The notes below the pieces were generated by a model. It searched no databases and was not told where the DNA came from. It saw only the letters and a program-made list of their open reading frames with translations. This document shows, one piece after another, positions 1 to 46,121 of a stretch of DNA of 46,121 nucleotides. Within the stretch, counting starts at the first letter, position 1, and every line of letters starts with the position of its first letter. The stretch is taken from IMG/VR virus record IMGVR_UViG_3300046791_000055, positions 1 to 46,121 of that record; one strand, given 5' to 3'. The position numbers and the translations under genes were made by a program. Source of the stretch: a virus.

Positions 1-127
1 GACTTCTATAGCTCATTGGCCGGTCTTGAGCAAATGAACATGGCCTTCGATAATGTTGGTGGTCTCTTAGATCAGGCCGAAAAAGAAGGCATCAAAGGTA
101 CTACTGGTACTGCTGGCGCGTTCTATC
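1..127. repeat. Terminal 127-bp overlap (identical to 45995-46121)
   Basis: The first 127 bases are identical to the last 127 bases, and the gene spanning the joint stays in frame. The length matches a common assembly k-mer, so this is best read as the closing overlap of a circular assembly, not a biological terminal repeat. It implies a circularly permuted or circularised genome of 45,994 bp. Confidence 0.93.
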
Positions 128-678
128 GCATCATGGGTGAGGGTACGACTCTCGTCTCTATGGCGGCTCAGGCCGCTAAAGAGTTTGCTAAGGGCTCTCC
201 TGACGGTAAGGTTTATGACGAAGGTCGGCAGGACTATAGTGAACTCACTAACGTAAAGAAGTACGACGATGTGTTCAAGAGTTTCTCTGGTGGCCAAGCT
301 CTCTCAGCGAGAGTCCGGGCCTCCATGATTAACCTTGCGTATCTCATGGCCATTACACAGGAATCCTCAGCCCGAGCGATTTCAGACAATGACGTTAAAT
401 TGCGTCTCCAAACTTTGGGTTCGGATATTAGCAACGGCAAGAGTGTTAGGCAGATTCTGGAAGATCGGCGTTTGGATGCCATGAACGGCATGGAAGCCCG
501 CCTTCACAACGATCCTACGTTCTCTACTGATCCTTTCATTACTAATAGGTTCGGTGAGCTTAAGAAGAAGTACATCACTGATCGCCGCAGCACTACTGAG
601 GCATTGGGTAATCCCAACGCTGGCCGTAAGCGTCCGGGTACCGTTCGCTTAGGTCCTAAGGGAGTCGTGATAGAATAA
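1..678 (+). CDS. Virion protein, C-terminal part (gene begins at 45149)
   Basis: This is the last 225 codons of a 507-residue protein whose first 282 codons lie at 45149-45994; the reading frame is unbroken across the circular junction. The TTG at 16 is internal, not a start. I recognise no catalytic motif. The C-terminus is basic and Gly/Pro-rich (NAGRKRPGTVRLGPKG). The stop overlaps the next start as TAATG at 676-680. Its place between a glycine-rich virion protein and a 948-residue protein, as in T7-like internal-core modules, suggests an internal virion (ejection) protein; this is inferred from position only. Confidence 0.8.
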   Translation, partial: DFYSSLAGLEQMNMAFDNVGGLLDQAEKEGIKGTTGTAGAFYRIMGEGTTLVSMAAQAAKEFAKGSPDGKVYDEGRQDYSELTNVKKYDDVFKSFSGGQALSARVRASMINLAYLMAITQESSARAISDNDVKLRLQTLGSDISNGKSVRQILEDRRLDAMNGMEARLHNDPTFSTDPFITNRFGELKKKYITDRRSTTEALGNPNAGRKRPGTVRLGPKGVVIE

Positions 679-3524
679 TGCCGCAGTCGATTACATTTGA
701 CTTTGATGACGGGACTTCCGAAGATAAGGAGCTTCCTGATGAGGTCTATAATCTCGTCGTAAGCGATCCCAACTACGCCAAGGTTCTGCACGATCAAGTG
801 CAAACTGCTCACTTCCTCGGGAAGAAGATAGATAGCACCCCGTTCAAATATAAGAGAAAAGTCTACGACCCTCGCGGTGGTGGAATGTCTATGCTATTGC
901 GGGATAGTGAAGAAGAAGCTAATCGACGCAATGAACTAGCCGCTGGTGGTATTACCGTTGGCGCTGGTCCCTTTAGCAAGGCTGAGATTGGCTACTTTCA
1001 GGGCCTCTCTAAGGATAATCCCCAAGAGTTCGCTGAGTTCTTCATCCCCAAGGTGAAGGAAAAGGTCGACCCGGACGGTAACATTGATCCACGCCACCTA
1101 GTTATGGTTGGTCAGGATAACCGGGTTCGTTTCCTAGATTTGAAGAGCAAGGCTAACCCCGGCGGCACCAACAGGTGGACCGAGTTCGAGGGCCTGCCTA
1201 TAGACCCGTTCAACGCCTTAGAGATAGGGTTGGATGCGGCTGGTTCCATTAGCGGAGCTACGCAAGCGCGTAAGGCTATGCTGAAGCCCTTCAAAGAGGC
1301 TGCTTGGCAGGCCGCTGGCGGAGCTGCCGGTACTACTGATGCTGAGCTTATCAGGCTTGGCTTGGGTAAGCTCCACGGCATCAATAAAGAGATTGATCCT
1401 GAGGAAGTTCTTGGGGCAGTCACTAAGGGTGCTGGCTCTTTTGCGGCTGGTGAGTTTGGCTACGGTGTGGGACACGTTTTCCACAAGTGGCAACACCCCT
1501 ATTTCTTCAACAAAGATGTGGCAGAAAACTTTGAATCCGGGTTAGCTCAGGGTTCCAGCGTTACTAGGGATATCCGCGAAGTTCAAGATCGCCTCGCTCC
1601 CGGCAGTAAGGAGTTCGATCCCGACGTTGCTCAAAAGAGCGGTGAAGCGGCTCTCATGGATTTGAGGGCTACACTACTTAGTCGTGGCGGCGGCTCTTCC
1701 GAGATGAAGACCGTCGCGCGTCTTCGCGCGAAGGATACCTCGAACAACCGAGTCCTCAATCAGCTTCTAGACGACATGACGGCTACGCCGGAAGTGTCAG
1801 CTCTTGAGGTTGGCCAAGCTACTCAGACAGCTCTTGAGCAACAGATCAAAAACTCTCCCGCTGGTGTAGAGAGGGATAAACTTATAGCTCTCTGGAACGA
1901 GAACCTCAAGAAACAGAAGGTTCTTCGTAACGTTCCTGAGACAAACGAAAAGGGCCGCGGATCACTCATTGCTGCGATGCAGGGGTCTCCCACTGAACGC
2001 ATTGGCGAGAAGATCACACGGCCCGCTACGGGACTAACTAAGGTTCTGGAAGGCTACCAAGAGGCAGAACAGAAGGCTTGGAATGGCTATGAATCTCAAC
2101 TTCACGAGTATGAGAAGGCATCTAATAACGGCCAACCCATGCAGGTCAACATCAAAGAAGTGTTGCCTTCGCTTGGACAATATGAAAAGAGGGCAGCGGA
2201 AGCTTGGGATAAACCCGGAGCTACTCGCTTCTCCAAGGTGTTTCAGCCGATTCTAGATGCTGCGGATAAGGATGGTGGGTTTGTTACTCTTAGCGAGCTT
2301 AACTCCAACCTCTCGAACATGAAGGAAACCCTTCGTGTTGCTTCCCACAATGCAGACCAAGAGGGTCCCGCCGTCGGAGCCCTTCAGACAGCTATCGGCA
2401 ACCTTCAGAAGGTTCGAGATAACTGGATCACTAACGTTATGCGTAGGCCGGATATAGGGGATGCCCTTCTGGCTGCTGAACACACTACCAAGCAGGTCCA
2501 CGACTTGACTAACCGTAGCGTGGCATCACAGATGCTTAGGCAAACTAGGGATGGGGAGTTTGTTCTAACTGCTCCCGATACTCTAATGCGGGAGGTTATG
2601 GTTCCCGGTGAAGACCGGGGGATGAAGCAGTGGCTTGAGATTGGCGGACACGATCCCGATATCAAGCAAGCTACCAAAGATTGGTACGCTCAGGATTACG
2701 CCAACAAGGTCATGAAGAATGGTCTTGCTGATCCCCGTGCTCACGCTAGGTGGGTCAGAGATAACGGCCCTTCCGCTCGTTTGCTCTTCGATCCCCAAGA
2801 GATGGAAACCATTAACCGCTTGGGCGGTATTGGTATGCTGGCTCGGGCTGGCAAGATTAAGCTTAAGAATGCCGAGCGTATGCTCAAAGTGTCTAGTGCC
2901 GGTAAGATAGTCCGCATGGATCCGGAAAGAATTGCTGATGGGGTTCTAGGAGTACACTCTCGTGAGGGTGGGGCGGCCCTAAGGCAGGGCTTCCTCGACT
3001 ATCCCAACGCTGCGTCTGTTGTGCAGACGCTCAAGTCTCAATCGCCGGAAACCTTTGAGCTGTTGCAGGGTAGAGCCAAGACTATGATTCGGAACGCTAT
3101 GTTTGGCGACGAGATGACTATGAATGCGTCAAAGCCCCTTAGCTCTTCGACCCTCGGGAAATTTCTCGAAGAGTCTCAAGCTAAGAGGCTTGAATTAGTA
3201 CTCGGTCCTCAGTACGTCAAGGACCTTAGGTCTCTCAAACAGGGTCTTGAAATCATGGAACGTACTGGTAAGGCAAACCCCATTCCTATGGAGAATGCTC
3301 CCATGATGGGACTTCGAGCCATCTTCGGTCCTCTGTCCCGTACCCAGCGACTCATTACCACTGCCCGCCGGTATTCCATTATCGGTCAGGAAGGTAAGCT
3401 TGCTGACATTATCTCCGATCCTAACAAGCTCAGGAAGATCATGCAGGTTGCTAACATGCCTGCCAACAGCCCTCAGTTCCTCTCTGTCGCCGCCTCAGTC
3501 GGCGTGGACTTTGCTACCCAATGA
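678..3524 (+). CDS. Large internal virion protein (948 aa)
   Basis: A 948-residue protein starts at the ATG that overlaps the preceding stop (TAATG). No enzyme motif is evident. It is rich in charged helices, with Ala/Gly-rich stretches around residues 185-260. Length and position (last large structural gene, just before the lysis cassette) fit the big internal core or DNA-ejection proteins of podoviruses. A lytic transglycosylase motif like that of T7 gp16 was not seen. Function is inferred from context; virion association is likely, exact role unknown. Confidence 0.75.
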   Translation: MPQSITFDFDDGTSEDKELPDEVYNLVVSDPNYAKVLHDQVQTAHFLGKKIDSTPFKYKRKVYDPRGGGMSMLLRDSEEEANRRNELAAGGITVGAGPFSKAEIGYFQGLSKDNPQEFAEFFIPKVKEKVDPDGNIDPRHLVMVGQDNRVRFLDLKSKANPGGTNRWTEFEGLPIDPFNALEIGLDAAGSISGATQARKAMLKPFKEAAWQAAGGAAGTTDAELIRLGLGKLHGINKEIDPEEVLGAVTKGAGSFAAGEFGYGVGHVFHKWQHPYFFNKDVAENFESGLAQGSSVTRDIREVQDRLAPGSKEFDPDVAQKSGEAALMDLRATLLSRGGGSSEMKTVARLRAKDTSNNRVLNQLLDDMTATPEVSALEVGQATQTALEQQIKNSPAGVERDKLIALWNENLKKQKVLRNVPETNEKGRGSLIAAMQGSPTERIGEKITRPATGLTKVLEGYQEAEQKAWNGYESQLHEYEKASNNGQPMQVNIKEVLPSLGQYEKRAAEAWDKPGATRFSKVFQPILDAADKDGGFVTLSELNSNLSNMKETLRVASHNADQEGPAVGALQTAIGNLQKVRDNWITNVMRRPDIGDALLAAEHTTKQVHDLTNRSVASQMLRQTRDGEFVLTAPDTLMREVMVPGEDRGMKQWLEIGGHDPDIKQATKDWYAQDYANKVMKNGLADPRAHARWVRDNGPSARLLFDPQEMETINRLGGIGMLARAGKIKLKNAERMLKVSSAGKIVRMDPERIADGVLGVHSREGGAALRQGFLDYPNAASVVQTLKSQSPETFELLQGRAKTMIRNAMFGDEMTMNASKPLSSSTLGKFLEESQAKRLELVLGPQYVKDLRSLKQGLEIMERTGKANPIPMENAPMMGLRAIFGPLSRTQRLITTARRYSIIGQEGKLADIISDPNKLRKIMQVANMPANSPQFLSVAASVGVDFATQ

Positions 3525-3859
3525 CACTAGGTGAGAAGCAGAAAGTCTTCGCTAAGATGGTCGGGCAGCTAATTCTAAAAGCTTATGATGAAGGGTATCA
3601 GATAGCTCTAGAAGAAGCTTATCGACCCCCTCTGACGGCAAAACAATACGCCATTGAAGGTCGCGGTATCTCCAATTCACTGCACACCTTGAAGCTTGCG
3701 ATTGACCTTTCTCTGTTTCGTAATGGTAAGTACTTAACGAAAAGCGAGGATTATCTTCCGCTCGGGGAGTATTGGGAGGAACTTGGGGGTACTTGGGGCG
3801 GACGCTTTTCCAAGCCTGATGGGAATCACTTTTCTTTGGAGCACGAGGGAATCCGTTGA
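3521..3859 (+). CDS. Endolysin, M15-family peptidoglycan peptidase
   Basis: This 112-residue protein carries the M15 (VanY / L-alanyl-D-glutamate peptidase-like) zinc signature: SLHTLKLAID with His55 and Asp62, and a C-terminal PDGNHFSLE with His103. The W-rich segment WEELGGTWGGRFSKPDG between them is typical of phage members. It would cut the peptide stems of peptidoglycan during lysis. No signal peptide is visible, so it should need the holin encoded next. It overlaps the upstream stop by ATGA, and its own stop overlaps the TTG of the holin, giving a compact lysis cassette. Confidence 0.88.
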   Translation: MTLGEKQKVFAKMVGQLILKAYDEGYQIALEEAYRPPLTAKQYAIEGRGISNSLHTLKLAIDLSLFRNGKYLTKSEDYLPLGEYWEELGGTWGGRFSKPDGNHFSLEHEGIR

Positions 3860-4269
3860 ACATTCTTAAAGATGTCATAGCCGGCCTTACGGGACCAGTC
3901 GCGGCGTATTTCCAAAGGCGAGCTGAACTTCGACAGGCTCGTTATGAAGCACGCCTAAAATTCGAGCAAGCGCTCGGTGATCGCCAAGCACAACTAGCCC
4001 TTGCAGGTCTGACTGCTGACGCAAGCTGGGAGATGGAGTTTGCACGGCAGGCTGCGTCGTCGTGGAAGGACGAGTATACTCTTCTACTTGTTTCGGTTCC
4101 TGTTTTTTTGTCATTTATTAAAACCTCTTTCTTAAACGGGCCAGCAATAGTAGCCGCTGGCTTCGGTGCTTTGGGGACTACCCCGTTGTGGTACCAGATT
4201 CTTCTTAGCTCCATCTTCGGAGCTACCTTCGGTATCCGCATGTATCGTAGGCACATCACGGACACCTAA
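3856..4269 (+). CDS. Holin, GTA-type 3TM family
   Basis: A 137-residue membrane protein starts at a TTG overlapping the endolysin stop. A charged N-terminal helix (residues 15-70) is followed by the motif SSWKDEYTLLLVSVP and up to three hydrophobic segments (about 74-91, 95-108 and 112-129) and a short basic tail. The W-K-D-E-Y then hydrophobic layout matches the 'holin of 3TMs for gene-transfer release' family. It would permeabilise the inner membrane to free the endolysin. It is the last rightward gene, and its 3' end overlaps the 3' end of an opposing gene by 138 bp. Confidence 0.78.
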   Translation: MNILKDVIAGLTGPVAAYFQRRAELRQARYEARLKFEQALGDRQAQLALAGLTADASWEMEFARQAASSWKDEYTLLLVSVPVFLSFIKTSFLNGPAIVAAGFGALGTTPLWYQILLSSIFGATFGIRMYRRHITDT

Positions 4270-4503
4270 CACTGTTCTCTTAACAATCATCTTGTGAAGT
4301 AGGAAGTCAGGGAAGTTATACTCTTCCATCTGATCTTCGTCCTCGAAATAGCGGGTCGCGCATAGTAATATGCCCGACCCGTTTTCTTTTACGACCCACC
4401 CCACACTCCAAGTTCGGAGTGGGAGAAGCTCTTCATCGCTTATCTTGGCTTGCCGTTTGGTAACGTGCCAAGCGTCCTCCCACTCAACCAGCTCTAGATT
4501 CAT
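4132..4503 (-). CDS. Hypothetical protein overlapping the holin gene antisense
   Basis: This 123-residue protein is coupled to the upstream gene by ATGA at 4500-4503, which supports the start. The first ~85 residues look like ordinary coding sequence (acidic and Trp-rich, e.g. VEWEDAWHV and TRYFEDEDQMEEYNF). The last ~45 residues lie antisense to the holin gene and are low in recognisable structure. A strong rightward terminator lies inside its coding region. No family recognised. Confidence 0.6.
   Translation of the reverse strand: MNLELVEWEDAWHVTKRQAKISDEELLPLRTWSVGWVVKENGSGILLCATRYFEDEDQMEEYNFPDFLLHKMIVKRTVLGVRDVPTIHADTEGSSEDGAKKNLVPQRGSPQSTEASGYYCWPV
4352..4390 (+). terminator. Rho-independent terminator of the rightward (late) transcript
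   Basis: CGGGTCG at 4352-4358 pairs with CGACCCG at 4375-4381. An inner GCAT/ATGC stem follows after one mismatch, with a 6-nt loop, and the hairpin is followed by TTTTCTTTT on the plus strand. It lies 83 bp past the holin stop, where the long rightward operon should end, and inside the opposing gene at 4132-4503. Confidence 0.8.
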
Positions 4504-4688
4504 TTAAGTCGTATCCCTCTTTTCCTTAGTTCTTTGTGGGCAGCTTCTGCAATCATGGGTACCAGTGCTGTTGGGAAGAACTGGACACCCCACTCTACTG
4601 CCTTGTCTTTGTTTTCTAGATAACGCTCAACGTAAATCTTAGCCCAACGTTCTATGAACCTAGGATCCCAATTCCCTTCGTTTGGCAT
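4500..4688 (-). CDS. Small hypothetical protein (62 aa)
   Basis: The start at 4688 has AAAGG about 7 bases upstream and follows the preceding gene's stop by 2 bases. It encodes a 62-residue mixed-charge helical protein (IERWAKIYVERYLENKDKAVEW). The stop overlaps the next ATG as ATGA. Not recognised. Confidence 0.65.
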   Translation of the reverse strand: MPNEGNWDPRFIERWAKIYVERYLENKDKAVEWGVQFFPTALVPMIAEAAHKELRKRGIRLK

Positions 4689-4690
4689 AC

Positions 4691-5443
4691 TTAGCCTTTA
4701 TTAGAATTGCGATTATTGCGGCTCGCAACTTTCTTTTGGCTAGGCTTTTGGCGCTTATCCCACGTCCCACATCCTTGGCATTGATAACGATCATATTCTA
4801 TTTCCTTCGTGAAGTACGGTCCCCTGAACTGTATGTGCGTGGAATTACACACGCGACACGATGGTCTTTCCGCCACCTTAGCGTGGAGCCGGGGGTGATT
4901 TTTGATGTACGGACGTAGAACGTTGTACAACCTCCCCAAGAGAAGGACATCTTGAACATTGTATCTCCTCATCCTGTCCCAAGCATCGCGTCTACCTGCA
5001 AGACACTCTGTCCACAGCTCGAATCCTCCTGTGTTCATCTTCTCGCCGATCCGCAAGTGCGGGGCTATGAACGCCAGCTTGTTGCTTTGGGCTCCTAGCT
5101 TCCTGACCGTCTTTAGTAGGTCAATAGACGCAACTGGTGGAATAGGTCCAAGGCCCATTTCAACGAAAGCGCCGTTAAGCCTAGGTAGGTCAAATTTATC
5201 ACCGTTGTAAGTAACAACAGCATCTGCAACCGAGAGTAACTCGTGCACTTTTTGGAACATCCGTCGTGCTCCGCGTCTTTCATCGGCATAGTATATCTCC
5301 TTGTTTCCTAACCATTTAGCTCCCCAACACAGTGTCCTACCCGGCTCGATAATCTGATTGAGGCCTATGTTCTGATTCCACAGACCCCAACAATAGACTT
5401 TGGCAGGTGCCGTTTCAATGTCCAACAGGAGTATCTTAGGCAC
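4691..5443 (-). CDS. DEDD-type 3'-5' exonuclease with C-terminal zinc ribbon
   Basis: The 250-residue protein has an RNase H-fold exonuclease layout: LLDIETAP near the N-terminus (Asp8, Glu10), VVTYNGDKFDLPRLN in the middle (Exo II) and YNVQDVLLLGRLYNVL (Exo III). The C-terminus carries CRVC and CQGC, a probable zinc ribbon, then a basic tail. It probably degrades or proofreads DNA ends during phage replication or recombination, separate from the polymerase. GTG at 5443 is preceded by GAGG at good spacing. It lies at the distal end of the replication operon. Confidence 0.78.
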   Translation of the reverse strand: MPKILLLDIETAPAKVYCWGLWNQNIGLNQIIEPGRTLCWGAKWLGNKEIYYADERRGARRMFQKVHELLSVADAVVTYNGDKFDLPRLNGAFVEMGLGPIPPVASIDLLKTVRKLGAQSNKLAFIAPHLRIGEKMNTGGFELWTECLAGRRDAWDRMRRYNVQDVLLLGRLYNVLRPYIKNHPRLHAKVAERPSCRVCNSTHIQFRGPYFTKEIEYDRYQCQGCGTWDKRQKPSQKKVASRNNRNSNKG

Positions 5444-5627
5444 TTTCAGCCTCGGCCATACCGATCTTCATTTGCTCAATAGCTATCTCAAGCTTATCGC
5501 AGACCTTGAAACACGAGTACCACTCAAGCTGAGCTTCGATAGTCTCCAGCTCAACCTTAGCGTCCTCCATAGCCTCTACCACACGCTCAGCATCGAAGTA
5601 GTCCATATTCACGGGGTGGTGCTTCAT
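5436..5627 (-). CDS. Small hypothetical helical protein (63 aa)
   Basis: ATG at 5627 overlaps the upstream stop as ATGA, so I prefer it to the TTG at 5639. The product is strongly acidic and helical (FDAERVVEAMEDAKVELETI), a possible coiled coil. It overlaps the following exonuclease start by 8 bases. No family recognised; coupling within the nuclease cluster suggests a replication-related role at most. Confidence 0.62.
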   Translation of the reverse strand: MKHHPVNMDYFDAERVVEAMEDAKVELETIEAQLEWYSCFKVCDKLEIAIEQMKIGMAEAESA

Positions 5628-6142
5628 TCTGTTACCCAACCTTCGGGAATGCTATCTCCGACTGCACAGGTGATGCCTCGCTGCTCGCACCAATCTGTGT
5701 ATCGCTGCTTTCTAGCTTTGGTTGTCCAATTGTCCGCCCCGAAAAGCATTGCAACCTTGACGTTTGGTCGGCTGCGAACGAAATCGTCCATTCTTGACCG
5801 GGAGGCAGAGTCAAATTTTCCTTTAGTCTCGATAAGAAATCTACCGCCGACCCTAAAGTCGGGAGTATATCGTGCTCGCTTAACGACGACGCCAGAACCA
5901 CAACCTTGGCATCGCCCGCCTGCAATTCGGCGCTCATAATCAAAGGTAAGGGGCTCATATTCAATTCTGAGTCCTCTTCGCTTTGCGTCCGTCCAGACCC
6001 TGAATTCGTATCCACTTGCAAAATCCTCTCTTGTTGTTGTTTTTATTCGCTTATTTCGCCGGTGCCCCAACACACCTGACACTGACCGTCCTCGCTCAGT
6101 TCCTCCCACCACATTTTCCCGCTTCCGTTGCACTTTGGGCAT
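5624..6142 (-). CDS. Endonuclease I (T7 gp3-like Holliday-junction resolvase)
   Basis: The 172-residue protein keeps the catalytic pattern of T7 endonuclease I: SGYEFR (Glu46), YTPDF (Asp95) and ETKG (Glu105, Lys107). The Asp-to-Glu spacing of 10 and the E-T-K triplet are as in T7. The C-terminal WCEQRGI...IPEGWVTE also matches the family. An extra CQGCGSG segment is inserted before the catalytic Asp. The enzyme cleaves four-way junctions and branched DNA before packaging. It follows the exonuclease gene by 3 bases. Confidence 0.87.
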   Translation of the reverse strand: MPKVQRKRENVVGGTERGRSVSGVLGHRRNKRIKTTTREDFASGYEFRVWTDAKRRGLRIEYEPLTFDYERRIAGGRCQGCGSGVVVKRARYTPDFRVGGRFLIETKGKFDSASRSRMDDFVRSRPNVKVAMLFGADNWTTKARKQRYTDWCEQRGITCAVGDSIPEGWVTE

Positions 6143-6145
6143 AGT

Positions 6146-6997
6146 CTAGGCTGCCCTAGCTTCGGTCGCGGCTTCAGTTGGCGGGGTCCACGTTTCTTCT
6201 CTCTGTCGTCTAACATATACTAACCTAGCATTCTCCAGTGCGTATACCATGCCCCTAGGGCCGTGTGTGTCGTTGTAGGCCTTGAGTACCCTCTGCCACA
6301 GCTCTGCGCTGTTCTTGGAGCCCTCTAGGAGCTTACGCGCCTTCGCAGGACCTATTCCTTCGAGTCCTTTGACGTTATCAACAACGTCTCCGGAGAGGAT
6401 TTGGGCGTAGAAGTTAAAGTCAGCGTCTCGCTTAGAGATACTGTATCCTTCTCGGGTAACCCAATTGTAGTGCCTTCCAGCGATCTGGTCAAGGTCTTTG
6501 TCAAACGATACGATGCACCCAGCATCTCCACAATTAGTGAGTCCAATTCCGAGAGCATCGTCAGCTTCTTGTCCTTCCGTGTATCTAGCTCCATGCCTCT
6601 CAATGAGGTAATCAGTGATTTCACGGTAGTAGTGTGGGCGGCGAGCTGCGTCTCGATTCCCTTTATACTTCGCAATAGTTGCGATTCTATCTCGGAAATT
6701 TCCCACAGGTGGGGTAAGCCAAATTTCTTGTTCTTCATGTTGCGGCAAAGCCTCCAAAGCCCCCTTAACGAGGGCTAGCGCGTGTTCAAGTGGTTCAAGT
6801 ACTTTTCTGGACCAAACGTTAGGCTCAATTCCCGGCCACTGTTCGGTGTACTTCATGGCTTCCTTGTGGTTCTCGGCTACGAACACATTGGCGTTATGTT
6901 CGCCTACTGCATCCACATAACTCACAAGGTACTTGGTCTTTTCAACGGCAAACCCACACCTGTAGATAAAGCCGTCACCATCAATTAAGAGCTTCAT
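6146..6997 (-). CDS. 5'-3' exonuclease (T7 gp6 / FEN-like)
   Basis: The 283-residue protein begins MKLLIDGDGFIYRCG (Asp6, Asp8), then has EADDALGIG, SFDKDLDQIAGRHYNW and GDVVDNVKGLEGIGPAKARKLL. These are the acidic metal sites and helix-hairpin-helix of 5'-3' exonucleases. It should remove RNA primers and resect DNA ends. The start at 6997 overlaps the preceding stop as TAATG. An upstream in-frame extension to 7066 would add 23 residues that overlap the previous gene and do not fit the family start. Confidence 0.88.
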   Translation of the reverse strand: MKLLIDGDGFIYRCGFAVEKTKYLVSYVDAVGEHNANVFVAENHKEAMKYTEQWPGIEPNVWSRKVLEPLEHALALVKGALEALPQHEEQEIWLTPPVGNFRDRIATIAKYKGNRDAARRPHYYREITDYLIERHGARYTEGQEADDALGIGLTNCGDAGCIVSFDKDLDQIAGRHYNWVTREGYSISKRDADFNFYAQILSGDVVDNVKGLEGIGPAKARKLLEGSKNSAELWQRVLKAYNDTHGPRGMVYALENARLVYVRRQREETWTPPTEAATEARAA

Positions 6998-7284
6998 TAG
7001 TTCATCGCCGGACCCGTCGACATGAGCCGGAGGGCCTCTTCGCTCGGGTTCTCCCCTTCGAGCCAAGCAGAGAACTGCTTGGCAAGGGTCTTCGCGTTGT
7101 ACAGGATGGGTTGCAGGTTCTCTATAACGTCGGTGTCTTTATTAACGACACCGTAGGTCATAGCTGGCATGTCGTCAAACTTAACGATCCAAACCGTGTA
7201 GTGCTGCTCTTCGTGAACCTGTCGAATACGGAGTACATCTTCGACTCCGTGTTCTTCCTTAACTTCAGGACCAGTCGTCTCCAT
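6997..7284 (-). CDS. Hypothetical protein between SSB and exonuclease (95 aa)
   Basis: The start has an excellent AGGAGG six bases upstream and overlaps the end of the SSB-like gene by 20 bases. The product is a compact alpha/beta-looking 95-residue acidic protein (VKFDDMPAMTYGVVNKD). Not recognised. The strong SD suggests high expression; its place between SSB and exonuclease suggests a replication accessory. Confidence 0.72.
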   Translation of the reverse strand: METTGPEVKEEHGVEDVLRIRQVHEEQHYTVWIVKFDDMPAMTYGVVNKDTDVIENLQPILYNAKTLAKQFSAWLEGENPSEEALRLMSTGPAMN

Positions 7285-7831
7285 CCGTAGCCTCCTGAGC
7301 CTCTACGGGCTCTTCCACCGCGACCTCAACGGTCGGGCTGGCCAACTTCGAGGATTCCGTCTGGAACCGCTCTGTCAGCTCTGTAACCAAATCTTCAATG
7401 CGTTCCTGACGCTTCTCGATCTTGACCTTTTCCCAATTGATGATGCCGTTCTTCAGCAGTACGTCCGCGAGGGCGATAGCTGAGTTACGGGCACTCTGCA
7501 ACTGGATCGTGCTCTGGACGAGAACGTCACGCTCTTCACGAGCCTTCCAGTAAGCTTCCTTACCTTCGTCCTTCACGAACTTCTTGCGGTAGCTGGTGCC
7601 AGTGGCAACCTCAGGACCCGCTTCCTTCAGGACTTTGATAGAGCGAACGTTAACTTGGAACTTGCCGGGGCCCTTGACCTCGCCGTCAAACTCAATCAGT
7701 TCGCCTTTCTTAACGTCCGGATCGAAGGTGCCGCAATTGAAGTAGGTGGTTTCACCTGCCATGCGGAACGAGTGGAGCACGTTGCCATCGGGCATCGGGT
7801 TCTTATTAACGAACGTAACCGTACCTTTCAT
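7265..7831 (-). CDS. Single-stranded DNA-binding protein-like
   Basis: The N-terminal ~75 residues have an OB-fold-like alternation of strands (KGTVTFVNKNP, TYFNCGTFDPDVKKGELIEFDG, KFQVNVRSIKVL). A helical middle follows, then an acidic C-terminal tail ending DGDDWS, as found in SSBs that recruit partners. It lies between polymerase and exonuclease genes, as SSB genes do in T7-like clusters. The call rests on fold pattern, acidic tail and context, not on a diagnostic motif. Confidence 0.68.
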   Translation of the reverse strand: MKGTVTFVNKNPMPDGNVLHSFRMAGETTYFNCGTFDPDVKKGELIEFDGEVKGPGKFQVNVRSIKVLKEAGPEVATGTSYRKKFVKDEGKEAYWKAREERDVLVQSTIQLQSARNSAIALADVLLKNGIINWEKVKIEKRQERIEDLVTELTERFQTESSKLASPTVEVAVEEPVEAQEATDGDDWS

Positions 7832-7833
7832 TG

Positions 7834-9684
7834 TTATTTTGCCTCATATTTTTCTTCTTCGCCCTCTCCCCAATGAGAGCCTATTTTTATACCAACTCCA
7901 AGTGGGGTCTTGAAGTCATAATCATACAGTTTCTTCAGCATCCAAACTATGTCTTTCGTGAACGCTTGCTTGAGGATTTCTTTGTAGGCATCCTCTTGGC
8001 CGGGGAGAACATCTGCGACAAGGGAATCGTGAACGGTGTTAACGATCTTGATTTCCAAGCCTTTACAATAGTGCCATACCAGAACCAAAGTAAGTGGAAT
8101 AATATCCGCTGTAGCAAAGCTTTGGATCGGGTAGTTAAAGATGCTCGTCCTGTTCTCGATATAGCCACTTCTGCTTATCTCCGTGTCGGGCCAGTGAAAC
8201 ACTAGGCCGCTAGGTATTCTCAGCCTTTTACTAGCAAGTACTTCGTACGTCCATCGCTCTTGAGCCGCATAAAGAGTAGAGTATCGCTTCCGAAAAGCTT
8301 GAAAATACGCCCTTTGACGAGGGGTGCCTGCATTACCGCCATAGAGTGGTCGAAAGGTGAGAGCTTTTGCATCCTGACGGGTAACCCGCAACTGTTCAGC
8401 AGAGAATCCGTGGATATCCAACCCTTCCCGAACATCTCGTCTTCCTTGCTCGTCGTCCGTGATGTCAATTCCAACTCTGAACTCAAGTTGTGGCGCATCT
8501 GCTTCGCAAATATTCCAGCCGTCACGCCTAGCTCGAAAAAGAGGTTTGAACTCTCGGGGAAAATTGTGAAACTGGAAACCCCATTTTCCTCCAGTAGATG
8601 ATAAGCGGCCTGTCTGTGTAACAGTTTGGTTGAAAGTCGCATACACTTTACCTTCGTCTTGTTCGCAGCACTCGACCATGCTTTCGAGTATCTGCATCTT
8701 ACGTTTTAGCGGAAGCAGGGCCATCAGAGCATCTTTGAATTCTTCTTGCTCAGGACTCTGCGGTTTCAGGGTGGCGACAATCTCTTTCTTAGTTGCCTTC
8801 TTGCCACCCTTGGTTCGTATCGGATTCCCTTTGTAGTCTAGAGCTTCCTCAAATCCAAGCTTATCGTACAGGTAAGCCCGAACTTGTTTAGAAGACTTGA
8901 AATTAATTCCTCCTGTAATTCTCTCAAATTCACCCTCAGCACTCTGGAACCGTGTCTGGTAATCTTCAAATGTAGATCGTACTCTTTCGTGGTCGAGTCT
9001 GGTTCCTTTGTACTCGATATCTGCGAGGGCTGGGGTTGCAAGGCATCTAGCGTAGAACACTCGAAGCAATCCTTGCTCCCTGAGTGCCTCTCGTTGTCGT
9101 AAGAAGATTTCATGTGTTAGCCTAACGTCTTGTTCACAGTACCTAAGAAGTTCACGTTCTCCAATGCTTTCGACTGGATATCCACTATGGATAAGCCCAT
9201 GTACGAATCTACACTTTCCTTTGAGTCCGTAGCGAGTTGCGACCCTACCCAAGTCGAGTCGTCTCTTACGATTTCCGGCGATGCAATACTCACCGATTTG
9301 CGTGTCATAGGGAAGTAGCTTTCGGAGGTCAACGCCCATTCGATGGAGCCACTTAAGTTCAAATTTGGCATTGTGTGCGACAATAAAGTCAACAGATCGC
9401 AAACGCTCCGCAAGCTCTCGTTGGTCGAATTCACCGGCTCTCTGCGCTCGAAAACAGTTGTGTCCCCGTTCTCGAACCCCCCGATCCAGCCCGTCCAACC
9501 AGACTGCGAGAATAAGCCGGTTTGAATCAACGCCTGCGTCTCCCTTCTCGAGGTTGGTAGTTTCAAAGTCAAGTACAACATAGTTATCACTCTCCAGATA
9601 GATGTTCGGATTAGGGTCCGAAACGAATTTAGGTAGGGTCCACCGTTCCGATTGAGGGGTTGATGGAGACTGTAAAATGGTCAT
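7834..9684 (-). CDS. DNA polymerase, family A (T7-like) with 3'-5' exonuclease
   Basis: The 616-residue enzyme has exonuclease motifs VVLDFETTNL, VAHNAKFELKWL and YCEQDVRLT. Its polymerase motifs are TGRLSSTGG, motif A EADAPQLEFRV, motif B RQDAKALTFRPLYGG and motif C NTVHDSLVADV. At the O-helix position that is Tyr526 in T7 polymerase this enzyme has Phe, as E. coli Pol I does. ATG at 9684 was chosen; a GTG at 9693 would add three residues. It overlaps the helicase gene by about 55 bp. No thioredoxin-binding insertion was obvious. Confidence 0.95.
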   Translation of the reverse strand: MTILQSPSTPQSERWTLPKFVSDPNPNIYLESDNYVVLDFETTNLEKGDAGVDSNRLILAVWLDGLDRGVRERGHNCFRAQRAGEFDQRELAERLRSVDFIVAHNAKFELKWLHRMGVDLRKLLPYDTQIGEYCIAGNRKRRLDLGRVATRYGLKGKCRFVHGLIHSGYPVESIGERELLRYCEQDVRLTHEIFLRQREALREQGLLRVFYARCLATPALADIEYKGTRLDHERVRSTFEDYQTRFQSAEGEFERITGGINFKSSKQVRAYLYDKLGFEEALDYKGNPIRTKGGKKATKKEIVATLKPQSPEQEEFKDALMALLPLKRKMQILESMVECCEQDEGKVYATFNQTVTQTGRLSSTGGKWGFQFHNFPREFKPLFRARRDGWNICEADAPQLEFRVGIDITDDEQGRRDVREGLDIHGFSAEQLRVTRQDAKALTFRPLYGGNAGTPRQRAYFQAFRKRYSTLYAAQERWTYEVLASKRLRIPSGLVFHWPDTEISRSGYIENRTSIFNYPIQSFATADIIPLTLVLVWHYCKGLEIKIVNTVHDSLVADVLPGQEDAYKEILKQAFTKDIVWMLKKLYDYDFKTPLGVGIKIGSHWGEGEEEKYEAK

Positions 9685-10837
9685 GGTTTCCACTGAGTTT
9701 ATTCTTGCAAAGGCTTATTGTTCTTAATCCGTGTTTCTCCATGCTTTCGTCTGCACCTATCCCGATCATGAGGTCCAAGGTAGCCGGTATCCCGGTCTTA
9801 CTAAAATCGACATCTGACCTTCCGAGTACTGATTTTCCCTCAGCAGAATCTCCGGCTTGTGTGACAGAAACAACAACAAGTCCGTATTTTTTAGCGAGAT
9901 TCCTTGCTTCTGTAGCTGCTTTTTCGAGCTGGAGCACACGAGAATCGCTGCTAACTTCAAGATTCCTAAGCTGATCCAACACAACAACCGCAGGATCGTA
10001 CTTCTCCACCAACTTCCGAATTTCAAAGAAATTTCCGGGCGATAGAGAGGCAACGACGAGATTGCCATATCCCTTTGTAAATGCACGTTTTTCTGCTTCC
10101 TCTGGGTTTCCAAATACTTGTTGTTTCGTCATCTTGGACAGCCTCGTAATCATCCTCAACAGGATATCCGAGGCAGGGTCTTCATTACCAATATATAACA
10201 CTTTCAGGTCTTGTGCAAGGAATCCTGCTGCCATGTTGAGTACAACCAAGGTCTTCCCGATTTCGGGTCGAGCATAGACCAAGATGTGATGGCCCGGTCT
10301 ACAACCCCCGTCAATGCGGTCATTAAGCTCTTTTGGTAGTAGCTTGATGAGGTTGTCTTTACCAAATGCTGTGCGTACAAGATCATCCACTCCACGTCCA
10401 ATGAAGATTTCTTCATTTTCCTCTGCCTCCTGTAATCCTATGTCTTGATATTTCGTCATCTTCTCGATGACGAGATTTGGGTCAGCCCGATTCACTAGAT
10501 CGAGGGCAATTTCTTCCCCCAACACTTGTTGCTTCAACAGCTTGATGTCAAGCAGTAGATTCGGTACTGAGATTTCCTCGTTAAGCGAGGAAACGTAGGC
10601 TTGGATCGCCTCTACCTGTTTAGGATTGTTATAGGTAGAGGCGACCCGATCAACTAGAACGCTCTTCTCGGCCTTCTTTACGTCTTTATCTGCTTCGTAG
10701 AAATCTTGGATCAGCTTGGCCGTAGCCGACCCAAGGGGCGAAAACTTCTCGGGACTTACCCGACTGAACAGTTCCTCATACGACGCCCGCGCTACGAGTG
10801 CTGCTGACAGCACCCTCTTCTCGATTTGTAATGACAT
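9629..10837 (-). CDS. Replicative DNA helicase, DnaB-like
   Basis: This 402-residue protein has an N-terminal helical domain (1-130) and a RecA-like core. The core shows a P-loop ARPEIGKT at 189-196 (first Gly replaced by Ala), Walker B VVVLDQL near 284-290, and VVVSVTQAGDSAEGK as the DnaB H3-like motif. It should unwind DNA at the fork with the neighbouring primase. The SD is weak (GGAAG 13 bases from ATG), and the gene overlaps the primase end by 62 bp, so translation is probably coupled. Confidence 0.92.
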   Translation of the reverse strand: MSLQIEKRVLSAALVARASYEELFSRVSPEKFSPLGSATAKLIQDFYEADKDVKKAEKSVLVDRVASTYNNPKQVEAIQAYVSSLNEEISVPNLLLDIKLLKQQVLGEEIALDLVNRADPNLVIEKMTKYQDIGLQEAEENEEIFIGRGVDDLVRTAFGKDNLIKLLPKELNDRIDGGCRPGHHILVYARPEIGKTLVVLNMAAGFLAQDLKVLYIGNEDPASDILLRMITRLSKMTKQQVFGNPEEAEKRAFTKGYGNLVVASLSPGNFFEIRKLVEKYDPAVVVLDQLRNLEVSSDSRVLQLEKAATEARNLAKKYGLVVVSVTQAGDSAEGKSVLGRSDVDFSKTGIPATLDLMIGIGADESMEKHGLRTISLCKNKLSGNHDHFTVSINPSIGTVDPT

Positions 10838-11645
10838 TTTTTATTGTTTCTTCCGTTTCGTACTTGAGGTCTCTCTTGAGGGAGACTACTCTGCACTTTT
10901 CCCACATACCCTTGTACATTGTATAATGCCTCATCGCAGTTTTCAAGGCCCCCGGATCGAGGGCTAGAACTACTTCCCCATCTTCACACTCTTTGGCTAT
11001 CTCTACAGCCGCCGCCCAGCTTATGCCGGTGCCGTTCAAGCTAGTAGCCCAATACCCCGCCTTAGCCACTTTCACAGCGCTGAACCAGTCCTCCACTAGG
11101 ACTTGAATCCGATTGTTCGCGTTATGAAAGATCATAGGCTGTACCCACCCTATGAACGGCTCTCGCAGCCTGTAGACGTAGTTCAGGGCCTTAGGCGTTA
11201 GGAATAACGACCTAGCGACGTATCCCCGCATGGAGCCCCAAGGGCCTCGTATGGGCAACAGAAACCGCTGATCGTCAAGACATCTACGCACTCCGTGAGG
11301 AAAGTCCTCCGGGTCTAGGTCGTACTTCTCTTTGAAGTACTCGTAGTCTAGCTCGCTAGGATTAACGGTCTCCCCGGTGTACTCGTAACCCCGCTCCACA
11401 CTCACCGCTGCCTCTGGCCGGTGGCCACCACCCCGAAGGATGACGGCCCCCTTGAGTCGGCAAGAGTCCCTAAAACACTGATAAAGAATACGACCTGCTT
11501 CGTGGGTTACGGAGAGGCTTTTCTCGTTATCATTCCCTCCGTAACACATTGGACACTTCACCCGACTAGAAGTTCCCTCCGGAATCTCCGCCGCCACCAA
11601 GACCTTGATGCTTTGCTTGGCTAGTTCAGTGTCAGTAAATCGCAT
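10776..11645 (-). CDS. DNA primase, zinc finger plus TOPRIM
   Basis: ATG at 11645 has AGGAG seven bases upstream; earlier in-frame starts overlap the previous gene and lack this site. The 289-residue protein has a zinc-binding N-terminus (CPMC...CFRDSC), then a TOPRIM-like core with VLVEDWFSAVKVA (Glu) and LALDPGALKTA. In the last motif the canonical DxD reads D-P-G. Primase is encoded apart from helicase, unlike the fused T7 gp4. It primes lagging-strand synthesis. Confidence 0.87.
   Translation of the reverse strand: MRFTDTELAKQSIKVLVAAEIPEGTSSRVKCPMCYGGNDNEKSLSVTHEAGRILYQCFRDSCRLKGAVILRGGGHRPEAAVSVERGYEYTGETVNPSELDYEYFKEKYDLDPEDFPHGVRRCLDDQRFLLPIRGPWGSMRGYVARSLFLTPKALNYVYRLREPFIGWVQPMIFHNANNRIQVLVEDWFSAVKVAKAGYWATSLNGTGISWAAAVEIAKECEDGEVVLALDPGALKTAMRHYTMYKGMWEKCRVVSLKRDLKYETEETIKNVITNREEGAVSSTRSAGVV
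11549..11576 (-). promoter_or_regulatory. Possible intragenic ECF/sigma-E-like promoter
   Basis: On the minus strand GGAACTT (11576-11570), 15 bases and GTCCAA (11554-11549) match the E. coli sigma-E consensus layout exactly. The site is inside the primase coding region (zinc-finger codons), so it may be chance. If active it would add transcription of helicase, polymerase and nucleases. Confidence 0.3.
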
Positions 11646-12267
11646 CGGCATACTCCTGATCGAACTCAACCTCGTCCTCATCGCCATCGTCGTCTTCTTC
11701 CTCCGCCGACAGTTGATCCTCACCCGGCCTGAACTTGGTAAAGAACCAAGCCCTCACCTTGTGCCCGTGCTTACCCGGAAATATCAAGGACTCCACAACG
11801 TGGCCGTGCGCCTTCAGTTCCTCAGCGATCTTGAAGCCGTTGCCTTGATCGTTGTCTGAGAACATGAAGTTAAACGCACCGGAGTACGGCTCAATGGCCT
11901 TCAAGAACTCTTCTGTTGTGCTGTCGTGCACCGGAGTAACTTCGTACATGCCGCAGTTACCTTGGGTCCCGAAGACCGTAGGTGGTCGTCGGGTAGGCAC
12001 AACAGGTGCAAAGTAATCCCTTACCGGAGCTTGAGCTAAAGGAGGATACCGAACAACTACAGTATCCATCATATTGGCGGGAATATTCCACTGCTGCCAT
12101 CCCGCTTGCGTCTGTGGTGCACCCTGCATTCCGTACATCTGAGCAAATTGGTTTCGTTTTAAATCTTGCATTTCCATTTGTTGTCTGGTTCTTCGCATTA
12201 ACTCGTCCACTTCTGCGTTGCGTAGAGCCAATTCAGCTTCTCCAATTGAGGCTGTTATAGTCGGCAT
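11632..12267 (-). CDS. Unknown protein with C-terminal domain shared with two neighbours
   Basis: ATG at 12267 (MPTITASIGEAEL) is preferred; an upstream in-frame region overlaps the preceding gene. The 211-residue protein has a helical, Gln/Met-rich N-terminus (~1-75), a Pro-rich linker, and a C-terminal domain (~110-185: FNFMFSDNDQGNGFKIAEEL...VRAWFFTKF) that resembles the products at 12617-13048 and 13045-13488. It ends in a very acidic tail (AEEEDDDGDEDEVEFDQ). It lies directly before the primase and overlaps its start. Function unknown; context suggests DNA replication or nucleic-acid binding. Confidence 0.72.
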   Translation of the reverse strand: MPTITASIGEAELALRNAEVDELMRRTRQQMEMQDLKRNQFAQMYGMQGAPQTQAGWQQWNIPANMMDTVVVRYPPLAQAPVRDYFAPVVPTRRPPTVFGTQGNCGMYEVTPVHDSTTEEFLKAIEPYSGAFNFMFSDNDQGNGFKIAEELKAHGHVVESLIFPGKHGHKVRAWFFTKFRPGEDQLSAEEEDDDGDEDEVEFDQEYADAIY

Positions 12268-12520
12268 CGTCGTCGTCTTCCCAAGCGTCCGAATCGTTTG
12301 GAATATTTTCTTCAGGGGTTTCATAATAGTAGACTGGTTCAACCTCTTCTTCGCAATTAGGACACGCGTCAGTTCCAACGGTATCCACGGTCATTTCCCA
12401 CGATTTACCGCAGTGTCGGTAAATTACATCAAAGAACTTCCTGTCTGTGGTACCCATCGTGGCGTTCCACAGCTCAGAGAAGGCGCTTTCCCGCTTCACA
12501 GAACGCTCATGACGGCGCAT
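12233..12520 (-). CDS. Hypothetical zinc-ribbon-like acidic protein (95 aa)
   Basis: ATG at 12520 has AGGAG seven bases upstream. The product contains HCGKSWEMTV and CPNCEEEVEPVYY, a probable zinc ribbon, and ends with an acidic run (AWEDDDDADYNS). It overlaps both the membrane peptide upstream and the next gene. No family recognised. Confidence 0.68.
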   Translation of the reverse strand: MRRHERSVKRESAFSELWNATMGTTDRKFFDVIYRHCGKSWEMTVDTVGTDACPNCEEEVEPVYYYETPEENIPNDSDAWEDDDDADYNSLNWRS

Positions 12521-12615
12521 CCACCCACTCCTACACCAACCAGAATGAAGGTGAGCAGCACAATCCACAGCGCCACCAGACCGTCATCCTTGGGCCACCC
12601 GCTAGGTTTGAACAT
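12496..12615 (-). CDS. Membrane micro-protein (39 aa)
   Basis: ATG at 12615 follows the preceding TGA by one base. The peptide is almost entirely one hydrophobic segment (LVALWIVLLTFILVGVGVGG) followed by CAVMSVL. It overlaps the next gene's start by 25 bases. Tight coupling and the clean transmembrane profile support it; the SD is weak. Confidence 0.55.
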   Translation of the reverse strand: MFKPSGWPKDDGLVALWIVLLTFILVGVGVGGCAVMSVL

Positions 12616-12616
12616 C

Positions 12617-13048
12617 TCAAGCCTGCCTTGCCTTCGCTACGCGAGGCTTTGTCGTTACACTAGGTTTTGCTGCCTTTGGCGTGTGAAGAGTAGGAACAAA
12701 AATCCAACACCTGATCTTGTTGCCTGAGTTGTAGTTGGTGAAAACGCTGCTTTCCGTCAACTCTCCTAGTTCATTTTTCCGTATGTAGTCCGCCAACCCC
12801 TGTCCACCCAAGTGTGGAGTGTTGGTAGTATCTGAAAATATGAATCCGATCCTAGAGTGACGAGATTTAGCTCCACCGCCATTCCCGATGGCAGCCCGCC
12901 TTCCCTTCTCTCTGGAAATGTAGTCCTCTATCTGTTTGACGAACACCGGCCCTGTTAGGTCTGTAGCTCCGTAATAATTCCTACCAAACGCACTAACTCC
13001 GGTGATAACCTTGAAACCACAAGAAAATGGTGACGCATCAATTCTCAT
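12617..13048 (-). CDS. Unknown protein, paralogue 2 of 3
   Basis: The start overlaps the previous stop as ATGA at 13045-13048. The 143-residue protein aligns by eye with its neighbours over IGFIFSDTTN...GLADYIRKNELGELTESSVF...NKIRCWIFVPT. Before that, an N-terminal domain (FKVITGVSAFGRNYYGATDL...ISREKG) resembles that of paralogue 1 at 13045-13488. The C-terminus is a basic Lys/Arg/Ala/Pro tail, in contrast to the acidic tail of the 11632-12267 protein. Function unknown. Confidence 0.75.
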   Translation of the reverse strand: MRIDASPFSCGFKVITGVSAFGRNYYGATDLTGPVFVKQIEDYISREKGRRAAIGNGGGAKSRHSRIGFIFSDTTNTPHLGGQGLADYIRKNELGELTESSVFTNYNSGNKIRCWIFVPTLHTPKAAKPSVTTKPRVAKARQA

Positions 13049-13488
13049 TTGGGCATTTTCTCCGCGTTGTCCGTCAAGTATTTACGAATGGCCGTTTGAT
13101 CCGCCACCAAGATGAACACCTTGATCCGGTTCCCCTTCGGGCCGTAAGTGCCGTTACGAAAAACCTTGGTTTGAGTCACATCTCCGAGCTTGTGCTCTTC
13201 CAAGAAGTTGGCTATGGACTGACCAACCCCGAACCTGTAAGTAGACATTGGGTCGGGGGGGTCAATCGCGCAAACATCTGACCAAATAAAGAACTTAGTT
13301 CCAACGTCCTCTCCAGCTTCGTGTTTGGGCAACACTTCCTCTATGGTAGCCAAGAAGTGCTGTCCACGGACTTCATCCGTAGTATTGGATAGCGAGGTCT
13401 TGCCCTTGACACCAGAACTGAGGCCGCTCACAGTCCTACCCCCGCAAGATATGCCGGGGTGGCCATCACCAACGTGTCCTAATTGCAC
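13045..13488 (-). CDS. Unknown protein, paralogue 1 of 3
   Basis: GTG at 13488 has a near-perfect GGAGG five bases upstream. The 147-residue product shares the pattern FFIWSD...GQSIANFLEEHKLGDVTQ...NRIKVFILVAD with its downstream neighbour and with the C-terminal half of the protein at 11632-12267. The layout is an F-F-SD strand, a helix with G-x-x-(I/L)-A, an L-G-(D/E) turn, then a K-(I/V)-x-x-(W/F)-(I/F) strand. No known family recognised. Confidence 0.75.
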   Translation of the reverse strand: MQLGHVGDGHPGISCGGRTVSGLSSGVKGKTSLSNTTDEVRGQHFLATIEEVLPKHEAGEDVGTKFFIWSDVCAIDPPDPMSTYRFGVGQSIANFLEEHKLGDVTQTKVFRNGTYGPKGNRIKVFILVADQTAIRKYLTDNAEKMPK

Positions 13489-13490
13489 AA

Positions 13491-13622
13491 CTACCTCCAG
13501 TAGTTTGTTTTCAGCATTGAATCTACGAATTCGTTGAAACTCTTCCCCATGCGGGGTTCACATGCCGTTAGGCCCAAAGCTTCGTGGACGGTAGGAACCC
13601 GTAGCTGCTCGATCCCCCTCAA
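13491..13622 (-). CDS. Small ORF with uncertain start, possible frameshift extension
   Basis: The reading frame ending at 13491 gives RVPTVHEALGLT...FNEFVDSMLKTNYWR, which looks coding. It ends exactly on the SD of the next gene, and the 102-residue gene upstream stops at 13558. A TTG at 13622 with GGAG three bases upstream would give 43 residues. The same frame is open to 13715, overlapping the upstream gene. It is either a short gene or a frameshifted end of the upstream protein. Confidence 0.4.
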   Translation of the reverse strand: MRGIEQLRVPTVHEALGLTACEPRMGKSFNEFVDSMLKTNYWR

Positions 13623-13866
13623 CGTCTCCGCACACTCCACAACGCTTCGGTTGCGCCACGATTGGGTCCGCCGATTTAGCTCGCTTTTTGTTTCTCTTCC
13701 TAGTCTTGGATTCACCTTTCATTCCTAGTATTTTCGTCGTAAACCACTCCCAACACTCTTCCGCGCACCTAGTGCACATTCCGTCTTGGTCAAACTCCCT
13801 TTTCGACATCAATCGGTTGCATTTGTGACCGTTGTCTCTCTGATACTGGCAAATTAGCTTTTTCAT
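13558..13866 (-). CDS. Zinc-finger-like small protein (102 aa)
   Basis: ATG at 13866 has AGGAAAAGG immediately upstream. The product contains ICQYQRDNGHKCN, CTRCAEEC and CGVCGD, suggesting two zinc-binding sites separated by a very basic KTRKRNKKRAK region. It may bind nucleic acid. It overlaps the preceding micro-gene by 77 bp. Function unknown. Confidence 0.65.
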   Translation of the reverse strand: MKKLICQYQRDNGHKCNRLMSKREFDQDGMCTRCAEECWEWFTTKILGMKGESKTRKRNKKRAKSADPIVAQPKRCGVCGDVEGDRAATGSYRPRSFGPNGM

Positions 13867-13939
13867 CCTTTTCCTCACATTTCGGGTCCGGACAGTCGTC
13901 CATAAACCCGCAAACTGCAAAACCATGTAAGCAAGGCAT
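13790..13939 (-). CDS. Cys-rich micro-protein (49 aa)
   Basis: ATG at 13939 is preceded by AGAGGGG at six bases, a strong SD. The peptide begins MPCLHGFAVCGFMDDCPDPK with Cys and His arranged like a small zinc knuckle, then a charged helix. It overlaps the following gene by 77 bp in another frame, which lowers confidence for its C-terminus. Confidence 0.5.
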   Translation of the reverse strand: MPCLHGFAVCGFMDDCPDPKCEEKDEKANLPVSERQRSQMQPIDVEKGV

Positions 13940-13970
13940 AAAATACCCCTCTGTAAGCTCCTAGGAAGGC

Positions 13971-14102
13971 TCAGGAGCGGCGATTGCCAGTAAGCCTATC
14001 CACGGTATCCAATAGGGCAAGAAAAGCCGCTATAAAGACCACAAGGCCGATATAGGCCAATCCAAACCCTACAGCCAACCTGAATCCGTCCATGATGGTC
14101 AT
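13971..14102 (-). CDS. Membrane micro-protein (43 aa)
   Basis: ATG at 14102 overlaps the upstream stop (ATGA) and has AGAGG upstream. Residues ~8-30 form one hydrophobic span (LAVGFGLAYIGLVVFIAAFL), followed by a short charged tail ending NRRS. It is one of several such peptides in the leftward block. Function unknown. Confidence 0.62.
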   Translation of the reverse strand: MTIMDGFRLAVGFGLAYIGLVVFIAAFLALLDTVDRLTGNRRS

Positions 14103-14266
14103 GTTTCTACCTCTATTGGCAAGTAATCGAGTGGTTCGACGGGACGTTCGTCCCTTATGTACGGGTGTTCCTCGAAGTTTAGTTCAAGGTCAGAGGGATA
14201 ATCATCGAAATTGTCATAAGCTTCCTCCTGTTCAGGTTCTACTTCCTTGATTCTATCAACTTTCAC
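14099..14266 (-). CDS. Acidic micro-protein (55 aa)
   Basis: GTG at 14266 has AAAGGA six bases upstream. The 55-residue product is strongly acidic (EPEQEEAYDNFDDYPSDLEL) with no Cys, and its stop overlaps the next ATG. The acidity would suit a DNA-mimic or a host-protein inhibitor, but that is speculation. It is the first gene after the palindrome-rich AT tract. Confidence 0.6.
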   Translation of the reverse strand: MKVDRIKEVEPEQEEAYDNFDDYPSDLELNFEEHPYIRDERPVEPLDYLPIEVET

Positions 14267-14280
14267 AAAAATTCCTTTAG

Positions 14281-14372
14281 TTATAATGCATTTGAATTCA
14301 AATGCATTTGAATTTGGTTTGTATTTGAATTTGAATTTGAATTGAATTCAATTCATATGAATTCATATAACA
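14281..14372. repeat. AT-rich tract of GAATTC-centred palindromes
   Basis: Three perfect palindromes lie here: 24 bp at 14285-14308, 18 bp at 14338-14355 and 14 bp at 14355-14368. All are centred on GAATTC, with several TTGAAT units between. The tract is far more AT-rich than the rest of the window and has no gene. Possible roles are protein binding, DNA melting (a secondary origin) or regulation of the genes starting at 14266. Confidence 0.75.
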
Positions 14373-14391
14373 AACCTTACTCGTTGTCAAG

Positions 14392-14712
14392 TTATTCTTG
14401 ATATCCCGCCAATTCTTCTTCCAGTGCCGAACATCTATCCTCCATCGCCTCCAACTCGCGGGCCAATCTGCACACTTCCCTTGCTGCGTTCTCAGCCGTC
14501 GCTGACATGGAGCGATTGTCGTCAAGCAGCTTCGCCAACCGTGCGGCCTGCTCTGCGATGGTGCGCGCCTGCTGCTCGATGGCTGACATGAGGGCTGCGC
14601 GAGCGGGTAGGGCTTCATGCCGCATCAGCAGTTGCCCTTCAAGGCCGTGACCGAAGCGAACCTCTCCAAACTCGTCCACCAGCCTCTCCACCGTCGCCGT
14701 GTCGTCGCTCAT
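14392..14712 (-). CDS. Coiled-coil protein of unknown function (106 aa)
   Basis: ATG at 14712 overlaps the stop of the preceding membrane peptide (ATGA); upstream in-frame sequence belongs to that peptide's region. From residue ~40 on the sequence is one long Ala/Glu/Arg-rich heptad pattern (IEQQARTIAEQAARLAKLL, CRLARELEAMEDRCSALEEEL). It appears richer in GC than its neighbours. No family recognised. Confidence 0.65.
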   Translation of the reverse strand: MSDDTATVERLVDEFGEVRFGHGLEGQLLMRHEALPARAALMSAIEQQARTIAEQAARLAKLLDDNRSMSATAENAAREVCRLARELEAMEDRCSALEEELAGYQE

Positions 14713-14807
14713 GGCTTCCACCACTTTGCAAGAATCCACGCGACCAACAGCCCACCACCAATTATCCCAACCGCAGCAATCGCAACGCTTATTAGATACT
14801 CGCTCAT
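14709..14807 (-). CDS. Membrane micro-protein (32 aa)
   Basis: ATG at 14807 lies 3 bases beyond the ATP-grasp stop, and its stop overlaps the next ATG. The peptide MSEYLISVAIAAVGIIGGG and following LLVAWILAKWWKP is one transmembrane segment with an aromatic/basic end. The exact chaining between two genes is the main support; the SD is weak. Confidence 0.55.
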   Translation of the reverse strand: MSEYLISVAIAAVGIIGGGLLVAWILAKWWKP

Positions 14808-14810
14808 GGA

Positions 14811-15569
14811 TCAAGCACCAAGAAACTGCCCGAAGGCACGTTCATAGTTGTTGAGGGTAGTGGCAGTGATGCCGGGAGCACTGTTGACTTCAAGCACAGC
14901 GCAGGTCCCATCTCGTCGAACTCGCATATCCACCGCCCCAAAATCGAGTCCCAAAGCACGCACAGATAGGAGAGCGGCATCTTTATGCTGCTGGTGGAGT
15001 TCTGCACCTTCTCTAGCATAAATCCACCCGTTGCCGTGAGTTCGAATCCAGTACCGCTCTGGTGAAGGATTTTCAACCCCACCTTGCTTTCTCTTCTCTG
15101 CGAAATCAACAACTTGATCCCGAACAACGTGAACTCTAACTTCCCGGTCGCACTTGTAGAAACGGGTGTAGAGCGGAGCCGGTGCAACCTGTTTCTTACC
15201 TTCCTTAGCGATGTAGAGATTGATCCCAGCTCCCGCACTAGAGCGCAGTAGTGTTCGTCCATAGACGGTGCTGCCGTCTGCGAGCCACTTTTCAGCGTCT
15301 CTTCGATCTGTTGTGAAGTCAACGGTTGGCACCATTGCCGCCCTAAGCGCTTGCAAAGTGGACAACTTGTTAACGGCTCTTCGTACGGCGCTTGGATCGT
15401 TGATGACATTCTGGCCATTCCTTATTCCGGGGATTTCAGAGCAACCCCAATTGATGACGGTAGAGGTTCGTATCGGCAGAGGGCGGCCCACTATCACCCG
15501 CCGGACGCCTAGCCTCCTAGCTAGGGTCCGAGATGATGCAGAACGCCTTGACACCATGACTGTGCTCAT
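14811..15569 (-). CDS. ATP-grasp ligase, RimK-like
   Basis: The 252-residue protein ends with the ATP-grasp metal site: LGLDFGAVDMRV (Asp214), then CAVLEVNSAPGI (Glu227, Asn229). Upstream, VYGRTLLRSSAGAGI and PLYTRFYKCDREVRVHVV fit the ATP-binding strands. The fold activates a carboxylate as acyl-phosphate for attack by an amine. The start overlaps the glutamine amidotransferase stop (TAATG). Its tight coupling to amidotransferase and amidoligases argues for one pathway making an amide- or peptide-linked product; substrate unknown. Confidence 0.85.
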   Translation of the reverse strand: MSTVMVSRRSASSRTLARRLGVRRVIVGRPLPIRTSTVINWGCSEIPGIRNGQNVINDPSAVRRAVNKLSTLQALRAAMVPTVDFTTDRRDAEKWLADGSTVYGRTLLRSSAGAGINLYIAKEGKKQVAPAPLYTRFYKCDREVRVHVVRDQVVDFAEKRKQGGVENPSPERYWIRTHGNGWIYAREGAELHQQHKDAALLSVRALGLDFGAVDMRVRRDGTCAVLEVNSAPGITATTLNNYERAFGQFLGA

Positions 15570-17032
15570 TAGTGCACCTTAGACCGCGACGGGAGCGAAG
15601 CCATATCCCGCGCATCGTCGTCCTCAGAGCAAGTCCCGCAAAGGAACGTAGCCGGAGTGCCGGGAAGCCAAGTGATCTTGTCCGCATCTTCCTTGGTTAC
15701 GCCGGAGCTACAAACAGCACAACCGGGCTTGACAAGCTCTTTCCAAGCACCCTCAGGCAGGAATATGGACCCCGGACCCTGAATCAACTCCGGTTGATCG
15801 TCCAAGTCAAGCTCTACTTTGGCGTCCTTGATGACTTTCTTGACTGCTTCGGTCACTGTTTTGCCCTCTCTCGCTTGTGTTTCTTTAACACGTTGCGCGA
15901 TTTCTGTCAAGTGGGTGTCGCAAATAATGATCTTGGTAAGCCCTCGGTTCTTCGTGACTTCCTGTACACGAATAACGCGGCAAGGGAGAGTATTTCCCTT
16001 CTCCTTGAAGTACTTCTCGTACAGGGCCCAGCCAGCAACCCGCACAGAGTGGACCCAAACCTCCTGCTTCTTGCCCGCGCCGTCGTAGCAGTGTCCGAAG
16101 ATTTTACCGAACTGGTCCTTCTTTTCCTTCTGATTCTCTTGACCCTGATAGCCCTCATAGTCCTCAAGGAACACTTCCACAATCTCGTCGCGCTTGAGCT
16201 TCATAGTCTCAAGTTCAACAGTTGAGAAGTCGAAGGCCCTATTCCGGCCCTCAAATGGCTCCCTAGCAGGCGGAGTGTACACACTCGCCTTAGGCTCCGG
16301 CTTAATGTCAATCATCTTCGGCTTAGCCGAGAGACCATCCGGCGTGATCTTCCAAGAGAACCACTGGTGCTCACCGGGATAGACCCACTTAGCGTTCTTA
16401 TCAAACTCAACGCTGTTGCGAGTTGTGAGCCAATCCAACATCTTGTACTCCGATCCGTAGTACAGGTTGCCCGCTGTGTCCGAGGAATAGAAGATATCCC
16501 GGTTATCGTTGCGAGCGATGTTGAACGTCTTATCCGTACCGTCCCACCAAACAAACACGAACCACCCGTTGATGGATTTCAACGTTTTAGCTACGTCTTC
16601 AGACTCCGCAAGTGCGAAAGCTGCGTGAGCTGAGTCAACATCATGGTTAAATCCAACGGGCGTGAGCCTGCGGTGATCGTGCAGTGTGCCGTTGTGCACA
16701 AGGATGATCTCCCGCTTCTCTTTGTAGTGGAACGGGTGACAATTCTTGTCCTTTACTGAGCCAATGGTCGCAGCGCGATTGTGGCCAATCGCTATACGAG
16801 CAAGGTCCATCCTCGCGTATCCGCGATCTGCAACGTCACTGTTGATGAAGTCAGGTCCCGATAGGGCCCGCTTATAGCTCTCAACGTCACCTTTATCCGT
16901 TACGAGGGCAACACCCGTACCACCTTGTCCCCTAAGGGAGTCGACATGGAGGCCCTGATACAGAAAATTGGCCCGTCGATTGTACAAGGTTCGAGTATCA
17001 CCGTTAGCTACGAATCCAACGATCCCACACAT
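15569..17032 (-). CDS. Class II glutamine amidotransferase
   Basis: The protein starts MCGIVGFVANGDTRT, with Cys2 as the N-terminal nucleophile after Met removal. It shows RGQGGTG, IAIGHNRAATIG and IILVHNGTLHDHRRL, the glutamine-binding motifs of the GATase II family. The 487 residues exceed the ~250-residue glutaminase domain: residues ~260-487 are a second domain of unknown role ending in a zinc ribbon (CAVC...CGTC). It should release ammonia from glutamine for the neighbouring ligases. Both ends are coupled to neighbours by TAATG. Confidence 0.9.
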   Translation of the reverse strand: MCGIVGFVANGDTRTLYNRRANFLYQGLHVDSLRGQGGTGVALVTDKGDVESYKRALSGPDFINSDVADRGYARMDLARIAIGHNRAATIGSVKDKNCHPFHYKEKREIILVHNGTLHDHRRLTPVGFNHDVDSAHAAFALAESEDVAKTLKSINGWFVFVWWDGTDKTFNIARNDNRDIFYSSDTAGNLYYGSEYKMLDWLTTRNSVEFDKNAKWVYPGEHQWFSWKITPDGLSAKPKMIDIKPEPKASVYTPPAREPFEGRNRAFDFSTVELETMKLKRDEIVEVFLEDYEGYQGQENQKEKKDQFGKIFGHCYDGAGKKQEVWVHSVRVAGWALYEKYFKEKGNTLPCRVIRVQEVTKNRGLTKIIICDTHLTEIAQRVKETQAREGKTVTEAVKKVIKDAKVELDLDDQPELIQGPGSIFLPEGAWKELVKPGCAVCSSGVTKEDADKITWLPGTPATFLCGTCSEDDDARDMASLPSRSKVH

Positions 17033-17994
17033 TAGGCAAGCTCCTTTCTAGCTTTGTCTATAAACGATTGATAGGCGGGGTTTATCCCGTCCGAAAGCGG
17101 ATAGACTGCCCCAACTGGTGCTGGCCTATCAAATCGGTACTTCTGCTCCATGTCGGTGGATATGGCTTGTACTAGGAAGATGCCCTCCCAAATAGCACGA
17201 TCATCCACGAGTCCCAAGAACCACTCCGGAAAGATGCTCCGGGCCATGTCCATAGCGCCACCCTTGGCGATAAACGCAACGAACTTGTCGTGCGTAAGCG
17301 CGGTTGGGCCCCACTGCGTACCTGTGGCGGCGTTGTAGATGGACATAATCAAGTTGATCCAATTACGAATCTTGGCGAAGTCCCCCGACATTTGCAGGTG
17401 TCGGAACTCGATTGATCCGTACTTCTCCAGTGCGTTACAATTCAACGCTGAGTATCGCTCTACGCTCTTGAGCACGTTCCTAGCTGATTGGCGATCCACG
17501 TCGTCCTTGAATATCGTGAACACGCTGTCAAGGTGATCCGATATCCTGTACCAAGGCGCACAGAAGTTGTTCGCTGTCCTGTCATCTCCTACGAACGAGA
17601 AGATGGACTGCTCGAACAGGGCGTAAATAACGAACAGTCGCTTCAGTTCGTCGACCTCCATATTACGCGTGTCAACATGAACATGAAGACCAGTGCGATA
17701 GTTATACACAAACGGATATTTAGCGACGAACGCAGCCGCTTTACTGACCGCAATATCCAAGTCTTGGCCGAACATGGGTTGTGCGAGCACAAGCTCGAAC
17801 CCGTTGTCCCGCAAGCTTCCGTCTCGCTCGTGCACCCAATGCGGTGCGTAGTCCTCTTGCACATACCTTGCCCCCTTGGGGTTCTCTATCTCCAGCTCCA
17901 GCCCTATGCGGAGCTTAGGCGCTAGCCAGTTCTTGGGATCAGCCTCGTACTGATAGCCAGAACTCGGGTGCCCCACCATGTCTCCTACTTTCAT
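17032..17994 (-). CDS. Amidoligase (Amidoligase_2-like COOH-NH2 ligase)
   Basis: The 320-residue protein shows the glutamine-synthetase-like amidoligase signature: GLELEIE (Glu33, Glu35), ERDGSLRDNGFELV, TGLHVHVDTR (His104, His106, Asp108) and RYSALNCNALEKYGSIEFRH. Such enzymes join carboxylates to amines with ATP. The start is coupled to the preceding unknown gene by ATGA. It is one of two amidoligases of different subfamilies in this operon. Confidence 0.86.
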   Translation of the reverse strand: MKVGDMVGHPSSGYQYEADPKNWLAPKLRIGLELEIENPKGARYVQEDYAPHWVHERDGSLRDNGFELVLAQPMFGQDLDIAVSKAAAFVAKYPFVYNYRTGLHVHVDTRNMEVDELKRLFVIYALFEQSIFSFVGDDRTANNFCAPWYRISDHLDSVFTIFKDDVDRQSARNVLKSVERYSALNCNALEKYGSIEFRHLQMSGDFAKIRNWINLIMSIYNAATGTQWGPTALTHDKFVAFIAKGGAMDMARSIFPEWFLGLVDDRAIWEGIFLVQAISTDMEQKYRFDRPAPVGAVYPLSDGINPAYQSFIDKARKELA

Positions 17995-18653
17995 TGTAGA
18001 ACAACTCCTCTACGAGTCACGCTCTTGACTATCTCGGCCAAGTTCTCCATGTGCGCGGGCATGATGATGGTGCTCCCGTCGTCGTATCCAACCACACCGT
18101 TTTTGTAAACGATGAGAGGATATCTTGAGGTCTTTTCCAATCGAACAAGGAATCTGCGAGAGAAAGCTCTCGCGTACACTTCTCCACTAGTCACCATCCC
18201 TAGTGCGGTGTTGTAGCTAGGATACGGCTTATCATAGTTGTCCATGATATCCAACACCCCAACCTTGAGCACCGGGCTCAGTTCCGTCATGTCTACTGCT
18301 ATGCCCGTAGCGTTGGCGAAGTAAATGTTGTTAGCCGTAACGACCTTCGAGTACTGTCGTTGCGGAAACGCCACACTCCTGATAACGTGGTTAGGCGTGT
18401 TGATGTACTTGGACTCAGGAATGTACCAAGTAGCGCTTTTCTTAATGTAATCAAGGCCGTAGGTCAACTCCTTCGTGGCTTTTCGAGCCGTGATTATCTC
18501 AATGCGGATAGGCAGAGCCGCATCAATACCGGGCACATCTCTGGGCACAGCCTTGATGAACTTGAAGGTGCGAATGCCTCCGCTCTTAGCTAGAGGTATC
18601 TTACCCCAACCCTCAACGTGAGCTTTGTAAAACTCTTCGTATTCATTCGCCAT
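17991..18653 (-). CDS. Unknown protein encoded between two amidoligases (220 aa)
   Basis: ATG at 18653 (MANEYEEFYKAHVEGWGK) is preceded by GAGG; it overlaps the upstream amidoligase by 11 bases, and its stop overlaps the next amidoligase as ATGA. The product looks like a soluble mixed alpha/beta protein (IRIEIITARKATKELTYG, GEVYARAFSRRFLVRLEK). I recognise no family. Its fixed place inside the ligase operon makes it a candidate acceptor, carrier or regulatory subunit. Confidence 0.75.
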   Translation of the reverse strand: MANEYEEFYKAHVEGWGKIPLAKSGGIRTFKFIKAVPRDVPGIDAALPIRIEIITARKATKELTYGLDYIKKSATWYIPESKYINTPNHVIRSVAFPQRQYSKVVTANNIYFANATGIAVDMTELSPVLKVGVLDIMDNYDKPYPSYNTALGMVTSGEVYARAFSRRFLVRLEKTSRYPLIVYKNGVVGYDDGSTIIMPAHMENLAEIVKSVTRRGVVLQ

Positions 18654-20013
18654 CTTCATCACCCTCGGGTTCTGCGATCCATTGTTCAACATCTGCTGCT
18701 TCTGCCCGCAACATCTCTGGCAACGGGAAGTCCCTACGCCGCCCATCAGGGAAGTGAACAGTGGCCAAGTAACCATCTGTTCGCATCATGAAGTGATACC
18801 GCCGGTCGCCGTCGTGCTGAGACGTAAAATTGTGATACACACCGGCTCGTCTGCCTGTGTAGACCACTCGTGCGAAATCATCGAACTGATCCATAGGAAT
18901 GTTGCCCATCGCCCAATTGAACAAATCAGGAAGACTGTTAAGACGAGTGACGTGACCTATCAGCGGTGGTGCGTCAAGCCCCATGCCAGCCCAAAGATCA
19001 CCATCTCTGCGGTTGTTGGCCGGAGCAGCAGCCTCAAGCAACTGTGCCAACCTATCACCTTCTGGCGCAGCATCAATGCCTATTGCTTGAATGGCCCCTG
19101 CTTCACTCTCCCGACTGTAACCCTCAAGCTGGAGCCTAGGAGGCTTAGCTGTGGACCTACGCCCACTCAGAGCGTTATCAATCTTCTTTCGCACGCCCAA
19201 CAAGTTCACGTTGAAGCCCGAGTAGTCTTTCTTGTCAAAGCTGTAGCGGGCATTGAGAAGATCACCACTGTGATACACTTTAGCTAGCTCCGAGATTGCG
19301 TCATCGTTTTTTGTTGTGAGAATACGCTTGATGCTCTCGTCTATCTGCATGAGATAGGGAATGTAATCCCCACCCATCCACAGTGTGTTAGGAGTCCTGT
19401 ACTCCACACCGTACGGAGTCTCCCGCCAAATGCCGGGGATACCGTAAAACTTTTCGCGCGGCGTCTTTGAGGGCGAGAACGCGCGCCCCCAATACGCGGC
19501 TAGGAACTGCACAAACGCTTTCTTAGGCAACCAATCTGGCCAAGGATCACAACCGATGTGAACGTGGCCTCCCGCAAAGCGCAAGCTCCCCATTTCCTCG
19601 ATGGAAACTGGTGGCCTGATTTCTTGTTCTGAGAAAGCGTCTTTGTCAGTCGTGCAACCAATCTCGGTGAAGCCGGGATTGTCTTGGTACTTCTTGGGTA
19701 CCTCAATGTGATCCTGACCGAGAGTGTATTTAACGACTCTCCCCAAGAATCCGCGCCCTGCTCCAGCGATGATTTCGTCAATGCTGCAACAGAGCACATC
19801 ACCCAACTGCGACAGGTGTTCCATTGGCTTAACGTTAAGCTCAACGGCTACACCGTCTTTGAGCATACCAACACCAAACTTCTTGCAGATGTGACTATCC
19901 AGCATCTGCGGTGCGCCCTTAGTGCCCTCGATTTGCAGTTCCCAAGAGGGAATCAAACCCCCCGTTCTGTTCGTAAAAAGGATTTCGGGGTCGGCCCCGT
20001 ATGTAATCCTCAT
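18643..20013 (-). CDS. Phage-type COOH-NH2 ligase (type 2 amidoligase)
   Basis: The 456-residue protein has GADPEILF at the N-terminus (Asp8, Glu10), GTKG and DGVAVELNVKP (53-63), FAGGHVHIGC (His150, His152) and YGIPGIWRETPYGVEYRTPN. This is the pattern of phage type 2 COOH-NH2 ligases, a glutamine-synthetase fold family. Residues ~280-456 form an extra domain that may bind substrate. The start overlaps the preceding stop (TAATG). It should form an amide bond at ATP cost, probably with the amidotransferase downstream supplying ammonia. Confidence 0.86.
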   Translation of the reverse strand: MRITYGADPEILFTNRTGGLIPSWELQIEGTKGAPQMLDSHICKKFGVGMLKDGVAVELNVKPMEHLSQLGDVLCCSIDEIIAGAGRGFLGRVVKYTLGQDHIEVPKKYQDNPGFTEIGCTTDKDAFSEQEIRPPVSIEEMGSLRFAGGHVHIGCDPWPDWLPKKAFVQFLAAYWGRAFSPSKTPREKFYGIPGIWRETPYGVEYRTPNTLWMGGDYIPYLMQIDESIKRILTTKNDDAISELAKVYHSGDLLNARYSFDKKDYSGFNVNLLGVRKKIDNALSGRRSTAKPPRLQLEGYSRESEAGAIQAIGIDAAPEGDRLAQLLEAAAPANNRRDGDLWAGMGLDAPPLIGHVTRLNSLPDLFNWAMGNIPMDQFDDFARVVYTGRRAGVYHNFTSQHDGDRRYHFMMRTDGYLATVHFPDGRRRDFPLPEMLRAEAADVEQWIAEPEGDEDGE

Positions 20014-20213
20014 TAGCTAGTCGCTCCTTCTACCCACGCAACAAAGTCGTGGTATTTGACTTCAAGTTGTTCCGCAATACTACTCCAAGCGAACGATTCT
20101 TCTGATCCCGGCTCAATCTCCGCCAGTGTATTGGCTCGCAGTGCTGCCTCCTGCCACTCCAAATACAGGGACTCTTTTCGGTGGTTCAATCTCTCTACGA
20201 ACTGCTGGTGCAA
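20013..20213 (-). CDS. Small hypothetical protein (66 aa)
   Basis: This helical acidic protein (KESLYLEWQEAALRANTLA) uses a TTG start at 20213 or an internal TTG at 20189. It overlaps the preceding zinc-ribbon gene by about 100 bp, and its TAA overlaps the amidoligase ATG. The coupling supports it; no family recognised. Confidence 0.52.
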   Translation of the reverse strand: MHQQFVERLNHRKESLYLEWQEAALRANTLAEIEPGSEESFAWSSIAEQLEVKYHDFVAWVEGATS

Positions 20214-20358
20214 CTGGCTTACTCCTTGAGCCTATTCCAAATTTATTAAGGGCCGAGTGACTGATGATGTGAGTCAACAAGTACGCAGACTCAGCGCATT
20301 TCGGGCACCCCCCATCAAACTCTCCCGAGTGCCCACAGACTGTGCAAGTACCTCGCAC
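20113..20358 (-). CDS. Small zinc-ribbon protein (81 aa)
   Basis: GTG at 20358 has AGAGGG seven bases upstream and overlaps the previous stop (TAGTG). The N-terminus, CTVCGHSGEFDGGCPKC, is a four-Cys zinc ribbon, followed by a Pro/Gly-rich tail that overlaps the next gene. Function unknown. Confidence 0.62.
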   Translation of the reverse strand: MRGTCTVCGHSGEFDGGCPKCAESAYLLTHIISHSALNKFGIGSRSKPVAPAVRREIEPPKRVPVFGVAGGSTASQYTGGD

Positions 20359-20633
20359 TATGCATCCCTCTTATCGAATGACAACGGAAACTTTGGCTTG
20401 TAAATGGTTTGTTCTGTCTCAAAGCACCCCAAGCCTAGGTACTTGACGACTGGTGATGTTCTAACCAACCCTTCTCCCTTTACCATCCCCTCCTCATTGC
20501 CGGGATGGTCAAACACACGATTGACCAAGGCTGAGTGGCCTTCTTTTAAGAACAACAAATCACCGTAAATAACGATGGGTTTCGCCACTTGAGCGGCGTA
20601 ACGTTTTAACGTTGACTTGCTTGTGACAATCAC
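20358..20633 (-). CDS. Hypothetical protein (91 aa)
   Basis: GTG at 20633 is preceded by GGGAG, which also encodes the last codons (PGSVK) of the upstream gene, so the two are coupled. The product looks like a small folded protein (VIYGDLLFLKEGHSALVNRV). No family recognised. Confidence 0.65.
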   Translation of the reverse strand: MIVTSKSTLKRYAAQVAKPIVIYGDLLFLKEGHSALVNRVFDHPGNEEGMVKGEGLVRTSPVVKYLGLGCFETEQTIYKPKFPLSFDKRDA

Positions 20634-20827
20634 TTCACACTCCCAGGCTCAACTGAAAGAAGTTTTTGCTTCGGCTCACCGTCTACTTCCATGTATCCGG
20701 TAAGCGTGTAAACACCTACGATTATTTTCCTTCCGTGTGGATCAGGAATACCCTCGTTAAAACTTTGGTATCCCGACTCCTTGTGGTCGTTGCCGTAAAT
20801 AAACGCAGGAAATTTTGGTATCTTCAT
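20630..20827 (-). CDS. Hypothetical protein (65 aa)
   Basis: ATG at 20827 has GGGAG six bases upstream; an earlier in-frame start adds 11 residues without a better site. The product (KIPKFPAFIYGND, KIIVGVYTLTGYMEVDG) seems to be a small beta-rich protein. It ends EPGSVK, as does the alternative frame just upstream. Function unknown. Confidence 0.62.
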   Translation of the reverse strand: MKIPKFPAFIYGNDHKESGYQSFNEGIPDPHGRKIIVGVYTLTGYMEVDGEPKQKLLSVEPGSVK

Positions 20828-20863
20828 TTCACGCTCCCGGGTTTTGTGTAGCCACGCCACTCA

Positions 20864-21307
20864 TCATGCCTTGCTCGTGCCGTCATACGAGAGAAGTCTG
20901 CGATCCTCTGCGAAAGGCGACGCTGGCCTTTCGATTCCTTGATCGGAGTCGTATCGTGGACCATCTGATTCGTACAGCTTTCTGCGTTTCTCGGATTCGC
21001 TCGCAGATACGGGAGCCGGGATAAAACCAAACGGTTGTTTTTCTTCGCCGCGTTCCTGCTTGGGAAGAACACACGACGTACCGCCCGGAATTGCTTGTTC
21101 AGCAGCACAAAGTGATCGAGGAATCTCACCCACTTGCATCCGGCTTGCGTCTCCGATTCGCTCAGGTTGAACCACGCTGGCTTGTCCATTGTCCATCTCC
21201 GATTGTGGGACCAAAAGAAAGTAGCACAATCCACTACGGCAGTGTTGTGACCGTGTGAAGTGCTGACCGCAATTCAAACAAAGACTTCTTGCTAAGACGT
21301 TCTGCAT
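20864..21307 (-). CDS. Hypothetical Cys-rich N-terminal protein (147 aa)
   Basis: ATG at 21307 overlaps the upstream TAA and has GGAGAAG upstream. The N-terminus, SLCLNCGQHFTRSQHCRSGLC, suggests a zinc finger; the rest is polar and Pro/Ser/Glu-rich, probably disordered. A second open frame on the same strand continues past its stop to 20824 and encodes ARHDEWRGYTKPGSVK, so a frameshift or a 20-codon ORF (20824-20886) is possible. No family recognised. Confidence 0.6.
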   Translation of the reverse strand: MQNVLARSLCLNCGQHFTRSQHCRSGLCYFLLVPQSEMDNGQASVVQPERIGDASRMQVGEIPRSLCAAEQAIPGGTSCVLPKQERGEEKQPFGFIPAPVSASESEKRRKLYESDGPRYDSDQGIERPASPFAEDRRLLSYDGTSKA

Positions 21308-21456
21308 TACTTCTTCTCCAGAAGTTCGACTGAAAGAACATTCCCTCCACCCCACATGCGTGGGGCCATTGCGCTAGCTATCTGCACGTTCTCGGCTGCA
21401 ATGAAAACCTTCAAATCGTAATTCTTACGTTCGAGCATTACGATAAACATTCTCAT
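21307..21456 (-). CDS. Small hypothetical protein (49 aa)
   Basis: ATG at 21456 overlaps the stop of the membrane protein upstream (ATGA) and has GGTGGG upstream. The product (RKNYDLKVFIAAENVQIASA) looks like a beta-alpha unit. The stop overlaps the next start (TAATG). Not recognised. Confidence 0.58.
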   Translation of the reverse strand: MRMFIVMLERKNYDLKVFIAAENVQIASAMAPRMWGGGNVLSVELLEKK

Positions 21457-21644
21457 GACAGCGCCCACCCCCACAAGAAAGTCAACAGCCAAAGCAAAGT
21501 GGGCACCAAGATGAGCAGAAGAACTGTCACGCTTAAGAGTGCCCAAAACTTACCCCATTTGGTCCACGGGCGTGAATACTCACGATAACAATTATCGCAG
21601 TAATCTTCACACATGAACCACTGGTTGTGCCTCTTCCTGTCCAT
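21453..21644 (-). CDS. Small membrane protein with Cys-rich N-terminus (63 aa)
   Basis: The N-terminus has CEDYCDNCYREYSRPW, a possible zinc knuckle, followed by one long hydrophobic segment (FWALLSVTVLLLILVPTLLW and beyond, residues ~33-58). It begins one base after the preceding stop and ends in an ATGA overlap. It is probably an inner-membrane protein; role unknown. Confidence 0.65.
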   Translation of the reverse strand: MDRKRHNQWFMCEDYCDNCYREYSRPWTKWGKFWALLSVTVLLLILVPTLLWLLTFLWGWALS

Positions 21645-21645
21645 G

Positions 21646-21843
21646 TTAGCTGCCGATCAGTGACGTGTAGACAACTGGCTGCGGCTTCAGCTCATACTTG
21701 CCCACTCCCTTGAGAATGTACACCGGCTTACCAGTGTTTGCAATCAAGCGCGTAGCTTCGACCTGCGCCTCGGTTATCGTTGCGTGTTTACGAGTCGGAG
21801 TGCTACGACCCTCGACAAAGAGCATGTAGAATACTTCGTCCAT
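21646..21843 (-). CDS. Small hypothetical protein (65 aa)
   Basis: ATG at 21843 has AGGAG six bases upstream. The product, MDEVFYMLFVEGRSTPTRKH then ATITEAQVEATRLIANTGKP, has a strand-helix-strand pattern found in many small phage proteins. It is the first gene after a hairpin and a 112-bp gap. No family recognised. Confidence 0.65.
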   Translation of the reverse strand: MDEVFYMLFVEGRSTPTRKHATITEAQVEATRLIANTGKPVYILKGVGKYELKPQPVVYTSLIGS

Positions 21844-21882
21844 CTCAATCTCCTACGTTTGTTGCGGACAAACTAAAGCCCC

Positions 21883-21900
21883 GGCGGGCAAAGGCCCGCC
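21883..21900 (-). terminator. Possible terminator hairpin
   Basis: GGCGGGC and GCCCGCC pair around a 4-nt loop. On the minus strand the stem is followed by GGGGCTTTAGTTTG, an imperfect U-tract. It lies 55 bp past the stop of the 21956-22264 gene and may terminate or attenuate that transcript. Confidence 0.4.
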
Positions 21901-21955
21901 AAGGCGAAATTTAACTAGTGCTTACTTGAAACGTACTGACCCCCCGGTCAATATC

Positions 21956-22264
21956 TCAAACAGTACCTAAATGTCGGTCCTTGAAGCAATCGGCCTCACA
22001 CCGTTCGCAAACTACTAGAACGCCCCTTCGGCATTCAATAGCGTGCATAGATGCGCGATAAAACATCAAATCGTGCGGATGCCCAATGTCCCCGTTGGGC
22101 GTGAGTTTTGAATCCTCCCAAAAATGCGATATGTGTTCGCATTCGCACACTTGTGCTTCCCCGTCTGGTTTGTGGGGATGGAGGATATTAAAGAAGGCCC
22201 CCTTAGATTCTTGTAGGCTGAGTTCAGCCTTGAGGGACTTCAGACGTGTGGCGTAAGATGCCAT
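21956..22264 (-). CDS. Hypothetical Cys/His-rich protein (102 aa)
   Basis: The N-terminal helix (KSLKAELSLQESKG) is followed by many Cys and His residues: CECEHISHFWED, HPHDLMFYRASMH, CERCEADCF. This suggests metal binding, perhaps an HNH-like or zinc-ribbon fold, but I cannot place it in a family. It lies downstream of a membrane micro-protein and before a candidate terminator. Confidence 0.62.
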   Translation of the reverse strand: MASYATRLKSLKAELSLQESKGAFFNILHPHKPDGEAQVCECEHISHFWEDSKLTPNGDIGHPHDLMFYRASMHAIECRRGVLVVCERCEADCFKDRHLGTV

Positions 22265-22284
22265 CTGATTAGTTTCTTTGGTTC

Positions 22285-22410
22285 TCAGTCATCAATGCAA
22301 GTTGCCAAGAGCCACTCAAGAGCGGAGACGAGGGCGCTAAGAATAGCGCCAACCGCTCCAAGAACGATCATGATTACCGCGAGAGTTAGCAGAATGTCAA
22401 ACGCGCCCAT
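22285..22410 (-). CDS. Membrane micro-protein (41 aa)
   Basis: ATG at 22410 has AGGAG seven bases upstream, a strong site, and overlaps the end of the preceding gene by 14 bases. The peptide MGAFDILLTLAVIMIVLGAV continues hydrophobic to residue ~36 and ends CIDD. Clear single transmembrane segment; function unknown. Confidence 0.66.
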   Translation of the reverse strand: MGAFDILLTLAVIMIVLGAVGAILSALVSALEWLLATCIDD

Positions 22411-22609
22411 TGCCTTTCTCCTTACGCGCAGCCGCGAAACGATTGTGACAATCAACCCGACCCTTGAGATACGCAGTCAGCAACAACGCATCTATTAACG
22501 AGCGCTTCATCCGATCATCTCCGCAGATCACACCAATCGTGATTTTATCTGCGTCAGTCGGTGCAAATCCAACCTCGTTAAGTTTTAACGTTTTAGCTAT
22601 CTGGTCCAT
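22397..22609 (-). CDS. Hypothetical protein (70 aa)
   Basis: ATG at 22609 is chosen because AGGA lies seven bases upstream; the ATG at 22615 is too close to it. The product, KTLKLNEVGFAPTDADKITI then CGDDRMKRSLIDALLLTAYL, is a small basic protein. It is the first gene after one of the ECF-like promoter motifs. Not recognised. Confidence 0.63.
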   Translation of the reverse strand: MDQIAKTLKLNEVGFAPTDADKITIGVICGDDRMKRSLIDALLLTAYLKGRVDCHNRFAAARKEKGNGRV

Positions 22610-22650
22610 TGACATTTCCTTATAACTGTGAATTGCTTCCTGCTATAGGA

Positions 22651-22678
22651 TTAGACAACGCAAACGCACTTTAGTTCC
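22651..22678 (-). promoter_or_regulatory. ECF/sigma-E-like promoter motif, copy 2
   Basis: On the minus strand GGAACTA (22678-22672), 15 bases and GTCTAA (22656-22651) form the bipartite motif also found at 23223-23250 and 24426-24453. A start of transcription near 22644 would give a ~35-nt leader for the gene at 22609. Confidence 0.6.
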
Positions 22679-22684
22679 CTACAA

Positions 22685-22702
22685 TGTAGGACTTGTCCTA
22701 CA
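22685..22702. promoter_or_regulatory. Perfect inverted repeat, operator-like
   Basis: TGTAGGAC and GTCCTACA are perfect inverted copies separated by TT, directly upstream of the -35-like element of the promoter at 22651-22678. The half-site TGTAGGAC recurs at 24710-24717 in the origin-like region. A dimeric regulator could bind here. Confidence 0.55.
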
Positions 22703-22714
22703 AATATTTTGGAC

Positions 22715-22738
22715 AAAAAAAAGCCCGCCGAAGCGGGC
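22715..22738 (-). terminator. Rho-independent terminator (minus strand)
   Basis: On the minus strand GCCCGC-TTCG-GCGGGC is followed by eight T residues. It lies 24 bp past the stop of the 22762-22932 gene and separates that short operon from the next promoter. Confidence 0.85.
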
Positions 22739-22761
22739 AAAGAGGGCGACCAAGCCCTAAA

Positions 22762-22932
22762 CTATACGCGGTGAGTGAGGCGCTTTATCTGCCTCTCCAA
22801 CTCAGCAATGTGTTCACGGGCACGCGTGATTGTGTGCTTGAGAAGAACGTTCTCAGCTAGCAATCGTTTGGTCGCCACAAATTGTTCATCATTCTCGGGC
22901 AGGACAACTATCAATATTTCAGGCTCTCGCAT
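22762..22932 (-). CDS. Small leucine-rich helical protein (56 aa)
   Basis: ATG at 22932 has AAGGAG eight bases upstream; the earlier in-frame ATG at 22956 lacks one. The product, EPEILIVVLPENDEQFVATK followed by a long helix (ENVLLKHTITRAREHIAELE), ends in a basic coiled-coil-like tail. Leader sequence GTAGCTAA is shared with the upstream gene. Not recognised. Confidence 0.65.
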   Translation of the reverse strand: MREPEILIVVLPENDEQFVATKRLLAENVLLKHTITRAREHIAELERQIKRLTHRV

Positions 22933-22946
22933 TTTAGCTACTCCTT

Positions 22947-23147
22947 TTAGTAGCAAATTATGAGTTCAGAGTCTTTGCCGACTGGCGTTAAATGCTCAGT
23001 CTCAGTCCGCGCAGCTATCCACCAAACCCGCACACCCTTGCCTTCCCACTGATGCGATCTACCTATTACGCGGTAATCGCAACGCCAGTAGTGTGAGCGA
23101 TACATAGCACCTATTTTGTGGCCGGTGTTTGTGATTTTGTGATTCAT
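22947..23147 (-). CDS. Small hypothetical protein (66 aa)
   Basis: ATG at 23147 has AGGG eight bases upstream within a GTAGCTAA leader. The product is basic and Trp/His-rich (YRSHYWRCDYRVIGRSHQW, VRVWWIAART), probably a small beta barrel. It heads a two-gene unit between an ECF-like promoter and a terminator. Function unknown. Confidence 0.65.
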   Translation of the reverse strand: MNHKITNTGHKIGAMYRSHYWRCDYRVIGRSHQWEGKGVRVWWIAARTETEHLTPVGKDSELIICY

Positions 23148-23148
23148 C

Positions 23149-23195
23149 TTAGCTACCCTAAAACGTAAAGATTTAACGATTTAGCTACTCTAAAA
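23149..23195 (-). repeat. Duplicated leader element TTTTAGRGTAGCTAA
   Basis: Two 15-bp copies, at 23149-23163 and 23181-23195, differ at one base. The gene-proximal copy supplies the ribosome binding site of the gene at 23147, and a related GGAGTAGCTAAAATG leader precedes the gene at 22932. The distal copy has no start codon after it. Confidence 0.65.
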
Positions 23196-23222
23196 CTTGT
23201 CTATTTCATCGCTCTCATAAGA

Positions 23223-23250
23223 TTAGACCACGCCGGGACGGTATAGTTCC
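23223..23250 (-). promoter_or_regulatory. ECF/sigma-E-like promoter motif, copy 1
   Basis: On the minus strand GGAACTA (23250-23244), 15 bases and GTCTAA (23228-23223) match the motif at 22651-22678, including the following TC(C/T)TAT. It lies between the terminator of the 306-residue gene and the start of the 23147 gene. Confidence 0.6.
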
Positions 23251-23267
23251 CCGCGATAATGCAACGC

Positions 23268-23304
23268 AAAAAAAAAGCCCCATCCCGGTTTCCCGAGATG
23301 GGGC
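23268..23304 (-). terminator. Rho-independent terminator (minus strand)
   Basis: GCCCCATC and GATGGGGC pair with an additional CGG/CCG inner stem, and the minus strand continues with nine T residues. It lies 8 bp past the stop of the 23312-24232 gene, making that gene a separate transcription unit. Confidence 0.9.
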
Positions 23305-23311
23305 GATTGGA

Positions 23312-24232
23312 CTAGGCGACCTGCGCTTCGTCCGCTTGCGCTTCCTGCGCTTCGGCCTTGTTCAGTTCCAAATGCTTCCGCTTGTCAGCCTTTTGGGACT
23401 TGTCTTGGGCCTTAAGGGCCGCTTCGCTGTCCGCCTTAACCTTGGCATTGACAACTGTCTCAATGCTCTGGGTCGCGTCAGCAAACACAACCGCGATCAC
23501 TTCCGCGCCGATACCGTGCTCGATTGCGTCGCGCACAGTCCGCATCAGCTTCGCTTGTGCCTGAATCAGTGATTCAGGAAGCGGCGCAAGGGTCGCAGCG
23601 TCAGAATCCGCTGTCCCGTCCGCCTCTGCCTTGGGTCCGTAGGACTTCAGGAACTTGCCAAGGTAGTTCATGTCAGCGCGGAAAAGCTTGAGCCCGTCGG
23701 CTTCGCTGTACCGCTTGTCCCTGACACCAACCGTGAGTGCCGGAATGTTGTACATCTCGGCAAGCTTGGACTTGTTCAGAGACAAGTCTTTGGTCGCCTT
23801 AAAGTACACGTCATCCGTCACCTTGGCAGCTTGTTCAGGCGCGAGCCTTGCAAGCTTGAGGATGGTGGACTTGTGAACCCGCCACGCTGCCGGAATTGGC
23901 GGCTTGACTGTCACCTCACCACCGCGTTCCTTGCCGATGGAACCCTTGGTCTTGGTCGAGTGCTTGACCTGCCACTTCGTCTCAATGGCATCAAATGCCA
24001 TCCGGGCAGCATCAAGGTCCGTTGCCTGTCGGACAAATCCGAAGATGACAGCGGACAGTTTCACTTCACTGCGGTCAGCCGCCGAGATGACTGCTAAGGC
24101 CTGCGGTTCCCAGTCCCGTACATAGCCCGTGGCAATCCTCTGGGTTTCCTTTTCTTCGGGAGTAAGGATGACTTCCTTGACTGCCTTGGCAACTGAACCC
24201 TGTCGGCCATCCGCACGCATTGTCGTTGACAT
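23312..24232 (-). CDS. Unknown 306-aa protein, first leftward gene
   Basis: ATG at 24232 has AAGGA upstream. The protein is soluble, Ala/Lys-rich and mostly helical, with a segment RVHKSTILKLARLAPEQAAK and a charged Ala/Glu/Gln/Lys C-terminal tail (KADKRKHLELNKAEAQEAQA). It stands between its own ECF-like promoter and a strong terminator, and is closest to the origin-like region. Its bases look richer in GC than its neighbours. It could be an early DNA-binding or replication-initiation protein, but no motif shows this. Confidence 0.8.
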   Translation of the reverse strand: MSTTMRADGRQGSVAKAVKEVILTPEEKETQRIATGYVRDWEPQALAVISAADRSEVKLSAVIFGFVRQATDLDAARMAFDAIETKWQVKHSTKTKGSIGKERGGEVTVKPPIPAAWRVHKSTILKLARLAPEQAAKVTDDVYFKATKDLSLNKSKLAEMYNIPALTVGVRDKRYSEADGLKLFRADMNYLGKFLKSYGPKAEADGTADSDAATLAPLPESLIQAQAKLMRTVRDAIEHGIGAEVIAVVFADATQSIETVVNAKVKADSEAALKAQDKSQKADKRKHLELNKAEAQEAQADEAQVA

Positions 24233-24425
24233 GATCGTTAATCCTTAACGTTGAATGAGCGTAGAAATTGACGCGCCCCATTTCAGGGACACTTTACGCG
24301 CAGGGCTCGGGATTGCGCGTCGCGGCTGACTGTTCAGACCCATCCTTGGGAATGACCGGCTGACCCGGCAAGGCTCCATGCTCGGGGGCTCCGACTTTCG
24401 CCCCGTCAACGCTGCCTGTTAAGAC
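24233..24425 (-). other. Long 5' leader of the 306-aa gene
   Basis: About 185 bases lie between the ECF-like promoter and the gene start. A 44-codon basic frame from ATG at 24379 to 24246 exists, but has only a weak SD and no other support. I see no clear riboswitch or terminator hairpin here. Confidence 0.4.
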
Positions 24426-24453
24426 TTAGGCCACGCTGCCGGTAGTTAGTTCC
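24426..24453 (-). promoter_or_regulatory. ECF/sigma-E-like promoter motif, copy 3
   Basis: On the minus strand GGAACTA (24453-24447), 15 bases and GCCTAA (24431-24426) repeat the motif of the two other sites with the same spacing and one base change in the -10-like part. It should drive the 306-residue gene. Confidence 0.55.
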
Positions 24454-24578
24454 CGCAAGTTCGACGAAAACCGAAAAAAAGTTTTGCACCGTTTTGGTGC
24501 GTTAAGCCTTAACGCGACATGCCGTGCTCTACTCCACTAGTGTTGTAGTTGACTATAGCACCATCACACTCGGCGCTC

Positions 24579-24690
24579 GGGCCTTGGGTTCGGGCCTTGG
24601 GCCTTTGGTGCTTGTGGCCTTGTGGCCGCATTACAGGCGCGCCACGCGGCGCGGCCTTGACCCTTGGGCATGGCATCGCCTTGGGTGCGA
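24579..24690. repeat. GCCTTGGG short-repeat field
   Basis: Exact GCCTTGGG occurs at 24581-24588, 24594-24601 and 24678-24685, with close variants (GCCTTTGG, GGCCTTGTGG, GGCCTTGACC, CCCTTGGGC) between. Open frames across the field on both strands are repeat-derived and not convincing genes. The field borders the DnaA boxes and may be part of an origin. Confidence 0.6.
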
Positions 24691-24719
24691 TCGCCTTACC
24701 TGTGCCATTTGTAGGACAG

Positions 24720-24818
24720 TTATCCACAAGCTAACCCATTGATTGTGCATGTTGTTATTTAACCACGATCAACTCTGATCCCCTACTTACTAACAGGTTA
24801 TGCACAATGTTATCCACA
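24720..24818 (+). other. DnaA-box cluster, candidate replication origin
   Basis: Three boxes lie in the same orientation: TTATCCACA at 24720-24728, TTATGCACA at 24798-24806 and TTATCCACA at 24810-24818. All fit the bacterial consensus TTATNCACA exactly. No gene fits here. The region lies between the divergent gene blocks, a typical origin position, and is followed by iteron-like repeats. Confidence 0.65.
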
Positions 24819-24836
24819 ACCCACAGCCTAGTCATG

Positions 24837-24897
24837 TTGCAGTGCAGTATCAGTGCTTGTGCAGTGCAATATAGATCGGGTCTTATGTTGCAGTGCA
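24837..24897 (+). repeat. Iteron-like direct repeats (TGCAGTGCA x3)
   Basis: TGCAGTGCA occurs at 24838-24846, 24860-24868 and 24889-24897. The first and third are part of a longer identical ATGTTGCAGTGCA. Start-to-start spacing is 22 and 29 bp. They lie directly beside the DnaA boxes, as iterons do in plasmid-type origins. Confidence 0.65.
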
Positions 24898-24906
24898 AAA
24901 CGTCAA

Positions 24907-25158
24907 CGCTAATGAGAATCGTTCGCATCCCGGGGCCGCCGGCCCCCCCTCTTACCATTGCGAATACTTTTGCACCTATATCCCCTAACGGGGAGGTCAA
25001 AACGGGTCCTCCGCTGTTACCACCGGAGTCCCAAGGGGACCGAACGACCGTATGGGAGTGAGAGGTGGTAAATACAGCAATTTTAGAGTTTTGTTTGGTC
25101 TTAACTTGTTGATTTAGAACGATTTGCGCAGAATACAGCCCGGAGGGGTGTTTCTAGC
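24907..25158. other. Non-coding stretch before the rightward promoters
   Basis: No convincing gene is present. AATGAGAATCGTTCGCAT at 24911-24928 resembles a Fur box (11 of 15 positions of TGATAATCATTATCA). A GGGGCC/GGCCCC hairpin at 24932-24946 and a CCCC-TAAC-GGGG hairpin near 24983-24994 follow; neither has a U-tract. Confidence 0.4.
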
Positions 25159-25177
25159 AATCATAAGTCTTTGATTT

Positions 25178-25186
25178 TGTTATAAT
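25178..25186 (+). promoter_or_regulatory. Extended -10 promoter candidate (P1)
   Basis: TGTTATAAT is an extended -10 element without a good -35 box upstream. It lies 44 bp upstream of the -10 of the consensus promoter P2, and its -10 overlaps the left arm of the inverted repeat at 25184-25203. Confidence 0.5.
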
Positions 25187-25203
25187 AGTCTGACAAGACT
25201 ATT
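25184..25203. promoter_or_regulatory. Operator-like inverted repeat between P1 and P2
   Basis: AATAGTC and GACTATT are perfect inverted copies around TGACAA. The left arm overlaps the -10 of P1 and the right arm overlaps the first bases of the -35 of P2, so a bound dimer could block both. Confidence 0.6.
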
Positions 25204-25230
25204 GACAGTGTTTTTGTGAATTGCTATAAT
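25202..25230 (+). promoter_or_regulatory. Consensus sigma-70 promoter of the rightward operon (P2)
   Basis: TTGACA at 25202-25207, a 17-bp spacer and TATAAT at 25225-25230 match the sigma-70 consensus perfectly, with an extended TG at 25222-25223. Transcription should start near 25237, about 100 bases before the lipoprotein gene. It is the only strong promoter seen for the whole structural block. Confidence 0.88.
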
Positions 25231-25247
25231 ATTGCTTGAGAGGAGTA

Positions 25248-25267
25248 GAAGAGCCGGAAGGCTCTTC
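25248..25267 (+). other. GNRA-capped hairpin near the 5' end of the late mRNA
   Basis: GAAGAGCC and GGCTCTTC pair perfectly around a GGAA tetraloop, about 11 bases from the predicted transcription start. There is no U-tract, so it is not a terminator. It may stabilise the RNA or be a binding site. Confidence 0.6.
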
Positions 25268-25339
25268 CCTTGAGGTCGAGCCGGAGGGGGAAAAGGGGCA
25301 CCCGACGAGACCGAAAGGACTCCGATACAAAGGGATACT

Positions 25340-25558
25340 ATGCCCAAAATAAGCCTACTAGTTCTTCTTCTACTTTCTGGCTGTGCTCCTCAAGGTTTAG
25401 TTGAATACAACAACGCTAAGGAGTGTGCTAGGCAGCAGGATATCTACGCTTCCGTAGAATTCTGTGCCAACATGGCCGAAGGTATCTGTACCCTCACACC
25501 CGAAGACCTCAGGCAAGCTAAGGCTGCCCGAGAAGCCTCCAAGAGACTTAACTGCTAA
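25340..25558 (+). CDS. Phage lipoprotein (72 aa)
   Basis: The product starts MPKISLLVLLLLSGCAP: a short signal peptide with lipobox L-S-G-Cys15, so it should be lipidated at Cys15 and exported. Four further Cys residues follow. AAAGGGA lies four bases before ATG. As first gene after the strong promoter, it would be made in large amounts. Small exported phage lipoproteins are known in superinfection exclusion and as outer spanins; here it is far from the lysis genes, so exclusion is more likely. Inference only. Confidence 0.75.
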   Translation: MPKISLLVLLLLSGCAPQGLVEYNNAKECARQQDIYASVEFCANMAEGICTLTPEDLRQAKAAREASKRLNC

Positions 25559-25707
25559 TGCCATCAGCTTTCGACAAAACCCCCAAAGGGAAGAAGCGCT
25601 ACGAGGATGCCCTAGATAAGTACTACGCTAGGCAGAAGGGCAAGGCTCCTATCACTACGCAATCTCCACTCAAGCTTCCCGGCGACAAGACTAGGCAGCA
25701 CACATAA
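25558..25707 (+). CDS. Basic micro-protein (49 aa)
   Basis: ATG at 25558 overlaps the lipoprotein stop, and its own TAA overlaps the next ATG. The product (DKTPKGKKRYEDALDKYYAR) is basic and soluble. The double TAATG coupling supports it. Function unknown. Confidence 0.68.
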   Translation: MPSAFDKTPKGKKRYEDALDKYYARQKGKAPITTQSPLKLPGDKTRQHT

Positions 25708-25937
25708 TGCCCAAGTACACAGTACCACCCTACACCCCCGAAGATGACGCCTCCCCGGCGTTCGATCCGGGTATGATCCCCGCCTCTGATATTGGGGGGG
25801 AGAAGGCCGTTAAGGCCGCCGTCAAGAAGGCCTACGCTAGGGCTACGTCCAAGGATACCTCCTTCCAGATGGAGAAGCGGGTCCACGGTGGGACTAGGCT
25901 GCACCAGAAGGGTGGCGGATACATCAAAGGTCGGTAA
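25707..25937 (+). CDS. Small hypothetical virion-operon protein (76 aa)
   Basis: The start overlaps the previous stop, and the stop abuts the next GTG start. The N-terminus is Pro/Asp-rich; the middle (KAVKAAVKKAYARATSK) is a basic helix, and the end is Gly/Lys/Arg-rich. No family recognised. Position before the tail-spike gene suggests a virion-associated or assembly role. Confidence 0.65.
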   Translation: MPKYTVPPYTPEDDASPAFDPGMIPASDIGGEKAVKAAVKKAYARATSKDTSFQMEKRVHGGTRLHQKGGGYIKGR

Positions 25938-28031
25938 GTGTCGACCTTCACCCAACGTGTCAACGCCATCATCAATGGTAAGATCGAGTCAGGTACATTC
26001 ATCCTGTACCCCGAGCTTCCCACTGAGGCCGGGACGGTAGTAAATCCCGAGATACCTTACGGGTGGCTGACTAGATACACGAACAACACGGGAGATGGCA
26101 CTACCAACATCTCCACGGCGTTTACCAACATGTTGAACTGCGGGATCAAGCGTTGCTTCGTCCCCGCGCCGACAACTGCTTGGGCCCTTTCTGGGCAGGT
26201 TACTTGGGTACCGGGAGTCATAGTCGATTGCGGTAGGGGTTGCCTCTTCCTCTCGACCAGAGCCTCCGGCCAGTGGACCTTCCTGATGCAGGGGATGACC
26301 TACCTCGACGGGGGTGGGTTCTTTGGTGGGATGCTCCACGTTCAGAACGACGGGGCTAATGGGATCAGGCTCTATCAGACCCGTAACTTCCACATGGACG
26401 ATTTCTCCATCCGTCACATCGGGACGCTTGGGGGTATCGGGCTCGAACTGAACGGTGGTGATGATGCGGCCCCTACGGGGGGTTGTCACCACAACGTGAT
26501 GGGCGACTCGATGTTCATCTACAAGTTCGCTACGGGCTTGAAGATGTACTCGGACAACACCACTTCTGGTTTGTCTACCGCCAATTGCAACAGAAATACC
26601 ATTGGTCGAATCCACATCAACGCTTGTACCACGGGGTTAGATGTTGATAGGGCTTCCACCAATGCTATCCACTGTAGCCTCCAGTCTAACACGACGGGAG
26701 CAAACATTGGAGCCACCGGCGATAAGAATCTTTATGACCTTATCTCCGAGGGCAACACGAAGCCTCTAATCGTTAACGCCTCGAACAACAACAGTTTGTT
26801 CGCAGGGAACATAGTTACGGGAGACTTCGTTAACGGAGCAGGAGCGGCAACGCCTCCGCCCGTCACAGCTACGGTGTTGTCGGTCTACACCTTCCAGCCC
26901 CCTCGGGACATAACACTCCCCAACGGTGGTGGGTGGAGATTCACCAACCCGCACGACGCTGGTCCGATGCGTCTTACCGCCTTCCAAGCAGGACAGAGCC
27001 TGAGGCTCGGTCAGAGGCTCGCAGCGGGCACGGTCACAGACCTAGTGGAATTGTCCTACGACGCTACAGCGCCGTTCACAACGTTCCTACAGCCGCTTAA
27101 GCACGGTACTAGCTCTGGACCTCAAGTTAGCTCCGGTACTGGTACGCCAGAAGGCGCGGTTACAGCTCCGAAAGGGTCGCTGTTCCACAGAACCGATGGT
27201 GGTGCCGGTACTTGCGTCTACCAGAAAGAATCGGGAGCCGGTAACACCGGGTGGATCGCGCTAGTAGGCGCATCCCACACTCACCCCGAATCAGACATTA
27301 CTAGCCTAGTCTCGGATTTGGCTCTAAAAGCCCCCCTAGCTTCCCCTACCTTCACGGGTACGGTGAATCTACCGGGAACCACGATCATAGCAGCAGGCTC
27401 CGCTTCGGCCAATAGCTGGCCTAAGATGACGGCTGGGACCGTCCTGACGACAGCGGAAGACGGAGCCATAGAAGTAGACGCTGATTGCTTCTACCTCACC
27501 ACGGACGCGGGAAATCGCGGGGTGGTGGCGACAAGGCACCTTTGCCGAGCCGACGCTACTAGGACATTCACTTCCAACACGAACCAGCAAGCGATCTTCA
27601 CGACGCCTGCAAACGGCACTCTAACTCTCGAAACGGGTTGTTACTTGTTCGAGGGACTGATTGCGATGACGAGCATGTCGGGTACCTCAGGTAACGGCAA
27701 GTTCTCTCTCATCGGAGCTGGCAGTGCCACTTTAGGTTCTATCCTTTGGCAAGCCGACGGATATGACGCGGCAGCCGAAGCTGCGGCAGGAGCAACAGGT
27801 GGTGGTTGGCACGTTATTGCTACGCAAACGGCGGTCGACATCGTTACCGCAGCGGTCGCTACAGCCCTGTGCTTTAGCGTTAAAGGAACCTTCGAGGTTA
27901 CTGGTGCGGGAACCATCATACCGTCCTTCGCACAAACTACGGCAGCGGGGGCTATAGTCTCCGTGGGCTCTTACTTTAGTTGCAGCCGAATCGGCAGCAC
28001 TTCTCTCACTTCAGTTGGACAGTGGACTTAA
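25938..28031 (+). CDS. Tail spike/fibre with beta-helix region
   Basis: GTG start at 25938 directly follows the previous stop. Residues ~60-320 have the repeating short-strand pattern of a right-handed beta-helix (NRNTIGRIHINACTTGLDVD, NLYDLISEGNT). Around residues 450-470, DLALKAPLASPTFTGTV is a typical tail-fibre repeat. The C-terminal ~200 residues are a Gly/Ala/Thr-rich globular or trimerisation domain. It probably binds or degrades host surface polysaccharide; catalytic residues cannot be assigned. Confidence 0.8.
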   Translation: MSTFTQRVNAIINGKIESGTFILYPELPTEAGTVVNPEIPYGWLTRYTNNTGDGTTNISTAFTNMLNCGIKRCFVPAPTTAWALSGQVTWVPGVIVDCGRGCLFLSTRASGQWTFLMQGMTYLDGGGFFGGMLHVQNDGANGIRLYQTRNFHMDDFSIRHIGTLGGIGLELNGGDDAAPTGGCHHNVMGDSMFIYKFATGLKMYSDNTTSGLSTANCNRNTIGRIHINACTTGLDVDRASTNAIHCSLQSNTTGANIGATGDKNLYDLISEGNTKPLIVNASNNNSLFAGNIVTGDFVNGAGAATPPPVTATVLSVYTFQPPRDITLPNGGGWRFTNPHDAGPMRLTAFQAGQSLRLGQRLAAGTVTDLVELSYDATAPFTTFLQPLKHGTSSGPQVSSGTGTPEGAVTAPKGSLFHRTDGGAGTCVYQKESGAGNTGWIALVGASHTHPESDITSLVSDLALKAPLASPTFTGTVNLPGTTIIAAGSASANSWPKMTAGTVLTTAEDGAIEVDADCFYLTTDAGNRGVVATRHLCRADATRTFTSNTNQQAIFTTPANGTLTLETGCYLFEGLIAMTSMSGTSGNGKFSLIGAGSATLGSILWQADGYDAAAEAAAGATGGGWHVIATQTAVDIVTAAVATALCFSVKGTFEVTGAGTIIPSFAQTTAAGAIVSVGSYFSCSRIGSTSLTSVGQWT

Positions 28032-28032
28032 T

Positions 28033-28257
28033 ATGTCAGGACCCAATAGACCCCGAACTGGTACGAACAAAGAGTACAGACGCACAGTTTCCCTCGCAGA
28101 ACAGCGTAGGGATGACAGCATAGAGATGCACATGCGTGCTGCTGCCAAGATTGACAGGGGTGAGACTAAACACGTTATGATCCCCGCTGTCGCATCGTTC
28201 ATGCACAAGTACGCTGCCAAGCAGCTATCTAGAAACTCCAAGAGGAATCCGAAATGA
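28033..28257 (+). CDS. Small hypothetical protein (74 aa)
   Basis: ATG at 28033 follows the tail-spike stop by one base; an earlier in-frame start would overlap it. The product is basic and helical (RRTVSLAEQRRDDSIEMHMR). No clear SD, so translation is probably coupled. Not recognised. Confidence 0.62.
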   Translation: MSGPNRPRTGTNKEYRRTVSLAEQRRDDSIEMHMRAAAKIDRGETKHVMIPAVASFMHKYAAKQLSRNSKRNPK

Positions 28258-28358
28258 AAGCACGTTATAACACCCCTGTACGGGCTCAAAAGACTCTCGC
28301 TAAGGGCGGGCGCAAGACGCCTACAGCCTTTCGCCCCAAGACAGCAGGTAAACTCTAA
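28254..28358 (+). CDS. Highly basic micro-protein (34 aa)
   Basis: ATG at 28254 has AGGA seven bases upstream and overlaps the previous gene by 4 bases; its TAA overlaps the next ATG. The product (KTLAKGGRKTPTAFRPKTAG) is rich in Lys and Arg and might bind DNA or RNA. Function unknown. Confidence 0.62.
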   Translation: MKARYNTPVRAQKTLAKGGRKTPTAFRPKTAGKL

Positions 28359-28696
28359 TGCGCTTACCGCAAGACGTAGCGGCATTCCCGCTTCCGGGGT
28401 TTAATTACTCCGGTCTCCGCTCTGCAACTCTGACTGCGGGTGCCGCTTCCACACGAGTAGCCATTCCTACTGGCTCCGCCGGTAAGTTCGTGGTGGTTCG
28501 AGTCTCTGCTCCAGTCTGGTTACTGTTCGGTAACTCAGCAGTGGTTGCGGCGGCTGACGCTTCTTCGGAACTCTGGGCAGGCTCAGAACTGATTCACTAC
28601 GTCCCAACTACGGCCACGCACATTGCGGCCATCCGGGTTGGCGCGGCTGACTGTGCTCTTCAGCTTGAGATGCTCTCGGACAACCAGCTCGCTTAA
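28358..28696 (+). CDS. Small beta-rich virion-type protein (112 aa)
   Basis: The Ala/Thr/Ser/Val-rich sequence alternates beta strands (STRVAIPTGSAGKFVVVRVS, THIAAIRVGAADCALQLEML), as in capsid decoration or fibre-associated proteins. Both ends are coupled (TAATG). No family recognised. Confidence 0.65.
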   Translation: MRLPQDVAAFPLPGFNYSGLRSATLTAGAASTRVAIPTGSAGKFVVVRVSAPVWLLFGNSAVVAAADASSELWAGSELIHYVPTTATHIAAIRVGAADCALQLEMLSDNQLA

Positions 28697-31119
28697 TGGC
28701 TAAAGTATACGGCTCAATTCCGTCGGCGGTGGCCTTACCGGCTATCCCGACGAATCTGCAAGTAGTCAACGACTCCGAAACTGCGTCATCGTTTGCGATG
28801 ACTTGGGATATTCTCGGAGATGCTGACAACTTCACGCTGTATATAAACGGGGCTCCTTTTGGCCCCCTCAGTGCTCCGCCTGCCTTAGTTACCAATCTTT
28901 CGCCGGGACTAGACTACAATGTCCAAGTACAAGCGTCGAATAGCTTCGGCTCATCTAACCTCTCGTCGGTAGTAGTTGCTACTACTAATCCCAACACTGC
29001 GCCTCAGTGGCTCATAACTGACCAATCATTCTTCACGGGTGTGCCCGTAAGTCTTGATCTGGACACAGTGTCGGTAGATGCAGATAACCACACCCGAACG
29101 TACGCAGTAGTCTCGGGCTCTGTTCCGGGTGTTTCTCTGGCTGGTAAGATTTATTCGGGAACTCCCACTACTCCGGGTAGCTATCCTCTAGTTCTAAGGG
29201 TTTCTGATCCGTACACGAGTACGGATATTTCTATTACTGCCACAGTTGCTAACGTCGACACTACGGGTCCTACTGCTCCAGTAATCTCTACCTCAGCGGT
29301 TGGTTCCACAGTTACGACAAGTATCGTAACTCCAAGCACCGATGCTTCGGGTATCCTGAAGTACAATATCCAACGATCAGTTGGCGGCGCTAATAGCTTC
29401 TCGTTCCGTTATTCGATCTTCCCGCCGTCGACCTCTGGCTTTGAAACTGGAGTTCCAGACGGAACTTGGGATTATAGGTGCCGAGCAGAAGATAACGTAA
29501 TTCCCGCCAATCAGGGAACATTCTCTTCTACTTCTACTGTGGTTGTGTCCACAGCGGCGCAAGCACCAGATGTGCCGATTAACTTTGACGTTACTCGTTT
29601 CTCTAATTCGAGACTCGATAGCGTTTGGGCTGCGGGTCCTAACGGAGCTGCCCCCACCAGTTACGAGCTGGATCGCTCCCTCACCGGAGCTAATGCTCAA
29701 ACTCCGGGTGCTGCTGGCTGGACTAACGTTTTTACGGGTTCGGCCACTACTTACCAGAATACTGGTCTTAGCGCCAACACGATTTACTACTACCGAGTTC
29801 GTGCCTTAAATGGCGTAACCCCGTCTTCGGGGTACGCTACTGATAACGCATCCACCGCTGCCGCAGCCAATAGGGTTGTTTACGCAGAATCTACGTTCGC
29901 TCTAGGTGATTTGGAGAACATGCCCTCCACACCCAACGAAACGGGTACTGGTGGCATAATCAAGCGCCTGAACTCCGCTATGGCGGTTGGTTCAGTGCTG
30001 ATAAACGATGCTGGTGGATTCGGAGAACTTAGCGCCGGACAGAGTTCCCACGGCGACTGCACTCCTAGTGGTGTAGGCGACGTTAAGCTTCTGCAATCAG
30101 AAACTCTTAGTTGGCCCGGTTTCTCCAACGAAACAGTTTTACCGCGTCAACCGGGCGGGTACATGCTCCGTCTTCCCACATATCGGGCGGATAGTCCGAG
30201 TGATGGCAACACGATGGGCGGGCAAGTAAAGCACTACGAACAAGTTAACATTCCTCCACCCACAGGCGGATATGTTCACGAAGCGGCGAAGTGTAAGCCG
30301 CGCTGCTACGCCCACTGGACTACTACTCAAACTACTGATCCTTACGGGCTTCCCTTCGATACTTACATCTGGATGGGGTTTTCTGTTTACTTGCCGGATA
30401 GTTGGGAAACATCGCAGCTAGCTGGCGGGCAGCCGAATAATGGTCCCACCATTCTAGAAACTTCGATGCCCTCGGATTCGGACAGCAACTTTTTGGAGTT
30501 GCGGCTCATTAAGCCTACGTCCGGTCAAAACTGGAAGAATCCTAACGGCACGCAAACGTTCAACAATGACACTTACTGGTGCCTTGAATACTACATTAGT
30601 CGCCTAACATCAACTAAAAACTCGGCGGATTTAGATGTTAAAATAGCTCTCCGCCCCACAGCCAGTGATTTGGGCAGGTGGACGGATATTGTGATGCGGG
30701 TTAGATTAAACCCCTTTCAATCATCTAAGGGCGATCCGGCAAGTCAAACTGTGGCCGGACAAGTTATGCGGCGCGATACTGGCAGCATAGACGTTTGGAT
30801 GAGTAGTGGTGCTCCTGACGGTAGTGGGAACCGCGCGATTAGCGAGGGTAGTCCCATCTACACTTCTCCTGCTGGCGGAGGTTTTGGTCTACGTCCTAGG
30901 GACACCAATTCTCGCCACACCTTCAGATTCATGAATTATTCTTTCTTTCTAAAATCAGATGGAATCCCCGGCCAAACACAAGATCGTACTCACCCCATCT
31001 TTCTTTATATGGCGGATATGCGCTTCGGTGTAGGGGAAGTTACTTCTAATTCCAATCACGTTAACACTTATCAAGGCGGAGTGCTGTCGGGCTTTAACGA
31101 CGTACTTCCGAGGTCGTAA
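28696..31119 (+). CDS. Adhesin with fibronectin/Ig-like domains and lyase-like C-terminus
   Basis: Residues ~15-95 and ~295-390 look like fibronectin type III domains (YNVQVQASNSFGSS, YYYRVRALNGVTPSSGY). Residues ~97-185 resemble a bacterial Ig/cadherin-like domain (SGTPTTPGSYPLVLRVSD). The C-terminal ~400 residues have the pattern of concanavalin-like polysaccharide lyases: YIWMGFSVYLPDSWE, ILETSMPSD, WTDIVMRVRLNP, GSIDVWMSSG. It is probably a receptor-binding depolymerase. The enzymatic assignment rests on fold pattern only. Confidence 0.68.
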   Translation: MAKVYGSIPSAVALPAIPTNLQVVNDSETASSFAMTWDILGDADNFTLYINGAPFGPLSAPPALVTNLSPGLDYNVQVQASNSFGSSNLSSVVVATTNPNTAPQWLITDQSFFTGVPVSLDLDTVSVDADNHTRTYAVVSGSVPGVSLAGKIYSGTPTTPGSYPLVLRVSDPYTSTDISITATVANVDTTGPTAPVISTSAVGSTVTTSIVTPSTDASGILKYNIQRSVGGANSFSFRYSIFPPSTSGFETGVPDGTWDYRCRAEDNVIPANQGTFSSTSTVVVSTAAQAPDVPINFDVTRFSNSRLDSVWAAGPNGAAPTSYELDRSLTGANAQTPGAAGWTNVFTGSATTYQNTGLSANTIYYYRVRALNGVTPSSGYATDNASTAAAANRVVYAESTFALGDLENMPSTPNETGTGGIIKRLNSAMAVGSVLINDAGGFGELSAGQSSHGDCTPSGVGDVKLLQSETLSWPGFSNETVLPRQPGGYMLRLPTYRADSPSDGNTMGGQVKHYEQVNIPPPTGGYVHEAAKCKPRCYAHWTTTQTTDPYGLPFDTYIWMGFSVYLPDSWETSQLAGGQPNNGPTILETSMPSDSDSNFLELRLIKPTSGQNWKNPNGTQTFNNDTYWCLEYYISRLTSTKNSADLDVKIALRPTASDLGRWTDIVMRVRLNPFQSSKGDPASQTVAGQVMRRDTGSIDVWMSSGAPDGSGNRAISEGSPIYTSPAGGGFGLRPRDTNSRHTFRFMNYSFFLKSDGIPGQTQDRTHPIFLYMADMRFGVGEVTSNSNHVNTYQGGVLSGFNDVLPRS

Positions 31120-31817
31120 TGGCAACTTGTACTCTAGCCGTAGCTACCGCAGATACGGGTGTCAGCCCCAACACTTCCGGTGCATTTACACCCGCTCTGG
31201 GTGATTTGCTCGTTGTGTTTGTGTCTGGCTCAGCATCCGTAGACGGCGGCGTTGGGTCACTTACAAGTTCAATTGGTGGATTTACTTTTTCACTAATTGT
31301 TAAGGGAATACGCTCTGGCGGTACTGACAGTACTTGGACCTACGTTTCTGATGCTCTTGTTTCTAGCGCCACCTCACAAACAGTAACTTGGGGGGCCTCT
31401 GGCGCTGACGAAACCACAGGCACGATCATACACGTTTATCGTGTTGCCGGCATATCTAAATCTGGATTAGCGGCTATACGGCAGAATACAGCAGATAGTG
31501 GTGGTTCCGGTGTAACTTGCGATGCTGACTTTGGCGTCGCTTGTTTAACTGACAATCCCACACTAACGATGATGTGCAACATCTCTTCTCCTTCTGGTAT
31601 GTCTGCCCCTAGCGGATGGACGGAAGATGCTTCTGCTGATGTAGAATACGCTACCCCCACTTTCGCAGCAACTGCTGCTTACAGAAATAGCGGCTTTGCT
31701 GGCACCAACATTGGTTGGGGCTCGTCTGCTACTGGTTGGGGTAATGTGATTCTTGAGATTGATGCTAGTGGTGGAATTCCAGTCATAATGAACTCATATC
31801 GTTTTCGGAGTAACTAA
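31119..31817 (+). CDS. Unknown Gly/Ser/Thr-rich structural protein (232 aa)
   Basis: The sequence is beta-rich and low in charge (TWTYVSDALVSSATSQTVTW, GTNIGWGSSATGWGNVILEI), like domains used in tail fibres and adhesins. It is coupled by TAATG on both sides. No catalytic motif is visible; presumably a fibre subunit or host-binding accessory. Confidence 0.65.
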   Translation: MATCTLAVATADTGVSPNTSGAFTPALGDLLVVFVSGSASVDGGVGSLTSSIGGFTFSLIVKGIRSGGTDSTWTYVSDALVSSATSQTVTWGASGADETTGTIIHVYRVAGISKSGLAAIRQNTADSGGSGVTCDADFGVACLTDNPTLTMMCNISSPSGMSAPSGWTEDASADVEYATPTFAATAAYRNSGFAGTNIGWGSSATGWGNVILEIDASGGIPVIMNSYRFRSN

Positions 31818-33502
31818 TGCAATTTCTTAAAACCAACACGGCCACGAGAATCTCGGTGGGACCGTTCCTCGACAAAACTGACGGGGTAACACCTGAGACT
31901 GCGTTAACCGTCTCCAACTGTAAAATTACGGTTATGGCGGAGACGGACGATAACTCCGACCCCACACTCGTACTTGATAACGTTGCCGGTAACGACGCTA
32001 CCAACACCCTTACACACGTTACGGGCGATGATGCTGGTTACTACAACCTGCGTCTCACAGCGGCCAATCTTAACCGATTGGGTAGGCTGCGAGTTCAGAT
32101 CAATGATGCGGCGAATCATTGCCCCGTATTTCACGATTACACGATCCTTCCTGCCAATGCCTACGACGCTATGGTTAACGGCACTGGTGTGGGTCTCCGC
32201 TCAGACATGCAGGGCTATCTAGGCACAGCAGCCGCTGCTGCCGACACTGCTGGCTACGCTAAGGTCACAGTCAAGAACGGCTCAGGTACTGGCGAAATCT
32301 CGCTGTCCTCGGGTCAGGTGTCCATTAGCTCTTCGTCTGAAACCTCTATCGCCTCTAAGGTGTGGGACGAAGCTTCGTCCTCGCACGTTGCGGCAGGCTC
32401 CTTCGGCGCTGCTCTGTTCGTTATTCGCTCGAACACAGCTCAGGCCGGCTCTGGTACCACAATCACACTAGACGCGGGTGCTAGCGCAACTAACGACTTC
32501 TACGCCAACCAATTGCTCTCCATCGTGAGTGGCACAGGTGTTGGTCAGGGTCGTATCGTTACGTCTTATGTCGGAGCTACCAAGGTGGCTACGGTCTCTG
32601 CGTGGGCAGTTAACCCAGACAACACGTCTAGGTTTGTTATCCAACCCCTCGGCTCCATTCCGGGTGCATCAGCCCCGACTGCTGCCCAGAACGCTGCTGC
32701 GGTGTGGGATGAGGCCGCCTCTTCGCACGTTACTGCTTCTAGCTTTGGTCAGTTGATGAATGCGTTCTCGCACCGCACGGGCACAGCCCAAGCTGGATCG
32801 AGTCTCAGCATTACGCTTGACGCTGGAGCATCGGCCACCGATAACCGATACAACTACAACTATGTCTCCATTCTGTCTGGTACAGGATTTGGACAGACTC
32901 GCCAGATCACGGCCTACGTTGGCTCTACCAAGGTTGCTACGGTTAACCTTGCGTGGACGGTTAACCCGGCCTCTGACTCGGTGTTCTTCATCCTTCCGGG
33001 CGGACTTGACGCGGCTACGGTTGCTTCAATCGCCTCCGGCGTTTGGGCGGCCACTCGTGCCTCCAACCAGACTGCTGGTACGTTCGGTGAGTTCACCTTC
33101 TCTGACGCCATCCGGTTCTCCGGAGACTCGACCGCAGCAGATAACGCTGAGTCGTTCTTCGATGGCACTGGATACGCTGGTACTAACAACGTCATCCCGA
33201 GCGTCACGACTGTGACGGGTAACGTTAACGGTAACGTCTCTGGGTCGGTTGCTAACGTCCTAGCTATCGCGGCTAACGCTGTGAACGCTTCGGCTCTGGC
33301 TACGGACGCTGTGACGGAAATCCAGACGGGTCTCGCCACTGCGGCTGCTCTGTCTACGGCTCAGACGGACCTTACGACCATTAAGGGTAAGACCAACAGT
33401 CTCACCTTCACGGTCGGTGGTCAGGTTGACGCCAACATTCAGTACATCAACGATGCGGCGGTCACGGGTATCGGCTCGGCTGGCAACCCGTGGGGTCCGT
33501 AA
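31817..33502 (+). CDS. Tail fibre-like protein with internal duplication (561 aa)
   Basis: Residues ~182-278 and ~296-394 are clear tandem copies: each has VWDEA(S/A)SSHV, TAQAGS, ITLDAGASAT, (I/V)SGTG.GQ.R, YVG(A/S)TKVATV and VNP. The N-terminal ~110 residues look like a virion-attachment beta domain (PFLDKTDGVTPETALTVSN). The C-terminus is Ala/Asn/Val-rich. It is probably a fibre or head-fibre protein; the host ligand is unknown. Confidence 0.72.
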   Translation: MQFLKTNTATRISVGPFLDKTDGVTPETALTVSNCKITVMAETDDNSDPTLVLDNVAGNDATNTLTHVTGDDAGYYNLRLTAANLNRLGRLRVQINDAANHCPVFHDYTILPANAYDAMVNGTGVGLRSDMQGYLGTAAAAADTAGYAKVTVKNGSGTGEISLSSGQVSISSSSETSIASKVWDEASSSHVAAGSFGAALFVIRSNTAQAGSGTTITLDAGASATNDFYANQLLSIVSGTGVGQGRIVTSYVGATKVATVSAWAVNPDNTSRFVIQPLGSIPGASAPTAAQNAAAVWDEAASSHVTASSFGQLMNAFSHRTGTAQAGSSLSITLDAGASATDNRYNYNYVSILSGTGFGQTRQITAYVGSTKVATVNLAWTVNPASDSVFFILPGGLDAATVASIASGVWAATRASNQTAGTFGEFTFSDAIRFSGDSTAADNAESFFDGTGYAGTNNVIPSVTTVTGNVNGNVSGSVANVLAIAANAVNASALATDAVTEIQTGLATAAALSTAQTDLTTIKGKTNSLTFTVGGQVDANIQYINDAAVTGIGSAGNPWGP

Positions 33503-33508
33503 GCCTGA

Positions 33509-33661
33509 ATGAATAGTTCGGCATGGAGAGCAGGGTCTTGGGTCTCAGGTTCGTGGGTAGCCACGTCTTGGGTCCAGCCAGTGGGGGCGACGTACGCTAC
33601 GTCGACTCCCCCTAAGGCCCAGCTCCTTAGATTGTTCTTCGCATCAGTAAGACCAAGGTAA
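33509..33661 (+). CDS. Trp-repeat micro-protein (50 aa)
   Basis: ATG at 33509 lies 6 bases past the previous stop. The N-terminal half is a repeat of Trp every 5-7 residues (SAWRAGSWVSGSWVATSWVQ), and the second half is basic and hydrophobic. The SD is weak. The frame fills an otherwise empty 160-bp gap. Function unknown. Confidence 0.52.
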   Translation: MNSSAWRAGSWVSGSWVATSWVQPVGATYATSTPPKAQLLRLFFASVRPR

Positions 33662-33665
33662 CAAC

Positions 33666-34028
33666 ATGGATAACGGACAAGCCGTAACTAAGGCCCCGCA
33701 CAAGTTTCAGAAAGGCGTGTCGGGCAACCCCGCAGGAAGGCCTAAAGGGTCCAAGAATAAGATCACCTTGATGAAGATAGCCCTAGAGGGTGACCTTCGT
33801 ACAAGGCTCGGACAGAGTGCTCATCAAATCCTTCAGGTAGCAATTCAAAAGGCTATTGAAGGTGATACGGGCATGATAAAGCTTCTGGTGGATAAGATGA
33901 TCCCCACCAGCAAATCGGTGGACGATGAACCTGCTAAGGAACGTGTCCAAATTTTCATTGACAGACTTAAGGACGAGCGCACCGAAGTTAAAGGTCGCAC
34001 GTTTGAAGAGGAAAGCATAGATGTATAA
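33666..34028 (+). CDS. DUF5681-like protein, possible small terminase
   Basis: The N-terminus FQKGVSGNPAGRPKGSKNK is the hallmark of DUF5681-type proteins, which often lie upstream of large terminase genes. The rest is helical (QILQVAIQKAIEGDTGMIKL) with an acidic end. It lies two genes upstream of the large terminase, so a small-terminase or packaging-recognition role is plausible but not shown. Confidence 0.7.
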   Translation: MDNGQAVTKAPHKFQKGVSGNPAGRPKGSKNKITLMKIALEGDLRTRLGQSAHQILQVAIQKAIEGDTGMIKLLVDKMIPTSKSVDDEPAKERVQIFIDRLKDERTEVKGRTFEEESIDV

Positions 34029-34170
34029 TTCCAAACAGGCCACTGGCGGGGATTGCAAGAGTTCTCCCGGTGACAAGATTCATAGCGCGAAGGCTCGTAA
34101 GCCTGCTCGCATTGGTCTCGACAACAACGGTGGCTCGCATAACCGCGGCTCCGGCAACAAGAAGGGTTAA
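34021..34170 (+). CDS. Basic Gly/Asn/Lys-rich micro-protein (49 aa)
   Basis: ATG at 34021 overlaps the end of the previous gene by 8 bases. The product (SAKARKPARIGLDNNGGSHN) is basic and probably disordered. It fills the gap up to the next gene exactly. Function unknown. Confidence 0.55.
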   Translation: MYNSKQATGGDCKSSPGDKIHSAKARKPARIGLDNNGGSHNRGSGNKKG

Positions 34171-34174
34171 TTAA

Positions 34175-34501
34175 ATGGCAGTTCAAGCACTAGCTCGGCG
34201 TCAGTTTCAGGACGTATTCAGCGAGGTTATCACGGGTAAGGTTACCCTTGACATGCCCAACGCGGCTACAGGTTCCGGTACATTCGCCGTGATTTCGCAG
34301 GCTGTCCCCGGCGCGTCTTTGGGCGATATCGTCCTTGTAGCTCCCGCTGTGGACGTGAACGACTCTGCGGTGGTTGGTAACGTGACTTCGGCCAACGTGG
34401 TCGAGTTCGTGTTGCTGAACAACACAGCCGGCGCACGCGACCTCGCGTCGACGACTTACAACTTCGTGGTCCTCAAGCCCAACCCCTCAGTCTTTATCTA
34501 A
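34175..34501 (+). CDS. Small beta-rich virion protein (108 aa)
   Basis: The sequence (GKVTLDMPNAATGSGTFAVI, SANVVEFVLLNNTAGARDL) has the strand-rich, Asn/Ala/Thr-rich character of head decoration or fibre proteins. It lies directly before the large terminase gene. No family recognised. Confidence 0.65.
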   Translation: MAVQALARRQFQDVFSEVITGKVTLDMPNAATGSGTFAVISQAVPGASLGDIVLVAPAVDVNDSAVVGNVTSANVVEFVLLNNTAGARDLASTTYNFVVLKPNPSVFI

Positions 34502-34507
34502 TAAGAT

Positions 34508-35842
34508 ATGGCTGACGAGAGAGCCAGTCTGACGTTTCCGCTACATGACGCCCAGCTAACCATCTTTGATGACGCTGCACGTTATAAGGTAGTGGCCGCA
34601 GGTAGAAGGTTTGGCAAGTCGCATCTCGCGGCTGTCACCCTCCTGCTTAAGGCTATGGAGGATACGAACCAAGCTGGTTACGATGTAACGAAGATGGAAG
34701 TCTATTACATCGCTCCTACGTTCGAGCAGGCCAAGAAGATCATGTGGCCCAAGCTAAAGGACCTAGGGAAGTTAGCCAAAGAGGGTGGAATCATCGAGTC
34801 GACGATTGAGAACACTGCGGTCATGACTCTGGTCAACGGTCGCAGAATCTCCATCAAAGGCGCAGATAGGCCGGACTCCCTTCGAGGCGTCGGTCTTTCT
34901 TACGCTGTACTAGATGAGTACGCCTTCATGAAGCCAGATGTTTGGTCGATGATTATTCGACCCACGCTGGCGGACGTTGAGGGAGAAGCCCTGTTCATAG
35001 GTACCCCTGACGGTAAGAACCATTTCTTCGAGGTATTCGAGTACGCCAAGAAGCACGAGCCCCTTTGGGCCGCTTGGCAGTTCGATTCCCTCTCTAACCC
35101 AATCCTTAACCCCGATGAAATTAGACAAGCTATCGAATCCTCTAACATGTCCGCTTCAGCGGCCAAGCAGGAATTCGGGGCTTCGTTTAGCGCCGGGGGT
35201 GGTGAAATCCTCTCTGAAGCTTGGTGGAAGTATTCCGAAGAGCCTACAGATGGAGATTACTACATTGCGGTTGATCCGGCTGGATTCTCTACGGAGGGCA
35301 GCCTTAAAAAGGGTCAACTCAAGATCAAAGACGAGTGCTCTATAGCTATCGTCAAGGTCAGCACTAAGGGCTGGTGGGTTAAGGAAATCATTAGCGGAAG
35401 GTGGGACGTGCGCGAGACCGCGCTCAAGATCATCAAGGCGTACATAGACACTAAGCCCATCAAGCTAGGTGTCGAGAAGGGTTCGTTGAAAAACGCCATA
35501 GGACCCTACTTGGACGACGAGATGAAGCGGTTCAATCGGTACTTCCTAGTTTGGGACCTAACCCCCGGTGGGCGTAACTCTGGAGGCAAAGAGGATAGGA
35601 TTCGGTGGGCTCTGCAAGGCAGGCTGGAGAAGGGTCGTATGTTCCTCAACAAAGAGGGTGCAGAAGACTTCAACTCTTGGCAGCGCAAGCTTATCGACCA
35701 AGCCTCGGACTTTCCATCGCCGCTAACCCACGACGACTTAATCGACTCTCTGGCCTATATTGACCAGTTGGCAGATGTGGTCTACTACGAGAATTCCTCG
35801 GTAGATACTTGGCAACCGTTAGACCTCATTTCAGGATTCTAA
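34508..35842 (+). CDS. terL: Terminase large subunit
   Basis: The 444-residue protein shows a Walker A AGRRFGKS at 31-38, Walker B YAVLDEYAF (134-138 core), a coupling region near LFIGTPDGKNHF, and an RNase H-like nuclease domain starting at YYIAVDPAG (Asp256) and ending at HDDLIDSLAY. It powers DNA packaging into the procapsid and cuts concatemers. The portal gene follows without a gap. Confidence 0.94.
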   Translation: MADERASLTFPLHDAQLTIFDDAARYKVVAAGRRFGKSHLAAVTLLLKAMEDTNQAGYDVTKMEVYYIAPTFEQAKKIMWPKLKDLGKLAKEGGIIESTIENTAVMTLVNGRRISIKGADRPDSLRGVGLSYAVLDEYAFMKPDVWSMIIRPTLADVEGEALFIGTPDGKNHFFEVFEYAKKHEPLWAAWQFDSLSNPILNPDEIRQAIESSNMSASAAKQEFGASFSAGGGEILSEAWWKYSEEPTDGDYYIAVDPAGFSTEGSLKKGQLKIKDECSIAIVKVSTKGWWVKEIISGRWDVRETALKIIKAYIDTKPIKLGVEKGSLKNAIGPYLDDEMKRFNRYFLVWDLTPGGRNSGGKEDRIRWALQGRLEKGRMFLNKEGAEDFNSWQRKLIDQASDFPSPLTHDDLIDSLAYIDQLADVVYYENSSVDTWQPLDLISGF

Positions 35843-37810
35843 ATGTACGAGAATGATGTAAAGAACGAAGCGCCACAATCAGCCGATGTAGACACAGAGT
35901 TAGTCGGCTGGATCATGACTCGCGTCAATCGGTGGAGGTCCACCCGAGACACGAACTTCCTCAAGGATTGGGAGAAATACTATCGCATCTGGAAAGGAGA
36001 ATGGGACCCGTCTTCTAAGGCTCGGGATATGGAGCGCTCCAAGCTTATCGCTCCCGCTACTCAGCAAGCCGTGGATTCTATGCACGCTGAAATGTCCGAA
36101 GCCACCTTCGGCAAGGGTATGTGGTTTGATGTCGAAGATAACGATGATCCAGACCAACTTGCAAAGGCCCAGCTATCAAGATCGAACTTGCTGGATGATT
36201 TTGATAGAGATTCCGTACCCACTACGATCCGAGAGGCGTATCTTCTTGGAGCCATATATGGTACAGGGATCGCAAAGCGCGTTATATTTGAAGGACCACC
36301 CGTGGACCCATTGGGAACAATACCCGATGAAGCTCCAATTTCTGCCTCCGTATCGTGGGACGCAATCCCACCGTATAACTTTGTCATAGACACAGCGGCT
36401 CGAAACATCGAGACAGCCTTGGGCTGTGCTCACGAAACAATCCGTCCTAGCCACGAGATTGAAGCCAAACAGCGTTCCGGTGAGTACAATCCCGGCGTGC
36501 TAGGGATAGCCTCTGGCTATCTCGTTAACGAGGCAGGCTCCGGCCCCTCTAGTACTGGCTTGGAAGTGGAACCTTCCGATGGCGTAGCTATCACCGAATA
36601 TCACGGCCTTGTCCCCGCTCGTTTCATGGAACCCGATGAAGAGGAACCACCGGAAGAGATGAAGGACATGGTTCCAGACGACGAAGCAGAGGAAGGAGAA
36701 CTCCCCGAGAAGCTGGTGGAAGTGATCGTCACTATCGCCAATAGCTCGTTCCTCCTAAAGAAGGTTGCTAACCAGTTTAATGATCGGGGTATCATTGCCT
36801 ATCAACACGATGTTGTCCCGAATCGCTTTTGGGGTCGCGGTGTCCCCGAGAAGGCCTTTAACTCGCAGAGCGCGCTGGACGCGGAGCTTCGCGCTCGGAT
36901 AGATGCTCTTGGTCTCATGACCTACCCGGTTATGGGAGCAGACGCTACTCGCTTGCCGCGTAATCTTAACCTGAAAATTCAGCCGGGTAAGACCTTCCTA
37001 ACTAACGGTCGGCCTAGCGAAGTTATCGAACCTATCACATTCGGAAACCTTGACCCCTCCTCTTTCCAGCACGCTGGAGATATGGAGCGCATGGTTCAAG
37101 CCGCTACCGGCAGTTACGACGCCTCGGCACAGAACGCTATGGACCCCTCTAGGGCCACATCAGGCGGCATGTCGATGGCCATTAGCTCCATGATTAAACG
37201 AGCGAAGATGACCATGTTCAACGTGGATCAGTCTTTCCTCGACCCACTCGTCAGAAAGAGTCTCCTTGTCTACCGTAAGTTGGAACCGGAACGCTATCCG
37301 ATTGACACTCAGTTCACGGTTAACTCGTCCATGTCTATCATGGCCCGCGAGTTTGAACAGACACAGATGACCAACCTTCTGGCTATCATACCGCCGGAAC
37401 TCCCGGCGTACATGCTTGTGCTACGGTCCATCATAGAAAACTACTCCGGTCCTTCCAAGGATAAGCTGGTTGCTTCCATCGACGAGATGATGAAGCCCGA
37501 CCCCAAGAAGCAGCAAATGGAAGAGATGCAAGAGAAGCTCAAGATGGCTGAGGCTCAAGCGACGGTTCAAAACCTCGTCAAGGAAGGACAGAAGATTGAC
37601 TCAGAGATACAGCTCAATCAAGCTAAGACTGCTAAGGAGCTTACTTTGGCTAAGCTTGAGGATGACAAGGTTGAACTTGACGCTGCTCGGATTGTTATTG
37701 AAGAGCGGCAAACCCGTGTTCAAGAAGAACAGCTAAACCTCAACGAGAAGGAGCTGCACATCAAGAACAAGGAAGTGGAGAATAAGAAGAATGAGCCTAA
37801 GTCCAAGTGA
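35843..37810 (+). CDS. Portal protein
   Basis: The 655-residue protein has the podovirus portal pattern: an N-terminal WEKYYRIWKGEWDPS region, RSKLIAPATQQAVDSMHAEM, and a long charged C-terminal coiled coil (from ~550 on, e.g. KMAEAQATVQNLVKEGQKID). It lies between terminase and scaffold, as expected. It forms the dodecameric DNA channel at the capsid vertex. The Glu/Pro-rich segment around 255-285 is unusually acidic. Confidence 0.9.
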   Translation: MYENDVKNEAPQSADVDTELVGWIMTRVNRWRSTRDTNFLKDWEKYYRIWKGEWDPSSKARDMERSKLIAPATQQAVDSMHAEMSEATFGKGMWFDVEDNDDPDQLAKAQLSRSNLLDDFDRDSVPTTIREAYLLGAIYGTGIAKRVIFEGPPVDPLGTIPDEAPISASVSWDAIPPYNFVIDTAARNIETALGCAHETIRPSHEIEAKQRSGEYNPGVLGIASGYLVNEAGSGPSSTGLEVEPSDGVAITEYHGLVPARFMEPDEEEPPEEMKDMVPDDEAEEGELPEKLVEVIVTIANSSFLLKKVANQFNDRGIIAYQHDVVPNRFWGRGVPEKAFNSQSALDAELRARIDALGLMTYPVMGADATRLPRNLNLKIQPGKTFLTNGRPSEVIEPITFGNLDPSSFQHAGDMERMVQAATGSYDASAQNAMDPSRATSGGMSMAISSMIKRAKMTMFNVDQSFLDPLVRKSLLVYRKLEPERYPIDTQFTVNSSMSIMAREFEQTQMTNLLAIIPPELPAYMLVLRSIIENYSGPSKDKLVASIDEMMKPDPKKQQMEEMQEKLKMAEAQATVQNLVKEGQKIDSEIQLNQAKTAKELTLAKLEDDKVELDAARIVIEERQTRVQEEQLNLNEKELHIKNKEVENKKNEPKSK

Positions 37811-38042
37811 TAATCAGGTCTTCGATGACTACACGGAAATGTTCCTAACTAGCGGTTGGGGACGGTTCGTGGAAGACATGAAGAAAAACCAGAACGCTAT
37901 CGCGCCGACTATCATGTCCGCAGATGTAGAAATTAAGGATATATACCGCCTCAAAGGTCGTAACGACGTTTGGCAGTATATCATCAGTCTTAAAGATCAG
38001 CTAGATCAGATTAAGAAAGCCATGGAAGATCAGGATGAGTAA
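37791..38042 (+). CDS. Small hypothetical protein (83 aa)
   Basis: It overlaps the portal end by 20 bases. The product, DNQVFDDYTEMFLTSGWGRF then VEIKDIYRLKGRNDVWQYII, ends in a coiled coil (LKDQLDQIKKAMEDQDE). Proteins of this size and pattern commonly lie between portal and scaffold genes in podoviruses; role unknown. Confidence 0.75.
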   Translation: MSLSPSDNQVFDDYTEMFLTSGWGRFVEDMKKNQNAIAPTIMSADVEIKDIYRLKGRNDVWQYIISLKDQLDQIKKAMEDQDE

Positions 38043-38274
38043 GCTCTTCCTGTTCGACTTTGAATGTGATGATGGCCACCAGTTCGAGGAATTGGTGCAA
38101 CCCAACGTTACCAGAATCAAGTGCCCTACCTGTTCCGTGGGCGCTTCCCGTTTAATCTCCGTGCCAAATATTGCCTATAGGCTTATGGGGGTCGATCCCG
38201 ACTTCCCGACGGCAGGAGATAAGTGGGCCAAAATGCAGGAACAACGCAAAGCGGTTGACAAGGGCGGACTCTAA
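38035..38274 (+). CDS. FmdB-like zinc-ribbon protein (79 aa)
   Basis: The N-terminus, LFDFECDDGHQFEELV and then KCPTCSVGASRLIS, matches FmdB-like putative regulatory proteins, but Cys/His of the first knuckle differ from the usual CxxC. The C-terminus is charged. It overlaps the previous gene by 8 bases. Such proteins recur between portal and capsid genes of phages; role unclear. Confidence 0.72.
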   Translation: MSKLFLFDFECDDGHQFEELVQPNVTRIKCPTCSVGASRLISVPNIAYRLMGVDPDFPTAGDKWAKMQEQRKAVDKGGL

Positions 38275-38292
38275 CCCCCAACCGTACTACCC

Positions 38293-38306
38293 CTCGGTCC
38301 CCCGAG
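38293..38306 (+). other. Short hairpin upstream of scaffold gene
   Basis: CTCGG and CCGAG pair around TCCC, ending just before the AAGGAG ribosome binding site of the scaffold gene. It may shield or stabilise the start of the scaffold-capsid message. No U-tract follows. Confidence 0.4.
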
Positions 38307-38319
38307 ATAAGGAGATACT

Positions 38320-39108
38320 ATGAGTAATGAAGCACCAAATGATGACCTGATGGCCGAAGAGGCTGCAATCCAAGCGCCGGACCTTTCCAAGGACATTCCG
38401 GACACTGGTCGGGCAGTTCCCGACAAGTATAAAGGTAAGAGCGTTTTCGATCTTATCGACATGCACATGAATTCTGAAAAGGTACTGTCCCGTCAGGGTC
38501 AGGAACTTGGAGAACTTCGGCGTGCAAGCGATGAGCTGTTAGGTTTCAGGAAGGAGAATGCTCCGAAAGAGAAAGTCAAGGTAACTGCTGACGAACTCTT
38601 CACGGACCCCGACAAGACGGTAAATCAAGCTATTGAACAGTCTGCTATCGCCGATCAGGTGACGCAGCAGTCCAAGAAACTTGAGGCTCTTGAGAGAAGC
38701 ATCGGCCAGAACGAATTCGAGGGACGCTACCCCGGATTCATGAGCGATGTGTCTAACCCGGACTTCCAAGCTTGGGTGATGGCTAATCGCGCTAGGGCAG
38801 GTCTTCTGTCGAGTCTGAACAACAACTACGACTTCGCGGCTGGAACGGCACTGTGGGAGATGTGGGACGAGTATAATAGCTCCCCCAAATCTACCGCCAA
38901 GGCCAACAAGAGGAAGGCAATCTCGGACGCTAGTACCGTTCGTAACGCCCCCTCAGAAGGTGTGCGGAAGCCCACCTACAGCAGAGCGAAGCTAATGGAC
39001 TTGCAGGTGAAGGCCCAAAGAGGCGATCCTGCTGCCCGTATACGTTGGAATGACCCGGCTTTCCAGAAGGAATACCAAGAGGCTTACGCTGAGGGTCGGG
39101 TTAAGTAA
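38320..39108 (+). CDS. Scaffold protein
   Basis: The 262-residue protein is acidic at the N-terminus, helical throughout (QGQELGELRRASDELLGFRK, TQQSKKLEALERSIG) and basic at the C-terminus, as scaffolds are. A strong AAGGAG lies upstream. It sits directly before the major capsid gene. It should guide procapsid assembly and leave before or during packaging. Confidence 0.8.
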   Translation: MSNEAPNDDLMAEEAAIQAPDLSKDIPDTGRAVPDKYKGKSVFDLIDMHMNSEKVLSRQGQELGELRRASDELLGFRKENAPKEKVKVTADELFTDPDKTVNQAIEQSAIADQVTQQSKKLEALERSIGQNEFEGRYPGFMSDVSNPDFQAWVMANRARAGLLSSLNNNYDFAAGTALWEMWDEYNSSPKSTAKANKRKAISDASTVRNAPSEGVRKPTYSRAKLMDLQVKAQRGDPAARIRWNDPAFQKEYQEAYAEGRVK

Positions 39109-39134
39109 CTCCATTTAACCAAAGGTAAACTATC

Positions 39135-40094
39135 ATGGGTTTAGGCACTGGCCAGATTACCACCACAATTGCTGGTAGTAACAACGGCTTTATCCCCGAA
39201 CTGTGGTCTGATGAGATTGCAGTTCGGTACAAGGCAAACCTTGTACTCGCCGACTTGGTTGAGAACATGGACCATTCCGGGCAGTACGGTGACGTGATTC
39301 ACGTTCCGTCGATCACCCGTGGCACGACTGCACAGCAGTTCGGTTCACAGGGTGCAGAAGTGAGCTTCACGGCTCCGACTGTGCAGGAATTCCAGATCGC
39401 TCTCGACCAGTGGTGGGTGCACGGCAAGCAGATCGTGGACATCGTTGGCAAGCAGGCTCTTCCGTCGATGCGGAAGTTCATTGTGGACGACATGTCCTAC
39501 TCACTCGCTCTCGCGGTTGACGACTATCTGAACGACACGGTGGCTGCGCTTCTGCGCGGTGCGTCGGCTCGTGCGGGTATGTTCATCGGCTCCGATGGCA
39601 ACACCGCGTGGGATGCCACTGCGAACACCAACACCGGCAACGGTACGGCGCTCGCGGACGAAGGTATCCGTCGGTCAATGCAGCGTCTAGACGACCTCGA
39701 CCTGCCGGGAAGCGAACGCTTCTGGCTGGTTCCGCCGGTCGAAAAGAAGCGGTTGCTCGGCATCCCGCGATTCACTGAACAGGCTTTCGTAGGCGAGGGC
39801 GGGTCAATCCGCAACGGCTATGTGGGCAAACTGTACGGTGATGAGGTCTACGTTTCCTCGAACTGCGCGGCCTTTCAGGCTACCGACGCGACGACTAACT
39901 ATCGTCAGGTTGTGTATGCCCACAAGTCGGCAATCATCTTGGCGACGCAGATCAAGCCTCGTGTCCAGTCTCAGTACAAGCTCGAATTCCTGTCGGATGC
40001 ACTCGTCGCAGACGTTGCTTTCGGCGCGAAGGTTGTGCGTACGGAGAACACCACGTCGCTTGACCGCGGTCTAGTTCTCGCAGTCCCTGCGTAA
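39135..40094 (+). CDS. Major capsid protein
   Basis: The 319-residue protein has the HK97-fold capsid pattern used by podoviruses: FIPELWSDEIAVRYKANLVL, GDVIHVPSITRGTT, an ALAVDDYLNDTVAALL helix, WLVPPVEKKRLL, and YAHKSAIILATQIKPRVQSQ near the end. Position after scaffold and strong codon bias support it. It forms the head shell. Confidence 0.9.
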   Translation: MGLGTGQITTTIAGSNNGFIPELWSDEIAVRYKANLVLADLVENMDHSGQYGDVIHVPSITRGTTAQQFGSQGAEVSFTAPTVQEFQIALDQWWVHGKQIVDIVGKQALPSMRKFIVDDMSYSLALAVDDYLNDTVAALLRGASARAGMFIGSDGNTAWDATANTNTGNGTALADEGIRRSMQRLDDLDLPGSERFWLVPPVEKKRLLGIPRFTEQAFVGEGGSIRNGYVGKLYGDEVYVSSNCAAFQATDATTNYRQVVYAHKSAIILATQIKPRVQSQYKLEFLSDALVADVAFGAKVVRTENTTSLDRGLVLAVPA

Positions 40095-40108
40095 ACTGAC
40101 TAGGGGAG

Positions 40109-40124
40109 GGGGCCGAAAGGCCCC
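40109..40124 (+). other. GAAA-capped hairpin after the capsid gene
   Basis: GGGGCC and GGCCCC pair around a GAAA tetraloop, 14 bases past the capsid stop and just before the next ATG. No U-tract follows, so it is more likely an mRNA stabiliser or partial attenuator than a terminator. Confidence 0.5.
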
Positions 40125-40135
40125 TGACCCGACTA

Positions 40136-40855
40136 ATGACATACCTAGAAATAGTAAACAAAGTGATGCGAAGGCTCAGGGAACCCACCGTTGGGTCAGT
40201 CTCTGAGAATAGCTATTCTCGCCTTGTAGGCGAATTCGTTAATGATGCCAAGCGCGTAGTTGAAGACGCTTGGGCTTGGCGTGGACTCCTAGATACCGTG
40301 CCAATAGTGACTGTAGGGGGTACTACCTTCTACGATTTTCAAGATGTCAACTGTACAATTTCCGGCGCACCAGCAACCGAGAATGCTCGACTTTACGTCG
40401 ACCCGGAGACTGGTGAACCCCTTATTCGTATAACTACGGATAACCAAGAGGCGGCTATAACTCTAGTTTCGCCCTCTTACAAGTTCATTGAGCGCCAAAG
40501 GGAAGCCAATGATAACTCCACTGGTAAGCCGAGTGCTGTGTTCTTTCAAACTACTTCTACTCCCACAAGTGGTAGAAGCTCTATTAGAATTAGGTTTAAT
40601 CCTACTCCTGATAATGTTTACGCTGTTTCTTTCTTCGTAATCAATCCGCAGAATGATCTGGAGTCTGACAGCACTAGTCTGCTGGTTCCGTCATTCCCGG
40701 TGGTTCAGCTTGCTTACTTGTACTCCTTGTACGAGCGCGGAGAAGAGATCGGAGAGAGCCTCACTCTTACCTCTGAGAAGGCCGATAAGGCCCTCGCCGA
40801 TGCCATAGCGTTCGATTCCTCAATGACCTCAGAGTTTATCTTTAGGCCAAATTAA
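40136..40855 (+). CDS. Tail tubular protein A (T7 gp11-like)
   Basis: The N-terminus, TYLEIVNKVMRRLREP, followed by YSRLVGEFVNDAKRVVEDAW, is the family signature of podovirus tail tubular protein A. The C-terminal ~100 residues contain the usual beta region and a helix (VVQLAYLYSLYERGEEIGES). It forms the adaptor ring between portal and nozzle. Confidence 0.85.
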   Translation: MTYLEIVNKVMRRLREPTVGSVSENSYSRLVGEFVNDAKRVVEDAWAWRGLLDTVPIVTVGGTTFYDFQDVNCTISGAPATENARLYVDPETGEPLIRITTDNQEAAITLVSPSYKFIERQREANDNSTGKPSAVFFQTTSTPTSGRSSIRIRFNPTPDNVYAVSFFVINPQNDLESDSTSLLVPSFPVVQLAYLYSLYERGEEIGESLTLTSEKADKALADAIAFDSSMTSEFIFRPN

Positions 40856-42391
40856 GTGGGTCAATCCGCTCCTCTCGTACCGTTAACGTTGATTGGTCCG
40901 GGCTTCGCCGGCATGAACACGCAGACGGCTAACACCATCTTGGGGCCTGAGTGGGCCTCGGAGGCACTCAATCTTGTATTCGATGATTCAGGGCGGCTCT
41001 CCACTCGACGCGGGTGGTCCTCAATCACTTCTTCCCCCATGGCTGGCACCCCGGATATCAACCAGATATTTGAGTTCTTATCCCTCGCCGGTGTGTCTAC
41101 AATTGTGTCTGCCGCTAATAACAAGCTCTGGAGCGGTACAACCGCCCCAACTGATATCACCGGCGCAGTGGCGATTACGGCCAACAATTGGCAGTTCCAA
41201 AACTTTAATGGCAAGGTAGTTGGTCTTCAAGCTTCACACGCTCTTATCTCTTGGAACGGCGCTGGTAACTTCGCAAACGTTGTTGCGGGTTCTGGCACAG
41301 TTCCTGATGGTAATATCCTTCTCAGCGCCTTTGGTAGGCTCTGGGGTACCAGCTCGAACGGTCAAACGATCAAGTACTGCGGTCTCCTAGACGAGACCAA
41401 TTGGGGTGGGGTAGGCTCTGGCTCCATCAACATGACCAACGTTTGGACTGATGGTGTTGACCAAGTTCAAGCTCTAGCGTCATTCAACAACTTCTTAGTT
41501 ATCTTCGGTAAGCGTCACGTTGTGCTTATCGAAGACGGCTCAGGCTCCACGATTGGCCTTGACCCTCTCCTAATGACGGTCGCCAACATCATGGCCGGCA
41601 CGGGCTGCATAGCCCGAGATAGCGTCCAGAACATAGACGGTAACGACCTGTTCTTCCTGTCCAACACGGGGGTTCAGTCGATTCGTCGGGCCATTGAAGC
41701 AGAGGGCAACCCTCTCCGAGATGTGTCTAAGAACGTTCGAGACGTACTAATGACCGATGTGGCGGCTACTACGCTGTCCACCGTTCGCAGCACCTACAAC
41801 CCTAGATTGGGCTTCTACCTAATCCTTCTGCCGGCAGCCAACAAGTTCTATTCCATCAGCACCAAGTTTGCTCTAGAGGATGGAACGCTGCGAATCACTC
41901 GGTGGGATAGCTTCATCCCCAAGAGCCTCGTTACCCTGTACGACGGGTTTACCATGTACAGCGGCAAGGTAGGCAAGATATTCAGCTACTCCAATAACCT
42001 TGACAATGGGGCTACTTACCGAATGGTCTACAATTCGGGGTGGCTCGTGGTCAGTGAGGAAGTCAGGGATAGGATCAAGATTCTCAAGAAGCTTGCCTCC
42101 ATTCTCTTCGTCACGGGCCAAATGAACATCGTGTACAAGTGGGGATTTGACTTCAAAACGTTGTCTAACTCCCTTACGCGATCCACCATAACGTCTGCTA
42201 CAGGCGCAGAGTGGGGTCTAGGTGAGTGGGGATTGGGAGAGTTTGGAGGCGGCACTGGCCTTAATGAGTTCGAGATTCCTACGATAGGATCAGGACAGTT
42301 TGTCAAAGTTGGGCTTGAGGGGGATATCAACAATACCTCCGTCGCTCTACAGCAACTTCAGCTATTTGCTAAGGTTGGGAGAATTACCTAA
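40856..42391 (+). CDS. Tail tubular protein B / nozzle-like protein
   Basis: GTG start at 40856 directly follows the previous stop. The 511-residue protein begins PLTLIGPGFAGMNTQ...WASEALNLVFDDSGRLSTRR, a pattern seen in tail tubular B and related propeller-like nozzle proteins. It continues with blade-like repeats (VSAANNKLWSG, FLVIFGKRHVVLIEDGSG). It should form the tail nozzle with the preceding protein. Confidence 0.78.
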   Translation: MGQSAPLVPLTLIGPGFAGMNTQTANTILGPEWASEALNLVFDDSGRLSTRRGWSSITSSPMAGTPDINQIFEFLSLAGVSTIVSAANNKLWSGTTAPTDITGAVAITANNWQFQNFNGKVVGLQASHALISWNGAGNFANVVAGSGTVPDGNILLSAFGRLWGTSSNGQTIKYCGLLDETNWGGVGSGSINMTNVWTDGVDQVQALASFNNFLVIFGKRHVVLIEDGSGSTIGLDPLLMTVANIMAGTGCIARDSVQNIDGNDLFFLSNTGVQSIRRAIEAEGNPLRDVSKNVRDVLMTDVAATTLSTVRSTYNPRLGFYLILLPAANKFYSISTKFALEDGTLRITRWDSFIPKSLVTLYDGFTMYSGKVGKIFSYSNNLDNGATYRMVYNSGWLVVSEEVRDRIKILKKLASILFVTGQMNIVYKWGFDFKTLSNSLTRSTITSATGAEWGLGEWGLGEFGGGTGLNEFEIPTIGSGQFVKVGLEGDINNTSVALQQLQLFAKVGRIT

Positions 42392-43404
42392 TGTCGAATT
42401 ATAGCCCTATTGTCAACTTTGCCGCTAAGGACGCCCTACTCACAGGCGATCCGTCCAAGAAGATTCTAGGTACGGAAATGACGGCGGAGCTTACGGCTAT
42501 CGCCACCATGTCGACCTCGAAAGAGGATACGGCCAACAAGGGCATAGCTGGTGGGTACGTTCCCCTCTCGGGAGCGGTGAAGATACTCGACACCTACCTC
42601 TCCAGCAACGTTCCGCTACTTACTAGCGCCAATACTTGGACAGCTCAGCAAGTTCTCTCTGCGGCAGCCCCCAACATTGAGTTTAACGAGACGGACGCTG
42701 CGGCCAATAACCAGCGGTGGTCTCTCGACGTTAACTCAGAGATTATGCGCTTCCGCCTCCGTAACGACGCGGACAACACCAATACCTCTTTCATGATCGT
42801 GAATCGCACGTTAAACGTTTGCGATTCCGTCGAGTTTATAACTACCAACTTCCTCCATACTGGAGATGTAGAGCTTACTGCCAACCTTAACTTAGGTCAC
42901 CCGACAGACACCACGCTCAGTCGCGCCTCTGCCGGTGTGTTAGCAGTTGAGGGACACCAAGTCCCGACCAAGGACCAGACAGCTACTATATCGGCAGTTT
43001 GGAACTTCACTTCTACCCCGCAGATCGCGGGAGTGGACATTGTAGCTATCCCGCTTGTTGCGAGCACCTACACCCCCACGCTGACTAACGGTGCGAATGT
43101 CGCGGCCTCTACGGCCAACGTTTGTATGTATCTGCGGGTGGGTAACACGGTCACAGTTCACGGCTCAGTGCAGGTTGATCCTACGTCAGCCTCTACCCTG
43201 ACTACTATCGAAGTGTCGCTTCCCATCGCTTCCGCTCTCACCACCATAGATCAGATCGGTGGAGTTGGGGCGGATCAGAACGGAAGTGCTCCCTACGCCA
43301 TCTACTGTAACTTCACCAACGATAGGGCTATCCTGACTACGGGTTCCATTGTCGGCACTACCAACCGCACCGTGTCCTTCACGTTCGGCTACCAGTTGGT
43401 GTAA
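42391..43404 (+). CDS. Tail fibre-like protein (337 aa)
   Basis: The start overlaps the previous stop (TAATG). The N-terminus (NYSPIVNFAAKDALLTGDPS) resembles fibre attachment regions, followed by Thr/Ala/Asn-rich beta sequence with collar-like TWTAQQVLSAAAPNIEFNET. The C-terminus looks like a compact beta domain (VTVHGSVQVDPTSASTLTTI). It is probably a fibre anchored at the nozzle; receptor unknown. Confidence 0.72.
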   Translation: MSNYSPIVNFAAKDALLTGDPSKKILGTEMTAELTAIATMSTSKEDTANKGIAGGYVPLSGAVKILDTYLSSNVPLLTSANTWTAQQVLSAAAPNIEFNETDAAANNQRWSLDVNSEIMRFRLRNDADNTNTSFMIVNRTLNVCDSVEFITTNFLHTGDVELTANLNLGHPTDTTLSRASAGVLAVEGHQVPTKDQTATISAVWNFTSTPQIAGVDIVAIPLVASTYTPTLTNGANVAASTANVCMYLRVGNTVTVHGSVQVDPTSASTLTTIEVSLPIASALTTIDQIGGVGADQNGSAPYAIYCNFTNDRAILTTGSIVGTTNRTVSFTFGYQLV

Positions 43405-43661
43405 TGATGAGCGAGATAGATGATCGCCAAGAAGAGCGATTAGCGAAACTAGAGGCACAGAACATTTCACTACAAGTCAGTACCGCTACTCTAATGCTAT
43501 CGCAACAGCACCTATCCAACTCTATTGATAAGCTTGATGAGTCCGTTATGTTGCTGACAGAAAATATGAATAAAGCCAAAGGCGGCCTCGCGGCCATTTT
43601 GTTCGCGGCTGGCCTTGTCTCAGCTCTTGTGAGCTGGGCAGTTTCCGTGTTCGGGAGATAA
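43404..43661 (+). CDS. Coiled-coil protein with C-terminal membrane segment
   Basis: Residues ~5-60 form a coiled coil (RQEERLAKLEAQNISLQVST, SIDKLDESVMLLTENM), and residues ~63-83 are one hydrophobic segment (GLAAILFAAGLVSALVSWAV). The layout resembles XhlA-type holin accessories. It lies among tail genes rather than the lysis cassette, so a membrane role in DNA ejection or an accessory holin are both possible. Confidence 0.65.
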   Translation: MMSEIDDRQEERLAKLEAQNISLQVSTATLMLSQQHLSNSIDKLDESVMLLTENMNKAKGGLAAILFAAGLVSALVSWAVSVFGR

Positions 43662-43664
43662 GAT

Positions 43665-45149
43665 ATGTCCATTTTTGACAGCCTCTTAGGTGGTGGTGGT
43701 AGCGCAAGTAGAGCCTCGCATAACGCGATGCGCGACAGCGTATTCAACCCCTTCACGTTTGGTGGCGCTTGGGGTGGAATGGGATATACCCCCGGATACA
43801 CTCCCACCAAGAAAGAGTGGCACAACGGAATGCGCCCCACACCGGGGTCCTTCCAAGCTCAGATGTCTCCCGAGATGGAAGCTCTTCGCAAGGGTTTTCT
43901 CGGCAACTCGATGGACGCTCTTGGGGGCCAAGAGAACTCTGTGCCGGGATTCCTCGGTATCTCGCCAGAGATGTGGCAGCAGTTCCAAGACTCGAACAAA
44001 GGCATGGGCCAAGACTTCATGGACGCCTCTCGCGGTTACCTCAAAGAGGAACAGCAGATGGGTCCCTACGATTTTCAGGGTACCTACGATGACCGCCTCA
44101 AGAATATGCGGCAGCAGGATCAGCCCTACGAAGATCGCACCATGTCGCAGAACTTCGATAATCAGTATGGTAAGGGCGTTCTAGCTTCTACCGCTGGACA
44201 GTACCAGACAGAGGGTCTTCAGGACTCATTCAATCGTAAAGACTTACAGCGCCACGACACTGCGTTTGATCAAGCTATGGGGCTTGGTGACCAGTATGAT
44301 AGGCGTCGACAGATGCTCCAGCAAGCTGGCGCTACGTTTGGTGGCATGGGTCAAGGTACCGTTGAGAATCGCTTCGCTCGCGCTATGGCTATGTTCGGTG
44401 GTGGACAAGACGCCGAGAATGCTCGTATGGGCCGAGCCGGTGGATACATGCAGGGCATGGGTGGGCTGGACCAGTTCTTCGCCAACCTCATGCAGATGAG
44501 TGGCAACATGGGTGCTCAGCGATCCAACGCCAATGCTCAAGCTTGGAACCCGTACATACAGTCTCACATGAATTCCGACGCTGCTGGCAATGACTTCCTA
44601 GGTCAAGTTATCGGCGGTATGACCATCCCGTTCGGCGGTGGTGGCTTCAACACTGGTGGAGCACAGGGCGGACCCGCTATGGCCGGTCAGCCTTACCTCG
44701 TCGGTGAGCACGGTCCTGAGGTTATCACGCCGCAGCAAAACGGCATGATCCACCCCAACCCGAATACGCCTTCCCCGCTCAATCCTATGAACCCGATGCC
44801 GGGTCCGATGCCTATGCCGGCACCCATGAACAGCCCGATGAACCCGATGAACCAACAGCAAATGATGGGCGGAGCCTCAGGCATGTTCAATCAACTGTCT
44901 CAGAAGATGGGTGCTCCGGGTGGTGGATTCCTAGGCGGTGGTAGCTTCGGTCCCGGTAGGCTTCCTCCGGGCATGGGAGCCCCGTACGGCGGCGGAATGT
45001 CCTTCCCCCACCCCCCGATGCCCTTCGGCCTCGGTGGCGGCTCTCCGTACCCCAAAGGGCCTTCTGGAGGGTTCGGTGGCAGGTTCCCCTCTAGGCCCTA
45101 TCTCGGCTCTAGTATGGCTACGGAAAAGATATTCGGAGATTACAGATAA
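43665..45149 (+). CDS. Gly/Met/Pro-rich internal virion protein (494 aa)
   Basis: The N-terminal two thirds are helical and Gln/Met-rich (YDRRRQMLQQAGATFGGM). A motif GQPYLVGEHGPEVITPQQNG at ~346-365 is shared with the C-termini of many phage tape-measure proteins. The last ~130 residues are low-complexity repeats of Met-Pro-Asn/Gly. It overlaps the next gene by TAATG. A role in the internal core or ejection is inferred. Confidence 0.75.
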   Translation: MSIFDSLLGGGGSASRASHNAMRDSVFNPFTFGGAWGGMGYTPGYTPTKKEWHNGMRPTPGSFQAQMSPEMEALRKGFLGNSMDALGGQENSVPGFLGISPEMWQQFQDSNKGMGQDFMDASRGYLKEEQQMGPYDFQGTYDDRLKNMRQQDQPYEDRTMSQNFDNQYGKGVLASTAGQYQTEGLQDSFNRKDLQRHDTAFDQAMGLGDQYDRRRQMLQQAGATFGGMGQGTVENRFARAMAMFGGGQDAENARMGRAGGYMQGMGGLDQFFANLMQMSGNMGAQRSNANAQAWNPYIQSHMNSDAAGNDFLGQVIGGMTIPFGGGGFNTGGAQGGPAMAGQPYLVGEHGPEVITPQQNGMIHPNPNTPSPLNPMNPMPGPMPMPAPMNSPMNPMNQQQMMGGASGMFNQLSQKMGAPGGGFLGGGSFGPGRLPPGMGAPYGGGMSFPHPPMPFGLGGGSPYPKGPSGGFGGRFPSRPYLGSSMATEKIFGDYR

Positions 45150-46121
45150 TGTCTCGCGGTCTATTTGATCTAATACACGACTACCAGAGCGGCGGATCGA
45201 ATCCTACGGGCTACGCCCCCTTCGACCCTAGCTACGGCATTAGTCCCTATCAAGCTATTGCCATGCAAGCTCGCGGCAACCTCATGTCTAACCCGCACGC
45301 AGGTTCTGCGCTAGCCGGTAACGTCATAGGTGGTGCTCTCGGTAGCCTCGTAAAGAAGGGTATTGATACCTACAAAGCGAGGAAGCCGGAAGCTAAATTA
45401 GCTGCCCACATGGGGCGGGCTATTGACACCGCGCTCAATTCTAAGATAGCCAACATCATGCAGAAGGACCCGAGTATCTCGGGTAAAGATGCTATGGTTC
45501 AGGCTGCTCACGAGCTTATGGCATCAACTGCCGGGTCTCAGCAAGACCCTGACCTCAGAGACGCAGTTCGCAGTAAAGCCATGAGTGTGCTTGAATCTAT
45601 GGGAGAGTTCAGTCCCGAAGCTCAAGCTAAGTTTGCGGCTGCCCTGAAAGACAAGGCGGCTGCTGGTGATCCCGGCTCCATGAAGGTGCTGGAGAATGAC
45701 CAAGGGCAACGAGTTACGGTGCCCGAGAAACAGGTCCCACTGTTCATCAAAGACCACCAAGGCTTTGGGCTCATAGACACGCCCCCTACCGGACAGATTA
45801 AGCCCGGTGAGACGGTTACTGGCTACGAGAATGATAAGCGCCTTACATACGTCCACGATCCGCACGGAGACATCACGGGCCGTAAGCCCGGTCCCGGTGG
45901 GTGGGTAGCGTTCTCCGGTGACGCTAGAGCCGCCGCTGGTGGCAATGAGGCTCCTGACAACCGCACCAAGTCCGATCTGTCCGGTACTGCTGGTGACTTC
46001 TATAGCTCATTGGCCGGTCTTGAGCAAATGAACATGGCCTTCGATAATGTTGGTGGTCTCTTAGATCAGGCCGAAAAAGAAGGCATCAAAGGTACTACTG
46101 GTACTGCTGGCGCGTTCTATC
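45149..46121 (+). CDS. Virion protein, N-terminal part (continues at 1-678)
   Basis: The frame starts at the ATG overlapping the preceding stop and stays open to the end of the window; positions 45995-46121 repeat 1-127, so the full protein has 507 residues. The N-terminus (MSRGLFDLIHDYQSG) is followed by a Gly/Ala segment (SALAGNVIGGALGSLVKKG) that may be an amphipathic or membrane-active helix, then charged helices. No enzyme motif was seen. Probably an internal virion protein. Confidence 0.8.
   Translation, partial: MSRGLFDLIHDYQSGGSNPTGYAPFDPSYGISPYQAIAMQARGNLMSNPHAGSALAGNVIGGALGSLVKKGIDTYKARKPEAKLAAHMGRAIDTALNSKIANIMQKDPSISGKDAMVQAAHELMASTAGSQQDPDLRDAVRSKAMSVLESMGEFSPEAQAKFAAALKDKAAAGDPGSMKVLENDQGQRVTVPEKQVPLFIKDHQGFGLIDTPPTGQIKPGETVTGYENDKRLTYVHDPHGDITGRKPGPGGWVAFSGDARAAAGGNEAPDNRTKSDLSGTAGDFYSSLAGLEQMNMAFDNVGGLLDQAEKEGIKGTTGTAGAFY

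Follow-up and report, generated by a model that had tools for sequence, protein, structure and literature searches.

A compact form of the phage amide-bond cassette, in which a type 2 COOH-NH2 ligase is paired with a conserved protein family

Introduction

The viral record analysed here (46,121 bp, referred to over its full length as the window) carries five overlapping genes, A-B-C-D-E, running on the minus strand from 20013 to 14811. To judge from their sequences, they are a member of the amide-bond cassette known from phages PaP3, phiEco32, CW02 and RIO-1 and are not new as a set. The new elements are the strict pairing of ligase A with protein B, a predicted fold of B that has no match in the PDB, and the reduction to five genes. 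Hundreds of phages carry the set, including well-studied Pseudomonas and E. coli phages, and the window provides a compact five-gene version. Since B is tied to A, GGCT and class I GATase are optional, and C-D-E is found without A and B, the cassette falls into two units, A-B and C-D-E, whose chemistry can be tested gene by gene.

Iyer et al. reportedly described, in 2009, amidoligases with ATP-grasp, GS-like and acetyltransferase-like domains. In RIO-1-like phages a seven-gene 'peptidoglycan modification cassette' has been reported, with the hypothesis that it prevents superinfection, and the carriers named there, after Hardies 2013, are phiEco32, 7-11, PA11, tf, MR299-2, LUZ24, PaP3 and CW02 (PMC5498523). 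The same gene series is present in UFV-P2 (PMC3890496). The cell-wall and superinfection idea has also been put forward for phiEco32 (PMC10580990, citing Iyer 2009), while nitrogen and amino-acid metabolism has been proposed as an alternative (PMC10945688). A biochemical test of these phage enzymes was not found in the searchable literature, in line with the first-pass annotation of this DNA, which had considered the chemistry of such sets not to be established.

Results

Organization of the locus

The first bases of the record reappear at its end (from position 45,995), which fits a complete genome bounded by direct terminal repeats. Coordinates and assignments are listed in Table 1. Genes A and B overlap by 11 bp, B and C are joined by ATGA, and TAATG is found at both the C/D and D/E junctions; the gene coordinates of the first-pass annotation and its coupled junctions between the five genes were reproduced when recomputed from the sequence. 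The short ORF upstream of A gave no family match in Pfam or PHROG and is not known to be part of the cassette. The genes for primase, helicase and DNA polymerase all lie downstream of the cassette, confirming that it adjoins replication genes. None of the 19-residue stretches of A-E is strongly hydrophobic (highest mean 1.24) and the enzymes are therefore presumably cytoplasmic.

Table 1. Predicted features of the cassette and its surroundings in the window
Feature	Position	Strand	Length	Assignment	Basis
66-aa ORF (TTG start), upstream of A	20013..20213	-	66 aa	TAATG junction to A	
A	18643..20013	-	456 aa	COOH-NH2 ligase type 2 (glutamine-synthetase/GCS-like), residues 1-285, plus extension 286-456	phrog_3815, fold
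B	17991..18653	-	220 aa	phrog_11055 family protein	PHROG, alignments, model
C	17032..17994	-	320 aa	Amidoligase_2 (PF12224)	Pfam and phrog_7469
D	15569..17032	-	487 aa	Class II glutamine amidotransferase domain, residues 1-~215	PF13522 and phrog_4736
E	14811..15569	-	252 aa	RimK-like ATP-grasp ligase	phrog_2599 and PF08443
Tandem paralogous ORF	13045..13488	-			
Tandem paralogous ORF	12617..13048	-			
Tandem paralogous ORF	11632..12378	-			
Primase	10776..11723				
Helicase	9629..10837				
DNA polymerase	7834..9693				

The four enzymes

The families of A-E were confirmed, and residues constant in each enzyme family, defined from 15 phage proteins per family, are kept in A, C, D and E. Taken together, family identity and residue retention go far beyond chance. 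The PHROG and Pfam profile searches agree with the families proposed for the four enzymes in the first-pass annotation, and the catalytic motifs that it described as intact are indeed retained; neither a failure of two or more of the families nor broken catalytic residues, which it had named as grounds for rejection, was observed.

Protein A matches phrog_3815 ('COOH.NH2 ligase') at 1.3e-20. The window's own copy does not reach the Pfam threshold for PF14395, a profile that 39 of the 40 sequences in its alignment do match. In the PDB, its predicted structure is most similar (best E 1.6e-3) to the carboxylate-amine ligase YbdK, glutamine synthetases, plant glutamate-cysteine ligase and Dop, which all belong to one superfamily. 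Residues D8, E10, E58, H150, H152, R186, E204 and R206 are retained. The profile match, the predicted GS/GCS-like fold and the metal- and ATP-binding residues identify A as a putative type 2 COOH-NH2 ligase. At 456 aa, it is longer than its counterparts in other loci (median 265). A search for relatives of the C-terminal extension (~170 residues) found none, structure prediction gave no confident fold for it, and it appears to be unique to the window's copy.

Protein C scores 38.8 bits against Amidoligase_2 (cut-off 22) and 3e-40 against its PHROG family, and retains E33, E35, E37, D58, R62, H104, H106, R139, E196 and R198. Protein D matches GATase_6 (PF13522) with 61.6 bits (cut-off 27) and phrog_4736 at 8.9e-57. 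It has the features of a class II glutamine amidotransferase, with a Cys directly after the initiating Met (C2), the Arg of the GHxRxAT motif (R86) and the Asn-Gly oxyanion pair (N114, G115), and also keeps T89. It lacks a synthetase domain, in whose place stands a C-terminal region with a CxxC...CxxC end (CAVC at 438, CGTC near 465).

Protein E matches phrog_2599 at 9.6e-63 and the RimK profile with 23.4 bits (cut-off 21), and its family profile matches the solved RimK-type ligases 7qyr, 7qys and 5zct. The ATP lysine and the Mg-binding Asp, Glu and Asn are present (K68, D214, E227, N229). The second ATP-binding Lys of RimK is replaced by Arg105, as it is by Arg in all 15 aligned phage proteins.

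Protein B, a conserved partner of ligase A

The first-pass annotation had left the 220-aa product of gene B without an assignment. It still has no PDB-matched fold, but it is not an extra: B occurs in 40 of the 41 loci with A (the exception is L019) and in none of the 15 without A. It had first been counted in 39 of the 56 loci used for gene counts, and a profile built from viral-contig members added one, in L070. As in the known cassette, B sits between the two GS-like ligases A and C. The window copy matches phrog_11055 at 2.3e-9, as do 36 of the 40 sequences in its alignment. A BLAST search of phages with B gave no matches, nor did pairwise BLAST against the proteins at the same position in PaP3 and Alcaligenes phage; the relationship to these same-position proteins was recovered by family, profile and structure comparison. 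We conclude that B forms one conserved family, a core component of the cassette linked to ligase A.

An AlphaFold2 model of B built from 40 sequences has a pLDDT of 82, rising to about 94-98 over residues 141-220. Foldseek matched it to models of phage proteins that had been generated separately, among them that of CW02 gp8 (E 7e-7, TM 0.60/0.68), which occupies the same gene position, and found nothing better than E 0.41 in the PDB. The window copy deviates at two nearly constant positions (alignment A7), with Ala for Arg at 95 and Val for Gly at 104, in a region where the alignment is uncertain. The B alignment contains no conserved C-terminal tail of the kind that marks a carrier. Like E, B is usually basic (median pI 9.0 for B, 9.2 for E), in contrast to A, C, D, GGCT and class I GATase, which are acidic. 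Two further matches were dismissed: RimM (NCBIfam, 0.0016, 18 bits against a cut-off of 189) and SspH (one lone match).

Mass spectrometry of phage SU10 picked up the ATP-grasp, GATase and GGCT-family proteins, all early gene products; the sample had been PEG-concentrated without CsCl purification, so that detection shows expression and not virion location. A 23.2-kDa hypothetical protein was also listed, as CDS86 (PMC4281155). In the deposited SU10 record CDS86 is a 42-kDa amidoligase, and the 23.2-kDa mass fits CDS87 (205 aa), the B homologue, which was therefore probably detected.

Distribution of the cassette

An IMG/VR scan with the E alignment identified at least 584 ATP-grasp relatives, while single-sequence scans with B and with E gave no matches. 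We kept 80 loci, of which the 56 with at least 5 kb upstream of E were used for gene counts; since loci were reached via E or A and some are near-duplicates, these counts are not a census. Among the 56, D is present in all, C in 54, A in 41, class I GATase in 28 and GGCT in 12. Neither of the last two was matched among the window ORFs of at least 50 aa, even at E 10. GGCT and class I GATase are thus optional and not defining features of the cassette, and the window appears to carry a reduced five-gene form, whereas many relatives have GGCT and class I GATase genes as well. The neighbourhood with primase/helicase and DNA polymerase is constant across loci, and on bacterial MAG contigs A-B-C are adjacent in all eight loci.

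The gene-neighbourhood survey and the literature agree with the first-pass annotation that such combinations of families are known from phages. Its proposal of one co-operating set is borne out by PaP3, Kuravirus, Zobellviridae and Alcaligenes phages, as well as dozens of viral contigs, in which the same families co-occur. The order A-B-C-D-E is found in PaP3, Ka1, Alcaligenes phage QDWS535, Escherichia phage MN05, Aeromonas phage APT65, Pantoea phage TacPo2 and Pseudomonas phage JB8. Salinivibrio phage CW02, PA11, Klebsiella phage Klyazma, phage T4S1 and Vibrio phages Phriendly and 1.262.O have the order D-A-B-C-E, to which Sinorhizobium phage phiM6 and Rhizobium phage RHph_N3_13 add a second D.

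The PaP3/LUZ24-like phages (Bruynoghevirus; orf48-47-46-45-(44)-43-42) share the five families with the window, in the same order and likewise upstream of primase/helicase and DNA polymerase genes, but in PaP3 a 72-aa gene separates D from E and a gamma-glutamyl cyclotransferase gene follows E, both missing from the window, and the PaP3 A lacks the C-terminal extension. The RIO-1/PSA-HP1 cassette also combines two amidoligases, an ATP-grasp protein and a glutamine amidotransferase among replication genes; it has seven genes including GGCT, against five in the window, and its function is hypothetical as well (PMC5498523). In phiEco32/Kuravirus (MN05, SU10), where the order is that of the window, there are extra small genes and GGCT, and the genome is larger and unrelated to that of the window. 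Zobellviridae (CW02, PA11, Klyazma) share all five families and have class I GATase in addition, but D precedes A and is separated from E, whereas D and E adjoin in the window.

Some variants were also observed. Six viral contigs (L025, L037, L042, L078, L089, L094) carry a reduced C-D-E set without A and B, in which C is long and divergent (~505-535 aa). In six loci (L029, L040, L056, L067, L068, L091) a second, more distant ATP-grasp gene precedes D. A CxxC...CxxC protein of ~60-118 aa with an acidic tail is encoded in 27 loci (e.g., L003:13620-13817), mostly ~1 kb after the ATP-grasp gene. This was the only frequent small ORF in a search for a conserved peptide gene; its position outside the operon and its absence from most A-E loci led us to reject it as a conserved peptide substrate.

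Discussion

Glutamine synthetase and GCS activate a carboxylate with ATP, and class II GATases hydrolyse glutamine. The explanation we favour, and to which we would give roughly an even chance, is a cytoplasmic amide-bond pathway acting on a small peptide or peptidoglycan precursor. That the genes serve a single pathway is suggested by the same families and order in the named carriers, by the kept catalytic residues and by the A-B pair, which is kept or absent as a whole. A, C and E would each use ATP to activate a carboxylate for joining to an amine, with E ligating in the RimK manner, as suggested by the predicted fold of A and by the match of the E profile to RimK-type ligases. D would probably free ammonia from glutamine for at least one ligase step, although its lack of a synthetase domain counts against this ammonia feeding A, C or E. 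B would be an obligate partner of ligase A, as adaptor or substrate. Together these activities could make two or three amide bonds in the cytoplasm, where the order would perhaps be the one put forward in the first-pass annotation, amide formation before ligation.

Expression of the cassette would be early, as is suggested by the early products of SU10 (PMC4281155). The substrate would most plausibly be a host small peptide or a peptidoglycan precursor; the latter is a reasonable carboxylate-rich substrate, and this view draws on the naming of the cassette in RIO-1-like phages (PMC5498523). The infected cell might thereby be altered to suit this phage or to exclude others. Against peptidoglycan we count the basic B and E and the constant primase/helicase and polymerase neighbourhood, which it leaves unexplained, together with the preference for nitrogen and amino-acid metabolism in PMC10945688.

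That metabolic proposal leads to an alternative we think unlikely, in which the cassette serves auxiliary nitrogen or small-molecule metabolism, making or recycling gamma-glutamyl amides or related metabolites that GGCT and class I GATase remove in relatives. These two enzymes are indeed encoded alongside the cassette in many relatives, and phiM6 has its class I GATase annotated as gamma-glutamyl-hydrolase-like, but the window lacks both removing enzymes, and such metabolism would need neither B nor two different GS-like ligases.

RimK modifies ribosomal protein S6, and PafA tags proteins with Pup. Tagging of a specific host or phage protein, with B as adaptor or modified protein and with host machinery redirected early in infection by the glutamyl or amide groups that the ligases add, also seems improbable to us. 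It would fit the restriction of B to loci with ligase A, the RimK-like nature of E, the presence of Dop among the fold relatives of A, and the basic B and E beside acidic A, C and D. On the other side, B has no conserved carrier tail, no target is known, and three ligases, a GATase and, in relatives, GGCT exceed the needs of known tagging systems. A more specific version, in which B is the carrier or target of a phage-specific peptide tagging and A, with C and E, builds a glutamyl or amide chain on or through it, is suggested by the occurrence of B only with A, its confident model without PDB match and the probable detection of its Kuravirus homologue by mass spectrometry. We consider it a distinctly long shot; if true, it would be a protein-modification pathway new to phages.

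A use of the amide chemistry to hypermodify bases of the phage DNA, or a nucleic acid, would agree with the replication-gene neighbourhood and the basic B and E but is very improbable, the DNA version being judged unlikely, given that no base-modification gene was seen in the window and that virion DNA of the carrier phage tf is cut by RsaI, HpaI, EcoRV, SmaI and HaeIII (PMC3517423).

The virus and its neighbouring genes

The cassette resides in a mosaic genome (34508-40094 and the polymerase gene), in which the relatives of capsid, terminase and polymerase all show <40% identity. Streptomyces phage phiSASD1 and cyanophage Pf-WMP3 have the major capsid proteins nearest to that of the window, the terminase is nearest to large T5-like and Rhizobium phages, and the DNA polymerase is nearest to those of Stenotrophomonas phage StenR_269 and Vibrio phages such as VpV262. 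The virus probably represents a new genus or higher rank. A search for the window capsid in five carriers (PaP3, QDWS535, CW02, PA11, MN05), run without a positive control, gave no match. To judge from these capsid and polymerase comparisons, the cassette seems able to move between phage backbones.

Three tandem paralogous ORFs lie between the cassette and the primase gene (Table 1). A Pfam search with them was empty at E 1e-4, and PHROG gave nothing for the 248-aa copy; all share the C-terminal motif ...IA..L..H.LG.VTES.VF...GNKIR.WIFV.
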